DNA from: Prolixibacteraceae bacterium
GTDB lineage: Bacteria > Bacteroidota > Bacteroidia > Bacteroidales > Prolixibacteraceae
DNA: 64,000 bases
Assembly: GCA_019459485.1 (NCBI GenBank)
Contig: JAIBEZ010000074.1
Span: 1 to 64,000 of the forward strand
Direction of reading: 5' to 3'
The position numbers were made by a program, and so were the translations under genes. Of this stretch, positions 1-64,000 are shown piece by piece. Every line of letters starts with the position of its first letter. Positions within the stretch are counted from its first letter, which is position 1. The notes under the pieces were generated by a model, which ran no database searches, had not been told where the DNA came from, and saw nothing but the letters and a program-made list of their open reading frames with translations.

Positions 1-39
1 CTGACATGGTTGTGAGAATATATGTTGATTAAAAAAAAC

Positions 40-111
40 GCTGCTGGCTGCTAGCTGCTGGCTACTGGCAATTTGCCAAAAGCCAGTAGCCAGTAGCCAG
101 AAGCTAATAGC
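40..111 (-). terminator. Long hairpin terminator after lemA
   Basis: A roughly 30-nt imperfect inverted repeat has a perfect 12-bp core (58-69 pairs with 82-93). On the reverse strand it is followed by eight T residues (complement of 31-38). It sits 3 nt after the lemA stop codon, so it is the likely terminator of that gene. The arms are built from reiterated CTGGCTA-like words, which suggests a repeat-derived hairpin. Confidence 0.7.
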
Positions 112-113
112 CT

Positions 114-704
114 TTAAAACTGCACTTCAGGAGCTTTCTCAGCGCCAGCTTCCGCTTCGAAGTATGCTTTCTTTTCGAATCCGAACATTCCGGCAAAAAG
201 ATTTTTAGGAAATTTACGGATGAAAGTATTATAAGTCTGCGCGGTTTCATTGAATTTCATACGTTCAACCGTAATTCGGTTTTCGGTACCTTCCAACTGA
301 GCCTGCAAGTCCAAAAATCCCAGATTGGCTTTCAGTTCAGGGTATTTTTCAACCACCACCATCAACTTGCTCAAAGCAGATGACAAACCCGACTGTGCAT
401 TCTGAAAATTCTGGATCGACTGTGCATCCAGCTTATCAGGATTGATGTTCACTGAAGTCGCTTTTGCACGGGCTTCAATCACCTGTGTCAGTGTTTCCTG
501 TTCAAAATCGGCATACCCTTTTACGGTGTTCACCAGATTTGGAATCAAATCGGCACGGCGCTGGTAAACGTTTTCAACCTGTGACCACTGGGCAGTCACG
601 CCTTCTTCCATACTAACCATACTGTTGTATGAATTTTTAACCGACGAATAGGCAACCAGAAGCAAAACGGCAATAACTGCCAGAATAATCCACGTCTTTT
701 TCAT
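114..704 (-). CDS. lemA: LemA family membrane protein
   Basis: This 196-residue protein has an N-terminal membrane segment (about residues 5-20, WIILAVIAVLLLVAYSSV). It then has the LemA hallmarks: N-S-Y-N near residue 24, WSQVENVYQRRADLIPNLV near 40-58, and a coiled-coil helical body containing the LDLQAQLEGTENRI segment and a late YNTFIRKFP motif. LemA proteins are membrane-anchored helical-bundle proteins of uncertain function. In Bacteroidota they commonly sit beside TPM-domain (YgcG-like) proteins, which could lie outside this window. Length is normal for the family, and the start agrees with the transmembrane signal. Divergent from hutU. The family call is firm, but a biochemical role cannot be given. 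Confidence 0.92.
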   Translation of the reverse strand: MKKTWIILAVIAVLLLVAYSSVKNSYNSMVSMEEGVTAQWSQVENVYQRRADLIPNLVNTVKGYADFEQETLTQVIEARAKATSVNINPDKLDAQSIQNFQNAQSGLSSALSKLMVVVEKYPELKANLGFLDLQAQLEGTENRITVERMKFNETAQTYNTFIRKFPKNLFAGMFGFEKKAYFEAEAGAEKAPEVQF

Positions 705-878
705 TTTTATTTACTTTTTAATTAATAATCTTACAATACAAAATCTGAACAATCAATGATAAATATAAGTTTGGCAAATGTTGCAAAACTGCTACCAAGA
801 TACCTATAAATATCGGGGAATGTCGCAATTTTGCCGTTATACCTGCCATTTCAAAAGATGAACCACAATTGGAAATTT

Positions 879-2882
879 ATGAATACCACCGAATTTAAAT
901 CTGCTATCCAGGAAGGGATTCCGGAAGTTTTACCCGGAGTAAAACCATTTAATCCTTCTGTTAATCATGCACCTAAGCGCAAAGATATACTCAACCAGGA
1001 GGAAAAGAAGCTGGCCGTTCAGAACGCGCTCAGGTATTTTAAGCCTGAACATCATGTCCGATTGGCACCCGAATTTCTGGATGAATTGCGACAATTTGGC
1101 CGTATTTACATGCACAGGTTTCGTCCTGACTACGAAATGAAAGCCCGACCGCTGAAGGATTATCCTTACAAATCACTTCAGGCGGCCTCCATCATGATGA
1201 TGATTCAGAACAATCTGGACCATGCAGTGGCACAACATCCGCAGGAGTTAATTACGTATGGCGGTAACGGGGCTGTTTTTCAGAACTGGGCGCAATACAG
1301 GCTCACAATGAAATACCTGTCGGAAATGACCGACGAACAAACGCTGGTGATGTATTCAGGCCATCCGATGGGACTTTTCCCTTCGCACAAAGATGCCCCA
1401 CGAGTGGTGGTTACCAATGGCATGGTAATTCCCAATTACTCCGGAAGAGATGACTATGAGCGAATGAACGCATTGGGTGTCTCTCAATACGGACAAATGA
1501 CTGCCGGTTCGTTCATGTACATCGGACCGCAGGGAATTGTGCACGGAACTACCATTACTTTGTTGAATGCCGCACGAATGCGCGGAGACGGACAGATCGC
1601 AGGAAAAATAGTCGTTTCGTCGGGACTTGGAGGAATGTCGGGCGCTCAGCCAAAAGCGGCAGTGATTGCAGGTATGGTGGCGGTGATTGCTGAAATCAAC
1701 CTGAAAGTGGTAGCCGTTCGCCATCAGCAAGGTTGGGTGGATGAAGTTTTTGAAGATTTGGACAAACTGATTGCCCGGATGCTGAAAGCCAGCCGGAACA
1801 AAGAAGCGGTTTCGCTGGCCTACCAAGGGAATGTGGTTGATCTGTGGGAAAAGCTTGCCGCAGAAGATATTTCCGTTGATCTGGGAACCGATCAGACTTC
1901 GCTGCACAATCCGTTTGCAGGTGGTTATTATCCTGCCGGACTTTCGTTGGAAGAGTCGAACCGGATGATGGCCGAAAATCCGGCACTTTTTCAGGAGAAA
2001 GTGTATGAAAGTTTGTGCCGACAGGTAAATGCGATCAACCAACTTTCAGCAAAAGGAATGTATTTCTGGGACTACGGAAATGCCTTTCTGCTCGAAGCAA
2101 AACGCGCAGGTGCCACGATAACCAATACCGACGGAAGTTTCAGCTACCCGTCCTACGTTCAGGATATCATGGGACCTTTGTTTTTCGATTACGGTTTCGG
2201 GCCATTTCGCTGGGTTTGCTGCTCGTGCGATCAAAAAGATCTTCAGAAAACCGATGAAATTGCACTTCAGGTTTTAAAAGATATAGCCAAACAAGCTCCT
2301 TCGGAAATAAAAACCCAGTTACAGGACAACATTCACTGGATTGCAGAAGCTGGCAAAAACAGTCTGGTGGTTGGCTCTCAGGCACGCATCCTGTATGCCG
2401 ATTGTGAAGGAAGAACCAAAATTGCAGAAGCATTCAACAAAGCGATCCGTGATGGAATTATTAGCGCACCGATTGTTTTGGGACGCGACCATCACGATGT
2501 TTCAGGAACGGATTCGCCCTACCGTGAAACTTCCAATATATACGACGGATCAGCTTTTACAGCCGATATGGCGATTCAGAATGTAATTGGCGATTCGTTT
2601 CGCGGCGCCACCTGGGTTTCTATTCACAATGGCGGCGGTGTTGGCTGGGGCGAAGTAATCAACGGCGGTTTTGGAATGACGATAGATGGTTCTGAAGATG
2701 CTGCCCGGCGAATCAAACAGATGCTTCACTGGGACGTGAACAACGGAATAGCCCGCCGCAGCTGGGCCAGAAACGAACCAGCCCTATTTGCCATTCAACG
2801 CGCCATGCAGGAAAATCCAAACCTGATTGTGACGTTGCCAAATCTGACGGATGAAAAGATGATCGATGGGCTTTTTGAATAG
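879..2882 (+). CDS. hutU: Urocanate hydratase (urocanase)
   Basis: Converts urocanate to 4-imidazolone-5-propionate in histidine degradation; cytosolic, with NAD+ as a tightly bound electrophilic cofactor. The glycine-rich NAD-binding stretch SSGLGGMSGAQPKAA lies in the middle. Near two thirds of the length is FGPFRWVCCSCD, which matches the active-site cysteine region of urocanases. About 667 residues is longer than the 550-residue proteobacterial enzyme but fits the long Bacteroidota form. I chose the ATG at 879 (MNTTEFKSAIQ); in-frame alternatives are an ATG at 858 and a TTG at 831. No hutH, hutI or hutG is adjacent, so the rest of the pathway must be encoded elsewhere. Confidence 0.93.
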   Translation: MNTTEFKSAIQEGIPEVLPGVKPFNPSVNHAPKRKDILNQEEKKLAVQNALRYFKPEHHVRLAPEFLDELRQFGRIYMHRFRPDYEMKARPLKDYPYKSLQAASIMMMIQNNLDHAVAQHPQELITYGGNGAVFQNWAQYRLTMKYLSEMTDEQTLVMYSGHPMGLFPSHKDAPRVVVTNGMVIPNYSGRDDYERMNALGVSQYGQMTAGSFMYIGPQGIVHGTTITLLNAARMRGDGQIAGKIVVSSGLGGMSGAQPKAAVIAGMVAVIAEINLKVVAVRHQQGWVDEVFEDLDKLIARMLKASRNKEAVSLAYQGNVVDLWEKLAAEDISVDLGTDQTSLHNPFAGGYYPAGLSLEESNRMMAENPALFQEKVYESLCRQVNAINQLSAKGMYFWDYGNAFLLEAKRAGATITNTDGSFSYPSYVQDIMGPLFFDYGFGPFRWVCCSCDQKDLQKTDEIALQVLKDIAKQAPSEIKTQLQDNIHWIAEAGKNSLVVGSQARILYADCEGRTKIAEAFNKAIRDGIISAPIVLGRDHHDVSGTDSPYRETSNIYDGSAFTADMAIQNVIGDSFRGATWVSIHNGGGVGWGEVINGGFGMTIDGSEDAARRIKQMLHWDVNNGIARRSWARNEPALFAIQRAMQENPNLIVTLPNLTDEKMIDGLFE

Positions 2883-2911
2883 TGATCAATGGTCAGTCGC
2901 AGTCTCAGTAA

Positions 2912-3229
2912 TTACCTACCTGCCAGGTCTCTGATGGTTTGACGCAAAATGCCAACCTCCAATTCCAGCTCTTTAATTCTGTTTTGCAACCAGGCTAGTT
3001 CTGAATTATCGGGTTCGGTGCAGGGAAGTTTCCTGGCTATCTCACTGAAAAAATTATAGTTGAGGAATTCTGATATCTCGGCCAGTCGTTGTACCTGTAA
3101 TGTAGATCGGCCGAACATGCCCATCACCGACGAAGGGTTAACTTTTAAAGCGCGGGCCAACCCTGCGCCACTAATATTTTTACGATTCATCTCACGCCTT
3201 ACCATAGCGATTATTGCAAGTTGTTCCAT
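2912..3229 (-). CDS. Small HTH DNA-binding protein with C-terminal coiled coil
   Basis: Encodes about 105 residues from the ATG at 3229 (MEQLAIIAMVRREM); a longer in-frame start at 3265 would add an unlikely N-terminus. Residues 1-60 have an XRE-type helix-turn-helix pattern (SGAGLARALKVNPSSVMGM) followed by a segment reading LAEISEFLNYNFFSEIA. The last 35 residues (LAWLQNRIKELELEVGIL) form a leucine-rich coiled coil suited to dimerisation. This architecture is common among small Bacteroidota regulators, some on mobile elements. It stands alone, and upstream of it lies the 21-bp repeat array at 3312-3437, which it could conceivably bind (inference only). Target genes are unknown. Confidence 0.75.
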   Translation of the reverse strand: MEQLAIIAMVRREMNRKNISGAGLARALKVNPSSVMGMFGRSTLQVQRLAEISEFLNYNFFSEIARKLPCTEPDNSELAWLQNRIKELELEVGILRQTIRDLAGR

Positions 3230-3788
3230 AATTGGTTTTTTAAATCTTTCGCAAGAAAGATACAACTTTTATATCCATAATACAGCATTATCACAGTAAA
3301 TTAACACGACATCGGAGCTATTAGCTAAAATATTTATGCAGATAGACACACAATCGTAGCTAAATAAATAAAGTTCGTGGCTATAAATATATCCATCGTG
3401 GCTAAAAACATCGATATCGTGGCTAAAAGCACCGACAGATCACCAAAAAGATGGAAAATACGACTAATTTAAAAGGTCAATACTTTTTCGGGATGTACGA
3501 CAAAATTCCCTTTCTATGTTTATTGGTTACTTCGTGGCATCGCTTAACCACAAAGTAAGGTAGCATTGTTGTTCATCCAAAATCTTACACCTTAGATATT
3601 CAACCCGCTTCGGGTTGCGGCCTGTGGTTGCTCATTAACCCCCAATTTCATTGGAGGTCATTAAAATTAAACCCATCCGGGTTAATTTTTGCATCGATAA
3701 AGTTATTCGGGTATTTATGTGTAGAGACAGGGCAATACCCTGTATCACAGGGGTAAGCCAACGAAGCTACCATCATCTCCAATGTTAT
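3230..3788. other. Non-coding gap rich in repeats and palindromes
   Basis: I see no credible gene in this stretch. The first part holds the 21-bp tandem array listed separately. Further on there are several short palindromes: CAACCCGCTTCGGGTTG near 3600, TTAAACCCATCCGGGTTAA near 3667, and an ACAGGG-CAATAC-CCTGT repeat near 3726. The last resembles the GTAGAGACAGGGC-type dispersed palindromes seen in many Bacteroidota and cyanobacterial genomes. It reads like a landing zone for REP-type elements. Confidence 0.6.
3312..3437. repeat. Six-unit degenerate tandem array with exact 21-bp period
   Basis: Units begin at 3312, 3333, 3354, 3375, 3396 and 3417. The best-conserved core is TCGTGGCTAAAA; unit 2 is the most diverged. 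Spacing is exactly 21 bp, two helical turns, so the cores face the same side of the DNA. It is too short-period and too degenerate to be CRISPR. Two other arrays in the window have a different sequence but the same period. Confidence 0.7.
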
Positions 3789-4121
3789 TTACTCCTCAAA
3801 AAGCATTTTATAGGGCCGCTGGATTTCTGCTTTCAATTCATCAATGCCGAATGCGCGGCTTTTGCGGATTGTTTCGCGACCGGCAAAATAAACTACCACG
3901 GTTGGAGCGGCAAAAACACGGTTTTGCGCAGCCAGTTCGGGTAATTTATCTGATTCTACAAAAACCATTTTCATCAGGGGGAATGATTCGGAAACCATTT
4001 CTGAAACTTTAGGCTTCAGAACCTTGCAAACGGAGCAAATTTCAGTAGAAAAATACGCCAGCACAGCATCCTGTTCGGCTAAAAGTTGCTCGAATTCCTG
4101 AATGGATTGGATTGTTTCCAT
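3789..4121 (-). CDS. Thioredoxin-like protein
   Basis: This 110-residue single-domain thioredoxin fold has the redox motif CSVC at about residues 29-32 (YFSTEICSVCKVLKP) and the conserved cis-proline region FAAPTVVVYFAGRE. CSVC replaces the usual CGPC, so redox potential and partners may differ from housekeeping thioredoxin, which is encoded at 13342-13713. No signal peptide is seen, so it should act in the cytosol. Its start overlaps the stop codon of the upstream CoA-binding protein by one base, so the two are translationally coupled. The substrate is not predictable. Confidence 0.85.
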   Translation of the reverse strand: METIQSIQEFEQLLAEQDAVLAYFSTEICSVCKVLKPKVSEMVSESFPLMKMVFVESDKLPELAAQNRVFAAPTVVVYFAGRETIRKSRAFGIDELKAEIQRPYKMLFEE

Positions 4122-4483
4122 TATTCGAATTGTCCGGTTGCCAGTAAAACCAGGGTACAGGCAATTTCAGGATAAATACCGGCAGCTTTAAGTTGACTGA
4201 TAAATGCCGGATTTTCAGTTCCGGGATTAAAAATCACCCGGCGAGGTTTTAAGCCAATAATATAGGAATAGTATTCCGGCTGGTTTTGCGGCCCGACATA
4301 CATTGTTACGGTATCGATATTTTCAAACTGTTTTTTTTCGGTGTGGAAAGCAACTCCTTCAACAGTCCCTTTTTTCAATCCCAAAGCAACAACTTCGTGA
4401 TTGTGCGATAACAAAGCCTTAATCGCCTTGTTCGAATAACGATCGGGATTTTCGCTGGCCCCGATTACCAAAGTTTTTTTCAT
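4121..4483 (-). CDS. CoA-binding domain protein (YccU-like)
   Basis: About 120 residues from the ATG at 4483 (MKKTLVIGASENPDRYSNKA); a start two codons earlier is possible. It is a single Rossmann-type CoA_binding_2 domain with VIGASENP at the N-terminus, V-V-A-L-G-L in the second strand, and the characteristic IFNPGTENP segment followed by a late IACTLVLL. Such stand-alone domains bind CoA or nucleotides, but their physiological role is poorly defined. It lies in a tight reverse operon: its start codon overlaps the stop of the upstream small gene (ATGA), and its stop overlaps the thioredoxin-like start. Confidence 0.88.
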   Translation of the reverse strand: MKKTLVIGASENPDRYSNKAIKALLSHNHEVVALGLKKGTVEGVAFHTEKKQFENIDTVTMYVGPQNQPEYYSYIIGLKPRRVIFNPGTENPAFISQLKAAGIYPEIACTLVLLATGQFE

Positions 4484-4659
4484 AACCATTTCTTTAATTT
4501 TTCTTTCGCCTCTTCAACAGTATTTATCCTTCCCTCTTCTGAATCATCCAATCCCTTTCGGACTTTGTCCACAAAAATCAAGTGCTCAATAACCTGCTCA
4601 ATAGTCACATTTTCAGGCAAACTATCAAGGGTATTTACTATTTGTGCTTTTGTTATCAT
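4480..4659 (-). CDS. Small antitoxin-like protein (59 aa)
   Basis: An ATG at 4659 opens a 59-codon frame ending in TGA at 4480-4482, overlapping the next start as ATGA. The product begins MITKAQIVNTLDSLPENVTI, continues EQVIEHLIFVDKVRKGLDD, and ends VEEAKEKLKKWL. This layout (an N-terminal helical 'lPe-vtieevie-li' region, a central 'vekGl.d', and a C-terminal 'eeakeklkkWl') resembles small antitoxins that accompany RelE/ParE toxins in Bacteroidota. No toxin-like gene follows; the downstream genes encode a CoA-binding protein and a thioredoxin-like protein. It may be an orphan antitoxin or an unrelated small protein. Translational coupling supports that it is real. Confidence 0.65.
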   Translation of the reverse strand: MITKAQIVNTLDSLPENVTIEQVIEHLIFVDKVRKGLDDSEEGRINTVEEAKEKLKKWL

Positions 4660-4690
4660 GATATCAATTTTGGATTAAAAGTACAAATTT

Positions 4691-5173
4691 TCAGCTCACA
4701 ATTTCAAGTAATACCACCGCGTGAACCGAAATGCCTTCTTCCCTGCCTTCAAAGCCCAGTTCTTCGGTGGTGGTGGCTTTGATTGAAACGGCATCCACAT
4801 CAATTCCAAGAATTCGGGCAATGGTTTCTTCCATTTCAGGAATAAACGGTTTGAGTTTGGGTTGTTGTGCAGCCACCGTCACATCCAGGTTTCCGACCCG
4901 GTAGTTTTTTGTAGCGATCAACTTATTGGTTTGCGCCAGTAAAATTTTGCTGTCAATATTTTTGTAGTCTGAAGAAGTATCCGGGAAATGTCTCCCGATA
5001 TCGCCCATTTTGGCTGCACCCAACATGGCGTCGCACAAGGCATGAAGCAACACATCGCCATCAGAATGGGCAACTGTGCCTTTGCTGTGAGGAATAAGAA
5101 CACCGCCTAACCACAAGGTTTCACCTTCAGCCAAACGGTGTACATCGTATCCGTAACCTATCCGGAAATTCAT
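4691..5173 (-). CDS. ispF: 2-C-methyl-D-erythritol 2,4-cyclodiphosphate synthase
   Basis: Catalyses formation of the 2,4-cyclodiphosphate in the MEP isoprenoid pathway, as a trimeric cytosolic zinc enzyme. The 160-residue length is typical. N-terminal RIGYGYDVHRL supplies the metal-ligand D-x-H; HSDGDVLLHALCDAMLGA and DIGRHFPD follow. The C-terminal part has KATTTEELGFEGREEGI, the usual K-A-T-T-x-E-x-L-G-F-x-G-R signature. Four bases separate its start from the porV stop codon, so it probably lies at the end of the porU-porV-ispF transcript. Confidence 0.97.
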   Translation of the reverse strand: MNFRIGYGYDVHRLAEGETLWLGGVLIPHSKGTVAHSDGDVLLHALCDAMLGAAKMGDIGRHFPDTSSDYKNIDSKILLAQTNKLIATKNYRVGNLDVTVAAQQPKLKPFIPEMEETIARILGIDVDAVSIKATTTEELGFEGREEGISVHAVVLLEIVS

Positions 5174-5177
5174 TTAT

Positions 5178-6338
5178 TTACTTTCGTTGTTTATTAAACG
5201 CCTCGAAATCAAAAGAGAGTGTGAACCTTAGTGTATTTGCCAGTGGATTATTTTGGGCAACCGGCAGCAGATAAGAAAAATCGAGCGCGAAAACATTCAT
5301 TTTTAAACCAGCTCCTGCTGTAAAAAACTTGCGGTTTCCTTTGGATTCGTCTTCGTAATAATAACCGGCACGCAAAGCAAACTGATTGTTGTACCAGTAT
5401 TCTGCACCAATCGAAAAATTAATTTCCTTGAATTCTTCTGACATTCCGCCCGGTGCATCGGTAAATGAACTAAACATACCTGCAACAACGGATTTTCCTG
5501 AACCTAAGCCAGTAATAATATCCACACTGGCAGTATCGGGTGTTGGTACCAATAATTTATTGGCATCAAGGGCAATCGTAATTGTATTGTACTTGTCCAT
5601 TTCGGTTTTATAGGAAACCCCCAATTTCATATTGGTAGGAATAAAATCTTTGGTTTCACCGTCGGTGTAGGAGATTTTGGCACCAATATTTGAGATGTCA
5701 ATACCGGCTGCCAAAACTGACATCTTTCGATTGACACGAATTTCATTCTGATAGTAAAAAGCAACGTCAGCAGCATAAGAATTTCCGGCATGAGTTTCTG
5801 TTCCATTTACCAACTGACCGCCGGTGAGATCGGAACGGATGTAGCGAATGGCAACGGCTCCGGAAAATTTTTCGGATAATAAACGGGTGTAGCCAAAGTC
5901 AACAGCAAATTCATTCGGACTTTGCTGCCCTGTTGGATCACCATATTCGCTCATAAAAGTAATATCGCCCAATGTAAAGTATCGAAGCGATGCACTGACA
6001 GTTTGATCGTCATCCAAACGTTTGTAGCCAACTAAATAGGCAAGATTGATGTCCGACACCAAATTGCGCAACCATGGAGTGTATGACAATGCGACACCCA
6101 TTTCACTTTCGGCAAAGGCATATTTTGCAGGGTTCCAGTGCTGCGAGCTGGCGTCAGGAGAAGTGGCAACTCCTGCATCCCCCATAGCTCCACCACGTGA
6201 ATCGGGGGCAATGGTTAAAAACGGCACACCAGTGGTGATTGTATTTGCTCCGGTAGTGGAGGTTTTTTGTGCGTTGGCATATTGTACAAACAAAACTGAT
6301 AAAAGAACTACAGTCAATAATACGTTTAACTTCTTCAT
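5178..6338 (-). CDS. porV: Type IX secretion outer membrane protein PorV
   Basis: Start set at 6338 (MKKLNVLLTVVLLSVLFVQY, then ANAQ as signal cleavage site), giving about 386 residues; a longer upstream extension lacks a signal peptide. After cleavage the sequence is rich in alternating beta strands as expected for a FadL-like barrel. It carries the conserved early block FLTIAPDSRGGAMGDAGVAT and the SSQHWNPAKYAF motif typical of PorV/LptO. PorV is the shuttle that carries type IX cargo from the SprA translocon to the PorU sortase. It lies directly downstream of porU, the standard pairing. Confidence 0.95.
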   Translation of the reverse strand: MKKLNVLLTVVLLSVLFVQYANAQKTSTTGANTITTGVPFLTIAPDSRGGAMGDAGVATSPDASSQHWNPAKYAFAESEMGVALSYTPWLRNLVSDINLAYLVGYKRLDDDQTVSASLRYFTLGDITFMSEYGDPTGQQSPNEFAVDFGYTRLLSEKFSGAVAIRYIRSDLTGGQLVNGTETHAGNSYAADVAFYYQNEIRVNRKMSVLAAGIDISNIGAKISYTDGETKDFIPTNMKLGVSYKTEMDKYNTITIALDANKLLVPTPDTASVDIITGLGSGKSVVAGMFSSFTDAPGGMSEEFKEINFSIGAEYWYNNQFALRAGYYYEDESKGNRKFFTAGAGLKMNVFALDFSYLLPVAQNNPLANTLRFTLSFDFEAFNKQRK

Positions 6339-6468
6339 ATTAAATTGGTCAAAATTTTGAATTTGCAAATATAGGGCTTTGTTGAGTAGTAGCAACCTTT
6401 GACAACTCAAATTGCTAAACGGACTTTCTCCTGAAATAGTATTGAAAATTTCATTACTTCCTCATTAT

Positions 6469-9400
6469 TTAGCGATATACATATACCAATCGTCCCGATG
6501 CACTGCCTGTTTTTCCATCAATTGTTGCTGTAATGCGGTAGATATAAACACCCGGTGTCATTTTCACCAGCCTTGAGGAAGGGGTCCATTCAAACGGAAG
6601 GCTTTCGGTTCCCTGCGAACCAACTTTTCTTTGCAGCATGTCAACCCGTGTTCCTGAAGCCTGGAAAACTTCAAGCGTTACATCAAAAGTTTCGTCAGGT
6701 TGATTGTGCGTAAAAACAAAATTGGTTTGGTCCTGCACCGGATTTGGGTAACATACCAGGTCTTCAATCCGTAAATCGTCTTTCACCACGAAATTAATTT
6801 CCACTTCCGACGAATTATTCAGCACGTCCCAAACTTTTACTGTCAAGGTATGATTTCCTTCCGCCAGATTACTCAGCGGAAATACAATTTTCCCACTGGT
6901 ATAGCTATTCTTATCGTACTGAAAAAAATCATTTAACACCAAAATGTTGGAATAATCGCCATCGAGAACAGCGGTGATATCATGACCGATTCCGGTTCCT
7001 GCCGTGTTGATACCGTTTTCATCGGCAATATTGGCAATTAAAACTGAACTGGCACTCACCTTCCCTCCGTCTTTAAACGATTCGGTGTTCAGGAACAAAT
7101 CAATTTCAGGCCCTTTTGAATCCGAAATTGAACTACCGGATGACCCGCCCAAATAAAAACCATCGAAAGAACCATGAGCATCCATTGTCTCATTGTAAGC
7201 ATAGTATAGAATCTTCCCCTTGCCCAGCTTGAATGAAATATCTTTCGGGACAAAAAAAGAAAACTCGAATTCACCATCTTTAACGCTTGCCAGCCCTTTA
7301 TAAATAATATTATTCTGTACCGTATAGTCCATCGGCGTTTCACCTGAATTTCCCAGTGTTTCTACCTGCATTGCTTTGTCGTAAACGGTTGGAATAATTT
7401 CACCATTAAACGAAGTCATTTTAGCTCCGCTGTTATCGGCAACAAAACCTCTGATTGTAACAACTGTAAGCGATCCAATTGTATCAGTTTGTACATTAAC
7501 ATCTTTATTATTGATAGTGCTTGTTTTTACCTGAAAATCGGGATATGCCAGGCGTAGTGCCGGATCGCCCAGCAAAGTGAAATTAAGCTGATTGATGCCC
7601 GTATTGGCAGATGCCTTTGCCTGCCGCATCACATCGCCCATCCGAAGGTGATTGCCTTGCTCATCTTTCTCGAAAATATTTTTGAAAAACTGACGGTTCA
7701 GCGTAAAATTAGCACCTGAATAAACCAGCCGGGTAGTTGAAAAAAGGCCAATTCCCCCGCCGATCGGATTAAACAGGATATGCTCGCCTGCCGAGGTTTC
7801 ATTGTCATCGAAACGGCTGAATTCGCAGGTAGCAGTTACGAAAATCGGCAATCGCTTTGAATTGCTCCATGAGTTAATGGTTCCAACATCCAGAACTTTT
7901 TCATCGGCCAGATTTTCCGCGTTGGCATGTCCGGTATAATTCATGACCAATGTGCCCTGCTTCACCCTGTTATTGATGGCAGCCGTTACATCCGGATACT
8001 TTTCACCTCCTGAAGTTGAAATTTGCCGGAAAGCATCAAAGTAAATTTTATCGGTATAAAAAGCCGGGTAGTTGGCATTTACCAAATTGGCAATTTGTTC
8101 CGACTGCCACATGTGCGTACTGTTATCTTCATCGTCGCCAATAAAAGTCACCACATTTCGCCAGTTTCCCATCGTTTCCTGAAGCCGGTAATTCATTATT
8201 TTATCCAATACAATTTCAGCTTCATCTTTGGTTCGCGCTGGTATCCGTCCAATTCCAAGGTCGATAATTCCATTAGAAATGCCTTCATTTTCGTCAAGCA
8301 TCACAAAAAAATCATCGGTAACAAACGACTCTGTTGGCGAAAGCGAATTGACCGACTGATAGGTTGGTATAAAATTCAGGTTTTTGCCCTGAATATTTCG
8401 GTTGTCAAACGTGCCATCACCCAACAATAAAATATATTTCAACGTTTTCTTTCCTGATTGATTTCCGCGGTCGTAGCACATCCTGAAATAATTGCGAAAT
8501 CCCGACGGATCTGGCAGTCCGCCTGAAAACTCATTGTAAATTACTTCTGGAGTAACCACCTGAACGGACATCTGATCGGTGGTCCGGTGAAATTCAGCCA
8601 ATTCGTTGGCAACATTCGTAAAGGTGGGATGTGCAACAATAATCATTTCAGCTAAATCGGCTGCATGTAAATTCTGATTTGCAACGTCGCCTACCAATTC
8701 GGGTACTGAAATAGTTGCTCCTGAAGGGTTAAAAGCCACGTATTCCATCATGAGTGGTGAATTCGACTTAAATTTCATTTGGCTGTCGGCAAAACTTGCA
8801 GGCATTTCAACCGTCTGATGAAGGTTGGTTACGTCAAATATTTTCAATCCGGAAGTAGCGCCTGAGAGCACAAATTCTGAAATTTGAGCAGTACCTTCGG
8901 CACCTCTTCCCCTGAAAAAAGTGACGTCGCCAGCCATAGTCAAATTACTTTGGTAATTGACAGAGATATAGTCAAGCCAGGCCTCAGACAAACTGTTGTC
9001 TGCGTTGTATGTCAATTTCAGTGCAATGTTTTTTGAAGGAAGGGTTTCTGAATAATTTACAATTCTTTCGTGTGCATAAACCTGCGTAGCATCGTTGGGG
9101 GCAAGTGCCTGAAATACAATACTACCAATGGTTTTTCCATTTATAAAAACGTTCAAACTGCTTGGATCTGAAGACTTGCCGGCGGTTGCAACCGTAATCG
9201 CGGCAGCTTTGCTCAAATCAGGATTGTCAAGCGACAAGCTAACAGAATGCGATGCGCCCTGATTAAAACGTTCGCCAAACCATTGGCTGCCTGATGAAAT
9301 TAAGTTGAGTAATTCCTTTTCGTAAAATGTATAGTTCGGGAAAGTTGCCACTTGTCTGCCGGCACTTTCGGTCAGTTCGGCAGCTTTCTCAATTAGCAAG

Positions 9401-10215
9401 GGAGTGCCCTGTTCCGACAGATAAAAATAGGTATCCGTAGAATACGAATTTTGCTGATGGGTAAAGTTGCCGGTTTGGGCATTTAGGTTAAACCGAATGC
9501 TTCCGGAGGAATAAAAGAACAAACAATCTTTGTTTGCATTGTCTTTTCCCTTCCAAACAGGATACGCCAGCAAGTCATCGGACTTTAAATCTTTGTTTAA
9601 AACCGGCAGCATAAGCCCTCCGTTTCCATACAGCACCACTTTTTCAGGATTGGCAAAACCCCATAATCTTAACTGATCGAATGTGATTTTGTATATACCT
9701 TTATTACTGGTTTTTATTTTTGTCCATTTTCCTGAAGCAAGGAAAGATCCTGACTTCCACTGGTAACTAGCCGTTGCTGATTTCAGCGATTTGGAAGTTT
9801 CGCTGACAGACAATGTGAATTCAGTTAATTTCAGGATTTGATTGTCTCTTTTAACAAATGGAAAAACAGACACACGCATATAGGTTTTACCTGCTGAAGT
9901 ACCAATCTCTCTGGAATATTTCAGTTCGGCTCCAATCGAATCAGGCATTGTGATTGAAGGATTGTTGAAAGGTTCGAATACGGTATTTGAAACAGAAACT
10001 TCAGCATTTGAAGATTGCAGTTCGAAATTTTCTATCCAGAGAGGCAATTTGCTTTTTCCGGTTAAAACAGCTCCTTCAAAAAAATCCGGACCTTGAATTA
10101 ATTCAGATTTAGCAACCGAATTGGGTTGATGCCATACAATTGCTCTTTGAAAATCGACCGACCAGAGTAGAGTGGCATTAAAAAGCATCACCAAAAAAAG
10201 CAATAAACTTCGCAT
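6469..10215 (-). CDS. porU: Type IX secretion sortase PorU (C25 gingipain-like peptidase)
   Basis: This 1248-residue secreted protein has an N-terminal signal (MRSLLLFLVMLFNATLLWS), a long beta-rich region, a C25-family catalytic domain, and a C-terminal Ig-like/sorting-type domain with CYPNPVQDQTNFVF. Catalytic residues are visible: His at about 763 in YTGHANAENL and Cys at about 797 in TATCEFSRFDD. PorU removes the C-terminal sorting domain from type IX cargo and transfers the protein to lipopolysaccharide at the cell surface. It is divergent from gldJ, with the two promoters sharing a 311-bp gap, and porV follows in the same direction. Length and order match characterised PorU loci. Confidence 0.95.
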   Translation of the reverse strand: MRSLLLFLVMLFNATLLWSVDFQRAIVWHQPNSVAKSELIQGPDFFEGAVLTGKSKLPLWIENFELQSSNAEVSVSNTVFEPFNNPSITMPDSIGAELKYSREIGTSAGKTYMRVSVFPFVKRDNQILKLTEFTLSVSETSKSLKSATASYQWKSGSFLASGKWTKIKTSNKGIYKITFDQLRLWGFANPEKVVLYGNGGLMLPVLNKDLKSDDLLAYPVWKGKDNANKDCLFFYSSGSIRFNLNAQTGNFTHQQNSYSTDTYFYLSEQGTPLLIEKAAELTESAGRQVATFPNYTFYEKELLNLISSGSQWFGERFNQGASHSVSLSLDNPDLSKAAAITVATAGKSSDPSSLNVFINGKTIGSIVFQALAPNDATQVYAHERIVNYSETLPSKNIALKLTYNADNSLSEAWLDYISVNYQSNLTMAGDVTFFRGRGAEGTAQISEFVLSGATSGLKIFDVTNLHQTVEMPASFADSQMKFKSNSPLMMEYVAFNPSGATISVPELVGDVANQNLHAADLAEMIIVAHPTFTNVANELAEFHRTTDQMSVQVVTPEVIYNEFSGGLPDPSGFRNYFRMCYDRGNQSGKKTLKYILLLGDGTFDNRNIQGKNLNFIPTYQSVNSLSPTESFVTDDFFVMLDENEGISNGIIDLGIGRIPARTKDEAEIVLDKIMNYRLQETMGNWRNVVTFIGDDEDNSTHMWQSEQIANLVNANYPAFYTDKIYFDAFRQISTSGGEKYPDVTAAINNRVKQGTLVMNYTGHANAENLADEKVLDVGTINSWSNSKRLPIFVTATCEFSRFDDNETSAGEHILFNPIGGGIGLFSTTRLVYSGANFTLNRQFFKNIFEKDEQGNHLRMGDVMRQAKASANTGINQLNFTLLGDPALRLAYPDFQVKTSTINNKDVNVQTDTIGSLTVVTIRGFVADNSGAKMTSFNGEIIPTVYDKAMQVETLGNSGETPMDYTVQNNIIYKGLASVKDGEFEFSFFVPKDISFKLGKGKILYYAYNETMDAHGSFDGFYLGGSSGSSISDSKGPEIDLFLNTESFKDGGKVSASSVLIANIADENGINTAGTGIGHDITAVLDGDYSNILVLNDFFQYDKNSYTSGKIVFPLSNLAEGNHTLTVKVWDVLNNSSEVEINFVVKDDLRIEDLVCYPNPVQDQTNFVFTHNQPDETFDVTLEVFQASGTRVDMLQRKVGSQGTESLPFEWTPSSRLVKMTPGVYIYRITATIDGKTGSASGRLVYVYR

Positions 10216-10397
10216 TTTCGTGTTTTAAATAAATTATTCACTAAACGATCAAACAGGATTTATATTGTTAGCTTATGTTTCTGACACCAACATTTTCCAC
10301 GCAGACGCCTCAAGCGAAAAGCAAAAGTACAAAGTTCAAACAACTTCGTGCCAAAAAAAGTTTGAATACGCGAACAATATCAATTCAACAATTTAGT

Positions 10398-10405
10398 TAT
10401 ATTTG
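10398..10405 (+). promoter_or_regulatory. Bacteroidota -7 promoter element for gldJ
   Basis: TATATTTG matches the TAnnTTTG -7 consensus exactly. No good TTTG -33 box is found at the usual 19-21 bp upstream, so the promoter is plausible but not certain. Transcription would start near 10412, placing the leader element inside the 5' untranslated region of gldJ. Confidence 0.45.
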
Positions 10406-10439
10406 TGGGTCTTAAAAAAAACGGAAAAGATATAAACAG

Positions 10440-10497
10440 ATGAAACGAGCCATCCCGGTAAATCGGACACAGGAGGATGAATATTGGCGAGTTCCAT
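10440..10497 (+). promoter_or_regulatory. ATGAAACGA leader element, short form (copy E1, gldJ leader)
   Basis: The element starts with ATGAAACGA and ends with GAGTTCCAT. A GCCA (10449-10452) to TGGC (10485-10488) stem encloses a CCG-gtaaat-CGG hairpin. About 30 nt later gldJ begins. The same start, end and closing stem occur in the nnr leader (E2), including the following TGGCAATTAAAAA. The initial ATG also opens a 22-codon reading frame ending at the TAA in CAATTAA. It could be a structured leader RNA, a leader peptide, or a REP-type repeat. Confidence 0.5.
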
Positions 10498-10526
10498 GTG
10501 GCAATTAAAAAACAAATTATAAACAC

Positions 10527-11975
10527 ATGAAATTAAAATCCATAATGTTATTTGGTCTTGCTGCATTAATGGCAGGGTGCGGATTATTTGGAAAGGGTGG
10601 CGGAAAATCAGACACATCACATTCAACAGGATGGCAATTTGGCGATCCCAAACTGGGTGGCTTTCAGGCTGATGACAATTATGCACAGGCAACAGGTCCC
10701 GGATTGATTTTCATACAGGGAGGAACATTCTCGATGGGTCGCGTTGAACAGGATGTGATGTTCGACTGGAACAATCTTCCGAGAAGAGTTACGGTTGCTT
10801 CCTTTTACATGGATGAATCTGAGGTTTCAAACCTTGATTACCGCGAATATCTTTTCTGGCTGAGAAGGGTTTATCCGGAAAATCCCGAAAAATACCAAAC
10901 TGCACTGCCCGACACATTGGTTTGGCGTGAAGAATTGGCATACAATGAACCGTATGTTAACAATTATCTTCGTCATCCGGCATACGGAAACTATCCTGTT
11001 GTGGGAGTTTCATGGAAACAGGCTGATTCGTATTCAAAATGGAGAACCGATCGCGTTAACGAAAAAGTTCTTATCGATAAAGGTGTTATCACTCCTGACG
11101 AGGCGCAAAGTGGCCAAAATGTATTTACTACCGAATCGTTCCTTGCAGGATTGTATCAGGGTACCGAAGGAAAAAAACCACTTACAGACGCTTCAGGTGC
11201 AGGCCGCAGGGTGCGTTGGGAAGATGGCCTTTTGCTGCCAAACTATCGCCTGCCAACCGAAGCTGAATGGGAATATGCAGCCCTTGGCCTGGTTGGAAAC
11301 ACCGAAGATGAATTATTGACCGACCGTAAATTATATCCATGGAACGGAAATTATCTTCGTGATGACTCTAAAAAAACCAAGGGAAGAATGATGGCCAACT
11401 TTACACGTGGCAGGGGTGACTTGATGGGTATGGCAGGTTCACTTAACGACAATGCCGATATTACCGCTCCTGTGATGTCGTACCAACCAAACGATTACGG
11501 CCTTTATTGTATGGCCGGAAATGTAAACGAATGGGTATATGATGTTTACCGCCCGCTATCATCCGATGATGTGGCAGAATTTCAACCTTTCCGCGGAAAT
11601 ACATTTACAAAATACCGCACCGATGCAGAAGGAAAGCTAATGCGTGACATCTACGGTGAATTAATTAAAGATACAATTGCCGATGCCCGTAACTTCAAGG
11701 ATGGCGATTATCGTTCGCAAATTATTGAAGGAGAAGACTGGAATGCATTAAAAGAAAAAACACAAACCAATTCGATGTATATCCAATCTGATAAAGAAGG
11801 TCAGTTCTCTTCATTGATCTCCGACAATACCCGCGTTTTTAAAGGAGGAAGCTGGAAAGATCGCCCTTATTGGTTGATTCCCGGAACACGAAGGTATATG
11901 CCTGAAACAGAAGCATCCAATGACCTTGGATTCCGTTGCGCGATGACACGCGTTGGAAGTCCTGATGGATTTTAA
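10527..11975 (+). CDS. gldJ: Gliding motility / type IX secretion lipoprotein GldJ
   Basis: This 482-residue lipoprotein has a lipobox ending at Cys18 (LAALMAGC). The mature part is a formylglycine-generating-enzyme-like fold (FGE-sulfatase domain) without evidence of enzymatic activity: GLIFIQGGTFSMGR, FYMDESEVSNLDYREYLFW, PVVGVSWKQADSYSKWR, LPTEAEWEYAA, GNVNEWVYDVYRP, then VFKGGSWKDRPYWL and LGFRCAM. GldJ is an outer-membrane lipoprotein needed for type IX secretion and for stability of GldK/L/M/N-type components. GldK is a homologous alternative, but the location beside porU/porV and upstream of murF matches gldJ. A terminator lies between it and murF. Confidence 0.92.
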   Translation: MKLKSIMLFGLAALMAGCGLFGKGGGKSDTSHSTGWQFGDPKLGGFQADDNYAQATGPGLIFIQGGTFSMGRVEQDVMFDWNNLPRRVTVASFYMDESEVSNLDYREYLFWLRRVYPENPEKYQTALPDTLVWREELAYNEPYVNNYLRHPAYGNYPVVGVSWKQADSYSKWRTDRVNEKVLIDKGVITPDEAQSGQNVFTTESFLAGLYQGTEGKKPLTDASGAGRRVRWEDGLLLPNYRLPTEAEWEYAALGLVGNTEDELLTDRKLYPWNGNYLRDDSKKTKGRMMANFTRGRGDLMGMAGSLNDNADITAPVMSYQPNDYGLYCMAGNVNEWVYDVYRPLSSDDVAEFQPFRGNTFTKYRTDAEGKLMRDIYGELIKDTIADARNFKDGDYRSQIIEGEDWNALKEKTQTNSMYIQSDKEGQFSSLISDNTRVFKGGSWKDRPYWLIPGTRRYMPETEASNDLGFRCAMTRVGSPDGF

Positions 11976-11997
11976 AGAAAAAAATTCAATTCAATAT

Positions 11998-12035
11998 AAA
12001 AACCTCATTTTTGAAAAAGTGAGGTTTTCTTTTTT
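11998..12035 (+). terminator. Rho-independent terminator after gldJ
   Basis: An AACCTCA stem (12001-12007) pairs with TGAGGTT (12020-12026), extended by flanking A/T pairs and followed by a T-rich run. It lies only a few bases before the murF start, so it probably attenuates read-through from gldJ into murF. Confidence 0.75.
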
Positions 12036-12043
12036 AATAAATC

Positions 12044-13336
12044 ATGGAAACAGCCAAATTATATCAACTTTTCAGGCAGTACCCGATAGTAACTACAGAC
12101 TCCAGGAGCATCCCGGCCAACAGCATTTTCTTTGCTTTGAAAGGGGAGAATTTCAACGGGAATAAATACGCTGGAGAGGCGTTGTCAAAAGGTGCAGCTT
12201 TTGCAATAATTGACGAGCCTGAATTTGTCGTTGATGACCGGATGATTTTGGTGGAAGATGTTTTGACCAGCTTGCAGAAACTGGCCAGATTTCATCGCGA
12301 CGAACTTAAAATACCAGTGCTGGCAATCACCGGAACAAATGGAAAAACGACCACCAAAGAGCTAATCGCTGCAGTGTTGTCAAAGAAATTTAAAGTTAAT
12401 TACACTCAGGGCAACCTAAATAACCATATCGGAGTTCCGCTAACCATTTTGTCAATGACCCCGGAAACAGAAATCGGAATTATTGAAATGGGCGCAAATC
12501 ACATTGGCGAGATCAAACTTTTGTGCGACATCGCCAATCCTGATTTTGGACTGGTAACAAATATGGGGAAAGCTCATCTGGAAGGATTTGGCTCTTTTGA
12601 AGGCGTCATCCAAACAAAGTCTGAAATGTACGGTTTCCTCAGGCAGAAAGGGGGAAAATGCTTTATCAATGCAGACAATCCTCTTTTGATTAAACAGGCA
12701 AAAGATCTGGAGCAAATTACCTACGGAAAATCGGACGGCTGTTTTTTGACCGGCGAATTGGCCACTACCGGATACAGCCTGGTGGTTAAGGCACTTTTTC
12801 CGAAAGGCTGGCTATATTTAAAATCGAAATTAATTGGCGACTACAATTTCGAGAATCTTCTTGCTGCGGCCTGCATTGGTAAATATTTCGAAGTTGACCC
12901 GTTGCAAATCCAGAAAGCCCTGGAAGAATACACCCCTTCGAACAACCGTTCACAACTGATCAGGAAAGAAAAGAATACCGTTATAATGGATGCCTACAAC
13001 GCAAATCCAACCAGCATGATGATGGCCCTCACCAATTTTGCAAACATTCAGAACGACCAAAAATGTGTCATATTGGGGGATATGCTCGAGTTGGGCGAAG
13101 CATCAGACGAAGAGCACCAGAAAATCGTAGATTTTATTGAATCACAAAATTTTTCAGAAGTATATTTAGTTGGTCCGCAATTTAAAAAGGCAACTACCGG
13201 AAATAAAAAAAAGAAGTTCGACAACGCCGAACTCCTTTCCAACTACCTAAAAACACAACCTATTGAAAATAAACTAATTCTTATAAAAGGTTCCAGAGGA
13301 ATACATCTTGAGAAAATTCTGGAAATATTGTCGTAA
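12044..13336 (+). CDS. murF: UDP-N-acetylmuramoyl-tripeptide--D-alanyl-D-alanine ligase
   Basis: Adds D-Ala-D-Ala to the UDP-MurNAc tripeptide, the last cytoplasmic step of peptidoglycan precursor synthesis. The 430-residue product has the three Mur ligase domains: an N-terminal substrate domain (TDSRSIPANSIFFALKGENF), the ATP-binding central domain with P-loop AITGTNGKTTTKE and the IIEMGANHIGEI segment, and a C-terminal domain with IMDAYNANPTSM and VILGDMLELG. All signatures are intact. The gldJ-murF order is conserved in other Bacteroidota. It converges with the thioredoxin gene 5 bp downstream. Confidence 0.97.
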   Translation: METAKLYQLFRQYPIVTTDSRSIPANSIFFALKGENFNGNKYAGEALSKGAAFAIIDEPEFVVDDRMILVEDVLTSLQKLARFHRDELKIPVLAITGTNGKTTTKELIAAVLSKKFKVNYTQGNLNNHIGVPLTILSMTPETEIGIIEMGANHIGEIKLLCDIANPDFGLVTNMGKAHLEGFGSFEGVIQTKSEMYGFLRQKGGKCFINADNPLLIKQAKDLEQITYGKSDGCFLTGELATTGYSLVVKALFPKGWLYLKSKLIGDYNFENLLAAACIGKYFEVDPLQIQKALEEYTPSNNRSQLIRKEKNTVIMDAYNANPTSMMMALTNFANIQNDQKCVILGDMLELGEASDEEHQKIVDFIESQNFSEVYLVGPQFKKATTGNKKKKFDNAELLSNYLKTQPIENKLILIKGSRGIHLEKILEILS

Positions 13337-13341
13337 CTAAA

Positions 13342-13713
13342 TTAATTTATGACTGGTTTCTGAACCTTCAGAACTTCGGCTATCGCCTGTTCAAAAGTTG
13401 ATTTCGGAAGAGCTCCCATAGCCATTTGTGGCTGACCTTCAAGCGGCACAAACAACAATGAAGGAATACTTTGTACACCAAATACAGCCGACAATTCACG
13501 CTCGTCTTCGGTATTCACCTTGTAAATTACCAGATTACTGCCATATTCCTTTTGCAGTTCTTCCAACACCGGGGCAACCATTTTGCATGGACCGCACCAA
13601 TCGGCATAAAAATCAATCATACAAGGAGTTGTTCCTTCAAATTTCCATTCCTTATTGAGTTCAAAGTTGAATACTTTTTCTTTGAATGTCTCTTTGGTTA
13701 AATGTTCTAACAT
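13342..13713 (-). CDS. Thioredoxin
   Basis: A 123-residue classical thioredoxin with the active site WCGPCK (in MIDFYADWCGPCKMVAPVL), the YKVNTEDERELSAVFGVQSI segment and the cis-proline region SIPSLLFVP. It has a short N-terminal extension (MLEHLTKETFKEKVFNFEL) and no signal peptide, so it acts in the cytosol as a disulfide reductant. Present as a single gene, convergent with murF. trxA would be a reasonable name, but Bacteroidota carry several paralogs, so the symbol is left blank. Confidence 0.95.
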   Translation of the reverse strand: MLEHLTKETFKEKVFNFELNKEWKFEGTTPCMIDFYADWCGPCKMVAPVLEELQKEYGSNLVIYKVNTEDERELSAVFGVQSIPSLLFVPLEGQPQMAMGALPKSTFEQAIAEVLKVQKPVIN

Positions 13714-14058
13714 GATTTTGAATTTTAATTATATAAATATCTACATTTTCTGATATATGCATATCAATTCATATGCCATTAAAATAAAAAGTTTTTATTG
13801 AGTGCTAAAAAGCAATAAATGGTAATTTTGTCACAATTATAAAAACAAATTGTCATATATACTTATTTAAATACAACATTTCCTGAATTTATTACATGAA
13901 ACGAACATGCCGCTGAAATGATTCAAAGGTGGCGGCACAAAAAGAAAATGAAAATTAATGTTTAATGTGGATGCTTTCTGGCATGTGAGTTCTCCCGACA
14001 GATCGGGACAAGCTATGAGAACGCTTAATAATCAATTAATTAATAACAATATTTTCGA
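13714..14058. other. Divergent intergenic region with long leader of cca
   Basis: The left half is AT-rich and should carry the promoters of thioredoxin (reverse) and cca (forward). The right half is filled by the ATGAAACGA element (13896-14022), listed separately, and a short AT-rich run up to the cca ATG. I found no convincing -33/-7 pair and no extra gene. Confidence 0.5.
13896..14022 (+). promoter_or_regulatory. ATGAAACGA leader element, long form (copy E3, cca leader)
   Basis: Starts ATGAAACGAAC, then ATGCC (13907-13911) pairs with GGCAT (13980-13984). The conserved GAGTTC (13987-13992) overlaps a second stem, GTTCTC with GAGAAC (14017-14022), that holds a TCCCGA-caga-TCGGGA palindrome. 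A TGCCGC...GCGGCA hairpin can also form inside. Similarity to the reverse-strand copy E4 continues through the AT-rich spacer to the cca start codon context (…TTTTCGAATGAA against TTTTTTCGGATGAA). The first ATG opens a tiny frame (MKRTCR, stop). Confidence 0.5.
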
Positions 14059-15474
14059 ATGAAGAAACATTTGAACCATCCTATATTTAAAGTCATTTCA
14101 GAGGCTGCCGACCAATTAAAACAGGAAACGTATGTCATCGGCGGTTTTGTCAGGGATTTGATTTTAAACCGCAACTCACCGGACATTGATGTTGTTACTG
14201 TTGGAAGCGGCATTGAACTTGCTGAAATAGTCGCAAAAAAATTAGGTCCAAATATTCAGGTCAGTGTTTTTAAAACTTTTGGAACTGCCATGCTTAAATA
14301 TCAGTCGCTTGAAGTTGAATTTGTTGGTGCACGAAAAGAATCGTACAACGAAGATTCGCGCAAGCCAATGGTCGAAAATGGCACGCTGGAAGAAGACCAG
14401 AACCGGCGGGATTTCACCATCAATGCGCTGGCAATTTGCCTGAACAAAGATCGTTTTGGGGAAATGATTGATCCGTTTGGAGGAATTCAGGACATAACGG
14501 ATAAGATTATCCGTACTCCGCTCGAACCCGGAATTACCTTTTCAGATGACCCTTTGCGCATGATGCGTGCCATTCGGTTTGCTACTCAACTGGGATTCAC
14601 AATTGAAGAAAAAACACTGGAAGCTATTTCGCTCAATAAAAACCGAATCCACATTATCTCGAAAGAACGAATCGGGGAAGAACTAAACAAAATAATTCTT
14701 TCCGCTAAACCTTCAGTTGGGTTCAGGTTGCTTGACAAAACCGGTTTGCTTGAAATCATTTTTCCTGAATTGCACCGGATGAAAGGACGCGAAGTTGTGA
14801 AAGGAGTTGGACATAAAGATAACTTTTACCACACCCTGGAGGTGCTTGACAGAATTGCGCCCAACACAAACAATCTGTGGCTCAGATGGTCGGCACTGTT
14901 GCACGACATTGCCAAACCTGCGACAAAAAAGTACTCGCCACAACTTGGCTGGACTTTTTATTCGCACAATTTTGTGGGAGCCAAAATGGTACCTGCACTG
15001 TTTAAAAGAATGAAATTCCCGCTGAATGAAAAGATGAAATATGTGCAGAAGATTGTTGAACTTCACATGCGTCCAATCGTGCTTTCTGAAGAAGTGGTTA
15101 CTGATTCGGCCATACGTCGGTTATTGTTCGAGGCAGGCGATGATGTGGATGATTTGATGACACTTTGCGAAGCAGACATCACTTCTAAAAATCCCGAAAA
15201 AGTCGCAAAGTACTACGGAAATTTTCAGCTTGTCAGGCAAAAACTGAAAGACCTTGAAGAACGTGATCACATCCGAAATTTCCAGCCACCGGTTTCAGGG
15301 GAAACCATTATGGAAGTTTTCGGACTGGAACCTTGCCGCGAAGTGGGTTTGATAAAAGCAGCAATAAAAGATGCAATTCTCGATGGTATCATTCCAAACG
15401 AACATGATCCGGCATATCAATTCATGCTTGAAAAAGGAAAAGAAATGGGATTAATTCCTGTTACCAATCAATGA
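14059..15474 (+). CDS. CCA tRNA nucleotidyltransferase / poly(A) polymerase family with HD domain
   Basis: This 471-residue nucleotidyltransferase has the head-domain signatures GGFVRDLILNR and PDIDVVTVG (metal-binding D-x-D), the RRDFTINALAI motif, and the RMMRAIRFATQLGF motif. A C-terminal HD phosphohydrolase domain follows (WSALLHDIAKPATKKY). Such proteins add or repair the CCA end of tRNAs. Since the partial tRNA at the window end shows no encoded CCA, an adding enzyme is needed. Strictly, CCA-adding and poly(A) polymerase activities cannot be separated by sequence alone. Its leader carries one of the ATGAAACGA elements. Its last codons overlap the convergent endonuclease-like gene by 7 bp. 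Confidence 0.92.
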   Translation: MKKHLNHPIFKVISEAADQLKQETYVIGGFVRDLILNRNSPDIDVVTVGSGIELAEIVAKKLGPNIQVSVFKTFGTAMLKYQSLEVEFVGARKESYNEDSRKPMVENGTLEEDQNRRDFTINALAICLNKDRFGEMIDPFGGIQDITDKIIRTPLEPGITFSDDPLRMMRAIRFATQLGFTIEEKTLEAISLNKNRIHIISKERIGEELNKIILSAKPSVGFRLLDKTGLLEIIFPELHRMKGREVVKGVGHKDNFYHTLEVLDRIAPNTNNLWLRWSALLHDIAKPATKKYSPQLGWTFYSHNFVGAKMVPALFKRMKFPLNEKMKYVQKIVELHMRPIVLSEEVVTDSAIRRLLFEAGDDVDDLMTLCEADITSKNPEKVAKYYGNFQLVRQKLKDLEERDHIRNFQPPVSGETIMEVFGLEPCREVGLIKAAIKDAILDGIIPNEHDPAYQFMLEKGKEMGLIPVTNQ

Positions 15475-16502
15475 TATGATAACTGGAACTTCAATAATAC
15501 CGGCAGATGGTCGGAGAATCCATCCTGGTACTTGAAACCGACATAGGTTCTTTTCGGCTTAACTCCACCATATTTTTTATCAGGCTCCAACAAAAAAGCA
15601 GCATCAAAAATTTCGGCTTTTATTGCCGTCATGAAAGAACCACTTTCAAGAAAATAATCTGAAACTATCAATTGATCGAACACCTGCCATGAATACATAT
15701 TTTTAAGGGTTTGAACCTGCTTTGTCATCCATCCAAAGGAAAGATTTATCAATTCACCTTTAATATCAGGATCGTCGCTTTTTAAGGCATTAAGTATCCG
15801 TGACAAACTTTCATCTTCGGGTGTATCGTTAAAATCACCCATACAAATTATTTTTGCTTTCGGATATTCAGTAAAAAATTCCTGAATGGATGTTTTCAAA
15901 GTTTTGGCAGCCAAACCCCGCAACCGCACTGTTTCCATCATTCCACCATACCTCGAAGGCCAGTGATTTACAAAAACATGGATGGTATCTCCATTATTCA
16001 AGATTCCGCTAACCCGAAGGATATCCCTCGATTTAAATTCATGATTTAGCGGATCAATTAATGGAATATCTTTATAATCAAAAGGTTTAAATAATTCAGA
16101 CCTGTAAATAAATGCGACATCAATTCCACGTTCATCCGGAGAATCTTTGTGAACAATCTTATAATTGAATTTATTGAGCGGGGTTTGTTTTACCAAAACT
16201 TCAAGAGCTTGCTGACTTTCAACCTCACAAAGTCCAACGAAAATCGGGGCATTCCATTTTCCGGCAGCTAAAATAACCTTGGCCAACCGATCAGCTTTGT
16301 TATAAAACCGGCTATAATTCCATCTCCTGGCTCCGTCAGGGGTAAATTCATCATCTTGTGTCAGGGAATCATTTTCGCAATCGAAGAAATTTTCCGTATT
16401 GTAAAACATGAATGTAAACTCATCGCTCAACTTATTTGCCTGAGAAAAGCATTTTGGAACATTTGAGAAAAGTATCAGCAGTACTAAAACGATGTGTCTC
16501 AT
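15468..16502 (-). CDS. Endonuclease/exonuclease/phosphatase family protein, secreted
   Basis: A 344-residue protein with a signal peptide (MRHIVLVLLILFSNVPKCFS) and a complete EEP (DNase I-like) fold: FMFYNTENFFDCEND near the N-terminus, VGLCEVESQQALEVL with the metal-binding Glu, IHVFVNHWPSRYGG with the catalytic His, ICMGDFNDTPEDES, and the C-terminal SDHLPVLLKF. EEP enzymes cleave phosphodiester or phosphomonoester bonds. Secreted Bacteroidota members may act on nucleic acids or other phosphoesters, so the substrate is open. Convergent with and slightly overlapping the CCA-adding enzyme gene. The beta-helix lipoprotein gene lies just upstream in the same direction. Confidence 0.9.
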   Translation of the reverse strand: MRHIVLVLLILFSNVPKCFSQANKLSDEFTFMFYNTENFFDCENDSLTQDDEFTPDGARRWNYSRFYNKADRLAKVILAAGKWNAPIFVGLCEVESQQALEVLVKQTPLNKFNYKIVHKDSPDERGIDVAFIYRSELFKPFDYKDIPLIDPLNHEFKSRDILRVSGILNNGDTIHVFVNHWPSRYGGMMETVRLRGLAAKTLKTSIQEFFTEYPKAKIICMGDFNDTPEDESLSRILNALKSDDPDIKGELINLSFGWMTKQVQTLKNMYSWQVFDQLIVSDYFLESGSFMTAIKAEIFDAAFLLEPDKKYGGVKPKRTYVGFKYQDGFSDHLPVLLKFQLSYH

Positions 16503-16551
16503 AATGATTGGAAAAGCGTGGCACCGAATGAGCGATAAAATTCAGGAAGAT

Positions 16552-17979
16552 TTATTTTGCTTTTTTCTCCTGACGTTCCAATGCACCAAGATCCGGACCT
16601 TTGTCAAGAAGCCGGTCGCGGCCTTTCAAATCAGTTGGAACCAGCCGGCCAATACTCAGCCTTCCGGCATCTTTGGCAGGACTTAAGGTGTCGAGCTCAA
16701 AATTATATTTCTTGTAAGGATCGACAAACTTAGGATCCAGGCCTTTCAGGATGTTGACAAAATGATCGGTATTTGATGTTTTGAACGTATCGGCCACCTG
16801 AATGAGACATTTGTCAAACTTGTAATTAAACAATGCTTCAGCTTTTTTACCAAGAAGAAGTTCGTTTCCATCAATAATATTGCCGGCGATGATACAGTTC
16901 CCAAAATTTGCTTTCGACAGATCACCAATATAATCGACTTTATATGTCACGAAATTTTGAATCCACAAGGCTGGAGTTGTGCGTACTTTCGATGAATAAC
17001 CACCCCAATAATTGGCGATGGTCGAATGATTAAATTCATAGCTGCCGCCCACCAATAAAGCAACGCCAAAAGATCCACAATTGGTAATTAGACAGTTATC
17101 GGCCACAATTTCAGATTTCATGGCAAAAATTCCTGCAAACGCCATATTCTGAATCTTTGTATTGGACAGCTTGACCGTGGCAAAACCTTCATCTTCAATG
17201 TTACCAACTTGCAAGCCGATGTTGGCATTTTTTATTTCAACATTCGTGAATTCGTTGTTTAAACTTCCCGAATACAATAAAATACCATTCCATTGATCAG
17301 GTACATTTGAATATACATCCTCGAGCCTGTCGCCATGAAAAACAATTGGGTTTTCAACAGTTCCTTTGGCCAACACCTTGCCTTTAACATACAAGCCAGC
17401 CTCTTTGTGAAAATAAATTTTTGTACCAGGCTCAATGGTAAGTGTCGCATTACTGTCAACAAAAGCGTAATTATACACCAGATAAGGTTTCTCGTTCGTC
17501 CACGTAGTATTCTTCAATCGCTGTTGTTTGATTAATACAAAATCTTGTCCCCAGGCAACCAGATCAACATCCTGTTTATTCGAATTGGTTAAAAAAACAA
17601 TAGAATCCTTTACAACCAACGGAAGATTTTGACCACTTGGATCAATCGTCACTTCAACAAAAATGTATAAACTATCGAATGGAGCAATTTCAAGATCATT
17701 TACTTCATTGGCAGAAACACCATTGATATTTAACCTGAAATTGGACATTTCACCCTTGGCAAGCTTGACGGAAGAGATTAAAACTTTTTGGTCATAAGGA
17801 TTGTATATTTTTAAATGCTGGGTAGTTGAACCGACGGTCGTAAAAACAGTGTCAAACATCACTGTATCAACAGAAAAACCAAGCTTCACATCCGAGGATG
17901 AAAGATACTTCTCGTCTTCGCACGAAATAAAATAGCCGAAAGCAAGTATCAGTAACAGTATGTAGCCAAGTTTCTTCAA
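16552..17979 (-). CDS. Right-handed parallel beta-helix lipoprotein
   Basis: A 475-residue putative lipoprotein: MKKLGYILLLILAFGYFISC gives a lipobox at Cys20. Residues 25-140 look like an Ig-like or DUF1573-type domain (VFTTVGSTTQHLKIYNP, LEIAPFDSLYIFVEV). From about 170 there is a right-handed beta-helix region with short repeated rungs (LTIEPGTKIYFHKEAGLYVK, NPIVFHGDRL, IKNANIGLQV, NTKIQNMAFAGIFAMKSEI). The C-terminus reads DLGALERQEK, typical of polysaccharide-lyase-like beta-helix proteins of Bacteroidota. No catalytic residues can be assigned. It is probably surface- or periplasm-exposed and may bind glycans. It shares direction with the EEP gene, 49 bp downstream. Confidence 0.8.
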   Translation of the reverse strand: MKKLGYILLLILAFGYFISCEDEKYLSSSDVKLGFSVDTVMFDTVFTTVGSTTQHLKIYNPYDQKVLISSVKLAKGEMSNFRLNINGVSANEVNDLEIAPFDSLYIFVEVTIDPSGQNLPLVVKDSIVFLTNSNKQDVDLVAWGQDFVLIKQQRLKNTTWTNEKPYLVYNYAFVDSNATLTIEPGTKIYFHKEAGLYVKGKVLAKGTVENPIVFHGDRLEDVYSNVPDQWNGILLYSGSLNNEFTNVEIKNANIGLQVGNIEDEGFATVKLSNTKIQNMAFAGIFAMKSEIVADNCLITNCGSFGVALLVGGSYEFNHSTIANYWGGYSSKVRTTPALWIQNFVTYKVDYIGDLSKANFGNCIIAGNIIDGNELLLGKKAEALFNYKFDKCLIQVADTFKTSNTDHFVNILKGLDPKFVDPYKKYNFELDTLSPAKDAGRLSIGRLVPTDLKGRDRLLDKGPDLGALERQEKKAK

Positions 17980-18296
17980 GGAAATCTTTTATAAATAACG
18001 AAAAACAAGCATAGTTTGGTATCAAAAGTAATAAATGATTTTTACATATTTTAACATTCATGGCAATAAGTTCCAAAAACGCTGTTTTTAGGAACATTTC
18101 ATACTAAATTTTATACTAAAGTGTGAATTTTTGAAATGTAAATTACTTTATCAATGCGAATTACAACTAAATGCAAAGTGTATTAATTTATCAACAAATC
18201 TAAAAACAGAATTGATTGGTTTTTTATTCAAATCGCATCACGAAAAACAACGAAATTCACATTGTTTTTTACCTTTACCAATTGAACAGATATGCG
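17980..18296. other. Divergent promoter gap
   Basis: AT-rich region between the beta-helix lipoprotein (reverse) and the GH3-beta-lactamase gene (forward). It contains a small hairpin, GTTCC (18070-18074) with GGAAC (18091-18095), and a repeated ATACTAAA word near 18101-18119. No gene is evident. Confidence 0.45.
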
Positions 18297-21239
18297 ATGA
18301 AGAGATATATTACGATTTTGAGTATCCTGATTTTATTTTCAGGGTATTGCTCCGCCCAACAAAATCCACCATTTCAGAAAATGTTGAATGATCGATGGGT
18401 CGATTCGATCATGAACGTTTTGAGCCTCGATCAGAAGATCGGTCAATTATTTATGATTCAGGCTTATTCGAATATGAAAAATCAAAAAACCGATGAGCTT
18501 ATAAAATTGATCGATCAGTATCAGGTTGGCGGAATAATTTTCATGCAGGGCGGTCCGGTCAACCAGGCAAATATCAGCAACAAACTTCAGCAAGCATCAA
18601 AAATACCGTTGCTTGTTTCCATTGATGCCGAAACAGGTCTTGGTTTCAGATTGGATTCAACACTGAATTATCCCGCTCAAATGGCGTTGGGGGCCATTTC
18701 AAATGATTCACTAATTTACCGAATGGGATTTGAAATTGGACAGCAATGCCGTATGCTGGGAGTTCACATGAACATGGCGCCTGTTTGCGACGTCAATATC
18801 AATCCGGCCAATCCGATCATCAATCACAGGTCGTTTGGAGAAGACAAGTTGCAGGTTGCACGCAAGTCGTGGTTGTATGCAAGTGGAATGCAGGACGCCG
18901 GGGTATTGGCCACTGCCAAGCATTTCCCGGGACATGGGGATACACAAACCGATTCTCATCACGACCTCCCTGTAATAAAACAAACGAAAATACAGCTCGA
19001 TTCGCTCGAATTATTCCCGTTCGCATACCTCATCAACAGAGGAATTGGTGCAGTAATGACCGGACATTTACATGTTCCGGCGCTCGACGCGAATGCAAAG
19101 ATTCCGGCCACATTGTCACCAAAAATAATCAACATCAAATTAAAAAAAGATTTGGGGTTCAAGGGTTTGGTGATAACAGATGCAATGAATATGAAAGGTG
19201 TCAGCAACCTCTATTCTTCGGGCGAATCTTCGGTAAAAGCGCTGAAGGCCGGAAACGATATGCTCGAAATTGTGCCCCGACTAGACAAAGCCATTGATGC
19301 TGTAAGATTAGCAATTGAGAAAGGAGAATTATCGGTTGAAGAAATCGATGAAAAATGCAGAAAAATTTTAACCATCAAAAAATGGCTTGGACTCGACAAG
19401 CAAAAATTGGTTGACACAAAAAATCTACACGCTAAATTAAACAACAACCAATATTTGCTTACCAAACGCCTGCTTCAGGAACAGTCCATGACTGTATTGC
19501 AGAACAGGCAAAATATCATCCCTTTGCAGCAGCTTGATACGCTAAAAATCGCCAGTCTGTCAATCGGCTCTGATCAGCTTGCGCCGTTTCAGAATATGCT
19601 CGAAAATTACACTCAAATTGATCATTTCAACATTGGAAAAATTCCGATGGAACAAGAAATCAGCAGTTTACTTACCCAGTTAACACCTTATAACCTGATA
19701 ATTATCGGGATACATGGAATGGGCTTATATCCAAACAGACGATTTGGAATCTCCGATCAGCAAATCAGTTTGATTGAAAGGCTCAAAGACAGGAATACTG
19801 TCATTTGTTTTTTTGGAAATCCTTATTCAATACAGTTTTTCCCGGCAATAAAGAATACACAAAGTTTGATTGTCGCCTATCAGGACGACAATGACGCGCA
19901 GGAAATGGCAGCCCAACTCGTTTTTGGTGCCACAAATGCCAGCGGTAAGTTGCCGGTATCGGTAAATAATATGTTCCCAATCAATTCAGGAATTATCACT
20001 AAATCAATCCAGCGACTAAAATATACATTTCCCGAAGAAGTGAAAATCAATTCGCACTACCTTCAATATTTGATTGATTCGATTGCAAAACGAGGACTTG
20101 CAGGAAAGGCCTATCCGGGTTGTCAGGTATTGATTGCCAAAGAAGGAAAAGTAATACTGCAATCCACCTACGGTTATTTTACCTACGAAAATGAGCAGGC
20201 GGTGCAAAAACATCATCTTTACGACCTGGCTTCAGTCACAAAAATAACTGCGCCACTTCCGGCGATAATGAAGCTGTTCGATGAAAAAAAGATCAATCTT
20301 GACGCACCGTTTTCCGACTATTTCGCTGAATTCAAAAACACAAACAAAGCAGAAATGACTGTCAGAGATATTCTGACCCATCAGGCAAGGTTGCAAGGGG
20401 GCCTTCCGTTCTGGCTCCAACCGGGGAAACGGGGGGCTTTGCGGGAGAATGTTTTCAGAAATCATCCGGAAGAACAATATCAGGTCCGAATTTCACAGGA
20501 CATGTATGTGAAAAATGATTTCAAAAATCAAATAATCAAAGATATTGTCAAATCGTCTTTACTTGCCAAAAAGGAATATGTTTATTCTGATTTGGGATTC
20601 AGCCTTTTTCCATACATGATAGAAAGACTGAGCGGAAAATCCTTTCAGGAATATTTATACAAGGAATTTTACAAACCTTTGGGAGCTACTTCAACCGGAT
20701 TCAAGCCGTATGAAAGGTTTCCGACCGACCAAATCGTACCCACTGAAAACGACCTGACTTTCAGAAAAGAACTTTCGCAGGGATTCGTGCACGACGAACT
20801 GGCAGCGCTCATGGGCGGAGTATCAGGAAATGCAGGGCTGTTCAGCAAAGCCAACGACCTTGCAAAGGTGATGCAAATGTATCTTCAGTCGGGGTATTAC
20901 GGGGGAAAACAATTTATTTTACCTGAAACAATCGCAGAATTTACCAAAGTTCAGTTTTCACCAAGCAGTAATCGCCGTGCGCTGGGGTTCGACAAACCAA
21001 ATCCGGGAATCAAGGGCATAAAGAACAAATTCCCTGCAGCCGATGCAAGTCCTGAAAGTTACGGACATACTGGTTTCACAGGCATTTTTACCTGGGTCGA
21101 TCCGCAGAACCAACTCGTGTTTATTTTTCTCTCGAACCGTGTATATCCTACCAGAAGAAATTCAGCCATTTACGACCTGAACATTCGTACTGAAATGCAT
21201 CAGGCCATCTATGATGCAATCAAGAAAGGACTCAATTGA
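18297..21239 (+). CDS. GH3 beta-N-acetylhexosaminidase fused to a beta-lactamase-family serine hydrolase
   Basis: Start set at 18297 (MKRYITILSILILFSGYCSA, signal peptide), giving 980 residues. The N-terminal half is a GH3 domain of the NagZ type, with TAKHFPGHGDTQTDSHHDLP (the His/Asp catalytic dyad motif) and nucleophile Asp295 in VITDAMNMKG. A linker and C-terminal GH3-like subdomain follow. From about residue 600 there is a class C beta-lactamase/PBP-like domain with the S-x-x-K motif at Ser646-Lys649 (LASVTK) and a YSD triad. This fusion is recurrent in Bacteroidota. The likely role is peptidoglycan turnover in the periplasm: removal of GlcNAc plus acting on peptide or ester bonds. The second activity is unproven. 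Confidence 0.93.
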   Translation: MKRYITILSILILFSGYCSAQQNPPFQKMLNDRWVDSIMNVLSLDQKIGQLFMIQAYSNMKNQKTDELIKLIDQYQVGGIIFMQGGPVNQANISNKLQQASKIPLLVSIDAETGLGFRLDSTLNYPAQMALGAISNDSLIYRMGFEIGQQCRMLGVHMNMAPVCDVNINPANPIINHRSFGEDKLQVARKSWLYASGMQDAGVLATAKHFPGHGDTQTDSHHDLPVIKQTKIQLDSLELFPFAYLINRGIGAVMTGHLHVPALDANAKIPATLSPKIINIKLKKDLGFKGLVITDAMNMKGVSNLYSSGESSVKALKAGNDMLEIVPRLDKAIDAVRLAIEKGELSVEEIDEKCRKILTIKKWLGLDKQKLVDTKNLHAKLNNNQYLLTKRLLQEQSMTVLQNRQNIIPLQQLDTLKIASLSIGSDQLAPFQNMLENYTQIDHFNIGKIPMEQEISSLLTQLTPYNLIIIGIHGMGLYPNRRFGISDQQISLIERLKDRNTVICFFGNPYSIQFFPAIKNTQSLIVAYQDDNDAQEMAAQLVFGATNASGKLPVSVNNMFPINSGIITKSIQRLKYTFPEEVKINSHYLQYLIDSIAKRGLAGKAYPGCQVLIAKEGKVILQSTYGYFTYENEQAVQKHHLYDLASVTKITAPLPAIMKLFDEKKINLDAPFSDYFAEFKNTNKAEMTVRDILTHQARLQGGLPFWLQPGKRGALRENVFRNHPEEQYQVRISQDMYVKNDFKNQIIKDIVKSSLLAKKEYVYSDLGFSLFPYMIERLSGKSFQEYLYKEFYKPLGATSTGFKPYERFPTDQIVPTENDLTFRKELSQGFVHDELAALMGGVSGNAGLFSKANDLAKVMQMYLQSGYYGGKQFILPETIAEFTKVQFSPSSNRRALGFDKPNPGIKGIKNKFPAADASPESYGHTGFTGIFTWVDPQNQLVFIFLSNRVYPTRRNSAIYDLNIRTEMHQAIYDAIKKGLN

Positions 21240-21403
21240 TTATTAAAATTTGTTAAATATTTTATCGCTTCTTAACAGTTTTGCAAAACTTTTTTATTTA
21301 AAATGCTTATAGAACAGAACCAAATGACTTTTTTCCAAATTGTTTAATAGCCAAACTTTCTTCAGTATTTAGAATCGGTTACAAAAACATGATCATACCC
21401 TCA

Positions 21404-21432
21404 TTGTTATTTATTTATTAATTCTAACTTTA
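21404..21432 (+). promoter_or_regulatory. Promoter of the small HTH gene
   Basis: TTG at 21404-21406, an 18-bp spacer and TAACTTTA at 21425-21432 fit the Bacteroidota -33/-7 pattern with one mismatch in the -7 box. Transcription would begin near 21439, leaving a leader of about 45 nt. Confidence 0.5.
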
Positions 21433-21482
21433 AGCGTTATTTTAACCGAATAGATAGTGTAAAACCATAAAAACTAATTGTC

Positions 21483-21737
21483 ATGGAGAGAAAAATCACG
21501 TTTAACGAGTTGCGTCACATCAAAGACAGCTTACCTGCCGGTTCGATCCACCAAATTGCGCAAGAGTTTAATATCGAGGTCGAAACGGTCAGAAATTATT
21601 TTGGAGGCGCAAACTATGACAGAGGAAAATCTGTAGGATTACATATTGAACCAGGACCGGACGGAGGCGTTGTATTACTTGATGATACTGCCATTCTTGA
21701 AAGAGCACAACAGTTAATTTCATCTCATTCAAACTAA
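21483..21737 (+). CDS. Small HTH DNA-binding protein conserved in Bacteroidota
   Basis: 84 residues: MERKITFNELRHIKDSLPAG, then SIHQIAQEFNIEVETVRNYF, a helix-turn-helix in which the recognition helix reads VETVRNYFGG. The second half is an acidic tail with HIEPGPDGGVVLLDDTAIL. Stand-alone proteins of this kind are widespread in Bacteroidota, usually as single genes with their own promoter, as here. A transcription-factor or nucleoid role is likely but not established. Flanked by a clear promoter and a strong terminator, so it is monocistronic and possibly well expressed. Confidence 0.85.
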   Translation: MERKITFNELRHIKDSLPAGSIHQIAQEFNIEVETVRNYFGGANYDRGKSVGLHIEPGPDGGVVLLDDTAILERAQQLISSHSN

Positions 21738-21759
21738 AAACAAATTTTTATTCCGATAG

Positions 21760-21791
21760 ACTGCCCTATCTTTGTAGGGCAGTTTTTTTTT
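21760..21791 (+). terminator. Strong rho-independent terminator
   Basis: ACTGCCCTA pairs with TAGGGCAGT around a six-base loop, followed by an uninterrupted run of T. It ends the small HTH gene transcript. Confidence 0.88.
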
Positions 21792-21817
21792 GTCGATTAC
21801 CACCAAACCAAAGTACC

Positions 21818-22606
21818 ATGAAAAACCTTCTTTTTGCTTTAACCTTTTGTTTTCTATCAACTTCAGTATTTGCCCAAAAATCTCTTTTCAACGGAAAAAA
21901 CTTAAAAAACTGGGATATATTTCTTGGCAGCCCGATTACAGGGTTCGAAGATCTGGCTAAAAAAGCGACCCCCGCTTCAACTTACAGCATCGTTGAAATG
22001 GACGGGAAAAAAGTTATTCACATTTCGGGCGACATTTTTGCTTCGCTTGCTACAAAGAAAGAATATGCAGACTACCACCTTCGCCTGGAATTTAAATGGG
22101 GCGAAAAGGTTTATGGAAAACGCAACAGCGGGCTACTTTACCACAGCTATGGACCTTTTGGCGCGGCTTTCGGAACTTGGATGGCCAATATCGAACATCA
22201 GTTAATGCACGAAAATCTGGGCGATACCTACCTGATGGCCAATACTTACTGCGAAAGCAAAGTGTTAAAAAGTGACGATGGCAAAAGTTTTAATTATTCT
22301 CCGCAGGGTCAGTTAACATCATTCAGCGAAACAGACAATGGGCGCTCCGTGAAAAAGGCAAAAGATGCAGAAAAACCGCTTGGAGAATGGAACACTGTAG
22401 ATTTATACTGTTTCGGACAAACTGCGGTTCACGTTGTAAACGGACAAGTAGTAATGGTCAACACCAATTGCAGTAAAGTTGAAAACGGCTTAAAAATACC
22501 GCTTACAAAAGGGAAAATTCAGTTACAATCGGAAGGCGGCGAATTTTTTATCAGAAAAATAGAAATTGAAAAGATCAAGGGAATTCCTGCAGAATTTCTA
22601 AAATAA
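21818..22606 (+). CDS. DUF1080 family secreted hydrolase-like protein
   Basis: 262 residues with a signal peptide (MKNLLFALTFCFLSTSVFAQ). The rest is a concanavalin-like beta-sandwich of the 3-keto-disaccharide hydrolase family (DUF1080): KSLFNGKNLKNWDIF at the N-terminus, YADYHLRLEFKWGE, RNSGLLYHSYGPFG in the middle, and KIQLQSEGGEFFIRKIEIE at the end. These three blocks are the family's usual signatures. Members act on 3-keto-glycosides or simply bind carbohydrate. No dedicated 3-keto oxidoreductase is nearby, so the substrate is unknown. Single gene behind the HTH terminator. Confidence 0.88.
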   Translation: MKNLLFALTFCFLSTSVFAQKSLFNGKNLKNWDIFLGSPITGFEDLAKKATPASTYSIVEMDGKKVIHISGDIFASLATKKEYADYHLRLEFKWGEKVYGKRNSGLLYHSYGPFGAAFGTWMANIEHQLMHENLGDTYLMANTYCESKVLKSDDGKSFNYSPQGQLTSFSETDNGRSVKKAKDAEKPLGEWNTVDLYCFGQTAVHVVNGQVVMVNTNCSKVENGLKIPLTKGKIQLQSEGGEFFIRKIEIEKIKGIPAEFLK

Positions 22607-22754
22607 TACTGAAAATACTAGAACTGCTTTGAATACACCGAGTTCCACCTTAACAATCTGATGATTAAATACATCAAATTTCATTTTGACAGTATGTTTA
22701 TTGAAATTTTATTCGTTTATTTATAACGATTATAAATAATATAGCTAGAAAGAT

Positions 22755-23165
22755 ATGAAAGGAAAGATGAAAAAGCTATTTTCGATTTCAGAGAAAGAGG
22801 GTAAATATTTTGATGATAAACACGAATGCATTGAATTGGTAAGTTGCCATTTTGATGGGACAACCTGCGCGGCACAAAGAGCGCTTATCAACAAAAAGAT
22901 GCTCACCTCACGAAGGTTATGGCTAAATAAAAACTACGAACATTCAATTGCAGAACTAAAAAGTGCGTTCTACAACACCGACGAATTAGATCAGTCAACC
23001 TGTTTGCAATGTGCTAAATTTTTTCGCACAACAATCACTCAATCAATGGAAAACATCCACGAGGATCTTCACAAAATGACCACAGGGTTCTTCCGCATCG
23101 AAGATTACAAATTAAACTACGAACTGGCAACCAGCGTTTTAAAGGAATTTAAAGAGGTAAGCTAA
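22755..23165 (+). CDS. Unknown protein with five cysteines
   Basis: 136 residues, no signal peptide or membrane segment, and not recognised. Cysteines are at 25, 31, 38, 83 and 86. The first three form C-x5-C-x6-C (HECIELVSCHFDGTTC) and the last two STCLQC, a CxxC pair. The spacing suggests a metal- or Fe-S-binding site, but this is speculation. The rest is helical and charged. It has its own 148-bp upstream gap and ends 17 bp before a perfect 17-bp inverted repeat, which would act as its terminator. Coding quality appears good across its length. Confidence 0.7.
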   Translation: MKGKMKKLFSISEKEGKYFDDKHECIELVSCHFDGTTCAAQRALINKKMLTSRRLWLNKNYEHSIAELKSAFYNTDELDQSTCLQCAKFFRTTITQSMENIHEDLHKMTTGFFRIEDYKLNYELATSVLKEFKEVS

Positions 23166-23182
23166 ATTATGCTTCAATTCTC

Positions 23183-23226
23183 CTGAACTTTTTCCTTTCC
23201 AGGTGTACTGAAAGGAAAAAGTTCAG
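23183..23226 (+). terminator. Perfect 17-bp inverted repeat before the DUF2723 gene
   Basis: CTGAACTTTTTCCTTTC (23183-23199) is perfectly repeated in inverted form at 23210-23226 with a 10-nt loop. It ends 2 nt before the ATG at 23229. It may terminate the upstream cysteine-containing gene, but its position over the ribosome-binding region of the next gene means it could also block translation of read-through mRNA. Confidence 0.6.
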
Positions 23227-23228
23227 AC

Positions 23229-26216
23229 ATGAATCAGCAACGAATAAACAATCTGGCCGGATGGGCCGTTTTCAGCCTTTCACTTTTCGTTTACATTTTC
23301 ACCATCGAACCAACGCTTAGCCTTTGGGACTGCGGTGAATTTCTGGTTTCGGCTTATAAGCTTGAAATCAACCATTCGCCCGGAGCGCCGCTATTTATGT
23401 TGCTTGGCCGGGTGTTTTCGCTGTTCAGTTTTGGCGATCCGGGAAAAGCAGCTTACACAATTAACCTCGTTTCGGCAGTTTCGAGCGCAGCAACTATTTT
23501 ATTTTTATTTTGGACAATCGTCTGGCTGATTTCAAAGCTTGAGCTAAAACAAAGAAAAACATTCCCACTTATCCTGAAATTTGGAGCCGCAGCAATCGGT
23601 TCCTTGTCGTTCGCTTTTACTGATTCGTTCTGGTTCTCGGCAGTCGAGGCCGAAGTTTATGCTCTTTCGTCGTTGTTCAGCGCCGTTATTTTGTGGGTCG
23701 CAACGCGCTGGGAACGCGAAGCCGTCGAGCCTGATTCTGCAAGGTGGATTGTCCTTATATTTTTCCTGATCGGGCTTTCCATCGGGGCGCATTTACTGAA
23801 TTTGCTGGTAATTCCGTCTGTCGGCCTGATTATCTATTTCCGAAAATATAAGTATTCCCTTAAAGGATTGTTCGCGGCCATCATCGTGAGCGGTATCGGG
23901 ATTATAGCTCTATTAAAAATCGTGATTCCCGGAATTCTCGATCTTTCCAAAAATCTGGAACTTTTTTTCGTCAACCAACTCGATTTCCCCATTCATTCCG
24001 GATTGTTCACTTACCTCATTTTATTGATCGGCGCAATCTCTGCAGGATTATTTTACACGCATCGCAAACAATTGCCCGGGCTAAATCTGGCTATTTTGTG
24101 CCTGACATTTCTGCTGATTGGTTATACTTCCTACGTAGCAACCATCGTTCGGGCATCCGCCGGAGTGCCAATCAATCAGGGAAATCCGGAAACTACATTC
24201 AGTTTATTGAATTACCTGAACCGCGAACAATACGGAACACGCCCGATTTTGTACGGAGCAAATTTCGGTTCTACAGTAACAGGTTATCAGGAAAGAAACA
24301 CATGGATTGCCTCGAGAGGAAAATACATCAAAAGCCAATTGAATCCTGATGTTGAGTATGATAAAAATACCATCGGGTTCTTTCCGCGAATGCACAGCAA
24401 CGAACCCGGGCATATTCAATCGTATAAAAATTGGGTCGATTTGAAAGGACGAAAAGTTCCGATTCAGGATGACGAAGGCAAGCTGACCAATACAATCGTT
24501 CCAACCTTTCAGGAAAATGTTTCTTTCTTTCTGAAATACCAGCTTGGGTTTATGTACCTGCGCTATTTTATGTGGAATTTTGCCGGACGACAGAACGATA
24601 TTCAGGGCAACGGCGATTTGCAAAACGGGAACTGGCAATCCGGATTTTCCTTTATCGACAGCCACAATGCTGGTCCTCAAACACATCTCACTTCGGCTGC
24701 AAAAGAAAACAAAGGCCGTAACTCATACTATTTTTTGCCATTACTGATCGGCATTTTCGGCATCTGTTTTCAATACAAAAACGACCCGCAGAACTTTTTA
24801 AGCACCGGCTTGCTCTTTCTCCTGATGAGCTTTGCATTGGTGGTTTACCTGAACGAAATACCAGACACTCCACGCGAACGCGATTACGTGTATGTTGGCT
24901 CATTCTACGTTTTCTGCATTTGGATTGGCCTCGGTGTTTTGTCCGTTTTCAATCAGCTTCAGAAACTATTGAAAGAAAGAATGTCGATAACTTCTGCATT
25001 GGCTCTTTGCCTTGCAGCTTCGCCCATCTTACTTCTGGCACAAAACTTCGACGATCACAACCGCTCCGGAAGATATTCGGCCCGCGATTTGGCCCGAAAT
25101 TACCTGGAATCGTGCGAAAAAGATGCGATCCTGTTTACCCATGCCGACAACGATACCTATCCGTTGTGGTATTGTCAGGAAGTGGAAGGCATCCGGCGCG
25201 ATGTTCGCGTGGTGGTGATGCCCTATTTACAGGCGGAATGGTACATTCAGCAATTACAGCGGAAGATGTATCAGAATGAAGCGCTGAAAATGACCATCCC
25301 GCTGGAAAAATATCAGTCAGGCCAACTTGATTACGTGTATGTTGTGCCGAAAATCGAAACAGAACAGCCGCTGACCGACATTCTTGAATTCGTGGCCAGC
25401 GACTCGTCGAAAACCAAATTAACTGTTGAAGGACAGAAGCAAATCAGTTACATTCCTGTTGATAAAATGAGACTGGAAATGGCCGGGAAAGAACCCATCC
25501 ATCTGGAATTAAAGCAACGCGCCATCAACAAAGGCGATCTGGCTTTTTGGGACATTATTGCCACAAACAAAGGAAAACGCCCGGTCTGTTTCACTGCATT
25601 CGTTGACGCGGAAGAACACGGATTGAAAGATCACCTCATTTTTGACGGACTTGTTTTCAGGCTGACCGATCAGAAAACCGACAGCAATTCGGTAATAGAC
25701 ATGGGAAAAATTGAGACTGAAAATCTCTACAAAAACCTGATGCAAAAATGCAACTGGGACAATCTGGCCAACCCTGCTATTTATTTCGACTGGCACCACC
25801 GCCGGATGCTGGCCAGTATGCAAATACGCAATGCTTTTTACAGGCTGGCCAAAAGTCTGACAGAAGAAAAGCAAACCGACAAAGCCATTGAAGTGCTAAA
25901 AAAAGCTGAACAAACAGTGAGTTTAAAACTTTGGCCGGTCGACTATCAAAGCATTCTGATGGCTCAACTTTATGCCCGAAACGGACAAAACCAATTGGGC
26001 GAAAACCGGTTTAAGGAATTGGCTGCATCGCTGGAAGAAGGACTAATTTATTTCGGGTCATTCCCTTCGAACCAGAAAAAATCCATTATTGATGACGCCG
26101 GATATCAACTTTCCTTATACAACGAACTGATCAACCAAGCTGCGGATACACTCTCCGAAGCTGAATTAAAAAGTATGAAAGAGAAGCTGATGGCGTTTGC
26201 CGGGAAGCTGGGATAA
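23229..26216 (+). CDS. DUF2723 family integral membrane protein (glycosyltransferase-like)
   Basis: This 995-residue protein has about a dozen transmembrane helices in residues 10-630. The early motif TIEPTLSLWDCGEFLVSAYK places an acidic residue next to the first helix, and NHSPGAPLFMLLGRVFSLF follows, as in the protein O-mannosyltransferase-like superfamily (GT-C fold). RERDYVYVGSFYVFCIWIG lies late in the membrane part. The soluble C-terminal third (from about 650) has HADNDTYPLWYCQEVEGIRR and TPR-like helices near the end. DUF2723 proteins are common in Bacteroidota and have been linked to protein O-glycosylation; the exact donor is unknown. The inverted repeat immediately upstream may affect its translation. 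Confidence 0.88.
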   Translation: MNQQRINNLAGWAVFSLSLFVYIFTIEPTLSLWDCGEFLVSAYKLEINHSPGAPLFMLLGRVFSLFSFGDPGKAAYTINLVSAVSSAATILFLFWTIVWLISKLELKQRKTFPLILKFGAAAIGSLSFAFTDSFWFSAVEAEVYALSSLFSAVILWVATRWEREAVEPDSARWIVLIFFLIGLSIGAHLLNLLVIPSVGLIIYFRKYKYSLKGLFAAIIVSGIGIIALLKIVIPGILDLSKNLELFFVNQLDFPIHSGLFTYLILLIGAISAGLFYTHRKQLPGLNLAILCLTFLLIGYTSYVATIVRASAGVPINQGNPETTFSLLNYLNREQYGTRPILYGANFGSTVTGYQERNTWIASRGKYIKSQLNPDVEYDKNTIGFFPRMHSNEPGHIQSYKNWVDLKGRKVPIQDDEGKLTNTIVPTFQENVSFFLKYQLGFMYLRYFMWNFAGRQNDIQGNGDLQNGNWQSGFSFIDSHNAGPQTHLTSAAKENKGRNSYYFLPLLIGIFGICFQYKNDPQNFLSTGLLFLLMSFALVVYLNEIPDTPRERDYVYVGSFYVFCIWIGLGVLSVFNQLQKLLKERMSITSALALCLAASPILLLAQNFDDHNRSGRYSARDLARNYLESCEKDAILFTHADNDTYPLWYCQEVEGIRRDVRVVVMPYLQAEWYIQQLQRKMYQNEALKMTIPLEKYQSGQLDYVYVVPKIETEQPLTDILEFVASDSSKTKLTVEGQKQISYIPVDKMRLEMAGKEPIHLELKQRAINKGDLAFWDIIATNKGKRPVCFTAFVDAEEHGLKDHLIFDGLVFRLTDQKTDSNSVIDMGKIETENLYKNLMQKCNWDNLANPAIYFDWHHRRMLASMQIRNAFYRLAKSLTEEKQTDKAIEVLKKAEQTVSLKLWPVDYQSILMAQLYARNGQNQLGENRFKELAASLEEGLIYFGSFPSNQKKSIIDDAGYQLSLYNELINQAADTLSEAELKSMKEKLMAFAGKLG

Positions 26217-26225
26217 AAGCTGCAA

Positions 26226-26360
26226 TTAAAAAACAATTTCCTGCTTAGGAAAATAAATTCCCTAAGCAGGAAATTTTGCTTTCCTGCGCACCCGTTTATA
26301 CTTTCCTGCGCATCCGTTTATATTTTTCTGCGCAGGAAATTATTTTTCCTGCGCATCGTT
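26226..26360. repeat. 22-bp period array between convergent genes
   Basis: A hairpin built on TTTCCTGCTTAGG and CCTAAGCAGGAAA is followed by units starting CCTGCGCA at spacing 22, 22 and 21 bp (CCTGCGCACCCGTTTATA, CCTGCGCATCCGTTTATA, TCTGCGCAGGAAATTA, CCTGCGCATCG). It fills nearly all of the gap between convergent genes. The opening hairpin may terminate the DUF2723 transcript. Period matches the two other arrays in the window although the words differ. Confidence 0.7.
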
Positions 26361-28502
26361 TTATTTCACCTTGGCAATTGCTTCCAAAACCCTCTCCGGC
26401 GTCATCGGCAACTGGAATAACCTTGCGCCAACAGCATCGAAAACGGCATTGGCGAGTACGCCACCCATGCATATTATTCCCGGTTCGCCGCCACCTTGCG
26501 GTGCTTCATTTTTATCAAGAATTTTGGTTTGAATTTCAGGCATCCACGAAAATACCGGCAACTGGTAGTTTCCAAAATTGTTCGTGTGAATGTCGCCACC
26601 TGTGAATTTCACTTCTTCTGTCAGCGCATAGCCCAAACCCATTATAATACAACCTTCCAACTGAATAAGTGAACCTTGCGGATTGATGCAAAAACCCATG
26701 TCCTGAGCACAGGCCACCCGGACGACCTTAACTTTTCCGGTGGTTTTATCTACTGTTACTTCAGCCATGTGAGCTACATAAGCACCGGCATCGAAACCGC
26801 ATGCGATACCGTATCCGCGTCCGCTTGGGCCTTTGGCGGAAGTATATCCAAACAGTTCGGCCACTGCTTTCAGAACACCAATCATGCGCTCATCTTTCAG
26901 GTTCTTCAGGCGAAATTCCAGCGGATCGACACCTAATTGCACGGCCATCCTATCAATCTGCGACTCGCGCGCGTATGTATTGGTGTTGTTTCCGGGCGCG
27001 CGCCAGGCTCCGGTTCCGAAGGGATGAACATCGCGGGACGAGTAGCTGGTCGTTTTGGCATTGGGTACATCGTAAATGGTATCCGATCCGCGGGCACCGG
27101 CAAAATATTCGTGGTAATCCCACAGCGAAATCTGCCCGGCTTTATCAGTTCCTGAAGTAATTTTAATGACAGCCGCCGGGCGGAAAGTATCGTAGAAAAA
27201 TTCTTCCTGCCTGGTCCATTGCACCATGATTGGTTTTCCGGTCAGCTTAGTCAGCCGGGCCGCTTCAATTGCCTGACGGAATGCAGATTTTCCACCGAAA
27301 CCACCACCCAAAAACGGCGCGATAACCCGAACCTTGTCCAGGCCAATACCAAGTTCGCGTGAAATTCCGTCCTGCGTTCCGAAAGGAGTTTGGGTCGATG
27401 CCCGCACCACCACTTTATCGCCTTCCATAAAACCAAGAGCAGTATGCGGTTCCATGGGCGCATGGGCCACGTAACTGTTGTGAAATTCGCTCTCGAAAAT
27501 CTGGTCTGAATTCTTTTTCCCGGTTTCAATATCGCCCGAACTTTTCACCACCCGGCTTTCAGATGGAAATTCAAGCTGGTGTTTGAAAACGGTTTTATCG
27601 TCCACTTTCATTTCATCAAACTTGTATTCGGCTTTTATTTTGGCGAGCGCAGCTTCCGCTTTTTCAAAATCAGTATGCAAAACCGCGAGTAAATCCTTGT
27701 CACGGACAATCGCAATTCCGTCGAGCTTTTCGGCTTCCGAAGTATCCGCAGAAATCAATGTAGCTCCGTGTGATGGCGGCCTCAGTATTTTGGCGTATAA
27801 CATTCCGGGCATCCTGAAATCGCCCGAATACATGGCCTGACCAGTTACTTTTGCAACACCATCGGCATGATTGAACGACTTTCCACGAATTTTATATTCG
27901 CTGAAATCTTTCGCTTTTGGCTTTACCTCCAGAAATTTTTCAATTTTCTTACCACTGGCTAATTGCCCGTAACTTACTTTTTTACTTTTCTTGTTTTTCA
28001 CGAATATGACACCATTTTCAACAGTCACCTCATCTTTAGCAACTCCCAAATGTTGAGCGCCCATTTCGAGCAGCACCAAACGGGCTTCGGCTAAAGCGGC
28101 CAGCATAACCGGCCCGAGCGAACGGGTTGAAAGTGATCCCCATGTTCCGGCATCGTACGGGCACAATTCTGTATCGCCCATCACCATTTTTATGCTTTCA
28201 ATGGGGGTATCCAGTTCATCGGCCACCATTTGCGGAAATGAGGTAATAATCCCCTGCCCCATTTCAATTTTGCCGATCATGCAGGTCACTTTGCCATCTT
28301 CGGCAATGTGTATAAAGGCATTGTAATCTTTCGGAACCGAACGCTGTTGTTCGGCTTCAGCAGCTACTCCGGTAAGGAATTCGCCCAATTGGAAATAAAT
28401 GAAAAGGCCACCACCCAGCAATTTCACAAAATTGCGCCGGTCAACTTCGAAGGTTGGATTGTTTTCCGGCACTTCGTCCCGATAATATTTGTCGTCTTTC
28501 AT
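26361..28502 (-). CDS. Molybdenum hydroxylase large subunit (xanthine dehydrogenase/isoquinoline oxidoreductase type)
   Basis: 713 residues. The N-terminus has a twin-arginine-like signal, VDRRNFVKLLGGGLFIYF, suggesting Tat export of the folded cofactor-bearing subunit. The molybdopterin cytosine dinucleotide-binding signatures follow: GKIEMGQGIITSFPQMVADE, APFLGGGFGGKSAFRQAIEA, FGTGAWRAPGNNTN and QGGGEPGIICMGGVLANAVF. The order matches single-chain large subunits of the IorB/aldehyde-dehydrogenase type that pair with a small 2Fe-2S subunit, here encoded immediately upstream, and no FAD subunit is present. Electron acceptor and substrate are unknown (N-heterocycles or aldehydes are typical). 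The whole reverse operon comprises this gene, the 2Fe-2S subunit, MocA-like and XdhC-like genes. Confidence 0.93.
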   Translation of the reverse strand: MKDDKYYRDEVPENNPTFEVDRRNFVKLLGGGLFIYFQLGEFLTGVAAEAEQQRSVPKDYNAFIHIAEDGKVTCMIGKIEMGQGIITSFPQMVADELDTPIESIKMVMGDTELCPYDAGTWGSLSTRSLGPVMLAALAEARLVLLEMGAQHLGVAKDEVTVENGVIFVKNKKSKKVSYGQLASGKKIEKFLEVKPKAKDFSEYKIRGKSFNHADGVAKVTGQAMYSGDFRMPGMLYAKILRPPSHGATLISADTSEAEKLDGIAIVRDKDLLAVLHTDFEKAEAALAKIKAEYKFDEMKVDDKTVFKHQLEFPSESRVVKSSGDIETGKKNSDQIFESEFHNSYVAHAPMEPHTALGFMEGDKVVVRASTQTPFGTQDGISRELGIGLDKVRVIAPFLGGGFGGKSAFRQAIEAARLTKLTGKPIMVQWTRQEEFFYDTFRPAAVIKITSGTDKAGQISLWDYHEYFAGARGSDTIYDVPNAKTTSYSSRDVHPFGTGAWRAPGNNTNTYARESQIDRMAVQLGVDPLEFRLKNLKDERMIGVLKAVAELFGYTSAKGPSGRGYGIACGFDAGAYVAHMAEVTVDKTTGKVKVVRVACAQDMGFCINPQGSLIQLEGCIIMGLGYALTEEVKFTGGDIHTNNFGNYQLPVFSWMPEIQTKILDKNEAPQGGGEPGIICMGGVLANAVFDAVGARLFQLPMTPERVLEAIAKVK

Positions 28503-28520
28503 ATTCAGTTTTTTATCAGG

Positions 28521-28991
28521 TTAAACTTTCATTGTTTTTGAGGCCGATTCAATCGCGTCAATAATGTGTGTGTGCGCGCCGCAACGGCAGAGGTTCCCTT
28601 CCATTCCATCAACAATCTGCTCCCGGGTGGGATGCGGATTTTTCAGTAGAAGTCCATAAGCATTCATGATCATTCCGGGCGTACAATAGCCGCACTGCAG
28701 GGCATCGTGATCGACAAAAGCTTGTTGAATAGGGTGAAGTTTGCCGTTGACCGACATTCCTTCGATGGTCGTGATTTTTTTGCCGGCAACATCTTCCATC
28801 AGTATTCCGCACGACCTCACCGGTTCATCGTCCATTAAAACGGTACAAGTTCCGCAGTAGCCCAGTCCGCAACCGTATTTGGTGCCGGTCAGGTTGAAGT
28901 TAATCCGCAGCGCCCAAAGCAGGGTCTGGTTCTTTTCAAGTGGGATTTCCACTTTCTTTCCGTTAAGTTCAAATTGAATAGTCTCAGCCAT
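28521..28991 (-). CDS. 2Fe-2S subunit of molybdenum hydroxylase
   Basis: 156 residues with two [2Fe-2S] clusters. The plant-type ferredoxin domain has the ligands in KYGCGLGYCGTCTVLMDDE followed by VRSC; the helical C-terminal domain has LQCGYCTPGMIMNAYGLL and GNLCRCGAHTHII. This is the standard small subunit (IorA/CoxS-like) that passes electrons from the molybdenum centre to an acceptor. There is no signal peptide, and export probably occurs as a complex with the Tat-tagged large subunit. It sits 18 bp upstream of the large-subunit gene, same direction. Confidence 0.95.
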   Translation of the reverse strand: MAETIQFELNGKKVEIPLEKNQTLLWALRINFNLTGTKYGCGLGYCGTCTVLMDDEPVRSCGILMEDVAGKKITTIEGMSVNGKLHPIQQAFVDHDALQCGYCTPGMIMNAYGLLLKNPHPTREQIVDGMEGNLCRCGAHTHIIDAIESASKTMKV

Positions 28992-29012
28992 GTTTATTGG
29001 TTTTTTAGTTTG

Positions 29013-29597
29013 TTATTTCAATTCTCTCAAATAATCTTCCTGCGTATCAATATCTCTTACGATTTCGGGGCTAAATGTTTCCACTTCCAATATTTCATCC
29101 GGAAATTTCAGGGCAACAGAACGCAGTCCAACTGACGGATCGAGGTTCAGAATCTCCTGTCGAAACTTCAAATCATACAACGGCGGATGCCCGCGTTTAC
29201 CGTTAAAAAGAGGAATTACGATTCCCCTTCCTGAATTGTTCCATGCCTCAATGACTTTTGCTGAAACATTTACGGGAATAAATGGCTGATCGCCCAAAAA
29301 AATCATAACCGCCCTTGCATCTCCGGGCAACGCTTTTACTCCTGAAATCACAGAAGTGTGCATACCTTCCCTGAAATGTTCGTTTCTGAAAGTTTTTACC
29401 GGCCATGATTTCAGGACTTCAACAATTTCATCATGGTTGGCTCCCAAAACAACCAGCACATTACTTATTCCTGAATTCAGGATATTCTCGACCACTTTTT
29501 CCACGATTGTTTTCCCGTCGAATGGCAGTAGCAGTTTTTGTGTTCCCATGCGGGTTGACATTCCTGCCGCCAAAACAATGGCCCAAATGTCATTCAT
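29013..29597 (-). CDS. Molybdenum cofactor cytidylyltransferase-like (MocA family)
   Basis: 194-residue nucleotidyltransferase with the Rossmann-like start IVLAAGMSTRMGTQKLLLPF (nucleotide-binding LAAGxSxRMGxxK), the FLGDQPFIP metal-binding segment, and RGHPPLYDLKFRQEI near the end. MocA proteins convert molybdopterin to the cytosine dinucleotide form used by xanthine-oxidase-family enzymes. This agrees with the hydroxylase subunits downstream. The start codon overlaps the stop of the XdhC-like gene by 8 bp, so the two are co-translated. The symbol is withheld because MobA and MocA cannot be separated with certainty without a search, although context favours MocA. Confidence 0.9.
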   Translation of the reverse strand: MNDIWAIVLAAGMSTRMGTQKLLLPFDGKTIVEKVVENILNSGISNVLVVLGANHDEIVEVLKSWPVKTFRNEHFREGMHTSVISGVKALPGDARAVMIFLGDQPFIPVNVSAKVIEAWNNSGRGIVIPLFNGKRGHPPLYDLKFRQEILNLDPSVGLRSVALKFPDEILEVETFSPEIVRDIDTQEDYLRELK

Positions 29598-30672
29598 GGC
29601 TGGCGCTTTTTTGATTTTTAACTTTCACCAACTGTGCCGCGATGCTAATCGCAATTTCTTCTACGGTTTGCGCTCCAATATCCAAACCTACCGGAGTATA
29701 AATCCGGCTCCATTGTTCCGGAGTTGCCCAGGTATTTTCAAGAAACAAAGCTTTCATTTGTGCCACTTTTGCTTTGCTGCCAATCATTCCGATGTAGGCA
29801 GCATTGCTTCCGATAAACTTCCGGAGTACCCCGGCATCGCTTTTGTGTCCGCGGGTAACAATAACCAAATAAGAATCATCACGGATCGGTAGCTGTCCAA
29901 TGCTTTCATCAACTGTTCCCGACAAAACAACATCGGCATCGGGAAATAAGTTTTGATTGGCATATTCGGGGCGATCGTCCCAAACGGTAACATCGAACCC
30001 GAGAAATTTTCCCAGATGTGCCAAAGAATGACCGATGTGCCCGGCGCCGGCAATAATCAGCGATGGTTTAGGGTGAATCCGCTCCATCAAACTGAATCCT
30101 TTCGCGAGTGTTCTATTTTCATCAAATGGAATCGCCTGAATAGCTTCAGAGTGATTATTTCGAAACATTTCAGAAATAACCGGACGAATATTATCTTGCA
30201 TTTTTTGGTCGAAATTCAGTTCTTCCTCAACAATCCATTGCCGCACGATTTTAACGTTGCTTAAATCGGTCGCATCGGTTAAAGTTAAAAGAACACCCTT
30301 TTGACGCCGATCTAAGCTGTTTTTCAATTGATAAAAAACGGGAAGATGCAGATCCGGTGTTGCATCGAGCAAAATAGTCATGTTTCCCCCACAGATGGAC
30401 TCACTTCCTTTGAAAATTTCACCGTGCAATTCATAAGAGAACAGCCCCGATTTTTTGGTTTTCAGGAGAAATTGCGACTGTTGAATGACCTTTAGCTCGG
30501 TTACACCGCCACCAACGGTCCCTGCCAATAATCCACCGGTGCCAATCAGCGCCGAACTGCCCGACTTTTGAGGAGTCGAGCCTTGTGTACTGATAACAGT
30601 AGCCAGTATGCATTCGGTTTGTTGCCGAAGCAGTGCTACTAATTCAGGGTAAATACAGATTGATGAACTCAT
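29590..30672 (-). CDS. XdhC/CoxI family molybdoenzyme maturation factor
   Basis: 360 residues. The N-terminal XdhC_CoxI domain shows CILATVISTQGSTPQKSGS and GTVGGGVTELKVI. The C-terminal Rossmann domain has SLIIAGAGHIGHSLAHLGKF, FDVTVWDDRPEYANQ and LVIVTRGHKSDAGVLRKF, then YIGMIGSKAKVAQM. XdhC proteins bind molybdenum cofactor and insert its sulfurated form into xanthine-dehydrogenase-type enzymes. It is the first gene of the molybdenum hydroxylase operon on the reverse strand. No promoter was confirmed. Length is normal for the family. Confidence 0.93.
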   Translation of the reverse strand: MSSSICIYPELVALLRQQTECILATVISTQGSTPQKSGSSALIGTGGLLAGTVGGGVTELKVIQQSQFLLKTKKSGLFSYELHGEIFKGSESICGGNMTILLDATPDLHLPVFYQLKNSLDRRQKGVLLTLTDATDLSNVKIVRQWIVEEELNFDQKMQDNIRPVISEMFRNNHSEAIQAIPFDENRTLAKGFSLMERIHPKPSLIIAGAGHIGHSLAHLGKFLGFDVTVWDDRPEYANQNLFPDADVVLSGTVDESIGQLPIRDDSYLVIVTRGHKSDAGVLRKFIGSNAAYIGMIGSKAKVAQMKALFLENTWATPEQWSRIYTPVGLDIGAQTVEEIAISIAAQLVKVKNQKSASHE

Positions 30673-30742
30673 CCCGGTAAAAGGTTTTTAAAATCAGTTA
30701 AGCCTGCAAAACCTTTTAAAATTAGAAATATTTTTGAAAAAA

Positions 30743-31105
30743 TCAATTCAGGCTGTCGGTCCGAATAGAATCAAAAGACTGAATAAACATGGTTGAATCG
30801 GCAACCAAAATTCGTTTGGAGAAAACGCTGTCATTGCCGGTAATTGTGCCTGAATCAACATTTATTTGATTGTTTATGACTGAAAAGAAAAGTACAAGCG
30901 ACACCAATCCTGTTTTCAGGCCCAAACTTTGAGCAGAAAACAACCAACCGAAAAAGCTGGCAAATGAGTTTTGCTTCAGCTTCGAACCACTGTTTTTTAG
31001 CAAAAAAGAATACATCAACCGGTCTTCGATTGCTTTATCAGGTTCACCAACGTGATCTTTCTGAAGCAGTTGGGCAAACATTTGGTCTTGATTCTTTTTG
31101 TTCAT
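30743..31105 (-). CDS. Small membrane protein downstream of an ECF sigma factor
   Basis: 120 residues, not recognised as a known family. A cytoplasmic N-terminal half (about 1-75) has DHVGEPDKAIEDRLMYSFLL, then one membrane segment (about 81-96, GLKTGLVSLVLFFSVI), then about 25 extracytoplasmic residues. This size and topology fit a membrane-anchored anti-sigma-like protein, and it starts 11 bp after the sigma-factor gene. But no zinc-binding anti-sigma (H-x3-C-x2-C) motif is seen, so the anti-sigma role is inference only. It may simply be a small accessory protein. Confidence 0.7.
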   Translation of the reverse strand: MNKKNQDQMFAQLLQKDHVGEPDKAIEDRLMYSFLLKNSGSKLKQNSFASFFGWLFSAQSLGLKTGLVSLVLFFSVINNQINVDSGTITGNDSVFSKRILVADSTMFIQSFDSIRTDSLN

Positions 31106-31116
31106 GGTGTTTAGTA

Positions 31117-31695
31117 TTAAAATTCAATTTCATCCTTTAAGTATTCCAATTTTTCAGACAGCAATTTCTTTGCATAAAACAACCGTGATTTTACTGTTCC
31201 CTCCGGAAGTTCCAGTATTTCGGCCACTTCTTTGATCGAAAAACCTTCGCGATACCGAAGCAAAAAAGCGGAACGGTGCTCCTCGCCCAATTGACCGAGC
31301 GTTTGAAACACCTTCTCAATCAGCTGTTCCGGCTCAATCGCCGATTCATTTGGGTAATCAAATTTCTGCTCTAGCGCCTGATATTCATGATATTCCTGCC
31401 TGACTCCACGACGCCGGTATTCATTTTTGCACATGTTGTTGGCTACAGAATACAGCCAGGTTTGAAAAGGATATGCAGGGTTATAGCTTTCAGGCTTTTC
31501 AATCAGCTTCAAAAAAAGTTCCTGCAAAAAATCATTGGCCTGGTCTGGTGAGTTTCCGAGCATCCGGTAGAAATAGTAATACATCCGATCCTTGTACCGG
31601 TGGTACAATTCGCCGAACGCAGCCTGATCGCCTGATACGATTTGCTGCATCAACTCACTATCGCTGTAAACCTTATTTTTTCTCCGGAATATCAA
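31117..31695 (-). CDS. ECF-type RNA polymerase sigma factor
   Basis: 192 residues with both sigma regions. Region 2: DQAAFGELYHRYKDRMYYYF and TWLYSVANNMCKNEYRRRGV. Region 4: HRSAFLLRYREGFSIKEVAE followed by LELPEGTVKSRLFYAKKLL, a good helix-turn-helix. Such factors direct transcription in response to envelope or stress cues, controlled by an anti-sigma partner; the adjacent 120-residue membrane protein is a candidate. Its start overlaps the stop of the upstream DUF3098 gene (ATGA), so the two genes form one operon. It may regulate its own operon. Confidence 0.93.
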   Translation of the reverse strand: MIFRRKNKVYSDSELMQQIVSGDQAAFGELYHRYKDRMYYYFYRMLGNSPDQANDFLQELFLKLIEKPESYNPAYPFQTWLYSVANNMCKNEYRRRGVRQEYHEYQALEQKFDYPNESAIEPEQLIEKVFQTLGQLGEEHRSAFLLRYREGFSIKEVAEILELPEGTVKSRLFYAKKLLSEKLEYLKDEIEF

Positions 31696-31904
31696 TTCGA
31701 CGATTTTTTCAGGATTAACCAGATCAAAGAAATATACGAACTCACAATAATTATCGGGGCTAAAGTTATCCGCCTGAAACTGAAAATTGCTTCGTTAAAA
31801 GCATTCGGATCATCAGAACCTCCACCACTCATCAGAATGAAACCCAAAGTTAGTAAACAGACGATCAGTATCAATCCGATGTACTTATTTTTCTGAAAGA
31901 TCAT
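31692..31904 (-). CDS. DUF3098-like small membrane protein
   Basis: 70 residues with two membrane segments (about 8-26 and 47-66) separated by the hydrophilic GGGSDDPNAFNEAIFSFRR loop. The SDDPN-x-FNE-x-IFSFRRITLAP block is characteristic of DUF3098 proteins of Bacteroidota. Function is unknown. Elsewhere in the phylum these genes often sit beside cell-division or undecaprenyl-phosphate genes (ftsX/uppP), so linkage here to an ECF sigma factor is different. Overlaps the sigma gene by 4 bp. Confidence 0.82.
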   Translation of the reverse strand: MIFQKNKYIGLILIVCLLTLGFILMSGGGSDDPNAFNEAIFSFRRITLAPIIIVSSYISLIWLILKKSSN

Positions 31905-31959
31905 ACTTTTTTAGTTTCTGTACACGCAAAAAGCAAAAGGTTCAGATTATCTCAAAAAA

Positions 31960-32002
31960 AATCGCCGCACAAAGAATTTATTCAATTCTCTTTGCGGCGA
32001 TT
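31960..32002 (-). terminator. Terminator of the reverse-strand membrane protein gene
   Basis: AATCGCCGCA... pairs with ...TGCGGCGATT in an imperfect 19-bp stem with a short loop. On the reverse strand it is followed by a run of seven T (complement of 31954-31960). It lies just after the stop of the 144-residue protein. Confidence 0.85.
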
Positions 32003-32023
32003 GCCTTCAAAAAAAGTATTGTT

Positions 32024-32458
32024 CTAGAGCCGGCTCCACGGAATAGCCGCAATCATTATAACCAATGCAATCAAAAAGAAGATGCTTGCAATTTTAAATT
32101 TCCCCTGGTCTGTTTTGGCTTTTTTCGATTTGGCCCGTCCAATGTGAACCAGGACAACTGCAATCAACATCATTGCAAAATGTTCGACTGCATAAAAGCG
32201 CAAATCAGCATTTTTCATGGCGGCACCAAAATCAGACATCGCCAATTTCGTAACCGGACTCAGGAAGAAATACAAAACAAGACCAGTTAGCAATTGCAAA
32301 TCCATCAGCGATGTAAATACAATTCCCAAAATATTGTCAGCCTTTTTCCATGGATGATTTCCGAACCAACTGGCCAGATATTTGCCAAGCGTAACAGCCA
32401 AACTTACCAAAACTAACCAACGCAGGACATCGTGTAAGTGTAAAAAACCAGTGTACAT
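32024..32458 (-). CDS. Four-helix integral membrane protein, unknown function
   Basis: 144 residues and about four hydrophobic helices (near 12-28, 45-68, 89-106, 125-140). Conserved-looking histidines occur in HLHDVLRWLVLVSLAV, YAVEHFAMMLIAVVLVHIGR and elsewhere, so heme or metal binding inside the membrane is possible. I recognise it only as a conserved small membrane protein of Bacteroidota, not a named family. Transcribed alone with a terminator; divergence or co-transcription with the upstream NAD(P)-binding gene (58 bp away) is unclear. Confidence 0.75.
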   Translation of the reverse strand: MYTGFLHLHDVLRWLVLVSLAVTLGKYLASWFGNHPWKKADNILGIVFTSLMDLQLLTGLVLYFFLSPVTKLAMSDFGAAMKNADLRFYAVEHFAMMLIAVVLVHIGRAKSKKAKTDQGKFKIASIFFLIALVIMIAAIPWSRL

Positions 32459-32516
32459 GTTTTCTGAAATTTAATTATTTCAATTCTAAACGAATGAAAG
32501 CGGTTTTGGTTGAGAA

Positions 32517-33158
32517 TTATTTAAATATCTCCAATCCCTCAACTATTCTGAAGCCAATTTTCTGATCAGTTGACAGGCTGATCATTTTGGCAGCCAACAC
32601 ATCCACAGGAGTTGGCCGGTATTTTTTTAATATATATCTGGTCAGAAACCGGCTGGCAACCAATCCAATCTTCTCTCCCGCCCGCTTTTCCTTCCGATCT
32701 CCGTCAAGAATCGAAGGCCGGACAATGATACATTTCCTGAAGTTAAGTTTAGAAACAGCTTCTTCCAGTTCACCTTTTATTCGTGAATAAAAAACTGATG
32801 ATTTTGAATCGGCTCCCATCGATGAAACCAACACGTAGGCGCCTATTCCATTTCCGGCAGCCGCTTTGGCAAATTCATGTTGATAGGTAAAATCGACACG
32901 GTACTGGTTCTCTTTGGTTTTGGCTGTTTTGATAGTAGTTCCCATCGTCGAAAACAACACATCGCCCTGCACCAGGTGTTTCCAACTTACAAGCCGGTTA
33001 AAATCAATCAGAATTTCTTCCAGTTTCGGATGGCTCATTCCTGAAGTACGGCGAACAAACGAACGCACTTTCCCAAATTCAGGATGACCAAGCAATTGAG
33101 CAACCAATTGTTGCCCAACCAACCCGCTGGCCCCGATCACATTTGCAACTTTGCTCAT
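32517..33158 (-). CDS. NAD(P)-binding atypical SDR oxidoreductase
   Basis: 213 residues with an N-terminal nucleotide-binding motif, VIGASGLVGQQLVAQLL, and the pattern FVRRTSGMSHPKLEEILID; VLVSSMGADSKSSVFYSRIK contains the SDR-like Ser and the Y/S-x3-K type residues (FYSRIKGELE). RPSILDGDRKEKRAGE resembles the HTATIP2 (TIP30)/YeeZ-like atypical SDR group. Substrate unknown. It immediately follows an extended SDR gene (1 base between the stop and this start), so both probably act in one pathway or are simply co-transcribed. Confidence 0.85.
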   Translation of the reverse strand: MSKVANVIGASGLVGQQLVAQLLGHPEFGKVRSFVRRTSGMSHPKLEEILIDFNRLVSWKHLVQGDVLFSTMGTTIKTAKTKENQYRVDFTYQHEFAKAAAGNGIGAYVLVSSMGADSKSSVFYSRIKGELEEAVSKLNFRKCIIVRPSILDGDRKEKRAGEKIGLVASRFLTRYILKKYRPTPVDVLAAKMISLSTDQKIGFRIVEGLEIFK

Positions 33159-33159
33159 A

Positions 33160-34218
33160 TCAAGGTTTTTTAATGATTCCGTCGGCTAACAACTGCTTAA
33201 AATGGTCTGAAATGGTTTGCTCAAAAGGCAGAAATTCCATGCCCAGATCTTTTTTGATGTAACTGTTGTCCGTTCTAAGGTTATAGCCCACGTTCAGTTT
33301 CACATATTTGCGGGAAAAGCCAATCAATGGGGCAATTAAGCTAAACAACCATTTTGGCACAAACTTCTTTGGCAATGGAAATTCAGGATAATCAGCCCGG
33401 ATGACATCGGCCAGTTCAAGAAAACTTTTATCGGCAGAAGTGCAAATATGCCTTCCGGATGCATTGGGCGTGAACCCTGCCAGAATGTGTGCTTTTGCCA
33501 CATCGCGCACATCAACAAAACTCATGTCGCCGGAAGGTGCTCCCGATTTAAACTTTCCGGTGGCCATTTGAATCATGATTTCAACGCTGGTTGAATCGGT
33601 ACGTTTGGTAAGTGATGGCCCCATAATAAATCCAGGATTGATAACGACCAAATCCCATCGGCTTTGCTTTTCGGCCATTTGCCATGCCAGTTTTTCAGCC
33701 TGAACTTTTGAAAACGGATAAGGTTGATGTTCGGCTGAACTGGTCGTATTCCAATGCGCTTCTGTAAAGACTCCATTTTCGGTTTTCTGAATGTCGATGG
33801 CATCACCGTAGATGGCTGCGACACTTGAAGTCAGTACTACCCTTTTCACACTTTCGCTAGTATTCACCGTTTCCAACACGTTCCGGGTTCCTTCCAGAGC
33901 AGGCTCTATAAGTTCCTTTTGGGAGTTTTTTATTCCTGAAATTTTAAACGGTGATGCGGTATGAATTACCAGTTCACAGCCAGCCATTGCTTCAGTAAAA
34001 CTTCCTTTTTTCAGAAGATCGGCTTCAAAAAACTGGAGTACTCCTGTACTTTTCACTGCCCGTGCAGTTAAATGGGCATATTTATCTTTTTGTGCAAGAT
34101 TCCGAACAGTAGTCCGAACTTCAAATCCCTGATCCAATAATTGTTTCACAATCCACGATGCCAGATAACCTGTTCCGCCAGTCACCAAAACCGGTTTTGT
34201 GCGATCTATTGTTTTCAT
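33160..34218 (-). CDS. Extended SDR (aldehyde reductase / dihydroflavonol-4-reductase-like)
   Basis: 352 residues. N-terminal TGGTGYLASWIVKQLLDQGF binds NAD(P)H and the pattern VRTTVRNLAQKD suggests NADPH preference. The catalytic triad region is visible: VVLTSSVAAIYGD (Ser) and QPYPFSKVQAEKLAWQMA (Tyr-x3-Lys as Y-P-F-S-K). VVINPGFIMGPSL is typical of this family, and DVRDVAKAHILAG follows. The nearest characterised relatives reduce aldehydes, ketones or dihydroflavonols, so annotation is to family only. First gene of a two-gene reverse unit with the atypical SDR. Confidence 0.9.
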   Translation of the reverse strand: MKTIDRTKPVLVTGGTGYLASWIVKQLLDQGFEVRTTVRNLAQKDKYAHLTARAVKSTGVLQFFEADLLKKGSFTEAMAGCELVIHTASPFKISGIKNSQKELIEPALEGTRNVLETVNTSESVKRVVLTSSVAAIYGDAIDIQKTENGVFTEAHWNTTSSAEHQPYPFSKVQAEKLAWQMAEKQSRWDLVVINPGFIMGPSLTKRTDSTSVEIMIQMATGKFKSGAPSGDMSFVDVRDVAKAHILAGFTPNASGRHICTSADKSFLELADVIRADYPEFPLPKKFVPKWLFSLIAPLIGFSRKYVKLNVGYNLRTDNSYIKKDLGMEFLPFEQTISDHFKQLLADGIIKKP

Positions 34219-34339
34219 ATTTTTTATTTTTTATTGACTAAAATAATAATCATCACGGCATTAACTAAACCATAAATTTGCCAAATTGTTTTGAAAGATC
34301 CGACCAAAGTTTCTTGAAATGAATGGAAAAACTTTGAAA

Positions 34340-34377
34340 AGAAGGAATTAATATATTTTCTTAAATTTATTCCTTCT
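34340..34377. promoter_or_regulatory. 9-bp inverted repeat upstream of the GH140-like gene
   Basis: AGAAGGAAT (34340-34348) is repeated in inverted form, ATTCCTTCT (34369-34377), around an AT-rich 20-base spacer. It sits 34 bp before the gene start. Geometry suits a dimeric regulator, but no regulator has been linked to it, and it could be chance. Confidence 0.3.
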
Positions 34378-34410
34378 GAATCAGGAAACCAACTAACAAA
34401 TTAATTGATC

Positions 34411-35805
34411 ATGAAGCACATTTTATTACTTTTCACCTTCTTCGCAATCTGTTCATTGCAGGCTCAGGAAACAAAATGGCAGGGTCCTTCGGTTGACTTC
34501 AAAAATGGAAAGCTAAAAGTTTCAGACAATAAGCGTTTCCTCGAATTTGAAAACGGTTCAAAGTTCTTTTATCTCGCAGATACCGGATGGGAATTATTTC
34601 ACCGGCTTGATAAGAAAGATTCAGAAAAATACCTGGAAAACCGTCGCGAAAAAGGATTTACAGTCATTCAGGCTGTTGCTTTGGCAGAACTGGACGGACT
34701 GAATATGCCCAATATGGAAGGTGAAAAACCTTTGATAAACAACGACCTGACCAAACCCAATGAAAAGTATTTTGCTCATGTGGATTGGGTGATCAAAAAG
34801 GCTGAAGAAAAAGGAATGTTTATCGGTTTGCTTCCAACCTGGGGCGATAAAGTCGATAAACAATGGGGAGTTGGACCGGTAATTTTCAACAGGGAAAATG
34901 CTTTTCAATATGGCAAATGGATAGCAACCCGTTACAAGGATTTTCCGAACATCATATGGATAAACGGAGGCGACAGGCAAGGAGGCGGTGCGAATCTGGA
35001 AATCTGGAATGCACTGGCCAACGGAATTAAATCGGTCGATAAAAACCACATGATGACTTTTCACCCAATGGGCGGAAACAGCTCCTCAAAATGGTTTCAC
35101 AATCAGGACTGGCTCGATTTTAACATGATGCAAACCGGGCACGGAGAACGTTCGTATGCTGCCTATAAAAAATTACTGCTTCCGGATTACCAGCTTCAGC
35201 CAACAAAACCAACCTTCGACGGGGAACCGCGCTACGAAGACCATCCGCACGACTGGAAACCCGAGATTCTGGGCTGGTTTGATGATGCCGATGTCCGCCA
35301 GGCAGCATACTGGAATTTATTTTCAGGAGGTTTCGGCCATACTTACGGATGCCATGCCATCTGGCAAATGCTCACTCCTGAAAGGAAACCAGTCGGTTTT
35401 GCACGCCATACCTGGTATGACGATATGGATTTACCCGGAGCTTTTGACATGCTGAATTTACGCCGCCTGATGGAAAGCCGCCCGATGACGGAACGAATTC
35501 CATTTCAGGAATTAATAGACAACAAATACATGCCTGAAACCGATTACATTGTCGCAACCAAAGGAAAAGACTACGCTTTTGTTTACATCCCGACAGGCTG
35601 GGGAGCAAGTATTAATCTCGAAAAACTGGGATGGTCTGAATCGGCAGTTTGGTGGTTCAATCCGCGAACCGGCGAAGCAACCAAACTGAAAGAGCTTACC
35701 AATAAAGGAATTCAGGAGTTCAAACCAACCACTCAAGGTCGCGGAAACGACTGGATTTTGGTAATCGACAACAAGACTGCCGGATTCACGCCTCCGGGGA
35801 AATAA
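34411..35805 (+). CDS. Secreted glycoside hydrolase, DUF4038 / GH140-like
   Basis: 464 residues from the ATG at 34411 (MKHILLLFTFFAICSLQAQ, signal peptide); an in-frame TTG two codons earlier is unlikely to be used. The catalytic TIM-barrel has FFYLADTGWELFHRLDKKD, VDWVIKKAEEKGMFIGLLPT, FPNIIWINGGDRQGGG (acid/base-type Asp region), and PTFDGEPRYEDHPHDW (Glu region). The C-terminal part reads AFVYIPTGWGASI and WWFNPRTGEATKL, as in DUF4038/DUF5060-linked enzymes. Relatives include the apiosidase that removes apiose from pectic RG-II. The substrate here is not certain. No other pectin genes are adjacent. Confidence 0.88.
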   Translation: MKHILLLFTFFAICSLQAQETKWQGPSVDFKNGKLKVSDNKRFLEFENGSKFFYLADTGWELFHRLDKKDSEKYLENRREKGFTVIQAVALAELDGLNMPNMEGEKPLINNDLTKPNEKYFAHVDWVIKKAEEKGMFIGLLPTWGDKVDKQWGVGPVIFNRENAFQYGKWIATRYKDFPNIIWINGGDRQGGGANLEIWNALANGIKSVDKNHMMTFHPMGGNSSSKWFHNQDWLDFNMMQTGHGERSYAAYKKLLLPDYQLQPTKPTFDGEPRYEDHPHDWKPEILGWFDDADVRQAAYWNLFSGGFGHTYGCHAIWQMLTPERKPVGFARHTWYDDMDLPGAFDMLNLRRLMESRPMTERIPFQELIDNKYMPETDYIVATKGKDYAFVYIPTGWGASINLEKLGWSESAVWWFNPRTGEATKLKELTNKGIQEFKPTTQGRGNDWILVIDNKTAGFTPPGK

Positions 35806-35811
35806 AACAGA

Positions 35812-35839
35812 AATCATTTCTGCGGAATGTTCGTTTCAT
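35812..35839 (-). repeat. Partial ATGAAACGA element (copy E5), reverse orientation
   Basis: Read on the reverse strand this is a 28-nt match (two differences) to the first part of copy E3: ATGAAACGAACAT, then CCGC, then GAAATGATT. Only the 5' portion is present. It lies 6 bp after the stop of the GH140-like gene and points back into it, as copy E4 does after a different gene. An 18-codon frame opens at its ATG (MKRTFR...). Confidence 0.5.
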
Positions 35840-35918
35840 CAACCAAAATTCATTTGACTTGTTACATCTCGTAATATTTCAAACCATAACTTCTTTCTAA
35901 TCCTAAATCAAAATAACG

Positions 35919-37832
35919 ATGGTACCAAAAATTCACAGTTTAGGCGGTTACATTCACGAATATCAGAAAAGTCTTGTCAATCCGGAAGCCTTTTGGGCAG
36001 AAATTGCCGGAAACTTCTACTGGCATAAACGCTGTGACAAAGTTCTGGAGTGGGATTTTGAAGGACCTTCGGTGAAATGGTTTATAGGCGGAAAGCTAAA
36101 CATTACCGAAAATATATTTGAACGAAATCTTTACACGATTGGAAACCAGGCTGCAATTATTTGGGAACCCAACAATCCGGAAGAGCAAACCAGAACATTA
36201 ACATACAACGAATTATACAAGGAAGTCAATAAATTTGCCAATGCACTAAAAGGACTTGGAGTGCAAAAAGGCGATCGGGTGGCTATTTACATGCCAATGA
36301 TTCCTGAACTATCTATTGCAATGCTCGCCTGTGCCCGGATTGGCGCCGTTCATTCGGTGGTTTTTGCCGGATTTTCAGCAGCATCGCTGGCCGACCGTAT
36401 TATCGATGCTGAAACAAAAGTGGTATTAACCGCTGATGGGGGTTTCCGTGGTGAAAAAATCACTCCTCTTAAGAAAATTGTAGATGAAGCTTTGGAATCA
36501 TGCGACTGTGTTGAAAAAGTAGTTGTTTATCAGCGAACCAATTCTAAAGTTAACATGGTTGGCGGACGCGACATTTGGTGGCACAATGCGATTGAAGGAC
36601 AATCAGATGTTTGCCCGGCTGTAGAAACGGACGCCGAAGATAACCTGTTCATCCTCTATACTTCAGGATCGACAGGCAAGCCCAAAGGTATAGTGCATAC
36701 TGTTGCCGGGTACATGGTTTATACTGCCTATACTTTCATGAATGTATTTCAGTACAATGCCGGTGACGTTTATTTCTGCACCGCGGACATAGGCTGGATT
36801 ACAGGTCATTCGTACATTGTTTACGGCCCGTTGCTGAACGGCGCACAAACACTGATGTTCGAAGGTATTCCCACCTGGCCGGATGCCGGGCGTTTCTGGG
36901 ATATAGTTGATAAGCACAAAGTCAATCAGTTTTACACTGCCCCTACTGCGATACGGTCTTTACTGGCAATGGGCATGGAGCATATCAATGATAAAGATTT
37001 GTCATCGCTAAAAGTTTTGGGAACAGTTGGGGAGCCCATCAACGAAGAAGCCTGGCACTGGTATCACGATCACATTGGCCGAAACCGCTGCCCGATAGTA
37101 GATACCTGGTGGCAAACCGAAACCGGAGGAGTGATGATCAGTCCGATACCGGGAATTATCCCTACAAAACCGTCGTTTGCCACTTTACCTTTGCCCGGAA
37201 TTCAACCCGTAATTATTAATGGCGACAGCAAAGAATTGAGTGGTAACAGCGTAAAAGGAAACCTCTGCATCAAATTCCCATGGCCCGGAATGGCCAGAAC
37301 CATTTGGGGAGATCATGAACGTTTCAGGCAAACATATTTCTCAACCTTTAAAAATATGTATTTCACCGGTGATGGGGCACAAAGGGACGAAGACGGTTAT
37401 TACCGCATCCTTGGCCGTGTTGACGATGTGATCAATGTTTCGGGTCACCGGCTTGGAACTGCTGAAATTGAAAATGCCATCAACTCGCATCCTTTGGTCA
37501 ACGAATCGGCCGTAGTAGGTTATCCGCATCCGATAAAAGGCCAGGGAATTTATGCTTTTGTAGTTTGCGGCGAACTTTCAACCGGAGGAGAAGAAGGAAT
37601 CAGGAAAAGTATAAAAATGGCAGTTACCAATTTAATCGGACCATTTGCCCGTCCTGATCTGATTCAACTGGTTCCGGGATTACCAAAAACCCGTTCAGGA
37701 AAAATTATGCGCCGCATACTTCGGAAAGTGGCAGAAGGCGATGCCACCAACTTGGGAGATATTACTACTTTACTCGACGAAGATGTTGTTGTACAGATTA
37801 TTAATGGTGCGCTGGTAAACGTAAAGAGGTAA
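35919..37832 (+). CDS. acs: Acetyl-CoA synthetase
   Basis: 637 residues, the standard length for AMP-forming acetate-CoA ligase. Visible motifs: [20 protein letters not shown], the P-loop-like [37 protein letters not shown] (acyl-binding Trp), [20 protein letters not shown] (hinge) and the C-terminal [15 protein letters not shown], whose lysine is the acetylation target that switches these enzymes off. Converts acetate, ATP and CoA to acetyl-CoA in the cytosol. Stand-alone gene; no phosphotransacetylase nearby. Confidence 0.97.
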
Positions 37833-37894
37833 AATAGCAATGTACAGCGGAAAAGACTCTAAATGTTCAGTAACAAATTTTGAATAAGAATTCT

Positions 37895-37902
37895 TAAATT
37901 TG
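37895..37902 (+). promoter_or_regulatory. -7 promoter element upstream of the small bicistronic pair
   Basis: TAAATTTG matches TAnnTTTG exactly. A TTTG at 37879-37882 is only 12 bp upstream, shorter than usual, so the -33 box is doubtful. Transcription would start about 15 nt before the TTG start codon of the first gene. Confidence 0.4.
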
Positions 37903-37923
37903 CTTTGACTTAAACGAAACACC

Positions 37924-38175
37924 TTGGACATTACCAAAAGACAGGAAAACGAAAAGAAATTTTCAAATTATGAAGATCTGCCAAATGGGTTTAGACTTTA
38001 TTGGTTTGAAATAGAAGGCCGCATGGGATGGAAGGCGAGATACGTTAAAATTGTTGACCAAGATGAGACAACAATCTCATTTAGACAGGAAATATATAAT
38101 GAAAATGAGTTACTTGTAGAGGTTCATGAGAAATACCCAATTGATAATGGACATATAAAAATTGTGAGACCATGA
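37924..38175 (+). CDS. Small conserved protein, first of an overlapping pair
   Basis: 83 residues starting at a TTG codon, because no in-frame ATG occurs before residue 33. Its sequence is clearly protein-like: NEKKFSNYEDLPNGFRLYWF, EIEGRMGWKARYVKIVDQDE, TTISFRQEIYNENELLVEVH, and EKYPIDNGH near the end. It looks like a compact, soluble, mostly beta protein. I recall similar small proteins with a G-x-x-GWKARYVK-D pattern paired with a second small gene, but no function. The ATG of the next gene overlaps its stop (ATGA), so the two products are made together. Confidence 0.75.
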   Translation: MDITKRQENEKKFSNYEDLPNGFRLYWFEIEGRMGWKARYVKIVDQDETTISFRQEIYNENELLVEVHEKYPIDNGHIKIVRP

Positions 38176-38435
38176 TAATAACGAAACAACAATTAGCTGT
38201 TAATTTGCTGAATTATTTACAACATAAAACCACATTGAATGATTTGGTAAATTGGGCAGAAGAAGCATTTATGGAAGGTAACATACAAGGCGAAGATCCG
38301 GAAGTTGTTCGGGATATACTTGCCCGACTTGGGTTGGCTGATGTAAAGGAATTCGGGCTATTATGGGATGATTGTAATAATTATATGAAAAAACTTGGGT
38401 ACATTCTGAAAATTGATGCCGGGTTAGTCGCCTAA
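38172..38435 (+). CDS. Small conserved protein, second of an overlapping pair
   Basis: 87 residues: MIITKQQLAVNLLNYLQHKT, TLNDLVNWAEEAFMEGNIQG, PEVVRDILARLGLADVKEFG, then LLWDDCNNYMKKLGYILKID. An all-helical acidic protein with a conserved-looking DLVNWAE motif and a DILARLGLADV segment. Overlapping coupling with the previous basic/beta-rich protein and similar sizes resembles the layout of toxin-antitoxin modules, but neither protein resembles a known toxin, so this is only a hypothesis. An immunity-like or structural pair is equally possible. Convergent with the beta-lactamase gene 25 bp downstream. Confidence 0.78.
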   Translation: MIITKQQLAVNLLNYLQHKTTLNDLVNWAEEAFMEGNIQGEDPEVVRDILARLGLADVKEFGLLWDDCNNYMKKLGYILKIDAGLVA

Positions 38436-38460
38436 TACTTTTATGAAGAATAAGTCCTGC

Positions 38461-39267
38461 CTATTCCTCCATCAGTCCCATTGATTTGAAGACCTTTTCG
38501 GTTATTCCGCGGCGACTTTCTTTGAACTTTGCTGAGTTTTCCTGAGCTGATTCAACATTGCAAACATACAGCCAGGCATTTCCGTTTTCCTCGTGGTAGC
38601 CAACCTGCCAACCAATGTTTTTTCCATCCTGAACGGTCATGCCCGTTTTTCCGCGGAAAATCCACTTGTCGGTTTGCTTTAGGATGATTAGTTTTTTAAC
38701 AAGATCGATATTTTCACTTGAAAATGGCAACTGATTGTTGAAGAAATGAATAATGAAATTCATTTGCTCCCAGGGAGTAATCCTTGAATCTCCCCAAAGC
38801 CAGAAACCATCAATGGTTTCTTTGGTGATGTCCATGCGGCCGAAATCAGATTCGTCAACATATTCTTTCATACGTTCCGGCCCAATGCGCCGTGCTACTT
38901 CCTGAAAATAAGGGACTGCAGAATATTGAATCGCTGATGCCAAAGTATGGTCTCTATTCCATTCGTCAACCGTTCGAACTACTCCATCCCATGGTATCAT
39001 CATGGTATCGCCGGTAACAACCCCGGTTTCGAGCGCAATCAAGGCATTCAGAATTTTAAACGTGGAAGCCGGAAGAAAACCTTCCTCACAGCGATGAGAG
39101 TTATAAATCTGGTAGAGATCGTTTTTCAGGTCGTACAACAAGAAGCAGCCCTGAACACCATATTCTTCAAAAAAAGGCTGGAAATTTGGCGGAACTTCCT
39201 TTTTGGCCGGCTGAATTGTGCATGAACTTACAATTGCCATGATTGCAATCAATAGATTTAACCGCAT
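38461..39267 (-). CDS. Class D (OXA-type) beta-lactamase
   Basis: About 268 residues from the ATG at 39267; a start at 39288 would add seven residues. MRLNLLIAIMAIVSSC gives a lipobox, so it is probably a lipoprotein. Class D motifs are all present: PASTFKIL (S-T-F-K, active-site Ser and carboxylated Lys), SAVPYFQEVARRIG (S-x-V), and FRGKTGMTV (K-T-G). WQVGYHEENGNAWLYV follows as expected. Such chromosomal enzymes hydrolyse penicillins and, in some groups, other beta-lactams; no spectrum can be read from sequence. A stand-alone gene, without mobile-element signatures nearby, so probably native. Confidence 0.9.
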   Translation of the reverse strand: MRLNLLIAIMAIVSSCTIQPAKKEVPPNFQPFFEEYGVQGCFLLYDLKNDLYQIYNSHRCEEGFLPASTFKILNALIALETGVVTGDTMMIPWDGVVRTVDEWNRDHTLASAIQYSAVPYFQEVARRIGPERMKEYVDESDFGRMDITKETIDGFWLWGDSRITPWEQMNFIIHFFNNQLPFSSENIDLVKKLIILKQTDKWIFRGKTGMTVQDGKNIGWQVGYHEENGNAWLYVCNVESAQENSAKFKESRRGITEKVFKSMGLMEE

Positions 39268-39486
39268 GCGAACAAATTGATTGATCATATCTTACATTTT
39301 ACAGAACCAAATCCGAAAAGTTCAAAGAGGTCTTTCAAAATTATAACTTTAATCGGTAGTATGTTTATACTTTATACAAGAATCCTAAAAACCATCAGGG
39401 AATAATATTTTGAGGTAATTCTGTTCCTATTTATTCAGGCGCTGATAACTTTATCTTCAAACTACACAGCGAAAATAAATATCGTA

Positions 39487-39513
39487 CAAAAAAAAGAGCG
39501 ACCGAAGTCGCTC
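39487..39513 (-). terminator. Terminator of the POT transporter gene
   Basis: GAGCGAC (39496-39502), a CGAA tetraloop and GTCGCTC (39507-39513) form a perfect 7-bp hairpin, with a run of T on the reverse strand beyond it. It lies 28 bp after the transporter stop codon. Confidence 0.9.
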
Positions 39514-39541
39514 AGAAAATAGATTATAGTAGAATGATATA

Positions 39542-41041
39542 CTATTTGGCAATGCGTTCGAGCCATTTTACCATAGCCAGCATTACAAACATAGACAGAA
39601 AACAAACAAGAGCAAACACACCCCAGGTGATTGAAATTGATATATTGTCATACATCATAGCTCCAAGGAACAAGGAGAAATTCCCAACCGCAGTAGCAGT
39701 TAGCCAACCACCCTGCATTAAACCTTGCATATGTGCCGGGGCAACTTTCGATACGAAAGAAATTCCAAGAGGTGAAATAAACAATTCAGCAATAGTTAAA
39801 ATAAAGTAAGTCGCAAACAATAACCAGGGAGTAACTTTTAACGATGCATCAAGACCACCCTGCGCTTCCAAATCACTCAATACCGGTAAGCCAATCGAAC
39901 CCAAAGCCATTACAATAAATGCAAGGGCTGCAATACCCATACCCATCCCAATCTTTTTTGGCGTTGATGGTACAATACCTTTTTTTTCCAGAAAGCTAAA
40001 TATGAAAATTACAAGTGGTGTGAGGAATACGACTAAGAAAGGATTGACCGACTGGAAAATTTCTGCTGATCCGAAAATACCTCCAAGCAGGGTATAATCT
40101 TTTGCAAACATAGTAAGCGTTAGTCCATTCTGATGGAATGAGAACCAGAAGAAAATAACGATACCAAAGACAGCCAGTAAAGCATAAATCCGCTGTTTAA
40201 TTTCATGTGCGTCTTGTTTGATTTGAGCAGCAGTCAAATTGGAAACAGTTTTTACTTTTGCTTTTGGAGTTGGCAAAGTATTTTTTGATATCAGAAAAAC
40301 AACAAGCGAAATTGCCATTGCAGCTACCGCAGTTAAAAATGCATAGTGAAATCCTGTATTGAAAGCATCTAAGTAACTGGTTGCAAAGTCAGACAAACTG
40401 TTCGGTATAACGCCATCGGATACTGTTTTTGCCAATTGCGAGAACTTACCTGAAGTAACTTCTTCCGACATTTTTCCATCAAGGTATTGATGACACAAAC
40501 CCGGCAATTCGGCATTATACGCATATCCCTGCATCTTAACAAAGGTATTTCTTACCCAGCTGGCCAGGAAAGGAGCAAACATTGCGCCTATATTAATAAA
40601 CATATAAAAAATCTGGAATCCGGAATCTCTTTTATTACGAAATTCATCATTATCATACATCTGTCCAACAAGGGCTTGTAAATTACCTTTGAATAAACCA
40701 TTACCAAATGCAATAACCAACAAAGCAGCCAATGCAATATATTTGGTTGTAATTAGCATTGGTATTGCTAACAATGTATAACCAACTGACATAATAATTA
40801 GACCGACTATAATGGTCCCTTTATAATTTCTTAGTTTGTCGGCGATTAAACCACCCACCAAAGCCAAAATATAAATAGAGCCATAAAAAATCGAATACAA
40901 AGCGCCGGCTTCAGTTCCTGTTAAATTAAATTTAGCCATTAAAAACAAAACCAAAATCGCCATCATAGTATAGAAACCAAAGCGTTCGCCCATGTTAGCC
41001 AATGCCGCTGCAATAAGTCCTTTCGGGTGTCCTTTAATCAT
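39542..41041 (-). CDS. POT/PTR2 family peptide transporter
   Basis: 499 residues with about 12-14 membrane helices in an MFS fold. The N-terminal LANMGERFGFYTMMAILVLF supplies the E-R-F/x-x-Y proton and peptide binding motif of proton-dependent oligopeptide transporters, followed by the RNYKGTIIVG loop and GLFKGNLQALVGQMYDN (PTR2-type GN-x-K). HQNGLTLTMFAKDYTL and AELFISPLGISFVSKVAP further support the family. It imports di- and tripeptides with protons across the inner membrane. Consistent with peptidase genes such as pepD downstream, though unlinked. Confidence 0.95.
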   Translation of the reverse strand: MIKGHPKGLIAAALANMGERFGFYTMMAILVLFLMAKFNLTGTEAGALYSIFYGSIYILALVGGLIADKLRNYKGTIIVGLIIMSVGYTLLAIPMLITTKYIALAALLVIAFGNGLFKGNLQALVGQMYDNDEFRNKRDSGFQIFYMFINIGAMFAPFLASWVRNTFVKMQGYAYNAELPGLCHQYLDGKMSEEVTSGKFSQLAKTVSDGVIPNSLSDFATSYLDAFNTGFHYAFLTAVAAMAISLVVFLISKNTLPTPKAKVKTVSNLTAAQIKQDAHEIKQRIYALLAVFGIVIFFWFSFHQNGLTLTMFAKDYTLLGGIFGSAEIFQSVNPFLVVFLTPLVIFIFSFLEKKGIVPSTPKKIGMGMGIAALAFIVMALGSIGLPVLSDLEAQGGLDASLKVTPWLLFATYFILTIAELFISPLGISFVSKVAPAHMQGLMQGGWLTATAVGNFSLFLGAMMYDNISISITWGVFALVCFLSMFVMLAMVKWLERIAK

Positions 41042-41099
41042 ATTTCAAATTTTTTAAATGAATGAATAGATTGTATAATCTAAGTTTTTGCAATTGTGG

Positions 41100-41129
41100 C
41101 AAATATAATCAAGTTTTTAAACCATACAA
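41100..41129 (-). promoter_or_regulatory. Promoter of the POT transporter
   Basis: On the reverse strand TTG (41129-41127), a 19-bp spacer and TATATTTG (41107-41100) match the Bacteroidota -33/-7 consensus, including an exact -7 box. The predicted transcript begins near 41093, giving a leader of about 50 nt. Confidence 0.7.
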
Positions 41130-41175
41130 TTGGAGTTTAATCATGTATTTACGTCTAAAAAAGTCATGCTTCAGG

Positions 41176-41328
41176 CTATAACGAAAGCAAAGAGGTTTCA
41201 TTATCAGTACCTTTGTATGATTTCAGCAAAAGTATAAAGTACAAATAACGATCTTCAATCTCTTTTTGAAACGTAGTAACTATTTTTATTATTCGTGATG
41301 AAAAATCGATCGGTAAAATTCCCTGCAT
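41176..41328 (-). CDS. Possible 50-aa small protein
   Basis: An ATG at 41328 opens a 50-codon frame ending in TAG at 41176-41178. The product begins MQGILPIDFSSRIIKIVTTF, contains EIEDRYLYFILLLKSYKG and ends LLSL; it looks amphipathic and helical. It is not recognised, has no evident ribosome binding site and sits upstream of the transporter promoter. It could be random; reported because it is the only protein-like frame in a 593-bp gap. Confidence 0.2.
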   Translation of the reverse strand: MQGILPIDFSSRIIKIVTTFQKEIEDRYLYFILLLKSYKGTDNETSLLSL

Positions 41329-41364
41329 TATCACTTTTGAGAAAGATTTTTAAGATCAGGAAAA

Positions 41365-41440
41365 ACGATGCGCATCATTTGAAAAATTGTAAGCATCGTT
41401 TTATAAAATTGTAAGCATCGTTTTAAAATTTGTAAGCATC
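41365..41440. repeat. 22-bp period array upstream of nnr
   Basis: Core words repeat at spacings of 22, 22 and 21 bp: GATGCGCATC, then three copies of GTAAGCATCGTTT separated by AT-rich linkers (TTATAAAATT and TAAAATTT). It lies about 100 bp before the nnr leader element. Same period but a different core from the other two arrays. Confidence 0.65.
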
Positions 41441-41545
41441 GTTTCGAATGGATTATAATTCATAGTTTACAGATGAGATCTTTACTTCGCAGCCAAACAC
41501 AACTTGTAACGTTTTGAATTAGTAACTTTAGACCAAATTTCACCT

Positions 41546-41606
41546 ATGAAACGAGCCATGAGAAATAATCTCACATAGACGATTGATTAACGATGGCGAG
41601 TTCCAT
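41546..41606 (+). promoter_or_regulatory. ATGAAACGA leader element, short form (copy E2, nnr leader)
   Basis: Begins ATGAAACGA, then GCCAT (41555-41559) pairs with ATGGC (41593-41597), enclosing the hairpin TGAGA-aataa-TCTCA. It ends with the conserved GAGTTCCAT and the following TGGCAATTAAAAA seen in the gldJ leader. A TTG and a TAACTTTA box at 41504-41530 could place the RNA start about 10 nt before the element. The inner hairpin sequence differs from E1 while remaining base-paired. Confidence 0.5.
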
Positions 41607-41634
41607 CTGGCAATTAAAAACAAATTAAATACAG

Positions 41635-43143
41635 ATGAAACTATTCACTTGCTCACAAATATCGGTGATTGACCAGTTGACAATGAAACTTGAACCGATT
41701 TCATCCATCGACCTGATGGAAAGGGCTTCGGATCAGGTTGCATGGTGGATTACACAACACGTTGATCACGAAAGTCCGCTTTGGTTTTTCGCCGGTCCCG
41801 GAAACAATGGCGGCGATGCTTTGGCTGTTGCCCGGATGCTGGCTTTTGCAGGCTACAATTGCACCGTTTTTCTATCCACTTTTGGTCGCGAACCAAAAGG
41901 CGATCCGGCTCTCAACCAGAAGCGTTTGGAAGAACAAAACAAAGTACTCCTGAAAAAAATAGATTCAGAAGAGACAATTCCTGAAATTCCTTCAGGAGTA
42001 ATTGTTATTGATGGATTGTTTGGTTCAGGATTAAATAAACCGCTGGATGGATTGGCTGAGAAAATTGTACGGAAAATAAATCTTTCGGGGGCAAAAGTCA
42101 TTTCAATTGATATTCCCAGTGGACTTTTGGGCGAAGACAATTCGAACAATAATTTATCTGCGATAATCAGGGCAAACCACACACTCACTTTTCAGTTTCC
42201 AAAAATCAGCTTCCTTTTTCCTGAAAACATTCAGTTTACAGGCCATTGGGAAGTACTTCCGATCGGATTATCTCATGAAGCTATCGGCCAAACAGAAAGC
42301 AATTATTTTTATCTGACCAAAGAGTACATTTCAGGAAAAATAAAAAAACGCGACAAGTTTTCGCACAAAGGAACGTTCGGACATGCTTTGCTGATTGCCG
42401 GTAGTTATGGAAAAATGGGCGCTGCTGTGCTGTCGGCAAAAGCCTGTTTGCGCTCCGGAGTTGGCTTGCTAACCAGTCATATTCCACGCTTTGGCTACGA
42501 AATAATTCAAAATTCAGTTCCCGAAGCAATGACTTCCATCGATTCATCTGAGACTGTTTTCTCAGAAGTTCCGGATTTATCTATGTTTTCTGCCATCGGA
42601 ATTGGCCCCGGACTCGATAAAAAACCAGAAACACAACTCGCATTCAAAAAGCTACTTCAGGAACAACCTAAAAGAATGGTAATTGATGCTGATGCCTTAA
42701 ATATCCTCGCCGAAAATCAGGACTGGCTGAACCTTTTACCTGAAAATTCAATTTTAACGCCACATCCCAAAGAATTTGAACGGTTGGCCGGTTTATCTGC
42801 CAATTCATTTGACCGGTTGCAGCTTCAGCTTCTGTTTTCGGCTAGATACAAAGTTATTGTAGTTGTCAAGGGGGCGCATACCTGCATCACTTTTCCGAAC
42901 GGGGAGGCGTATTTCAACAGCACCGGAAATCCGGGAATGGCAACCGGTGGAAGTGGCGACGTGCTCACAGGAATCATCCTTGGAATACTTGCTCAAAGCT
43001 ATTCTCCTGAAGACGCATCACTCGTCGGTGTCTATCTGCATGGGCTGGCAGGAGATCTTGCGGCTAACAAATTTAGCCAACAGGCAATGATCGCCGGAGA
43101 CATAATTGAACTGTTGGGGGCAGCTTTTATTCAACTTGAATAA
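41635..43143 (+). CDS. nnr: Bifunctional NAD(P)H-hydrate epimerase/dehydratase
   Basis: 502 residues combining two repair enzymes. N-terminal YjeF_N epimerase domain (about 1-215): SSIDLMERASDQVAWWI, WFFAGPGNNGGDALAVARML, VIVIDGLFGSGLNKPLDG. C-terminal ADP-dependent dehydratase domain (about 230-495): KGTFGHALLIAGSYGKMGAA, IGPGLDKKPETQ, LTPHPKEFERL, VVKGAHTCI and the nucleotide motif GMATGGSGDVLTGIILG. Together they restore damaged NAD(P)HX hydrates to usable cofactor in the cytosol. The gene is behind the short-form leader element and a 22-bp array. Confidence 0.95.
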   Translation: MKLFTCSQISVIDQLTMKLEPISSIDLMERASDQVAWWITQHVDHESPLWFFAGPGNNGGDALAVARMLAFAGYNCTVFLSTFGREPKGDPALNQKRLEEQNKVLLKKIDSEETIPEIPSGVIVIDGLFGSGLNKPLDGLAEKIVRKINLSGAKVISIDIPSGLLGEDNSNNNLSAIIRANHTLTFQFPKISFLFPENIQFTGHWEVLPIGLSHEAIGQTESNYFYLTKEYISGKIKKRDKFSHKGTFGHALLIAGSYGKMGAAVLSAKACLRSGVGLLTSHIPRFGYEIIQNSVPEAMTSIDSSETVFSEVPDLSMFSAIGIGPGLDKKPETQLAFKKLLQEQPKRMVIDADALNILAENQDWLNLLPENSILTPHPKEFERLAGLSANSFDRLQLQLLFSARYKVIVVVKGAHTCITFPNGEAYFNSTGNPGMATGGSGDVLTGIILGILAQSYSPEDASLVGVYLHGLAGDLAANKFSQQAMIAGDIIELLGAAFIQLE

Positions 43144-43199
43144 TATTTTGGCTATTTTTGGGTTTTTAACTGAATAGAAAACAATTAAATTATAGAACA

Positions 43200-44315
43200 A
43201 TGAAGCTTTCAATATTAACATTGGTACTTATGCTTTTTGTAGTTTCAATCGCGACTGCACAAAAAGACGATAAAAGAAGATCAGGCTCGGAAGTTGCAAC
43301 AGGACCGGCAGAAGGAGTGGTTTATGCACTGCCACAAACTGGCATACGTGTGTATGTGAAAGCAACCCGGGAACGATACGTTCACGGACCATTTTCAAGC
43401 TATGCACAAAAAATGCTGGGCATCGACAACGTTTCTCCAACAGATGCCGATCGCTGGAACATGGATGAAATAAAAATCGAAGTATTCAGCGAACCCGATC
43501 CTGATCAGGTTCACAAAGCCATGGGACAGGCTGCCAAACTGGTAAGTCTCACAGAATCAGGAATTATGGCAGGAATTAATTCTGCAATAAAAAATCAGGA
43601 ACCTGCTATTCAAACCAGTTCATTCCTGATGAAAAATCCCGACAAACAGGTTAAATACACCGATTTGTCAATTTGGAGTTTCTATTCGCCCATCGATTCG
43701 ACCAGAAGGGTAAAAATGGTTTCCAAAAGTCAGGAACAAAAAGCTGCCGAAGCTGCCGAAACCATTTTCAATCTTCGGAATTCCCGCTTCAGCCTTTTAA
43801 CAAATGCCAACGACGAGCCGCTTCCCGACGGAAAATCTTTTGAAGTAATGACTGAAGAACTGGGCAAAATGGAAGAAAACTATGTGGCATTGTTTGTCGG
43901 AAAATCGACGAAACAATCTCACGAGTTCAGTTTCGACTTCGTTCCCGGACAAAAAACAGTTAAAGGCGAGGTCGTTTTCAGGTATAGTGACGAACGCGGA
44001 GTATTGCCGAAATCAGATTTATCGGGCCGACCCATCGTCATTGATGTTACAAAAGCCGAAAATCTGGCTGCCAAACAAAGCAGTTTGAGCGCTTCGGAAA
44101 ATCCAAATGCCGGGAAAAGCGGATTGTATTACCGTATGCCGGGATTGTCGGAAATCAGGATTATGGATGGCGCTACCCAACTGGCGGGAGCACGCGCACC
44201 AATTGCACAATTCGGAACCATTGCCCCTATTCCTGAAGATTTGCTTGACGGAACATTCAAAATGGAATTTTTCCCAACCACCGGAGCTGTAAAAAGTATT
44301 ACTGAAAATAAATAG
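43200..44315 (+). CDS. DUF4831 family secreted protein
   Basis: 371 residues with a signal peptide (MKLSILTLVLMLFVVSIATA). The mature protein starts after QKDDKRRSG and includes GVVYALPQTGIRVYVKATRE, YVHGPFSSYAQKMLGIDN, LSIWSFYSPIDSTRRVK, FNLRNSRFSLLTNANDEPLP and a final GLYYRMPGLSEIRIMDGATQ. This arrangement (YALPxTxLxV near the start, GPFxxYAxK, FxLRxxRFxL in the middle, YYRxPGxA/SxxxI near the end) is that of DUF4831, a Bacteroidota-specific family with no known function. It is probably periplasmic or outer-membrane attached. The upstream TATTTTTG at 43153-43160 could be its -7 box. Confidence 0.88.
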   Translation: MKLSILTLVLMLFVVSIATAQKDDKRRSGSEVATGPAEGVVYALPQTGIRVYVKATRERYVHGPFSSYAQKMLGIDNVSPTDADRWNMDEIKIEVFSEPDPDQVHKAMGQAAKLVSLTESGIMAGINSAIKNQEPAIQTSSFLMKNPDKQVKYTDLSIWSFYSPIDSTRRVKMVSKSQEQKAAEAAETIFNLRNSRFSLLTNANDEPLPDGKSFEVMTEELGKMEENYVALFVGKSTKQSHEFSFDFVPGQKTVKGEVVFRYSDERGVLPKSDLSGRPIVIDVTKAENLAAKQSSLSASENPNAGKSGLYYRMPGLSEIRIMDGATQLAGARAPIAQFGTIAPIPEDLLDGTFKMEFFPTTGAVKSITENK

Positions 44316-44370
44316 ACGCTGCTGGCTCAATATTAAGCCACTGTTCGTACAAGAATAATCGGATAAAAGT

Positions 44371-44403
44371 AATCCCGGAAGCATGTCTTTCGGGATTTTT
44401 TTT
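44371..44403 (+). terminator. Terminator after the DUF4831 gene
   Basis: AATCCCG (44371-44377) pairs with CGGGATT (44391-44397), followed by an eight-base T run. Confidence 0.88.
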
Positions 44404-44421
44404 ATCCAATTTAAATCATCG

Positions 44422-44450
44422 TTTGAAAGATGTATATTTTCTTAATTTAG
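44422..44450 (+). promoter_or_regulatory. Possible promoter of the MFS gene
   Basis: TTTG (44422-44425), a 17-bp spacer and TAATTTAG (44443-44450) approximate the -33/-7 consensus; the -7 box has one mismatch and the spacer is slightly short. Confidence 0.4.
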
Positions 44451-44498
44451 GGGCTTCTAAAAAAACCAACTCATAAAATAAATTAACAACTCATTTTT

Positions 44499-45911
44499 AT
44501 GCAACAGTTAAAACAAACTCTTCACGATTCACCAATTGCCAGATGGATGGCATTGATTCTGATTTCGGCAACCATGTTTTTCGCTTATTTCTTTGTAGAT
44601 GTGGTGGCACCGCTACAAAAAATGATGTTGACAAACTTTAATTGGTCGCCTGAAGTTTTTGGTTATCTCGGCGGATCGGAATTCTTTTTAAACGTATTTG
44701 TCGGATTTCTGATACTTTCAGGAATTATTCTCGACAAAATGGGTATTCGTTTCACCCTGATGTTATCGACAATCACCATGGTAGCGGGCGCGGCAATTAA
44801 GTTTGCGGCCCTGAAATACATCGATGTTGATTCAGTTTCCTCCGTTTTCGGGTGGGAGTTGCCAACCACTGCACTGGTTGCTTATTGCGGATTTGCAATT
44901 TTTGGAATTGGGGTCGAAATGGCTGGGATTACAGTTTCAAAAACAATCGTCAAATGGTTCAGAGGTAAAGAAATGGCCCTGGCAATGGGACTTGAAATGG
45001 CTGTTGCACGACTTGGAGTTTTTGCAGTTTTCCGCTTATCGCCGATTTTTGCCAATTCCGAAAATCCTGCTCAATGGGATCCCGCCAATTCAGTATTCAT
45101 GGGGCTGGCTTTTCTGTGCATCGGACTGCTCACCTCTCTGATTTATGTTTTTATGGACGTGAAATTAGACAAGCAACTTGGCGATGATGGTAAACTCGCT
45201 CCTGAAGACGAATTCAGGATCAGCGATCTTGCCAAAATTTTCACAAATCCAGGCTTTATAGCCATTGCCGGACTTTGCGTTTTGTTTTATTCAGCAATTT
45301 TCCCCTTCCAGAAATTTGCGACCGACATGCTTTCTTCGAAACTTAATATACCAATTACCGAAGCTTCAAACTTATTTTCATTTTTCCCGATCGGAGCAAT
45401 GATTTTGACTCCGTTCATCGGATTATTCCTCGATTTAAAAGGAAAAGGCGCTTCTTTAATGTTGTATGGCGCCATTTTGCTGGTTGCGTCTCACTTAATA
45501 TTTGCACTGGTTCCCAATGAAAGCTTTTCGTATGTACTTGCATTCGGAACAATTGTCATCTTAGGAACAGCATTTTCACTGGTTCCGGCTTCGATGTGGC
45601 CTTCATTGCCGAAAATTATTGAAGATCGTTATCTTGGAACTGCCTTCGGATGTATATTCTGGATCCAGAACATTGGACTAATGTTGGTTCCAGGGCTAAT
45701 TGGCTGGTCAATTACCAAATCAAACCCTGGTGTGGCCGAACAAATTGCCGCCCAAATTCCAGGTGCCGCCTACAATTATATGGTTCCTGAATTGATTTTT
45801 GCAGGTTTCGGAGTTGCTGCAATTTTACTGGCATTATATCTTCGAAAGGTGGATGCCAAACATGGTTACGGTTTGGAATTGCCAAATAAAAAAACACCAA
45901 AAATGGCATAG
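44499..45911 (+). CDS. Major facilitator superfamily transporter
   Basis: 470 residues with 12 predicted membrane helices. Features: FFAYFFVDVVAPLQKMMLTN in helix 1-2, FLILSGIILDKMGIRFTLML (MFS loop motif G-x-x-x-D-x-x-G), VKWFRGKEMALAMGLEMAVA, a central cytoplasmic loop with KLDKQLGDDGKLAPEDEFRI, and FIGLFLDLKGKGASLMLYGA repeating the motif in the second half. Relatives are annotated as nitrate/nitrite or organic-anion type MFS, but substrate cannot be assigned. Monocistronic between two terminators. Confidence 0.88.
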   Translation: MQQLKQTLHDSPIARWMALILISATMFFAYFFVDVVAPLQKMMLTNFNWSPEVFGYLGGSEFFLNVFVGFLILSGIILDKMGIRFTLMLSTITMVAGAAIKFAALKYIDVDSVSSVFGWELPTTALVAYCGFAIFGIGVEMAGITVSKTIVKWFRGKEMALAMGLEMAVARLGVFAVFRLSPIFANSENPAQWDPANSVFMGLAFLCIGLLTSLIYVFMDVKLDKQLGDDGKLAPEDEFRISDLAKIFTNPGFIAIAGLCVLFYSAIFPFQKFATDMLSSKLNIPITEASNLFSFFPIGAMILTPFIGLFLDLKGKGASLMLYGAILLVASHLIFALVPNESFSYVLAFGTIVILGTAFSLVPASMWPSLPKIIEDRYLGTAFGCIFWIQNIGLMLVPGLIGWSITKSNPGVAEQIAAQIPGAAYNYMVPELIFAGFGVAAILLALYLRKVDAKHGYGLELPNKKTPKMA

Positions 45912-45965
45912 GCCAGCGCCCTGAGATTTAAACCGAATTCGAAAATCTAACCTGAAATAAAAAAG

Positions 45966-45999
45966 AACCTGCATTCGTTATAGCGGATGCAGGTTTTTT
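45966..45999 (+). terminator. Terminator after the MFS gene
   Basis: AACCTGCAT (45966-45974) pairs with ATGCAGGTT (45987-45995) and is followed by T residues. Confidence 0.88.
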
Positions 46000-46087
46000 A
46001 TTGTTCCGTTTCTGAAACAAACTACATGGATTAATTGTACTTTTATAAGCTGTATTTTAAATCGAATTTCATTTTAAAAACAAATAT

Positions 46088-47554
46088 ATGAGCAACGAAA
46101 TCTCAAAATTAAGTCCCGTTGAAATATGGGAAAACTTTTATGAATTGACGCGTATTCCGCGGCCTTCGCACCACGAAGAGCAAGTTCGCAAGTTTATTGC
46201 CGACTTTGGCAAAGGCCTCGGGTTGGAAACAATTCAGGATGAAGCCGGAAATGTGATCATTCGCAAACCTGCTACTGCCGGAATGGAAAAACGCAAAGGA
46301 GTGATTCTTCAGGGACATCTCGACATGGTTCCGCAAAAGAACAGCGACAAAGACCATGATTTTGCGAAAGATCCGATCGAAACCATCATCGATGGCGAAT
46401 GGGTCAGAGCCAACGGAACAACACTGGGATCTGACAATGGAATTGGAGTTGCCGCTGCAATGGCGGTGCTCGCATCGAAAGATCTGGTACACGGTCCAAT
46501 CGAAGGATTGTTTACCGCTACCGAAGAAACCGGCATGGACGGGGCCAACAATCTTAAACCAGGAATCCTGAAGGGTGAAATTCTCATCAACATGGATTCG
46601 GAAGATGAAGGCGAATTGTATGTTGGTTGCGCCGGCGGCGAAGATGCAATCGTTCAGTTTAAATTTACTGAAGTTCCGGTTCCGGCTGAATCGATTGGTT
46701 TCCGCCTGAATGTTACAGGGCTAAAAGGTGGTCACTCCGGATTGGACATTCCATTGGGTCGCGGAAATGCAAATAAAATTTTCTTCCGTTTGCTGAAAGA
46801 AACTCACAAAACCTGCGGAGTCCGATTGGCATCGATCAATGGCGGAAACCTGCGCAACGCAATTCCACGTGAAGCTTTCGGTGTAGTTACCGTTCCGTAC
46901 GAAAAGGCGGATAAACTGGTTGGCCAAATCGCCGGACTTACCACCATCATCAAACGCGAACTGTCGGCAACCGAACCAACGCTGAAAATCGAGCTTTCGA
47001 AAATCGAAATGCCAGCGACACTCATCGATGAAAAAACGCAGATCAACTTAACCCACGCCATCGTTGCCAGTCCAAACGGAGTAATCCGCATGAGCGACAG
47101 TATGCCTGGACTGGTTGAAACTTCCACCAATCTGGCCATTGTAAAATCTGACAATGCTGCAAAAGTCGTTGAAGTTTCATGTCTGATGCGCAGTTCGGTC
47201 GATACAGCCAGAGCAGAACTGGGTTCACGGATGGATTCGGTATTTACACTTGCAGGAGCCAACATAAAATTAAAAGGTGGTTATCCGGGATGGAAACCCA
47301 ACATGGATTCGCCAATTCTGAAAACCATGCAACAGGTTTACAATACCAAATTCGGTCGCATTCCTGAAATAAAAGCCATTCATGCCGGATTGGAATGTGG
47401 TATTCTGGGCGGAACCTATCCAAACTGGGACATGATTTCGTTCGGTCCAACCATTCGTTTCCCGCACTCTCCGGATGAAAAAGTTAACATCGAATCGGTC
47501 AGCAAATTCTGGGATTTTCTGGTAGAAACACTGAAGAATATTCCGGCGAAATAG
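46088..47554 (+). CDS. pepD: Aminoacyl-histidine dipeptidase (PepD, M20 family)
   Basis: 488 residues. Zinc and catalytic motifs: VILQGHLDMVPQKNSDKDHD (His and Asp), GTTLGSDNGIGVAAAMAV (bridging Asp), and LFTATEETGMDGANNL (Glu-Glu general base and ligand). GLKGGHSGLDIPLGRGNANK marks the lid/dimer domain, and the C-terminal AIHAGLECGILGGTYP and FPHSPDEKVNIESV supply the last His ligand. Cytosolic hydrolysis of Xaa-His and other dipeptides, fitting the peptide importer at 39.5-41.0 kb. Length typical; monocistronic with a following terminator. Confidence 0.96.
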   Translation: MSNEISKLSPVEIWENFYELTRIPRPSHHEEQVRKFIADFGKGLGLETIQDEAGNVIIRKPATAGMEKRKGVILQGHLDMVPQKNSDKDHDFAKDPIETIIDGEWVRANGTTLGSDNGIGVAAAMAVLASKDLVHGPIEGLFTATEETGMDGANNLKPGILKGEILINMDSEDEGELYVGCAGGEDAIVQFKFTEVPVPAESIGFRLNVTGLKGGHSGLDIPLGRGNANKIFFRLLKETHKTCGVRLASINGGNLRNAIPREAFGVVTVPYEKADKLVGQIAGLTTIIKRELSATEPTLKIELSKIEMPATLIDEKTQINLTHAIVASPNGVIRMSDSMPGLVETSTNLAIVKSDNAAKVVEVSCLMRSSVDTARAELGSRMDSVFTLAGANIKLKGGYPGWKPNMDSPILKTMQQVYNTKFGRIPEIKAIHAGLECGILGGTYPNWDMISFGPTIRFPHSPDEKVNIESVSKFWDFLVETLKNIPAK

Positions 47555-47616
47555 GCTCTGATTTTAATCCTTCAGATTAAAAGATTATAGACATTTGAAA
47601 TTTGCCAATTGGCAAT

Positions 47617-47660
47617 AAACCCGAAGGGATGGAATGAGAATTCCAACCTTTCGGGTTTTT
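47617..47660 (+). terminator. Terminator after pepD
   Basis: AACCCGAA pairs with TTTCGGGTT, and the inner TGGAAT/ATTCCA extends the stem around a GAGA loop. A T run follows at 47655-47660. Confidence 0.88.
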
Positions 47661-47787
47661 CATTTTATTGGTGATTATTCTCCGGCTCCAATACTCAATC
47701 CAAAAGCTTTCAAAAGAGTTACATTTTTACTCTCGCACTTTTCCGTTTTTTATGTAAGTTTGATCATTAAAGAAAATCTAACTAACA

Positions 47788-50700
47788 ATGGCCCTTTTCC
47801 AAAGAACCGTAGAACAGAAATACCTTAAACAGCTCGATTCAGAGTTAATCAATTCGAAATATCTTGAGTTTAAATCCTATTTCGGGAATACCGACATTCA
47901 GGAAAACATTAGAAATAGCAAGGAGGAACAATATCAGGAAGGTTTCCTTCGTGAGTTATTCGTGAAAATATTGGGCTACAAACTAAATCCGACGCCCGGC
48001 TTTAATCTCACCACTGAGTACAAAAACATCAAGGACAGTAAGAAAGCCGATGGAGCCATCATCATTAACGAACGCGTAAAAGCGGTTATTGAGTTAAAGG
48101 GAACCAACACTACCGATTTAAGCAAAATTGAAACACAGGCTTTTGGCTATAAAAACAATCAGTCCGGTTGTGTGTATGTAATCACTTCCAATTTTGAAAA
48201 GCTGCGTTTTTACATCGACAATGCTATTGAACACATCGAATTCAACTTGTTTACCTTGTCGAAAACCGATTTCGGGATTCTTTACTTATGTCTTTCGTTC
48301 GAGTCGATTGAAAAGGGAATTCCAAAAAAGGTAAAAGAGGAATCACTGAGCCAGGAAGATGTCATTACAAGGAAATTGTATCAGGATTATTCGCTCTTTA
48401 AACGCGAGTTGCACCAAAACCTTGTTTCCCTCAATCCGCAATACGATTCGCTTACGCTTTTTAAGAAATCGCAAAAATTGTTAGACCGTTTTCTGTTCCT
48501 GTTTTTTGCCGAAGACCGACATTTGCTGCCGCCAAATTCCGTGCGTTTAATCTTAAATGATTGGAGAGACTTACAGGAACGGGATGTGGAAATACCACTT
48601 TACCAACGGTTTAAAAAATATTTCGAATACCTGAACACCGGTTACAAGGGAAAACGTTACGATGTTTTTGCCTACAATGGAGGTTTATTTAAACCCGACG
48701 AGGTACTTGACTCCATCCTCATCGACGATGAATTGTTATTCAAACACGCCTATAAACTTTCAGAATACGATTTTGTCAGTGAAATTGATGTGAATATTCT
48801 GGGGCATATCTTTGAAAACTCGCTAAACGAACTCGACGAAATCAATGCGCAACTGGCCGGAGAGGAAATTGACAAAACAAAAACCAGACGTAAAAAAGAC
48901 GGGGTGTTTTACACACCAAAATACATTACCAAATACATTGTTGAAAACACCGTTGGAAAACTTTGTAACGAAAAGAAAGCTGAACTTCAAATCATTGAAG
49001 AAGAATACACCACCGACAAAAAGCGGCAACTGAAAACCAAACAGGCACTGCTCGAAAAACTTAAAACCTATCAAAACTGGCTGTTGCAACTCACCATTTG
49101 CGACCCGGCTTGTGGTTCGGGGGCTTTCCTGAATCAGGCGCTCGACTTTTTAATTACCGAACACCGCTACATCGACGAATTACAAGCCAAAATTTTGGGC
49201 GTTCCTATCATCTTTAGCGACATTGAAAAAAGCATTCTGGAAAATAACCTCTTTGGAGTCGATTTGAACGAAGAGAGCGTTGAGATTGCCAAACTTTCGT
49301 TGTGGCTGCGTACCGCACAACCCAACCGCAAGCTGAACGACCTGAACAACAACATTAAATGTGGTAATTCGTTGATTAGCGATCCGGCGGTTGCCGGCAA
49401 CAAAGCATTTGATTGGGAGCGCGAATTCCCTCAAGTATTTGGTCGAAAAGAAATTGAAACACCATTCATTGAAGTACCCAAAGACAAAACACCCGACTAC
49501 CTTAAACTGATCAAAGAGAAATCGCTCGAAGCTCAATCAAAAGCAGAGCAAGCCTTGACATTGTCGAAGGAAGCTGCAGAGCTCTCAAAAAAGGTTTATG
49601 AATATGCCGAAAAGTTAGGTAATGTTTCAGACGACGACTCATTGTATGGCATTCGCAAAGGTGGTTTTGATGTGGTAATTGGAAATCCGCCTTACGTTCA
49701 GCTCCAAAGCATGGGAGAAATGAGTGAGAAACTTAAAAATTGTGGTTACGAAACATTCGATAAAGGAGCTGATTTGTATTGTCTTTTCACCGAACGCGGT
49801 TATAAATTGCTGAAGAATGGCGGCATTCAATCGTTCATTATGCCCAACAAATGGATGTTGGTCGCCTATGGTAAACCACTTCGAAAGTTCCTGTCGAAAA
49901 CTGGTTTGCGTCAGATATTGAACTTTGGCGACATCCAATTTTTCGCGGAAGCCACCACATACGTCTGCATTTTCGTAACACAAAAAAGTGAGCGAAAAGA
50001 CAATGTAAAAGTCTTGTCAATCAACCAGAAAACCTATCATGGTGATTTTATGACAGAGGTTGAAAGCAATTTATACGACTACCCCACTTCCAAATTTGGT
50101 GAAAGCGAATGGAGTATCCAGCCTTATAACGATGCCCAAAAGTTGGAGCAGATGAAATTAATGGGCACTGAACTGAAGAATTTACCGATAAACACTTATA
50201 GAGGCATCCTAACAGGTTACAATGAAGCTTTTTATATTGATGAAGAAACACGCCAAAGCCTAATTTATGCCGATGCCAAAAGTGCAGAACTCATCAGACC
50301 AATGGTACGTGGCAGAGATATTTCCGCTTATATAAATTCAGGCAGCGAATTTTTGATTAATGCACACAACGGCATAAAGGAGAAGAATCCACCGTTGCCG
50401 CCAATCAGGATAGATGATTACCCCGCGATAAAGAAACATTTGGATAGCTTTTACCCTTCGCTTGAAAAACGTGGAGATAAAGGCGATACACCATACAATT
50501 TGCGCAATTGTGCCTATTTAGAAGAATTTTCCAAACCCAAAATCATCTATCCAAACATGACTTCGGTTTTTCCATTCATGTACGATGAAAGTGGAATGCT
50601 GGGTAATGATAAAAGCTTTATCCTTACAGCACAAGATGATTCTATTTCATTACTGTTCCTCACGGCCCTATTTAATTCTTCATTGGCAAAGCTTTGGATT

Positions 50701-51126
50701 TGGCACAACTGTCCCGAACTTCAGGGCGGCACACGTGAAATCCGAAAAGTTTATTTCGAGCATTTCCCGGTTCCTCAGGCAAATGAAGAACAAACCGATA
50801 CACTTGCGAAATATGCTACAGAACGCGCCCAATTAACAATCAGCCTGCAAACCCTTTGCTCTAAATTTACCCGCAACATACAGCGTGAATACAATTTAGA
50901 AAAGCTCTCGGCCAAACTTGAAAATTGGTTTCAAATATCGTTTAAAGAATTTCTAAAGGAGCTCGAAAAGAGCAAAATAAAACTCACATTATCGCAAAAA
51001 GCCGAATGGGAAGATTATTTCCATCAGGAATCGAATAAAGCCCTTGCTATCAAACAACAAATTGATACAACCGACAAAGAGATTGACCAGATGGTGTATG
51101 GGTTGTATGGCCTGAGTGAGGAATAG
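47788..51126 (+). CDS. Type IIG restriction-modification enzyme (Eco57I-like, nuclease and methyltransferase in one chain)
   Basis: 1112 residues. N-terminal PD-(D/E)XK nuclease signs: Asp88 in SKKADGAII and Glu102/Lys104 in AVIELKGTN. A helical linker follows to about 430. The gamma-type N6-adenine methyltransferase region has motif I TICDPACGSGAFLNQAL (about residue 437 on) and motif IV DVVIGNPPYVQLQS (NPPY near 633). From about 730 to the end is the target-recognition region (FGESEWSIQPYNDAQKLEQM, LIRPMVRGRDI, FSKPKIIYPNMTSVFPFMYD, QGGTREIRKVYFEHFPVPQA). One polypeptide therefore reads, cuts and methylates its site, so no separate methylase is required. The specificity is not predictable. 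No transposase or integrase flanks it. Confidence 0.93.
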   Translation: MALFQRTVEQKYLKQLDSELINSKYLEFKSYFGNTDIQENIRNSKEEQYQEGFLRELFVKILGYKLNPTPGFNLTTEYKNIKDSKKADGAIIINERVKAVIELKGTNTTDLSKIETQAFGYKNNQSGCVYVITSNFEKLRFYIDNAIEHIEFNLFTLSKTDFGILYLCLSFESIEKGIPKKVKEESLSQEDVITRKLYQDYSLFKRELHQNLVSLNPQYDSLTLFKKSQKLLDRFLFLFFAEDRHLLPPNSVRLILNDWRDLQERDVEIPLYQRFKKYFEYLNTGYKGKRYDVFAYNGGLFKPDEVLDSILIDDELLFKHAYKLSEYDFVSEIDVNILGHIFENSLNELDEINAQLAGEEIDKTKTRRKKDGVFYTPKYITKYIVENTVGKLCNEKKAELQIIEEEYTTDKKRQLKTKQALLEKLKTYQNWLLQLTICDPACGSGAFLNQALDFLITEHRYIDELQAKILGVPIIFSDIEKSILENNLFGVDLNEESVEIAKLSLWLRTAQPNRKLNDLNNNIKCGNSLISDPAVAGNKAFDWEREFPQVFGRKEIETPFIEVPKDKTPDYLKLIKEKSLEAQSKAEQALTLSKEAAELSKKVYEYAEKLGNVSDDDSLYGIRKGGFDVVIGNPPYVQLQSMGEMSEKLKNCGYETFDKGADLYCLFTERGYKLLKNGGIQSFIMPNKWMLVAYGKPLRKFLSKTGLRQILNFGDIQFFAEATTYVCIFVTQKSERKDNVKVLSINQKTYHGDFMTEVESNLYDYPTSKFGESEWSIQPYNDAQKLEQMKLMGTELKNLPINTYRGILTGYNEAFYIDEETRQSLIYADAKSAELIRPMVRGRDISAYINSGSEFLINAHNGIKEKNPPLPPIRIDDYPAIKKHLDSFYPSLEKRGDKGDTPYNLRNCAYLEEFSKPKIIYPNMTSVFPFMYDESGMLGNDKSFILTAQDDSISLLFLTALFNSSLAKLWIWHNCPELQGGTREIRKVYFEHFPVPQANEEQTDTLAKYATERAQLTISLQTLCSKFTRNIQREYNLEKLSAKLENWFQISFKEFLKELEKSKIKLTLSQKAEWEDYFHQESNKALAIKQQIDTTDKEIDQMVYGLYGLSEE

Positions 51127-51203
51127 ATAAAGGTTGTGGAGAAAATTAGATAAAACCTAAGCGGAAAGCTAGAAGCAGAGGTTATTGAGTAAAATTAAAG
51201 ACT

Positions 51204-51908
51204 ATGTGCGGAGACCAAGATGATATTTACGATGATCATGAAGAATTGTCAGAACTTGAAACCCTTGGCTTTGACCCCAAGATAATCAACTTTGTTAATC
51301 CCGGTGGTTGGCTGTGTTACGAAAATTGCATCTTTGACTTTAGGGGTAGGCTCGTCCGGAAATATGATTTCCACATTGACAACTCTTGCATCATTACGAA
51401 TAAATCCTTTGACAATGGAGTTGCGTTTGTGATAAATGATCCGACTAAAGCACATGATGATAGAAAATATGCTTTAATGGATTTTTACGGCAATATCCTT
51501 ACAGACTTTTTTGATGGCACTGGTGAAGGGTGGATAGACAATACATACATATCAGTGGAACGAAATGGGAAATGGGGCTATATTGATAAAAGCGGCAGGC
51601 AGGTTACAGATTTTCGCTTTGATTGGTGTGGGATGGATTATGAATGGATCAACCAAAGTTCGATCTACGAGATTGTGCGAATAGAATCAAAACGTGAAGG
51701 TATTCATTTAGAACTTGGGCTTTTTACTTTTAAAGGCACATTGGCGCTCGAACCAATTTATAAAGAGATAGAAATCAAATCAAAATATTATTCTTTTGAA
51801 AATGGCCGCGAAAGGACTGATGCCCTATTGAATGATGTAATTTTTGCTTCCGATTTTGATGGCAATAAATTCAGATGGATGCATCACCACGGCCTTGAAC
51901 AGATTTGA
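51204..51908 (+). CDS. WG-repeat-like protein
   Basis: 234 residues, no signal peptide, starting MCGDQDDIYDDHEELSE. It contains WG-type beta repeats: GGWLCYENCIFDFRGRLVRK, YALMDFYGNILTDFFDGTGE, NGKWGYIDKSGRQVTDFRFD (a canonical W-G-Y-I-D-K-x-G repeat) and LGLFTFKGTLALEPIYKEIE. WG repeats form a beta-propeller-like or stacked scaffold, usually for protein interaction. The gene lies 77 bp after the restriction enzyme and may be co-transcribed, but whether it takes part in defence is unknown. Could be a cargo gene. Confidence 0.8.
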   Translation: MCGDQDDIYDDHEELSELETLGFDPKIINFVNPGGWLCYENCIFDFRGRLVRKYDFHIDNSCIITNKSFDNGVAFVINDPTKAHDDRKYALMDFYGNILTDFFDGTGEGWIDNTYISVERNGKWGYIDKSGRQVTDFRFDWCGMDYEWINQSSIYEIVRIESKREGIHLELGLFTFKGTLALEPIYKEIEIKSKYYSFENGRERTDALLNDVIFASDFDGNKFRWMHHHGLEQI

Positions 51909-51947
51909 GAGATCAATGAAGGGTTAATTTGATATTGCAGGACCATT

Positions 51948-51980
51948 ATGGGGGATAAAGAAATTTGTCTCCCATTTTTT
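51948..51980 (+). terminator. Terminator after the WG-repeat gene
   Basis: ATGGGGGA (51948-51955) pairs with TCTCCCAT (51968-51975, one G-T pair), followed by six T. Confidence 0.82.
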
Positions 51981-52260
51981 ATTCCGGGAGATTTGCCCTC
52001 AGGTATCCATCCCCAATTAAGATTCACTAGAATCTAAATACATTCATATACCATTCATTATAAGTATATTAAAAAGGCCACTGATGCATTATTCAACAGT
52101 GTATATTAATTAATCACTTAACTTATACAATTGATTATCTACGTCTTACATCAACAATGTTAATTCACTGTATATTTATTCAACACTTCCGCTTGTATAT
52201 TTTTCACTCATTACATTTTTATATATCTGTAATACTGACACTTACACAAATATTTCATGT

Positions 52261-52277
52261 TTGGCATTGTTGTTGAA
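52261..52277 (+). promoter_or_regulatory. Sigma-54-like -24/-12 promoter of the Hyb-like operon
   Basis: TTGGCATTGTTGTTGAA approximates the consensus TTGGCAC-N5-TTGCA, with the GG and the second T-T-G kept at correct spacing (TGGCAT-N5-TTGAA). It differs at the last base of the -24 box and in GA in place of GC at -12. A sigma-54-dependent regulator is encoded in the same locus (58985-60325), which makes the site more credible. Predicted start is near 52288, about 70 nt before the first ATG. Confidence 0.45.
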
Positions 52278-52357
52278 TTGCCCAAAATAAGATTGGAGAT
52301 TTCTCAACAATCTGAATCAATGGCCAAATTTCAAGAACACTTTTAAATGTCAATATC

Positions 52358-54037
52358 ATGAAAAATGTTTCAGTATTAATTATCGGGTTGTCACTTCTGT
52401 TTTTTTGCAATACAGGAATTTGCAATGCAACAACTGACGACCAAACAGGAGTTCAAGCCACAACCTCCGCAGAGAATACGTTAGAGATCACAAGTTCTCC
52501 GGAGTTGAGCAATCTGGCAACAAGTTGGGCTGCCGAATATGGCCGATTGAACCCGGGCATGAAAATCGTTGTAAACAGCGACGAAAATCAAACCATCCCG
52601 AGCACTAATCTTCGCTTCATCACAGAAGAGACTGACGAAGCAACATGGAAAATGGCAATTGGGCACGATGTGATTGTGCCGGTTTTTAATGCCAAAAATC
52701 CAATGATGAATGAGATTTATCGTCAGGGTATTTCCGCAGAAGAGTTTGCTCAACTTTTGTCCAATCCTGAAAAGAAGAATTGGGAAACCATGATTGATGG
52801 CGGAAAGAATGCATCCATCAATTACTACATTATTGACAATGCATCAGTGAAAGCGAACATTGCAAATTTCAGCAAAACAAATTCAGATGCAATGAATGGA
52901 ATGATGGTTGCAAACGCTGCTGAACTCATTTCGTCTATTCAGAAAGATATTTATGCCATTGGATTTTGCAAACTGACTGATATTCTCAATGCGACAACGA
53001 ATGAGTTAACCGAAAACATAAAACTTCTTCCGATCGATAAAAACCAGAACGGACGGATTGATAATTTTGAAAATATTTACACCAACCTGAATACTTTCAC
53101 CCGGGGAGTTTGGATTGGGAAATATCCACATGATTTATGCGGAAGTATATATGCAGCCTCTTCCACCAAACCAACAGATAAAAATACGCTTGCATTTTTA
53201 ACGTGGATACTTGCCGATGGTCAGCAATTTCTGAATAAAAACGGATACAGCGATCTCGCCAGTATCGAAAAACAAACAAACATCGATGATTTATCCGGAA
53301 CTGAAGTGGCAGTCGCTCAATCGAATAACAAGCCATTAACCGCACAAACATTCCTGCTAATTCTATCGGCAGTTGTAATTACTGCATCAATGATCGCATT
53401 GATGGTCAGGTATTTCAGGAATAAAAAATCGCTGGTATCTGATGAGGATTTCAATTTCACACCTGCATTTGATGAAAATTCGGTTTTGGCGCCCAAAGGC
53501 CTTTACTTCGATAAAACCCACACCTGGGCTTTCATGGAAAAAGATGGAACGGTAAAAGTGGGCATCGATGATTTCCTTCAACACATTACTGGCGCACTCA
53601 CCCGCATAAAAATGAAAGAACCCGGTGAAAGGGTACGAAAAGGGGAGAAAATCCTTACAATCATTCGTTATGGCAAACAATTAGACATTTATGCCCCGAT
53701 TTCGGGTACCATCAAAGAACAAAACCAAAAATTACTTGCTGATTCTTCGATCATTAATAATTCTCCTTTTGCTGAAGGTTGGGTTTACGTGATTGAGCCA
53801 ACGAATTGGCTGCGTGAGATACAGTTCCTGTTTATGGGCGAAAATTACAGGGAATGGCTTCAGGATGAATTTACCCGGCTGAAGGATTTTTTCGCTGTCT
53901 CTGCAAGGTCAAACACCCTTGTATATCAACACATCATACTTCAGGATGGAGGCGAACTTACCGACAATATTTTGGCTGATCTTGAACCAGAAGTATGGGA
54001 AGATTTTCAGACAAAATTTATTGACACCTCCAAATAG
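52358..54037 (+). CDS. Membrane protein joining a periplasmic-binding-like domain to a cytoplasmic GcvH-like domain
   Basis: 559 residues. A signal peptide (MKNVSVLIIGLSLLFFCNTG) precedes an extracytoplasmic domain (about 35-315) resembling phosphate-type periplasmic binding proteins: LEITSSPELSNLATSWAAEY, DVIVPVFNAKNPMMNEIYRQ, DIYAIGFCKL; it includes a D-K-N-Q-N-G-R-I-D calcium-loop-like stretch. One membrane helix lies at about 329-350. The cytoplasmic part (about 380-480) is a GcvH-like lipoyl-domain fold: THTWAFMEKDGTVKVGIDD, PGERVRKGEKIL, IYAPISG, NNSPFAEGWVYVIEP. In GcvH the lipoylated lysine is 4 residues before the D of DIY; here Lys440 is one position off and the ESVKA motif is absent, so lipoylation is doubtful. 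First gene of the operon. The combination is very unusual. Confidence 0.85.
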   Translation: MKNVSVLIIGLSLLFFCNTGICNATTDDQTGVQATTSAENTLEITSSPELSNLATSWAAEYGRLNPGMKIVVNSDENQTIPSTNLRFITEETDEATWKMAIGHDVIVPVFNAKNPMMNEIYRQGISAEEFAQLLSNPEKKNWETMIDGGKNASINYYIIDNASVKANIANFSKTNSDAMNGMMVANAAELISSIQKDIYAIGFCKLTDILNATTNELTENIKLLPIDKNQNGRIDNFENIYTNLNTFTRGVWIGKYPHDLCGSIYAASSTKPTDKNTLAFLTWILADGQQFLNKNGYSDLASIEKQTNIDDLSGTEVAVAQSNNKPLTAQTFLLILSAVVITASMIALMVRYFRNKKSLVSDEDFNFTPAFDENSVLAPKGLYFDKTHTWAFMEKDGTVKVGIDDFLQHITGALTRIKMKEPGERVRKGEKILTIIRYGKQLDIYAPISGTIKEQNQKLLADSSIINNSPFAEGWVYVIEPTNWLREIQFLFMGENYREWLQDEFTRLKDFFAVSARSNTLVYQHIILQDGGELTDNILADLEPEVWEDFQTKFIDTSK

Positions 54038-54080
54038 TTTTTCTCAGATTGCTCTCTAACAAACATAAACAACTAAAATT

Positions 54081-54941
54081 ATGAGTATCGATAGGCGAAT
54101 CTTTTTCAAAACAGCCGGACTTATTGGGATTTCCCTCGCTGTGGGTAAGAGTTTTGGAGCCACGACTCCAGAAAGTAGTGAAATCGAATTTTATGGAATG
54201 CTTTATGATTCAACTCGTTGTATTGGATGCAGAGCTTGCGAAAAAGCCTGTGCAAAGGCACATGATCTGCCCGAACCTCAGGGTGAATTGGTACCTGGTG
54301 TGAAAAGGGAAACCAGCGAATCGCAACGCAGCGTCATCAGCAAATTCGAAACAACAAAAGGCGAAGCATTCGTAAAAAACCAGTGTATGCATTGCAACGA
54401 ACCGGCCTGTGCCGCAGCTTGCCTGACAGAGGCAATGCTAAAAACGAAAGAAGGACCGGTAATCTGGAGAGAAGAAAAGTGTATGGGATGCCGGTATTGC
54501 ATGGTTTCGTGTCCGTTTGATGTCCCGAAATTTGAATATCACAGTGCTAATCCGAAAATTCTGAAATGCGACATGTGTTACGACCGGATTAAGAATGGCG
54601 AAATACCGGTTTGTGCCGAAACCTGCGGTGATGCCATTATTTTTGGAACACGCAGGGAACTTATAGCTGAGGCAAGACAACGAATCGCAGAAAATCCAAA
54701 CGATTACATCCATCAGATTTATGGGGAAGATACAGCAGGCGGTACCGGTTGGTTATACCTTTCACCTGTTCCGTTTAATGAATTGGGATTAAATACCAAA
54801 TTGCAAAACTCTTCCTATCCGGAGCTTACAAAGGGATTCCTTTACAGCGTTCCTTCTGTTGATTTACTTTTACCACCGCTTTTACTTGGAATCTACGCTG
54901 CCACTAAAAATAACCAAACTAAAGAAGACGAACATGATTAA
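54081..54941 (+). CDS. Tat-exported four-cluster ferredoxin (HybA/DmsB/NrfC-like)
   Basis: 286 residues. The start SIDRRIFFKTAG is a twin-arginine signal with the cleavable segment LIGISLAVGKSFG. Sixteen cysteines are arranged as four [4Fe-4S] sites: CIGCRACEKACAKAH, CMHCNEPACAAACLTE, CMGCRYCMVSCPFDVP, and CDMCYDRIKNGEIPVC with AETC. A C-terminal hydrophobic helix (LLLPPLLLGIYA) would anchor it in the membrane. These are the electron-transfer subunits of hydrogenase-2 (HybA) and related Nrf/Dms/Psr complexes. It overlaps the next gene by 8 bp, the quinone-reactive subunit, as expected. No catalytic subunit is encoded nearby. Confidence 0.93.
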   Translation: MSIDRRIFFKTAGLIGISLAVGKSFGATTPESSEIEFYGMLYDSTRCIGCRACEKACAKAHDLPEPQGELVPGVKRETSESQRSVISKFETTKGEAFVKNQCMHCNEPACAAACLTEAMLKTKEGPVIWREEKCMGCRYCMVSCPFDVPKFEYHSANPKILKCDMCYDRIKNGEIPVCAETCGDAIIFGTRRELIAEARQRIAENPNDYIHQIYGEDTAGGTGWLYLSPVPFNELGLNTKLQNSSYPELTKGFLYSVPSVDLLLPPLLLGIYAATKNNQTKEDEHD

Positions 54942-56184
54942 CCAGGCCTATCCTATTAACAGGGAAAATGAACGCAAAATTAACTGGCGATTTTTAGTCA
55001 GTGAATTAAAACCGAAAGGTAAATGGCTAACTCCTTTTAACATCATTTCAATTCCAATTATACTTTTGGGCTTGTTCCTGATTGTGATTCGGTTTTGGAA
55101 AGGTCTGGGCTCAATTACAAACTTAACCCAGGACGTTCCGTGGGGCTTGTGGATTGGTTTTGATGTAGTTACCGGTGTCGCATTTGCCGGAGGCGCCTAT
55201 GTGGTCACATTTATGGTATATATCCTGAACATGAAAAAATATCATTCCATTGTGAGGGTAACTGTGCTGAACGGATTTCTTGCATACGCATTTTACACCG
55301 GAGCTTTGCTGCTCGACCTTGGTCGCCCTTGGAACGTAATCAACCCAATGATTGGCAATAATTTCGGAACCAGTTCGGTACTGTTTCTGGTGGCATGGCA
55401 TTTTGTACTTTATATGCTTGCCCTACTGATCGAATTTTCACCTGCCATTGCTGAATGGATCGGATCCAGACGAGCACATAAAATACTTTCAGGAATGTCA
55501 ATTGGAGCTGTAATCTTCGGGATTACCTTATCTACGCTGCACCAATCGGGATTGGGCGCGCTCTATCTGATGGCAAAAGACAAAATCCATCCGCTGTGGT
55601 ATTCCGAATTTATTCCAATTTTATTTTTGGTGTCCAGCGTCTTTGCAGGATTATCGATGGTCATTTTCGAAGGTGCGATTAGTCACAAAGTATTTTTCAA
55701 CAAAATCAGTGATAAAAATAAGAAAGCCCAACATGGAATCGTCCACGGATTATCAAAAATATGTGCGGTTGCAATGTTTGCCTACTTCTGTTTACATTTC
55801 CTTGTGTTTATTCACGGAAAGAATTGGGCTTATTTGAATACCCCGATGGGTTACTGGTTTCTGCTTGAGATGTTGGGTTTTGTATTCGTTCCGATGATGC
55901 TGTTTTTTTACAGTTACCGCACCGGAGATATTCTGCTGATCCGGATAGCAGCTATTTTGACAATGATTGGCGTAATCGTTAACAGACTTAATGTTACCGT
56001 AATTGGTTTCAGATGGGATGCAGCAGTACCCTATGTTCCGTCGTGGATGGAAATTGTAGTTACACTTGCAGTTATTTTTACTGAAATCTGGATTTTCAGA
56101 TGGGTCATCCGTCGTATGCCAGTGCTCAGTGAATTCTCCTGGAAAGAAAAAAATAAAAATAAACCAGCTGTCACAAACCTTTGA
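54934..56184 (+). CDS. NrfD/HybB-type quinone-reactive membrane subunit
   Basis: About 416 residues from the ATG at 54934, which overlaps the stop of the ferredoxin gene; a longer upstream frame is not protein-like. About ten membrane helices. Typical features: LTQDVPWGLWIGFDVVTGVAF (W-G-L-W-I-G near helix 2 as in HybB), MKKYHSIVRVTVLNGFLAYA, LLLDLGRPWNV (D-L-G-R-P motif), STLHQSGLGALYLMAKDKIH, PLWYSEFIPILFLVSSVFAG and NRLNVTVIGF. NrfD/HybB proteins carry electrons between the extracytoplasmic ferredoxin subunit and the quinone pool. Closest to HybB of hydrogenase-2-type complexes, but the hydrogenase subunits are not present here. Confidence 0.93.
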   Translation: MINQAYPINRENERKINWRFLVSELKPKGKWLTPFNIISIPIILLGLFLIVIRFWKGLGSITNLTQDVPWGLWIGFDVVTGVAFAGGAYVVTFMVYILNMKKYHSIVRVTVLNGFLAYAFYTGALLLDLGRPWNVINPMIGNNFGTSSVLFLVAWHFVLYMLALLIEFSPAIAEWIGSRRAHKILSGMSIGAVIFGITLSTLHQSGLGALYLMAKDKIHPLWYSEFIPILFLVSSVFAGLSMVIFEGAISHKVFFNKISDKNKKAQHGIVHGLSKICAVAMFAYFCLHFLVFIHGKNWAYLNTPMGYWFLLEMLGFVFVPMMLFFYSYRTGDILLIRIAAILTMIGVIVNRLNVTVIGFRWDAAVPYVPSWMEIVVTLAVIFTEIWIFRWVIRRMPVLSEFSWKEKNKNKPAVTNL

Positions 56185-56208
56185 GACGACAGCATAAAAA
56201 ATAGAACT

Positions 56209-56961
56209 ATGGACGGATATACTTACACCAACATTTTCGAAACAAAAGGGATTGAATATGTGGCAATCGCTGTATTTTTTGTGATCCTGATTCCTTTCTG
56301 GCTGCTGTTGAACCGGCAGGTAAAATTGAAAAACCAGATTCAGAATACCCTGGGAACTCTCACAGCCAATACGTTAAAAATTCCGCACGGAATATTTTTC
56401 AGCAGGTTTCATACCTGGACCTTTCTCGAAAAGTCGGGAGTGGCAAAGGTTGGACTGGATGATTTATTGCTTCATATTACAGGCGAAGTGAAATTTAACC
56501 CGTATATTAAATCAGGCGAAAGAGTCAAAAAAGGAGATTTACTGGCTAAAATTGACCAGAAGGGAAAGGTTCTCAAGATATTCTCTCCTATTTCCGGCGA
56601 AATTGTAGAGGCTAATTCCGAACTTGCGAACAGTCCTGAGTTGTTGAACGAAGATCCATACTTGAAAGGGTGGATGTACAAAGTTAAACCTTCGAGCTGG
56701 GTGACTGATACTCATTCGTACTTTCTGGCCGAAGATGCAACAACTTACGCGATGCAGGAACTTGACCGGTTCAAGGATTTTCTGGCAAGCTCAGTTGGAA
56801 AATATTCTCCCCAGCCTTCAAACGTTGTATTACAGGATGGAGGTGAATTAATTGACAATCCGCTTTCTGAACTTCCGGATGAAGTATGGCAGGAGTTTCA
56901 GCAGGATTTTTTGAGTAAAAAAGTCATATGCCGGAAAAATAATTGGCTCCCGGAATCGTAA
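56209..56961 (+). CDS. Membrane-anchored GcvH-like protein
   Basis: 250 residues. An N-terminal membrane helix (about 14-34, EYVAIAVFFVILIPFWLLLN) is followed by a cytoplasmic GcvH-like fold, paralogous to the C-terminal part of the 559-residue protein: HTWTFLEKSGVAKVGLDD, LLLHITGEVKFNPYIKSGER, KIFSPISGEIVEANSELANS, LNEDPYLKGWMYKVKPSSW. The lipoylation position again shows Gly119-Lys120 with the lysine one residue off from the GcvH position. The C-terminus (VVLQDGGELIDNPLSELPDE) closely repeats the end of the other protein (ILQDGGELTDNILADLEPE), so the two share the same tail. Role unknown; it could bind the cytoplasmic side of the Hyb-like module. Confidence 0.85.
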   Translation: MDGYTYTNIFETKGIEYVAIAVFFVILIPFWLLLNRQVKLKNQIQNTLGTLTANTLKIPHGIFFSRFHTWTFLEKSGVAKVGLDDLLLHITGEVKFNPYIKSGERVKKGDLLAKIDQKGKVLKIFSPISGEIVEANSELANSPELLNEDPYLKGWMYKVKPSSWVTDTHSYFLAEDATTYAMQELDRFKDFLASSVGKYSPQPSNVVLQDGGELIDNPLSELPDEVWQEFQQDFLSKKVICRKNNWLPES

Positions 56962-57015
56962 TAATTTCATCCGAAAAAATCGTTATTAATTTGTTGATTA
57001 TTTGAGCGTTCGGAT

Positions 57016-57113
57016 GGAACTCCATGCCAGTAGATTTCCACTTCGAACTATATTTTCATTCTATTTTTGTGCAGCTATCTTTGAAATTAATTACAGCGGC
57101 ATGTTCGTTTCAT
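57016..57113 (-). repeat. ATGAAACGA element, long form (copy E4), reverse orientation
   Basis: Read on the reverse strand it starts ATGAAACGAACATGCCGCTG, has ATGCC (57102-57098) pairing with GGCAT (57028-57024) and ends at GAGTTCC (57022-57016). Similarity to the cca leader copy E3 continues to 56968, including the spacer and an ATG in matching position. The 40-codon frame that this ATG opens (56970-56848) runs antisense to the 3' end of the GcvH-like gene and is probably not a gene. The element therefore looks like a duplicated leader or a mobile repeat. Confidence 0.55.
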
Positions 57114-57133
57114 GATAAAAGAACTATTTCCTT

Positions 57134-57172
57134 ACAAGCAAAGCGGTGTGTATGTCACATCGCTTTGCTTGT
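57134..57172 (+). terminator. Terminator hairpin of the Hyb-like operon
   Basis: ACAAGCAAAGCG (57134-57145) pairs with CGCTTTGCTTGT (57161-57172), extended to 17 bp by GTGTG/CACAT with one G-T pair. The stem is very stable; the following T run is short, so it may act in both directions. Confidence 0.75.
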
Positions 57173-57298
57173 TTAAAGACATTATTCAATTTCAAAATAC
57201 TTTTTATCCGTAATTTATAAAACAAAATCGAATAGTTGAATCTGTTTTAAAATTTTGAGACTAATTTAGCATTCAGTTATTGATCAAAGAATAGTACC

Positions 57299-58972
57299 AT
57301 GAGTTGGTTCAAAAAAATAACCAGTAAAAATAGCGTTGGAAGTCCTATCATTAAAGGATATGTGAAATTCCGGTCTTCAATTTACGGAAGAGTGGTATTC
57401 ATAATTACAATTTCAGCAGTTTTTCTTTTCGTTTCATTCGGCGTCATTTTCAGATCTGTAAACGAAGAATACATGAAATCCGTTATCAGTGAAAACGGAA
57501 ACAACATCGGGTTTCTTGTTGAAGGGGCTTTGTATCGTTCAATGCTCGAAAACGACCGGACTTCCCTTCAGACTACACTTGATGTTATCAATACCATGAC
57601 AGGAATTGATGATGTAAACATGTATGATAACAACAACAATCTAGTTTATACTTCCATTTCTAACGATACTGACGATCACGGCGACCCCGACTGCATTAGT
57701 TGCCACAAGGATTTTGGCACCATGTTTTCTGCTGAAGAGAAATCGCACCGGATTATTGATGCCGACAGCGAATGCATTATGAATCCAAGTAACAACAAAA
57801 ACAGCAGGCATTTAATGATAAAATCACCCATTCTGAACAACAAATCCTGCTCAACAAGTTCGTGCCATGCCCACAGTCCAGAAGATGTGGTGCTTGGTTC
57901 GCTCATCATTAAAATGCCGCTCGAAGGGCTTGATTCGGCGCTCGAAAAATCGACCAAAGACTACACGCTACTGGCCGCCTTAATGACTTTTTTGCTCCTG
58001 ATTTTTCTAATATTGTTCACCAATAAAAAGATCAAAAATCCTTTAAATGAAATAATTAAAGCCAGCGAAGCGGTTGCAAAAGGCGACAAAAGTACCCGGC
58101 TGGAAATAAAACCACATCAGCTTTCGGATATGCGAATGGTTTCGTACGCGTTTAACGAAATGCTTGACAATCTGCAAACTGCAACCAACGAACTTCAAAA
58201 CTGGTCGCAACAGCTCGAATACAAAGTTCAGAAAAAGTCGGAAGAATTGGGGCAGGCACAAAACGAACTGATCAACATTGAAAGAATCGCCTCGCTGGGT
58301 AAATTATCGCTGTCGGTAGCTCACGAAATCAACAATCCGTTATCCGGAATTCTTATTTATACAAAATTGATTTATAAGCAACTAACCAATCAGCAACTGG
58401 ATCCGGCGAAGAAAGAGTCGATGCTGAAACATTTAAAGCTGATTGAAAATGAGACGAAACGCTGCGGCGATATTGTCAAAGGTTTGTTGGATTTCTCCAG
58501 AAAAGATCAGGATAATTTCGAACCAAAGCACCTTCATGAAATACTGATGGATACTTTCGAATTAATGTCTCATCCGATGAAAGTGGCAAATGTCAACTTT
58601 CTGTCTGATTTTGGCGCCAAAACTGACCTGATCTCTTGCAGCCCGAACCAAATCAAACAAATTTGTGTGGCCATACTTGTGAATGCTTCTGAAGCAGTTT
58701 CTGAAAACGGGGAAGTGCTTATTCGAACCCTGAACCCTGATCCTGAACACATCAGGATTGATATAGCTGATAACGGAGTTGGAATTTCGGAAGAAGACAT
58801 CCCCCACATTTTTGAACCATTCTTTTCGACCAAGGAGAAGGAAAGCGGCATAGGACTGGGTCTGGCCATTGTTCATGGCATTGTTCAGAGTCACAAAGGG
58901 AGAACCGATGTGAAATCGATACGCGGAAAAGAAACAACAATTTCAATAACTTTACCCTTGCTACGGACTTAA
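57299..58972 (+). CDS. Sensor histidine kinase with two heme-c-type motifs in its periplasmic domain
   Basis: 557 residues. A first membrane helix (about 30-52, VVFIITISAVFLFVSFGVIF), a periplasmic sensor part (53-225) and a second helix (about 222-240) precede HAMP (NEIIKASEAVAKGDKSTRLE), a coiled coil, HisKA and HATPase domains. The sensor carries C132-x2-C135-H136 (DCISCHKD) and C184-x4-C189-H190 (SCSTSSCHAH), the motifs for covalent heme c, the second of the rarer CX4CH kind. His342 lies in SVAHEINNPLSG; N-box NASEAV and G-box DNGVGIS are intact. It should report redox state or a heme ligand to the regulator encoded 12 bp downstream. The operon it controls is probably the one upstream. 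Confidence 0.92.
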   Translation: MSWFKKITSKNSVGSPIIKGYVKFRSSIYGRVVFIITISAVFLFVSFGVIFRSVNEEYMKSVISENGNNIGFLVEGALYRSMLENDRTSLQTTLDVINTMTGIDDVNMYDNNNNLVYTSISNDTDDHGDPDCISCHKDFGTMFSAEEKSHRIIDADSECIMNPSNNKNSRHLMIKSPILNNKSCSTSSCHAHSPEDVVLGSLIIKMPLEGLDSALEKSTKDYTLLAALMTFLLLIFLILFTNKKIKNPLNEIIKASEAVAKGDKSTRLEIKPHQLSDMRMVSYAFNEMLDNLQTATNELQNWSQQLEYKVQKKSEELGQAQNELINIERIASLGKLSLSVAHEINNPLSGILIYTKLIYKQLTNQQLDPAKKESMLKHLKLIENETKRCGDIVKGLLDFSRKDQDNFEPKHLHEILMDTFELMSHPMKVANVNFLSDFGAKTDLISCSPNQIKQICVAILVNASEAVSENGEVLIRTLNPDPEHIRIDIADNGVGISEEDIPHIFEPFFSTKEKESGIGLGLAIVHGIVQSHKGRTDVKSIRGKETTISITLPLLRT

Positions 58973-58984
58973 GGAAAACATATT

Positions 58985-60325
58985 ATGCCAAAAAAGATTT
59001 CCATATTAATCGTTGACGATGAAGAATCGGTAACAGATTCGCTTTACAACTGGTTTATCGAAGACGGATACCGCGTTGAATGTGCTGAAAATGCGAAGAA
59101 AGCATTGACGATGCTTGAATCTGACATTTACGACATCGTACTTGCAGATATCAAAATGCCCGGAATGGATGGTTTGGAAATGCTCAAGCGAATAAAATCC
59201 CTGCGGAAAGAATCCATTGTAATCATCATGACGGCTTTTGCCACGGTGGATACGGCTGTGCAGGCATTGAAAGACGGTGCCTTCGACTATGTGACAAAAC
59301 CGTTCGATCCCGACGATCTCTCCCACCTCATCCGTAACGCATCCAAACAAATTTCTTTGCTTGAAGAAAACGAAATTCTGAAAGAAAAAGTGGTTTCGCT
59401 GGAAAACGTGGAAGATCTGATTGGCAACAGTGAAGCCATGCAAAATGTGCTGAAGGAAATTGAAAGTGTTGCCCAGTCGAATGCTTCAGTAATAATTACC
59501 GGAGAAAGCGGAACAGGAAAAGAATTGGTTGCCAGGGCAATACATGCAAATTCGCCGCGCAAATTCTTCCCGATGGTGAGCGTGCATTGCGGCGCCTTGA
59601 GCGAAAGTTTACTGGAAAGCGAATTGTTCGGTCACGAAAAAGGTGCATTTACCGGAGCAGTTTACAATCGCAAAGGCCGGTTCGAGATGGCCGACAGCGG
59701 TACGATTTTCCTCGATGAAATTGCGACCATTTCACCAAAAATGCAGGTTGAATTGCTGCGTGTGCTCGAAAGCAAGAGCTTTGTGCGCGTGGGTGGAAAC
59801 AAGGAAATCACATCCGATTTCAGGGTAATTTGTGCCACCAACCGTGATTTGAAAAGCATGGTCGAAAAAGGGATTTTCCGCGAAGATCTTTTTTACAGGC
59901 TGAACGTGGTGAATATCAATGTTCCGCCTTTACGCGACAGGATCGAAGACATTCCGCTGCTGGTCGATTATTTCATAAAAAAGTACTGCATGTCGATGAA
60001 CAGGGCGCTTATTACAATCGATTCCTCCGCCTTGAAACGACTGGAAGAATTCCCTTTTCCCGGCAATATACGCGAACTTGAAAATATGATCGAGCGGGCA
60101 ATTGTAGTTGGAAATGGTAAAAAAATTACCCTCAAAGATTTGCCATTGGGAAAAACGGTCGTCAACACCACTTTTGAAAGCCTTGATGACCTTGAAAAGA
60201 ACCATATTTCTCAAATTCTCAGCAAATACAACTGGAACATTTCTGTTTCGGCCAAAGCGCTGAAAGTTGACAGGGTAACGCTCTACAACAAAATAAAGAA
60301 ATACGATTTGAAACCGGCCAAATAA
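58985..60325 (+). CDS. Sigma-54-dependent response regulator (NtrC family)
   Basis: 446 residues. Receiver domain (about 4-120) with acidic pocket VDDEESVT and phospho-acceptor Asp55 in LADIKMPGMDG; AAA+ domain with Walker A GESGTGKE (from Gly173), GAFTGA (from about 220) for contact with sigma-54, and Walker B region GTIFLDEIATI; C-terminal Fis-type HTH (NISVSAKALKVDRVTLYNKI). Phosphorylated by the heme-containing kinase, it would open sigma-54 promoters such as the candidate at 52261. Gene order kinase-regulator is conventional. Confidence 0.96.
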   Translation: MPKKISILIVDDEESVTDSLYNWFIEDGYRVECAENAKKALTMLESDIYDIVLADIKMPGMDGLEMLKRIKSLRKESIVIIMTAFATVDTAVQALKDGAFDYVTKPFDPDDLSHLIRNASKQISLLEENEILKEKVVSLENVEDLIGNSEAMQNVLKEIESVAQSNASVIITGESGTGKELVARAIHANSPRKFFPMVSVHCGALSESLLESELFGHEKGAFTGAVYNRKGRFEMADSGTIFLDEIATISPKMQVELLRVLESKSFVRVGGNKEITSDFRVICATNRDLKSMVEKGIFREDLFYRLNVVNINVPPLRDRIEDIPLLVDYFIKKYCMSMNRALITIDSSALKRLEEFPFPGNIRELENMIERAIVVGNGKKITLKDLPLGKTVVNTTFESLDDLEKNHISQILSKYNWNISVSAKALKVDRVTLYNKIKKYDLKPAK

Positions 60326-60362
60326 TCAGGATTCTATCTGATTCCTATTAATCCGTTTGTGA

Positions 60363-60890
60363 ATGAATCTGGAAAATATCACGTTAATTTCATTTGGCTA
60401 TTTCGAGAAAGAACTTCTTGAAATGGTTGTGAATGATGTGGAACGTGAATTTTTACTTCCGGTGAAAACGCAGGAAGGTCACATGGATTTAAGCGAATTT
60501 TACGACCCTTCCCGAAGACAATACGACGGGAACAGGCTGCTTAAGGAAATTGATTTCGGATATGGCGACGATACCATTAAAACACTCGGAATCTTCAATG
60601 TTGACCTCTTTATTCCCATTCTGACCTATATTTTTGGACAGGCATTTCTGAACGGACGTGCAGGCATCGCATCTATTTACCGTTTGAGAAATGAGCGCTA
60701 CGGAATAAAATCAGACGAAAAGGTTTTTGCAGACCGAATTCGCAAAGAAGTTATTCACGAACTTGGACACACTTTTGGATTAATACATTGCCAGAATCCC
60801 GATTGCGTGATGAGGTCGAGCACTTATGTGGAGGACATTGACCAGAAAAGCCATCATCTTTGCAATCATTGCAGATTAAAGCTGATTTAG
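60363..60890 (+). CDS. amzA: Archaemetzincin (zinc metalloprotease)
   Basis: 175 residues with the complete archaemetzincin signature: HELGHTFGLIHC with His132, Glu133, His136 and His142, then Cys143 in HCQNPDCVM, a Met150 turn, and a late C-x-x-C pair in HHLCNHCRLKL for a second zinc site. Archaemetzincins occur in archaea, eukaryotes and scattered bacteria; some cleave peptides but natural substrates are unclear. No signal peptide, so cytosolic. It follows the response regulator by 37 bp in the same direction, so it is probably co-transcribed, and a regulatory or maturation role is possible (inference). The symbol reflects family name only. Confidence 0.9.
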   Translation: MNLENITLISFGYFEKELLEMVVNDVEREFLLPVKTQEGHMDLSEFYDPSRRQYDGNRLLKEIDFGYGDDTIKTLGIFNVDLFIPILTYIFGQAFLNGRAGIASIYRLRNERYGIKSDEKVFADRIRKEVIHELGHTFGLIHCQNPDCVMRSSTYVEDIDQKSHHLCNHCRLKLI

Positions 60891-60932
60891 CCGTATTTGA
60901 TTACTTTTGCACCATTACTAAAAAGCCAACAA

Positions 60933-63143
60933 ATGAACAAATCCATTTCCATACTTTCCGGAGTATTACTGCTTTTGACAGCCTGTACCGGAACTTCGCC
61001 CAAAGCAATTCAAGAAGATCGTTTGACAGATTTTGTCGATCCGTTTATCGGAACCGGCTATCACGGACACACTTATCCGGGAGCCGCTTATCCGTTCGGA
61101 CAAATACAATTGAGCCCCGATAACGGCACACAAGGCTGGGACTGGTGTTCTGGTTATCATTATTCCGACAGTATTGTGGCAGGTTTCAGTCACCTCCACC
61201 TGAGCGGAACAGGAATTGGCGATTTGGCCGATATTTCATTTTTACCGGTAGCTTCGGAAGTGACATTTCAGGAAGGCGAAAAAAATGCTGACTTTGTAAC
61301 CCGTTACGCCGGAAAATACAGCCACGACCAGGAAACAGCAAAGGCTGGTTATTATGCTGTAACACTAAAAAACAATGGCATAAAAGCTGAATTTACAGTT
61401 ACTGAAAGAGCGGGACTGCACCGTTATTCTTTTCCTGAAGGAGGCGAAAACAATCTGCTGATCAATCTTGGGTTTGCAATTAACTGGGACAAACCATACG
61501 AAACAACCCTGAATGTTGTTGATAGTTTGCTGGTTACCGGATCGCGTTTGTCGAAAGGCTGGGCGGCTGATCAGCATGTATTTTTTGCTGTTCGTTTTTC
61601 TCAACCCATTTTGAAGTCTGAAATTACCAATGTTGGCGGCGAAGGCCGTACTGTTGGCCTGCTGAAATTCAATGAAAAACAGGTGATGGCCAAAGTTGGC
61701 GTTTCATCCGTCAGCATCGAAAATGCGCTGGCAAACCTCGACTTGTCATTGCCCGGATGGGATTTTGAAGCTACTGCACAGGCTGCTTCGGATGCATGGG
61801 AAAAAGAACTTTCGAAAATTAAAATTCAGTCGAATGATTCGGTTCAGAAAACTATCTTTTATACTTCGTTGTACCACACGATGGTCGCACCAGCCTTATT
61901 TTCAGACACAAACGGCGAATTCAAAGGAACGAAAGGTGATGTACAAAAAGCAACCGATTACAACCGATATACAGTATTTTCGTTGTGGGATACTTACCGC
62001 GCATTGCATCCATTATTTACTTTGACACAACAACCTCGTGTGAACGACATGGTAAAATCGATGCTCGATCATTACCGGCAAACTGGATTACTACCCGTTT
62101 GGGAATTGGAAGGAAATGAAACATTCTGCATGGTTGGTAATCATTCCATCCCGGTTATTGCAGAAGTTATCCTGAAAGGCATTGGCGATTTTGATCACGA
62201 ACTGGCTTTCGAAGCGATGAAAGTTACTTCGATGCACGACCGCGACGGAATGGGATTGTACGACAAACTGGGTTTCATGCCAGCCGATAAAATTCAGCAG
62301 TCGGTTGCCAAATCGCTGGAAGTGGCTATTGACGACTGGTGCGTGGCTGCTGTTGCGCAGAAACTTGGCAAAACAGAAGATGCTGCTTATTTCTTCAAAC
62401 GCGCTGAAAGTTTCAAACAGTATTTCGACAAGGAAACCGGTTTTATGCGCGGAAAACTGAGCAGCGGAGAATGGACAACTCCATTTGATCCGGCATTCTC
62501 GAAACACGAAGGAAGCGATTATACCGAAGGAAATGCATGGCAATATTTGTGGCTGGTTCCGCAAAATGTAGAAGGTTTGATTGAATTGCTCGGCGGAAAA
62601 GAACCGTTTGCCGATAAGCTCGACCAGTTGTTCAAAGTTGAAGAAGGCGTAAAAGGAGAAGAGGCTTCGAACGATATTTCAGGATTAATTGGCGCTTATG
62701 CACACGGAAATGAACCGGGACACCACACCACTTTTCTGTTTAATTACGTCGGAAAAGCATGGCGCACGCAGGAACTGAACCGCCAGATTCAGACAGAAAT
62801 GTACACCGCTGCCCCTGAAGGAATTTGCGGAAATGAAGATTGCGGCCAAATGTCGGCTTGGTATATTTTCAGTACAATGGGATTTTATCCGGTAAATCCG
62901 GCGGAATTGAAATATCAGTTTGGCTCACCATTGGTTCAGGAAGCAAAAATTGAAATAGCTCCGGGTAAATACTTCACCATGAAAGCCCCGCTTGCATCCG
63001 TTGCAAATAAATACATTCAGGAAGTAAAACTAAACGGACAGAAACTGGATCGTTCATTCATTACCCATCAGGAAATTATGGATGGCGGAACGCTTGAATT
63101 TACGATGGGTGCAGAACCGAATATGAGGTTGTTTATTCCGTAA
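60933..63143 (+). CDS. GH92 alpha-mannosidase, lipoprotein
   Basis: About 736 residues from the ATG at 60933 (MNKSISILSGVLLLLTAC, lipobox Cys); a frame extending upstream lacks a signal. It has the GH92 signatures: DPFIGTGYHGHTYPGAAYPF, GQIQLSPDNGTQGWD, CSGYHYSDSIVAGFSHLHLS in the N-terminal beta-sandwich, and VFSLWDTYRALHPLFTL, GNEPGHHTTFLFNYVGKAW and GNEDCGQMSAWYIFSTMGFY in the catalytic (alpha/alpha)6 barrel, the last containing the general-base Asp/Glu region. Exo-acting calcium-dependent alpha-mannosidases of this family trim mannosides from glycans on the cell surface. Stand-alone here, ended by a bidirectional hairpin. Confidence 0.95.
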   Translation: MNKSISILSGVLLLLTACTGTSPKAIQEDRLTDFVDPFIGTGYHGHTYPGAAYPFGQIQLSPDNGTQGWDWCSGYHYSDSIVAGFSHLHLSGTGIGDLADISFLPVASEVTFQEGEKNADFVTRYAGKYSHDQETAKAGYYAVTLKNNGIKAEFTVTERAGLHRYSFPEGGENNLLINLGFAINWDKPYETTLNVVDSLLVTGSRLSKGWAADQHVFFAVRFSQPILKSEITNVGGEGRTVGLLKFNEKQVMAKVGVSSVSIENALANLDLSLPGWDFEATAQAASDAWEKELSKIKIQSNDSVQKTIFYTSLYHTMVAPALFSDTNGEFKGTKGDVQKATDYNRYTVFSLWDTYRALHPLFTLTQQPRVNDMVKSMLDHYRQTGLLPVWELEGNETFCMVGNHSIPVIAEVILKGIGDFDHELAFEAMKVTSMHDRDGMGLYDKLGFMPADKIQQSVAKSLEVAIDDWCVAAVAQKLGKTEDAAYFFKRAESFKQYFDKETGFMRGKLSSGEWTTPFDPAFSKHEGSDYTEGNAWQYLWLVPQNVEGLIELLGGKEPFADKLDQLFKVEEGVKGEEASNDISGLIGAYAHGNEPGHHTTFLFNYVGKAWRTQELNRQIQTEMYTAAPEGICGNEDCGQMSAWYIFSTMGFYPVNPAELKYQFGSPLVQEAKIEIAPGKYFTMKAPLASVANKYIQEVKLNGQKLDRSFITHQEIMDGGTLEFTMGAEPNMRLFIP

Positions 63144-63151
63144 ATAATAAT

Positions 63152-63183
63152 AAAAGGCAGCCACATTTCTGTAACTGCCTTTT
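63152..63183. terminator. Bidirectional terminator, cassette copy 1
   Basis: AAAAGGCAG (63152-63160) pairs with CTGCCTTTT (63175-63183). The stem reads equally on both strands, so it can stop GH92 transcription and also the reverse-strand cassette. The same hairpin recurs at 63549 and 63947. Confidence 0.85.
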
Positions 63184-63196
63184 GTTATTTTAATGT

Positions 63197-63270
63197 AGCG
63201 AGAGCCCCGATGAGTCGGGACGACCTTCCCGATTTGATCGGGACGCTCTAACCAGCTGAGCTACCATGCA
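63197..63270 (-). pseudogene. Degenerate tRNA-like sequence, cassette copy 1
   Basis: Read on the reverse strand: GGTAGCTCAGCTGGTTAGAG is a perfect tRNA D-arm, but the anticodon and T arms are replaced by GC palindromes (TCCCGAT-caa-ATCGGGA and CCCGACTCATCGGGG). No GTTCRA T-loop is present. The 5' acceptor GCATGG no longer matches the 3' acceptor CTCTCGC. It is a decayed tRNA-derived repeat, not a working tRNA. Confidence 0.6.
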
Positions 63271-63517
63271 GAGATTTTCGGATTAAATCTTCAAGATAGA
63301 CGCTACTTTTTATTCTTTTTAGGTGTATCTCCCGTTTAAGTGCTTCAGTTTTTGATGAAAATGTTTCAGTATAAACGATCCTCCATGGCCTTGCTGATTT
63401 GGTTGATAGCACGGCCCCCGCATTATGTCGGATTAATCGATCGTTGACATCAGCACAACTGCCAATGTATTACCGATCAAGGGTTTCGCTGTAAAGGATG
63501 TAAATGAAATGTGACAT
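63248..63517 (-). pseudogene. GIY-YIG nuclease gene, disrupted copy 1
   Basis: Reads MSHFIYILYSETLDR and then a TAA stop at 63472-63470, where the intact copy has TAC (Tyr). Past the stop, the frame continues through YIGSCADVNDRLIRHN to GSSAG and a stop inside the tRNA-like D-loop, with several substitutions. A single nonsense change therefore inactivates an otherwise preserved gene. The stop removes the second half of the GIY-YIG motif, so the product would be dead. Confidence 0.8.
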
Positions 63518-63548
63518 GCAAACTGTATTTTTAGAAAATAAAAATAAC

Positions 63549-63580
63549 AAAAGGCAGCCACATTTCTGTAACTGCCTTTT
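63549..63580. terminator. Bidirectional terminator, cassette copy 2
   Basis: Identical stem to copy 1: AAAAGGCAG (63549-63557) with CTGCCTTTT (63572-63580). Confidence 0.85.
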
Positions 63581-63593
63581 GTTATTTTAATGT

Positions 63594-63668
63594 AGCGAGA
63601 GCCCCGACGAGTCGGGACGACCTTCCCGATTTTTATCGGGACGCTCTAACCAGCTGAGCTACCTCGCA
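63594..63668 (-). pseudogene. Degenerate tRNA-like sequence, cassette copy 2
   Basis: The reverse strand reads GCGAGGTAGCTCAGCTGG and continues into palindrome TCCCGAT-aaa-ATCGGGA where the anticodon arm should be, then CCCGACTCGTCGGGG for the T arm, and the 3' acceptor CTCTCGC. Here the GCGAG of the 5' end does pair with CTCGC, but one acceptor base is missing before the TA of positions 8-9 and no canonical T-loop occurs. A non-functional tRNA relic is the best reading. Confidence 0.6.
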
Positions 63669-63915
63669 GAGATCTTTGGATTAGATCTTCAAGATAGACG
63701 CTACTTTTCATTCTTTTTAGGTGTATCTCCCGTTTAAGTGCTTCAGTTTTTGATGAAAATGCTTCAGTATAAACGATCCTCCATGGCCTTCCTGATTTGG
63801 TTGATTGCACGGCCCCCGCATTATGTCGGATTAATCGATCGTTGACATCAGCACAACTGCCAATGTAGTACCGATCACGGGTTTCGCTGCAAAGGATGTA
63901 AATGAAATGTGACAT
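63646..63915 (-). CDS. GIY-YIG nuclease family protein (intact copy)
   Basis: 89 residues from the ATG at 63915 (an upstream extension to 63948 has no support). MSHFIYILCSETRDRYYIGS contains the split motif YIL...YIG, then DVNDRLIRHNAG, PWRIVYTEAFSSKTEALKRE, and IHLKRMKSSVYLEDLI. This compact single domain is the UPF0213/GIY-YIG type nuclease common in Bacteroidota genomes. Its stop codon lies inside the D-loop of the tRNA-like sequence downstream, so the gene's last residues (GSSAG) are written in tRNA sequence. It belongs to a tandem ~397-bp repeat unit with that tRNA-like sequence and terminator. Confidence 0.85.
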   Translation of the reverse strand: MSHFIYILCSETRDRYYIGSCADVNDRLIRHNAGAVQSTKSGRPWRIVYTEAFSSKTEALKREIHLKRMKSSVYLEDLIQRSLRGSSAG

Positions 63916-63946
63916 GCAAACTGCATTTTTAGAAAATAAAAATAAC

Positions 63947-63979
63947 AAAAGGCAGCCACATTTCTGTAACTGCCTTTAT
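63947..63979. terminator. Bidirectional terminator, cassette copy 3
   Basis: Third copy of the AAAAGGCAG...CTGCCTTT hairpin. Confidence 0.8.
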
Positions 63980-63987
63980 TTTAATGT

Positions 63988-64000
63988 AGCGAGAGGCGGG
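63988..64000 (-). other. Partial tRNA 3' end at the window edge
   Basis: The last 13 bases read, on the reverse strand, CCCGC CTCTCGC plus a discriminator: a plausible T-stem half and a 3' acceptor that pairs with GCGAGxG. Unlike copies 1 and 2 the T-stem is not replaced by the palindrome, so this may be the genuine tRNA from which the cassettes derive. No CCA is encoded. The rest lies outside the window, so the amino acid cannot be read. Confidence 0.4.

Follow-up and report, generated by a model that had tools for sequence, protein, structure and literature searches.

A cassette of seven genes, all encoded on the + strand, was found to fill positions 52358-60890 of the window, i.e., the whole 64,000-nucleotide stretch of Prolixibacteraceae DNA that was analysed, and the same cassette recurred in many Bacteroidota. 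Each of the seven same-strand genes named in a preliminary description of this DNA was recovered at its position, as follows:

52358..54037, + strand: P1, with a signal peptide, a PBP-like domain with an EF-hand-like loop, a TM helix and a GcvH-like domain without the lipoyl Lys
54081..54941, + strand: FeS, a Tat-signal, tail-anchored 4x[4Fe-4S] protein, HmcB/HybA-like
54934..56184, + strand: NrfD, an NrfD/HmcC/HybB-like subunit with 10 predicted TM helices
56209..56961, + strand: H2, with a TM helix and a GcvH-like domain without the lipoyl Lys
57299..58972, + strand: sensor histidine kinase with a diheme-motif Cache sensor and HAMP, HisKA and HATPase domains
58985..60325, + strand: sigma-54-dependent response regulator with receiver, sigma-54 AAA and Fis-type HTH domains
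60363..60890, + strand: archaemetzincin (M54) metalloprotease

The complete set was present in 52 of the 80 loci on named contigs, and 17 further loci ended at a contig or record edge. The gene order was collinear in 51 of the 80 loci and rearranged in 1. The flanking genes were unrelated, with no further gene family common to more than 7 of the 38 compared regions. The seven genes were kept together between unrelated flanks, and hence they formed a real cassette; the possibility that they would not be conserved together in other genomes was not borne out. The order also recurred in 13 of 20 deep-branching regions, which were chosen non-randomly as the best matches to the H2 profile. All counts apply within the phylum of the window.

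The cassette was interpreted as encoding a self-contained accessory complex for respiration, equipped with its own switch, and this interpretation was given an even chance of being correct. FeS and NrfD would act as a pair of the Hmc type and exchange electrons between the quinone pool and a partner in the periplasm that is encoded outside the cassette. P1 and H2 would hold barrel-sandwich domains of the GcvH type, free of the lipoate lysine, on the cytoplasmic side, where these domains would serve the complex as adaptors, either structural or regulatory, and in Bacteroidales P1 would also contribute a periplasmic binding-protein domain. The diheme Cache kinase would respond to a redox or gas signal in the periplasm and phosphorylate the sigma-54 regulator, which would bind palindromes upstream of P1 and turn on the P1-FeS-NrfD-H2 operon. 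The archaemetzincin accompanies the kinase and the regulator and would probably trim or remove a component.

Electron-transfer pair and GcvH-like proteins

The FeS protein contained 16 Cys over four sites; 15 of these were invariant in 51/51 orthologues, and the remaining one was kept in 49/51. NrfD matched PF03916 with 58.2 bits (gathering score 25.8). The pair had been described as Hyb-like. It belongs to the same protein families as HybA-HybB of hydrogenase 2, but by NCBIfam score it was closer to HmcB/HmcC (306.8, cut-off 420, and 398.2, cut-off 550) than to HybA/HybB (224, cut-off 263, and 252.3, cut-off 450), each score lying below its equivalog cut-off. The Hmc complex of Desulfovibrio, which gave the best NCBIfam match for both proteins, shares with the window an NrfD-type subunit encoded after a tail-anchored 4x[4Fe-4S] protein with a Tat signal. 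However, no gene for the HmcA cytochrome, HmcD, HmcE or HmcF was found among the cassette ORFs, and the cassette differs from Hmc in its GcvH-like proteins, heme kinase, sigma-54 regulator and archaemetzincin. ORFs with at least three CXXCH motifs were located near only 6 of 81 loci, and a separate multiheme cytochrome was encoded at some loci. The Tat signal of the window's FeS protein was absent from 14 of 20 deep-branching FeS proteins, where the predicted topology of NrfD was unchanged. The extracytoplasmic partner proposed earlier may therefore not be general, and the reading as an accessory complex cannot hold in the deep branches unaltered.

No account of the combination was known to the preliminary description, but electron-transfer pairs of this kind that lack a catalytic subunit are on record. 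The cited sections of PMC10924467 describe modules of a tail-anchored ferredoxin and a HybB-like quinol oxidase, including an FeS variant without a signal; these modules are reported there to go either with c-type cytochromes, one or two in number, or with an FeFe hydrogenase, and to have no conserved flanking genes. Compared with the modules in those sections, the window cassette was distinguished by seven conserved genes and by cytochromes that were exceptional.

P1 residues 382-503 and H2 matched Pfam GCV_H with 87.9 and 80.3 bits, respectively (cut-off 22.2), and the GcvH fold family was supported by Pfam and PDB profile matches. The PBP-like assignment of P1 was based on a score of 24.7 bits against Pfam PBP_like_2, slightly below the 27-bit cut-off, and on profile matches to phosphate-binding proteins of solved structure (best 4gd5, E 7.8e-9); hydropathy placed the TM helix at residues ~332-350. 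A role of the GcvH-like domains as redox carriers with attached lipoate, comparable to that in the sHdr/LbpA sulfur pathway, was considered very improbable; LbpA is a lipoyl protein according to the cited part of PMC6067878. The Pfam matches above the cut-off would agree with such a role, as would a Lys one place after the lipoyl position in 25/25 P1 rows and 17/21 H2 rows. However, the lipoyl position itself was Gly in all 25 aligned P1 rows and, among the 21 H2 rows, Gly in 17 and Asp in 4; the neighbouring Lys was also lost in several distant members, and the P1 and H2 scores fell short of the GcvH family cut-offs. The fold family is thus shared with GcvH and LbpA, but P1, H2 and their relatives are membrane-tethered or receiver-fused and have no lipoyl lysine. 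Receiver-GcvH fusions were found elsewhere, adjoining FeS, NrfD and the same type of kinase; at one locus of this type (L163), FeS, NrfD and two receiver-GcvH-like stretches were found by tblastn. Plasmid searches for receiver-GcvH and FeS relatives gave just receiver-domain or HybA-type hits among the matches listed. Because the lipoyl Lys was lost and receiver domains were fused elsewhere, a regulatory or adaptor role was favoured over lipoyl chemistry for these domains, which may dock or sense as suggested in the preliminary description.

Heme-motif kinase and probable control of the P1 operon

The kinase carried a CXXCH motif at residues 132-136 and a CX4CH motif at 184-190, both of which were invariant in 42/42 aligned rows. 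Its sensor has a Cache fold. In the alignment with the heme-c Cache sensor 3b42 (GSU0935), the CX4CH motif fell on the CXXCH of that sensor, and the kinase's own CXXCH motif lay ~50 residues upstream of the canonical sCache_heme position. The kinase shares the Cache fold and the position of a covalent-heme motif with sCache_heme (DUF3365/Tll0287) sensors such as GSU0935, but CX4CH replaces CXXCH and a second CXXCH is present upstream, and heme binding is predicted from these motifs. PF11845 was matched by only 2 of the 42 kinase members (best E 0.017), and no heme-Cache entry was present among the 50 matches listed.

The regulator retained GAFTGA in 31/31 orthologues, and the archaemetzincin scored 160.7 bits against NF033823 (cut-off 145) and kept the motif HExxHxxGxxHC-x4-CxM...CxxC in 30/30 close orthologues. 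The following elements lie between the genes or upstream of P1:

52168..52186, + strand: palindrome CTGT-N11-ACAC, a candidate regulator-binding site, matched in the window's own genome
52261..52276, + strand: sigma-54-like -24/-12 element TTGGCAT-N5-TTGA
57134..57172, + strand: strong hairpin between H2 and the kinase (RNA fold -28 kcal/mol, z -7.5 vs 200 shuffles)

Upstream of P1, the pattern of this sigma-54-like element occurred in 66 of 97 regions, against 0 of 81 regions upstream of the kinase. The -12 dinucleotide was GA or GG in all 68 tabulated sites, and the canonical one is GC. Scanning for the canonical TTGC form gave 6/96 upstream of P1 (2.9 expected from shuffles, which is about chance) and 12/81 upstream of the kinase (3.3 expected), the latter at scattered positions. 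The TTGA form was derived by counting words without supervision and is thus post hoc; it was checked against controls afterwards. The palindrome family was found in 75 of 97 P1 upstream regions. Relative to the -24 GG, most palindromes lay near -88, -157 and -175, with smaller groups at -63 and -77; the palindrome of the window was centred ~84 bp upstream of where the -24 element begins. Promoter and palindrome together preceded P1 in 56 of 97 loci, vs 6 of 1940 random same-locus windows and 0 of 1940 shuffles. Two loci (L045 and L122) had neither element upstream of P1, and several split or reduced loci had one of the two only. Since a sigma-54-like promoter and phased palindromes precede P1, the regulator probably controls the P1 operon, in line with the control of expression by the kinase and regulator that had been proposed; the palindrome is a candidate site assigned to the regulator by location only. 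In two genomes (G050 and G031) the kinase-regulator-protease trio was located away from the P1-FeS-NrfD-H2 block, which fits the expectation of control in trans.

The combined promoter and palindrome scan matched solely the cassette's own operon in its genome and gave no match in four other genomes, and the promoter-only scan gave 17 matches vs 26 for the reversed control. In the window's own genome the strict palindrome was found at the cassette and at one further site, which precedes a NuoE/NuoF-like operon (identified by eye) and where no promoter was seen; in G045 it had one non-cassette site. It was absent from 5 of 10 genomes, cassettes included, and hence the strict pattern is insensitive. 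A second regulon target is not claimed. The hairpin at 57134..57172 is possibly a terminator or attenuator, and it was not among the sites of the terminator-like site scan.

Catalytic partners, co-occurrence and competing readings

No match to the NiFe-hydrogenase large subunit (PF00374) was found in the window's own genome at 1e-10, unlike the setting of hydrogenase 2; the family was present in 19 of 101 genomes. The molybdopterin enzyme family PF00384 was present in 68 of the 101, and three of the 34 kinase-bearing genomes (G009, G031 and G045) had no match at 1e-20. No FeFe hydrogenase was found among the window's cassette genes. As far as the NiFe-hydrogenase and molybdoenzyme searches reach, no catalytic subunit was regularly encoded with the cassette, and this part of the preliminary description was upheld.

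The kinase and the GcvH-like proteins co-occurred almost perfectly. Among 395 genomes of the same phylum, 52 contained both, 3 the kinase only, 0 the GcvH-like protein only and 340 neither, the GcvH-like set being defined by E <=1e-22 and an ORF of >=215 aa, criteria set after viewing the list, with G105 and G417 left out as canonical-size GcvH. NrfD was found in 33 of 101 genomes, and all of its matches at E 1e-20 were located at the cassette. The kinase sensor was found in 34 of the 101, always with P1, a piece of P1 or, in the draft G007, an H2/NrfD part. The kinase was retained without NrfD in 6 of 80 loci and, genome-wide, in 4 of the 34 kinase-bearing genomes, indicating that it also works apart from the complex. 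Conversely, P1-FeS-NrfD-H2 was found without the adjoining trio in 4 of 80 loci. At L088, which was not contig-cut, the kinase had no regulator or protease within 5 kb.

An arrangement in which the two kinase hemes receive electrons from quinol through FeS-NrfD, the kinase thereby reading the quinone pool directly and the complex belonging to the sensor and not to respiration, was judged unlikely. No periplasmic electron acceptor other than the kinase heme motifs is encoded in the cassette of the window, these motifs are invariant, and among the 101 genomes NrfD lacked the kinase just in three contig-cut drafts (G013, G060 and G077); nevertheless, the retention of the kinase without NrfD, the FeS proteins without a Tat signal and the separate multiheme cytochromes argue against this arrangement. 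Also unlikely, if anything more so, is a route from quinol through NrfD and FeS to the Cache hemes in which the kinase is the natural electron acceptor and the lipoate-free GcvH-like domains, whether tethered or receiver-fused, act as the output of signalling in the cytoplasm and dock back on the complex. If that were true, GcvH-like domains would have to be counted as signal-transduction domains of a new class, and the complex would meter the quinone pool through an electron connection.

There is a rather low probability that the cassette works for a catalytic enzyme whose gene lies elsewhere, e.g., a PhsA-like molybdoenzyme or an FeFe hydrogenase. A block with a PhsA-like gene, a gene for a 4Fe-4S protein and NrfD-like, YeeE-like and rhodanese-like genes (these last three were identified by eye) lay directly upstream of the cassette in L038, L039 and L040, PF00384 was widespread, and FeFe hydrogenase accompanies a related pair elsewhere in the cited sections of PMC10924467. 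However, the block carried electron-transfer genes of its own, the three kinase-bearing genomes without PF00384 would lack such a molybdoenzyme, and adjacency was seen in only 3 of 81 loci (L079, L083 and L133), besides a partial end match at L089 and a weak one at L112 (29% identity). Similarly improbable is a cassette that acts primarily in stress response, in which the diheme Cache kinase would sense nitric oxide or an oxidant, the archaemetzincin and P1 would be the main output and the electron-transfer pair would be optional. The alignment of CX4CH with the heme motif of 3b42 fits such a sensor, signalling heme-Cache domains behave as NO sensors in the cited part of a 2026 preprint (PMC12889525), and P1 or its GcvH part, the kinase, the regulator and the protease persisted without FeS-NrfD-H2 in some loci. 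This view is opposed by the presence of FeS-NrfD-H2 in most loci with strong conservation and by the lack of a further promoter with the same sites in the genome, although the strict patterns were insensitive.

With the cassette read as an accessory complex with its own switch, orphan HybA/HybB-like pairs would gain a testable home. Cultured isolates with the cassette exist in Sunxiuqinia and Tangfeifania, so that its function is open to direct testing. The cassette also links a diheme-motif sensor kinase with GcvH-like proteins without the lipoyl lysine throughout the phylum, and the receiver-GcvH fusions suggest that the GcvH fold may have been recruited into bacterial signalling.

Gene content and conservation of the cassette

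All seven genes that the preliminary description had placed on one strand were borne out as real by ORF and family searches, at the positions it gave. They encode a PBP-like protein with a GCV_H part (P1), a four-cluster ferredoxin (FeS), an NrfD-family membrane protein (NrfD), a second GCV_H protein (H2), a histidine kinase, an NtrC-type regulator and an archaemetzincin protease.

52358-60890, + strand: the seven-gene cassette
53036-53071, + strand: EF-hand-like loop in the PBP domain of P1 (residues 227-238)
54000-56150, + strand: FeS-NrfD segment, a candidate for allele replacement
47788-51126: large ORF of 1112 aa, restriction-modification-like by eye

By hydropathy, P1 has a single helix separating its PBP part from its GcvH part, and H2 has one close to its N-terminus; the positive charges after each helix suggest that both GcvH parts are cytoplasmic. 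The EF-hand-like loop (D-x-N-x-N-G-x-I-D-x-x-E) is a possible calcium site, with D227 and E238 invariant and N229, N231, G232 and D235 conserved in at least 90% of 25 rows. The homologue of the 1112-aa ORF in a relative (L070) matched as two pieces.

The downstream neighbours of P1 kept their order across relatives when 101 genomes (the window's own, G000, and 100 relatives) were searched for P1, and conserved synteny was confirmed. ORF clustering of 38 regions found each of the seven families in 29 to 33 regions and no eighth family shared by more than 7. Among the named-contig loci (the 80 best of 230 relatives), all seven genes were collinear in 51 and rearranged in one (L131). P1, kinase, regulator and protease occurred alone in six (L101, L107, L114, L122, L148, L151), and P1, FeS, NrfD and H2 alone in four (L117, L129, L150 and L078, where the sequence stops 0.9 kb past H2). 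L088 ran from P1 through FeS, NrfD and H2 to the kinase, with neither regulator nor protease in the next 5 kb, and 17 of the 80 loci were interrupted by contig or record ends. The cassette halves lay at separate loci in two genomes (G031, G050). A tandem pair of kinase genes of the same family was seen inside one cassette (L049:13512-16848). According to record titles, the hosts were Bacteroidota lineages, for the most part MAGs; the isolates were Sunxiuqinia dokdonensis, S. indica, S. elliptica, Tangfeifania diversioriginum and Marinilabiliaceae bacterium A049. The cassette is real and conserved. No description of the seven-gene set was recognised in the accessible portions of the open full-text literature searched, and to that extent it is undescribed.

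Probable core genes and deep-branching variants

The kinase sensor was present in 34 of 101 genomes, all of which had P1, a P1 fragment or, in G007, H2 and NrfD; P1 was cut down to its TM-GcvH part in G099, and just a fragment was visible in G004. P1 occurred without the kinase only in G013, G060 and G077 of the 101, where the cassette meets a contig end. NrfD was found in 33 of 101 genomes, each match at 1e-20 being located at the cassette, and was absent genome-wide from kinase-bearing G004, G030, G065 and G099. In a phylum sample of 395 genomes, 52 had the kinase and a GcvH-like protein, three the kinase alone (G147, G284, G473), none a GcvH-like protein alone and 340 neither, with a GcvH-like cut-off set after inspection of the list. 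On these counts from both sets, in which related genomes are non-independent samples, the core of the cassette would seem to be the kinase plus a GcvH-like protein, with the electron-transfer pair apparently dependent on the kinase and not vice versa.

The H2 profile also detected longer GcvH-like proteins in deep-branching families of the 395 genomes. Among 20 regions surrounding the best matches, 13 (L152-L156, L158, L161, L164-L166, L168, L169, L171) carried GcvH, FeS, NrfD, an H2-position protein, kinase, regulator and archaemetzincin in order. L157 carried this block interrupted by the region edge, and its H2-position protein was an example of those that have diverged beyond Pfam detection; L159 and L160 had GcvH-GcvH-FeS-NrfD with no kinase alongside, and L170 was interrupted. 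The leading GcvH proteins were short and lacked the PBP domain (length and BLAST). An extra 4-CXXCH protein occurred in L152 and L165, the latter of cytochrome c554 type by Pfam. A variant type (second loci of L157 and L161; L162, L163, L167) combined FeS, NrfD and kinase with GcvH proteins bearing receiver-like stretches. Pfam detected receiver and GCV_H in both L157 proteins; in L161, L162, L163 and L167 the receiver part was called from BLAST matches to the regulator. Cytochromes with 13 or 5 CXXCH accompanied the variant type in L157, L161, L162 and L167. Very large multiheme proteins (19, 16, 4 and 14 CXXCH) lay right after the receiver-GcvH genes (L162:9291-17839, L167:11399-19783), with a cytochrome b561-type gene amid the run in L162.

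Upstream elements and the heme-motif kinase

Word counts upstream of P1 found GGCA-N6-TTGA in 69 of 99 loci (0.3 in shuffles) and TGTT-N9-AACA in 66 of 99 (1.0 in shuffles), and this palindrome, a candidate regulator-binding site, lay at preferred distances from the promoter element. With fixed patterns, the 97 P1 upstreams gave 66 promoters, 75 palindromes and 56 with both; the 81 kinase upstreams gave 0 promoters and 1 palindrome. The respective values were 20, 50 and 6 in 1940 random windows, which were drawn from the same loci and may include the P1 upstream itself, and 2, 14 and 0 in 1940 shuffles. When 14 split, reduced or rearranged loci were checked, seven had both motifs (L054, L114, L117, L129, L131, L148, L151), five a single motif (L055, L057, L061, L101, L107) and two neither (L045, L122). 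The P1 promoter is probably, rather than certainly, of sigma-54 type because GA or GG replaces the -12 GC. A search of the organism's own genome, made with insensitive patterns, turned up no second target. A canonical-looking -24/-12 sigma-54 element, TTGGCAT-N5-TTGC, lay upstream of a gene of the same genome that is lon-like by eye (L174 about 1500-1610; G000:C27:22285).

All 42 sensor domains compared (that of the window, those of 24 of the 32 close ORFs and those of 17 distant ORFs) kept the CXXCH and CX4CH motifs ascribed to the kinase. The kinase profile matched 3b42, a Cache sensor with heme c (E 7.7e-5); the CXXCH of 3b42 aligned with the kinase CX4CH. The predicted model was Cache-like (pLDDT 80.8). 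Mcp40H-20 sensor family matches covered 18 of 42 domains (best E 2e-5), and Pfam PF11845 matches just 2 (best E 0.017). The sensor appears to be a two-heme relative of the sCache_heme family, which was put forward in a 2026 preprint that ascribes NO-sensor properties to it once fused to signalling parts (PMC12889525).

Electron-transfer pair and GcvH-like domains

The pair had been called Hyb-like; curated model scores instead put FeS and NrfD nearer HmcB/HmcC than HybA/HybB, below all four equivalog cut-offs. No catalytic partner emerged from searches for NiFe hydrogenases and molybdopterin enzymes. A NiFe-hydrogenase large subunit was not found in G000 (matches in 19 of 101 genomes). G000 has two molybdopterin genes; a PhsA-like enzyme adjoined only 3 of 81 loci, with partial or weak matches at 2 more. 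Molybdopterin genes occurred in 68 of 101 genomes; at 1e-20 none was found in 3 of 34 kinase-bearing genomes (G009, G031, G045) or in P1-bearing G013. ORFs with at least three CXXCH lay near 6 of 81 loci. The PhsA-like block has its own 4Fe-4S protein and, by eye, NrfD-like protein; in three related genomes (L038, L039, L040) it lies next to the cassette, upstream of P1, and includes genes that by eye look YeeE-like and rhodanese-like.

Of the 31 close FeS proteins, 30 had a Tat-like RRx[FL]; of the 20 distant ones, 6 did. The other 14 distant proteins (L152-L156, L159, L160, L165, L166, L168, L169, L171; one each in L157 and L161) start immediately ahead of the first cluster and retain the tail segment, and the predicted NrfD topology was identical in both groups. 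For other systems, a signal-less FeS has been suggested to be exported by hitchhiking on a Tat hydrogenase (PMC10924467); no such partner was noticed here. Window FeS-NrfD DNA (about 54.0-56.1 kb) was 92 to 95% identical to G009 and 90-97% to G014, and the P1 end and H2 were about 58 to 79% identical to G009. The pattern was reversed against G002 (69 to 82% for FeS-NrfD, 81 to 90% for P1 and mostly 84 to 99% from H2 to the regulator). Hence, FeS-NrfD seems to have been swapped as a unit by recombination, i.e., allele replacement.

The GcvH-like domains of the window, of 24 of 32 P1 orthologues and of 20 of 31 H2 orthologues were aligned with the GcvH of the organism itself. Glycine occupied the lipoyl lysine position in 25 of 25 P1 rows and 17 of 21 H2 rows, the other 4 having aspartate; a lysine stood one place past it in 25 of 25 and 17 of 21, respectively. 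Since lipoylation requires exact lysine placement, a lipoate-free adaptor is the likelier role. What is surprising in the cassette is the half with the GcvH-like proteins and the diheme kinase; its electron-transfer half is a variant of a type already known.
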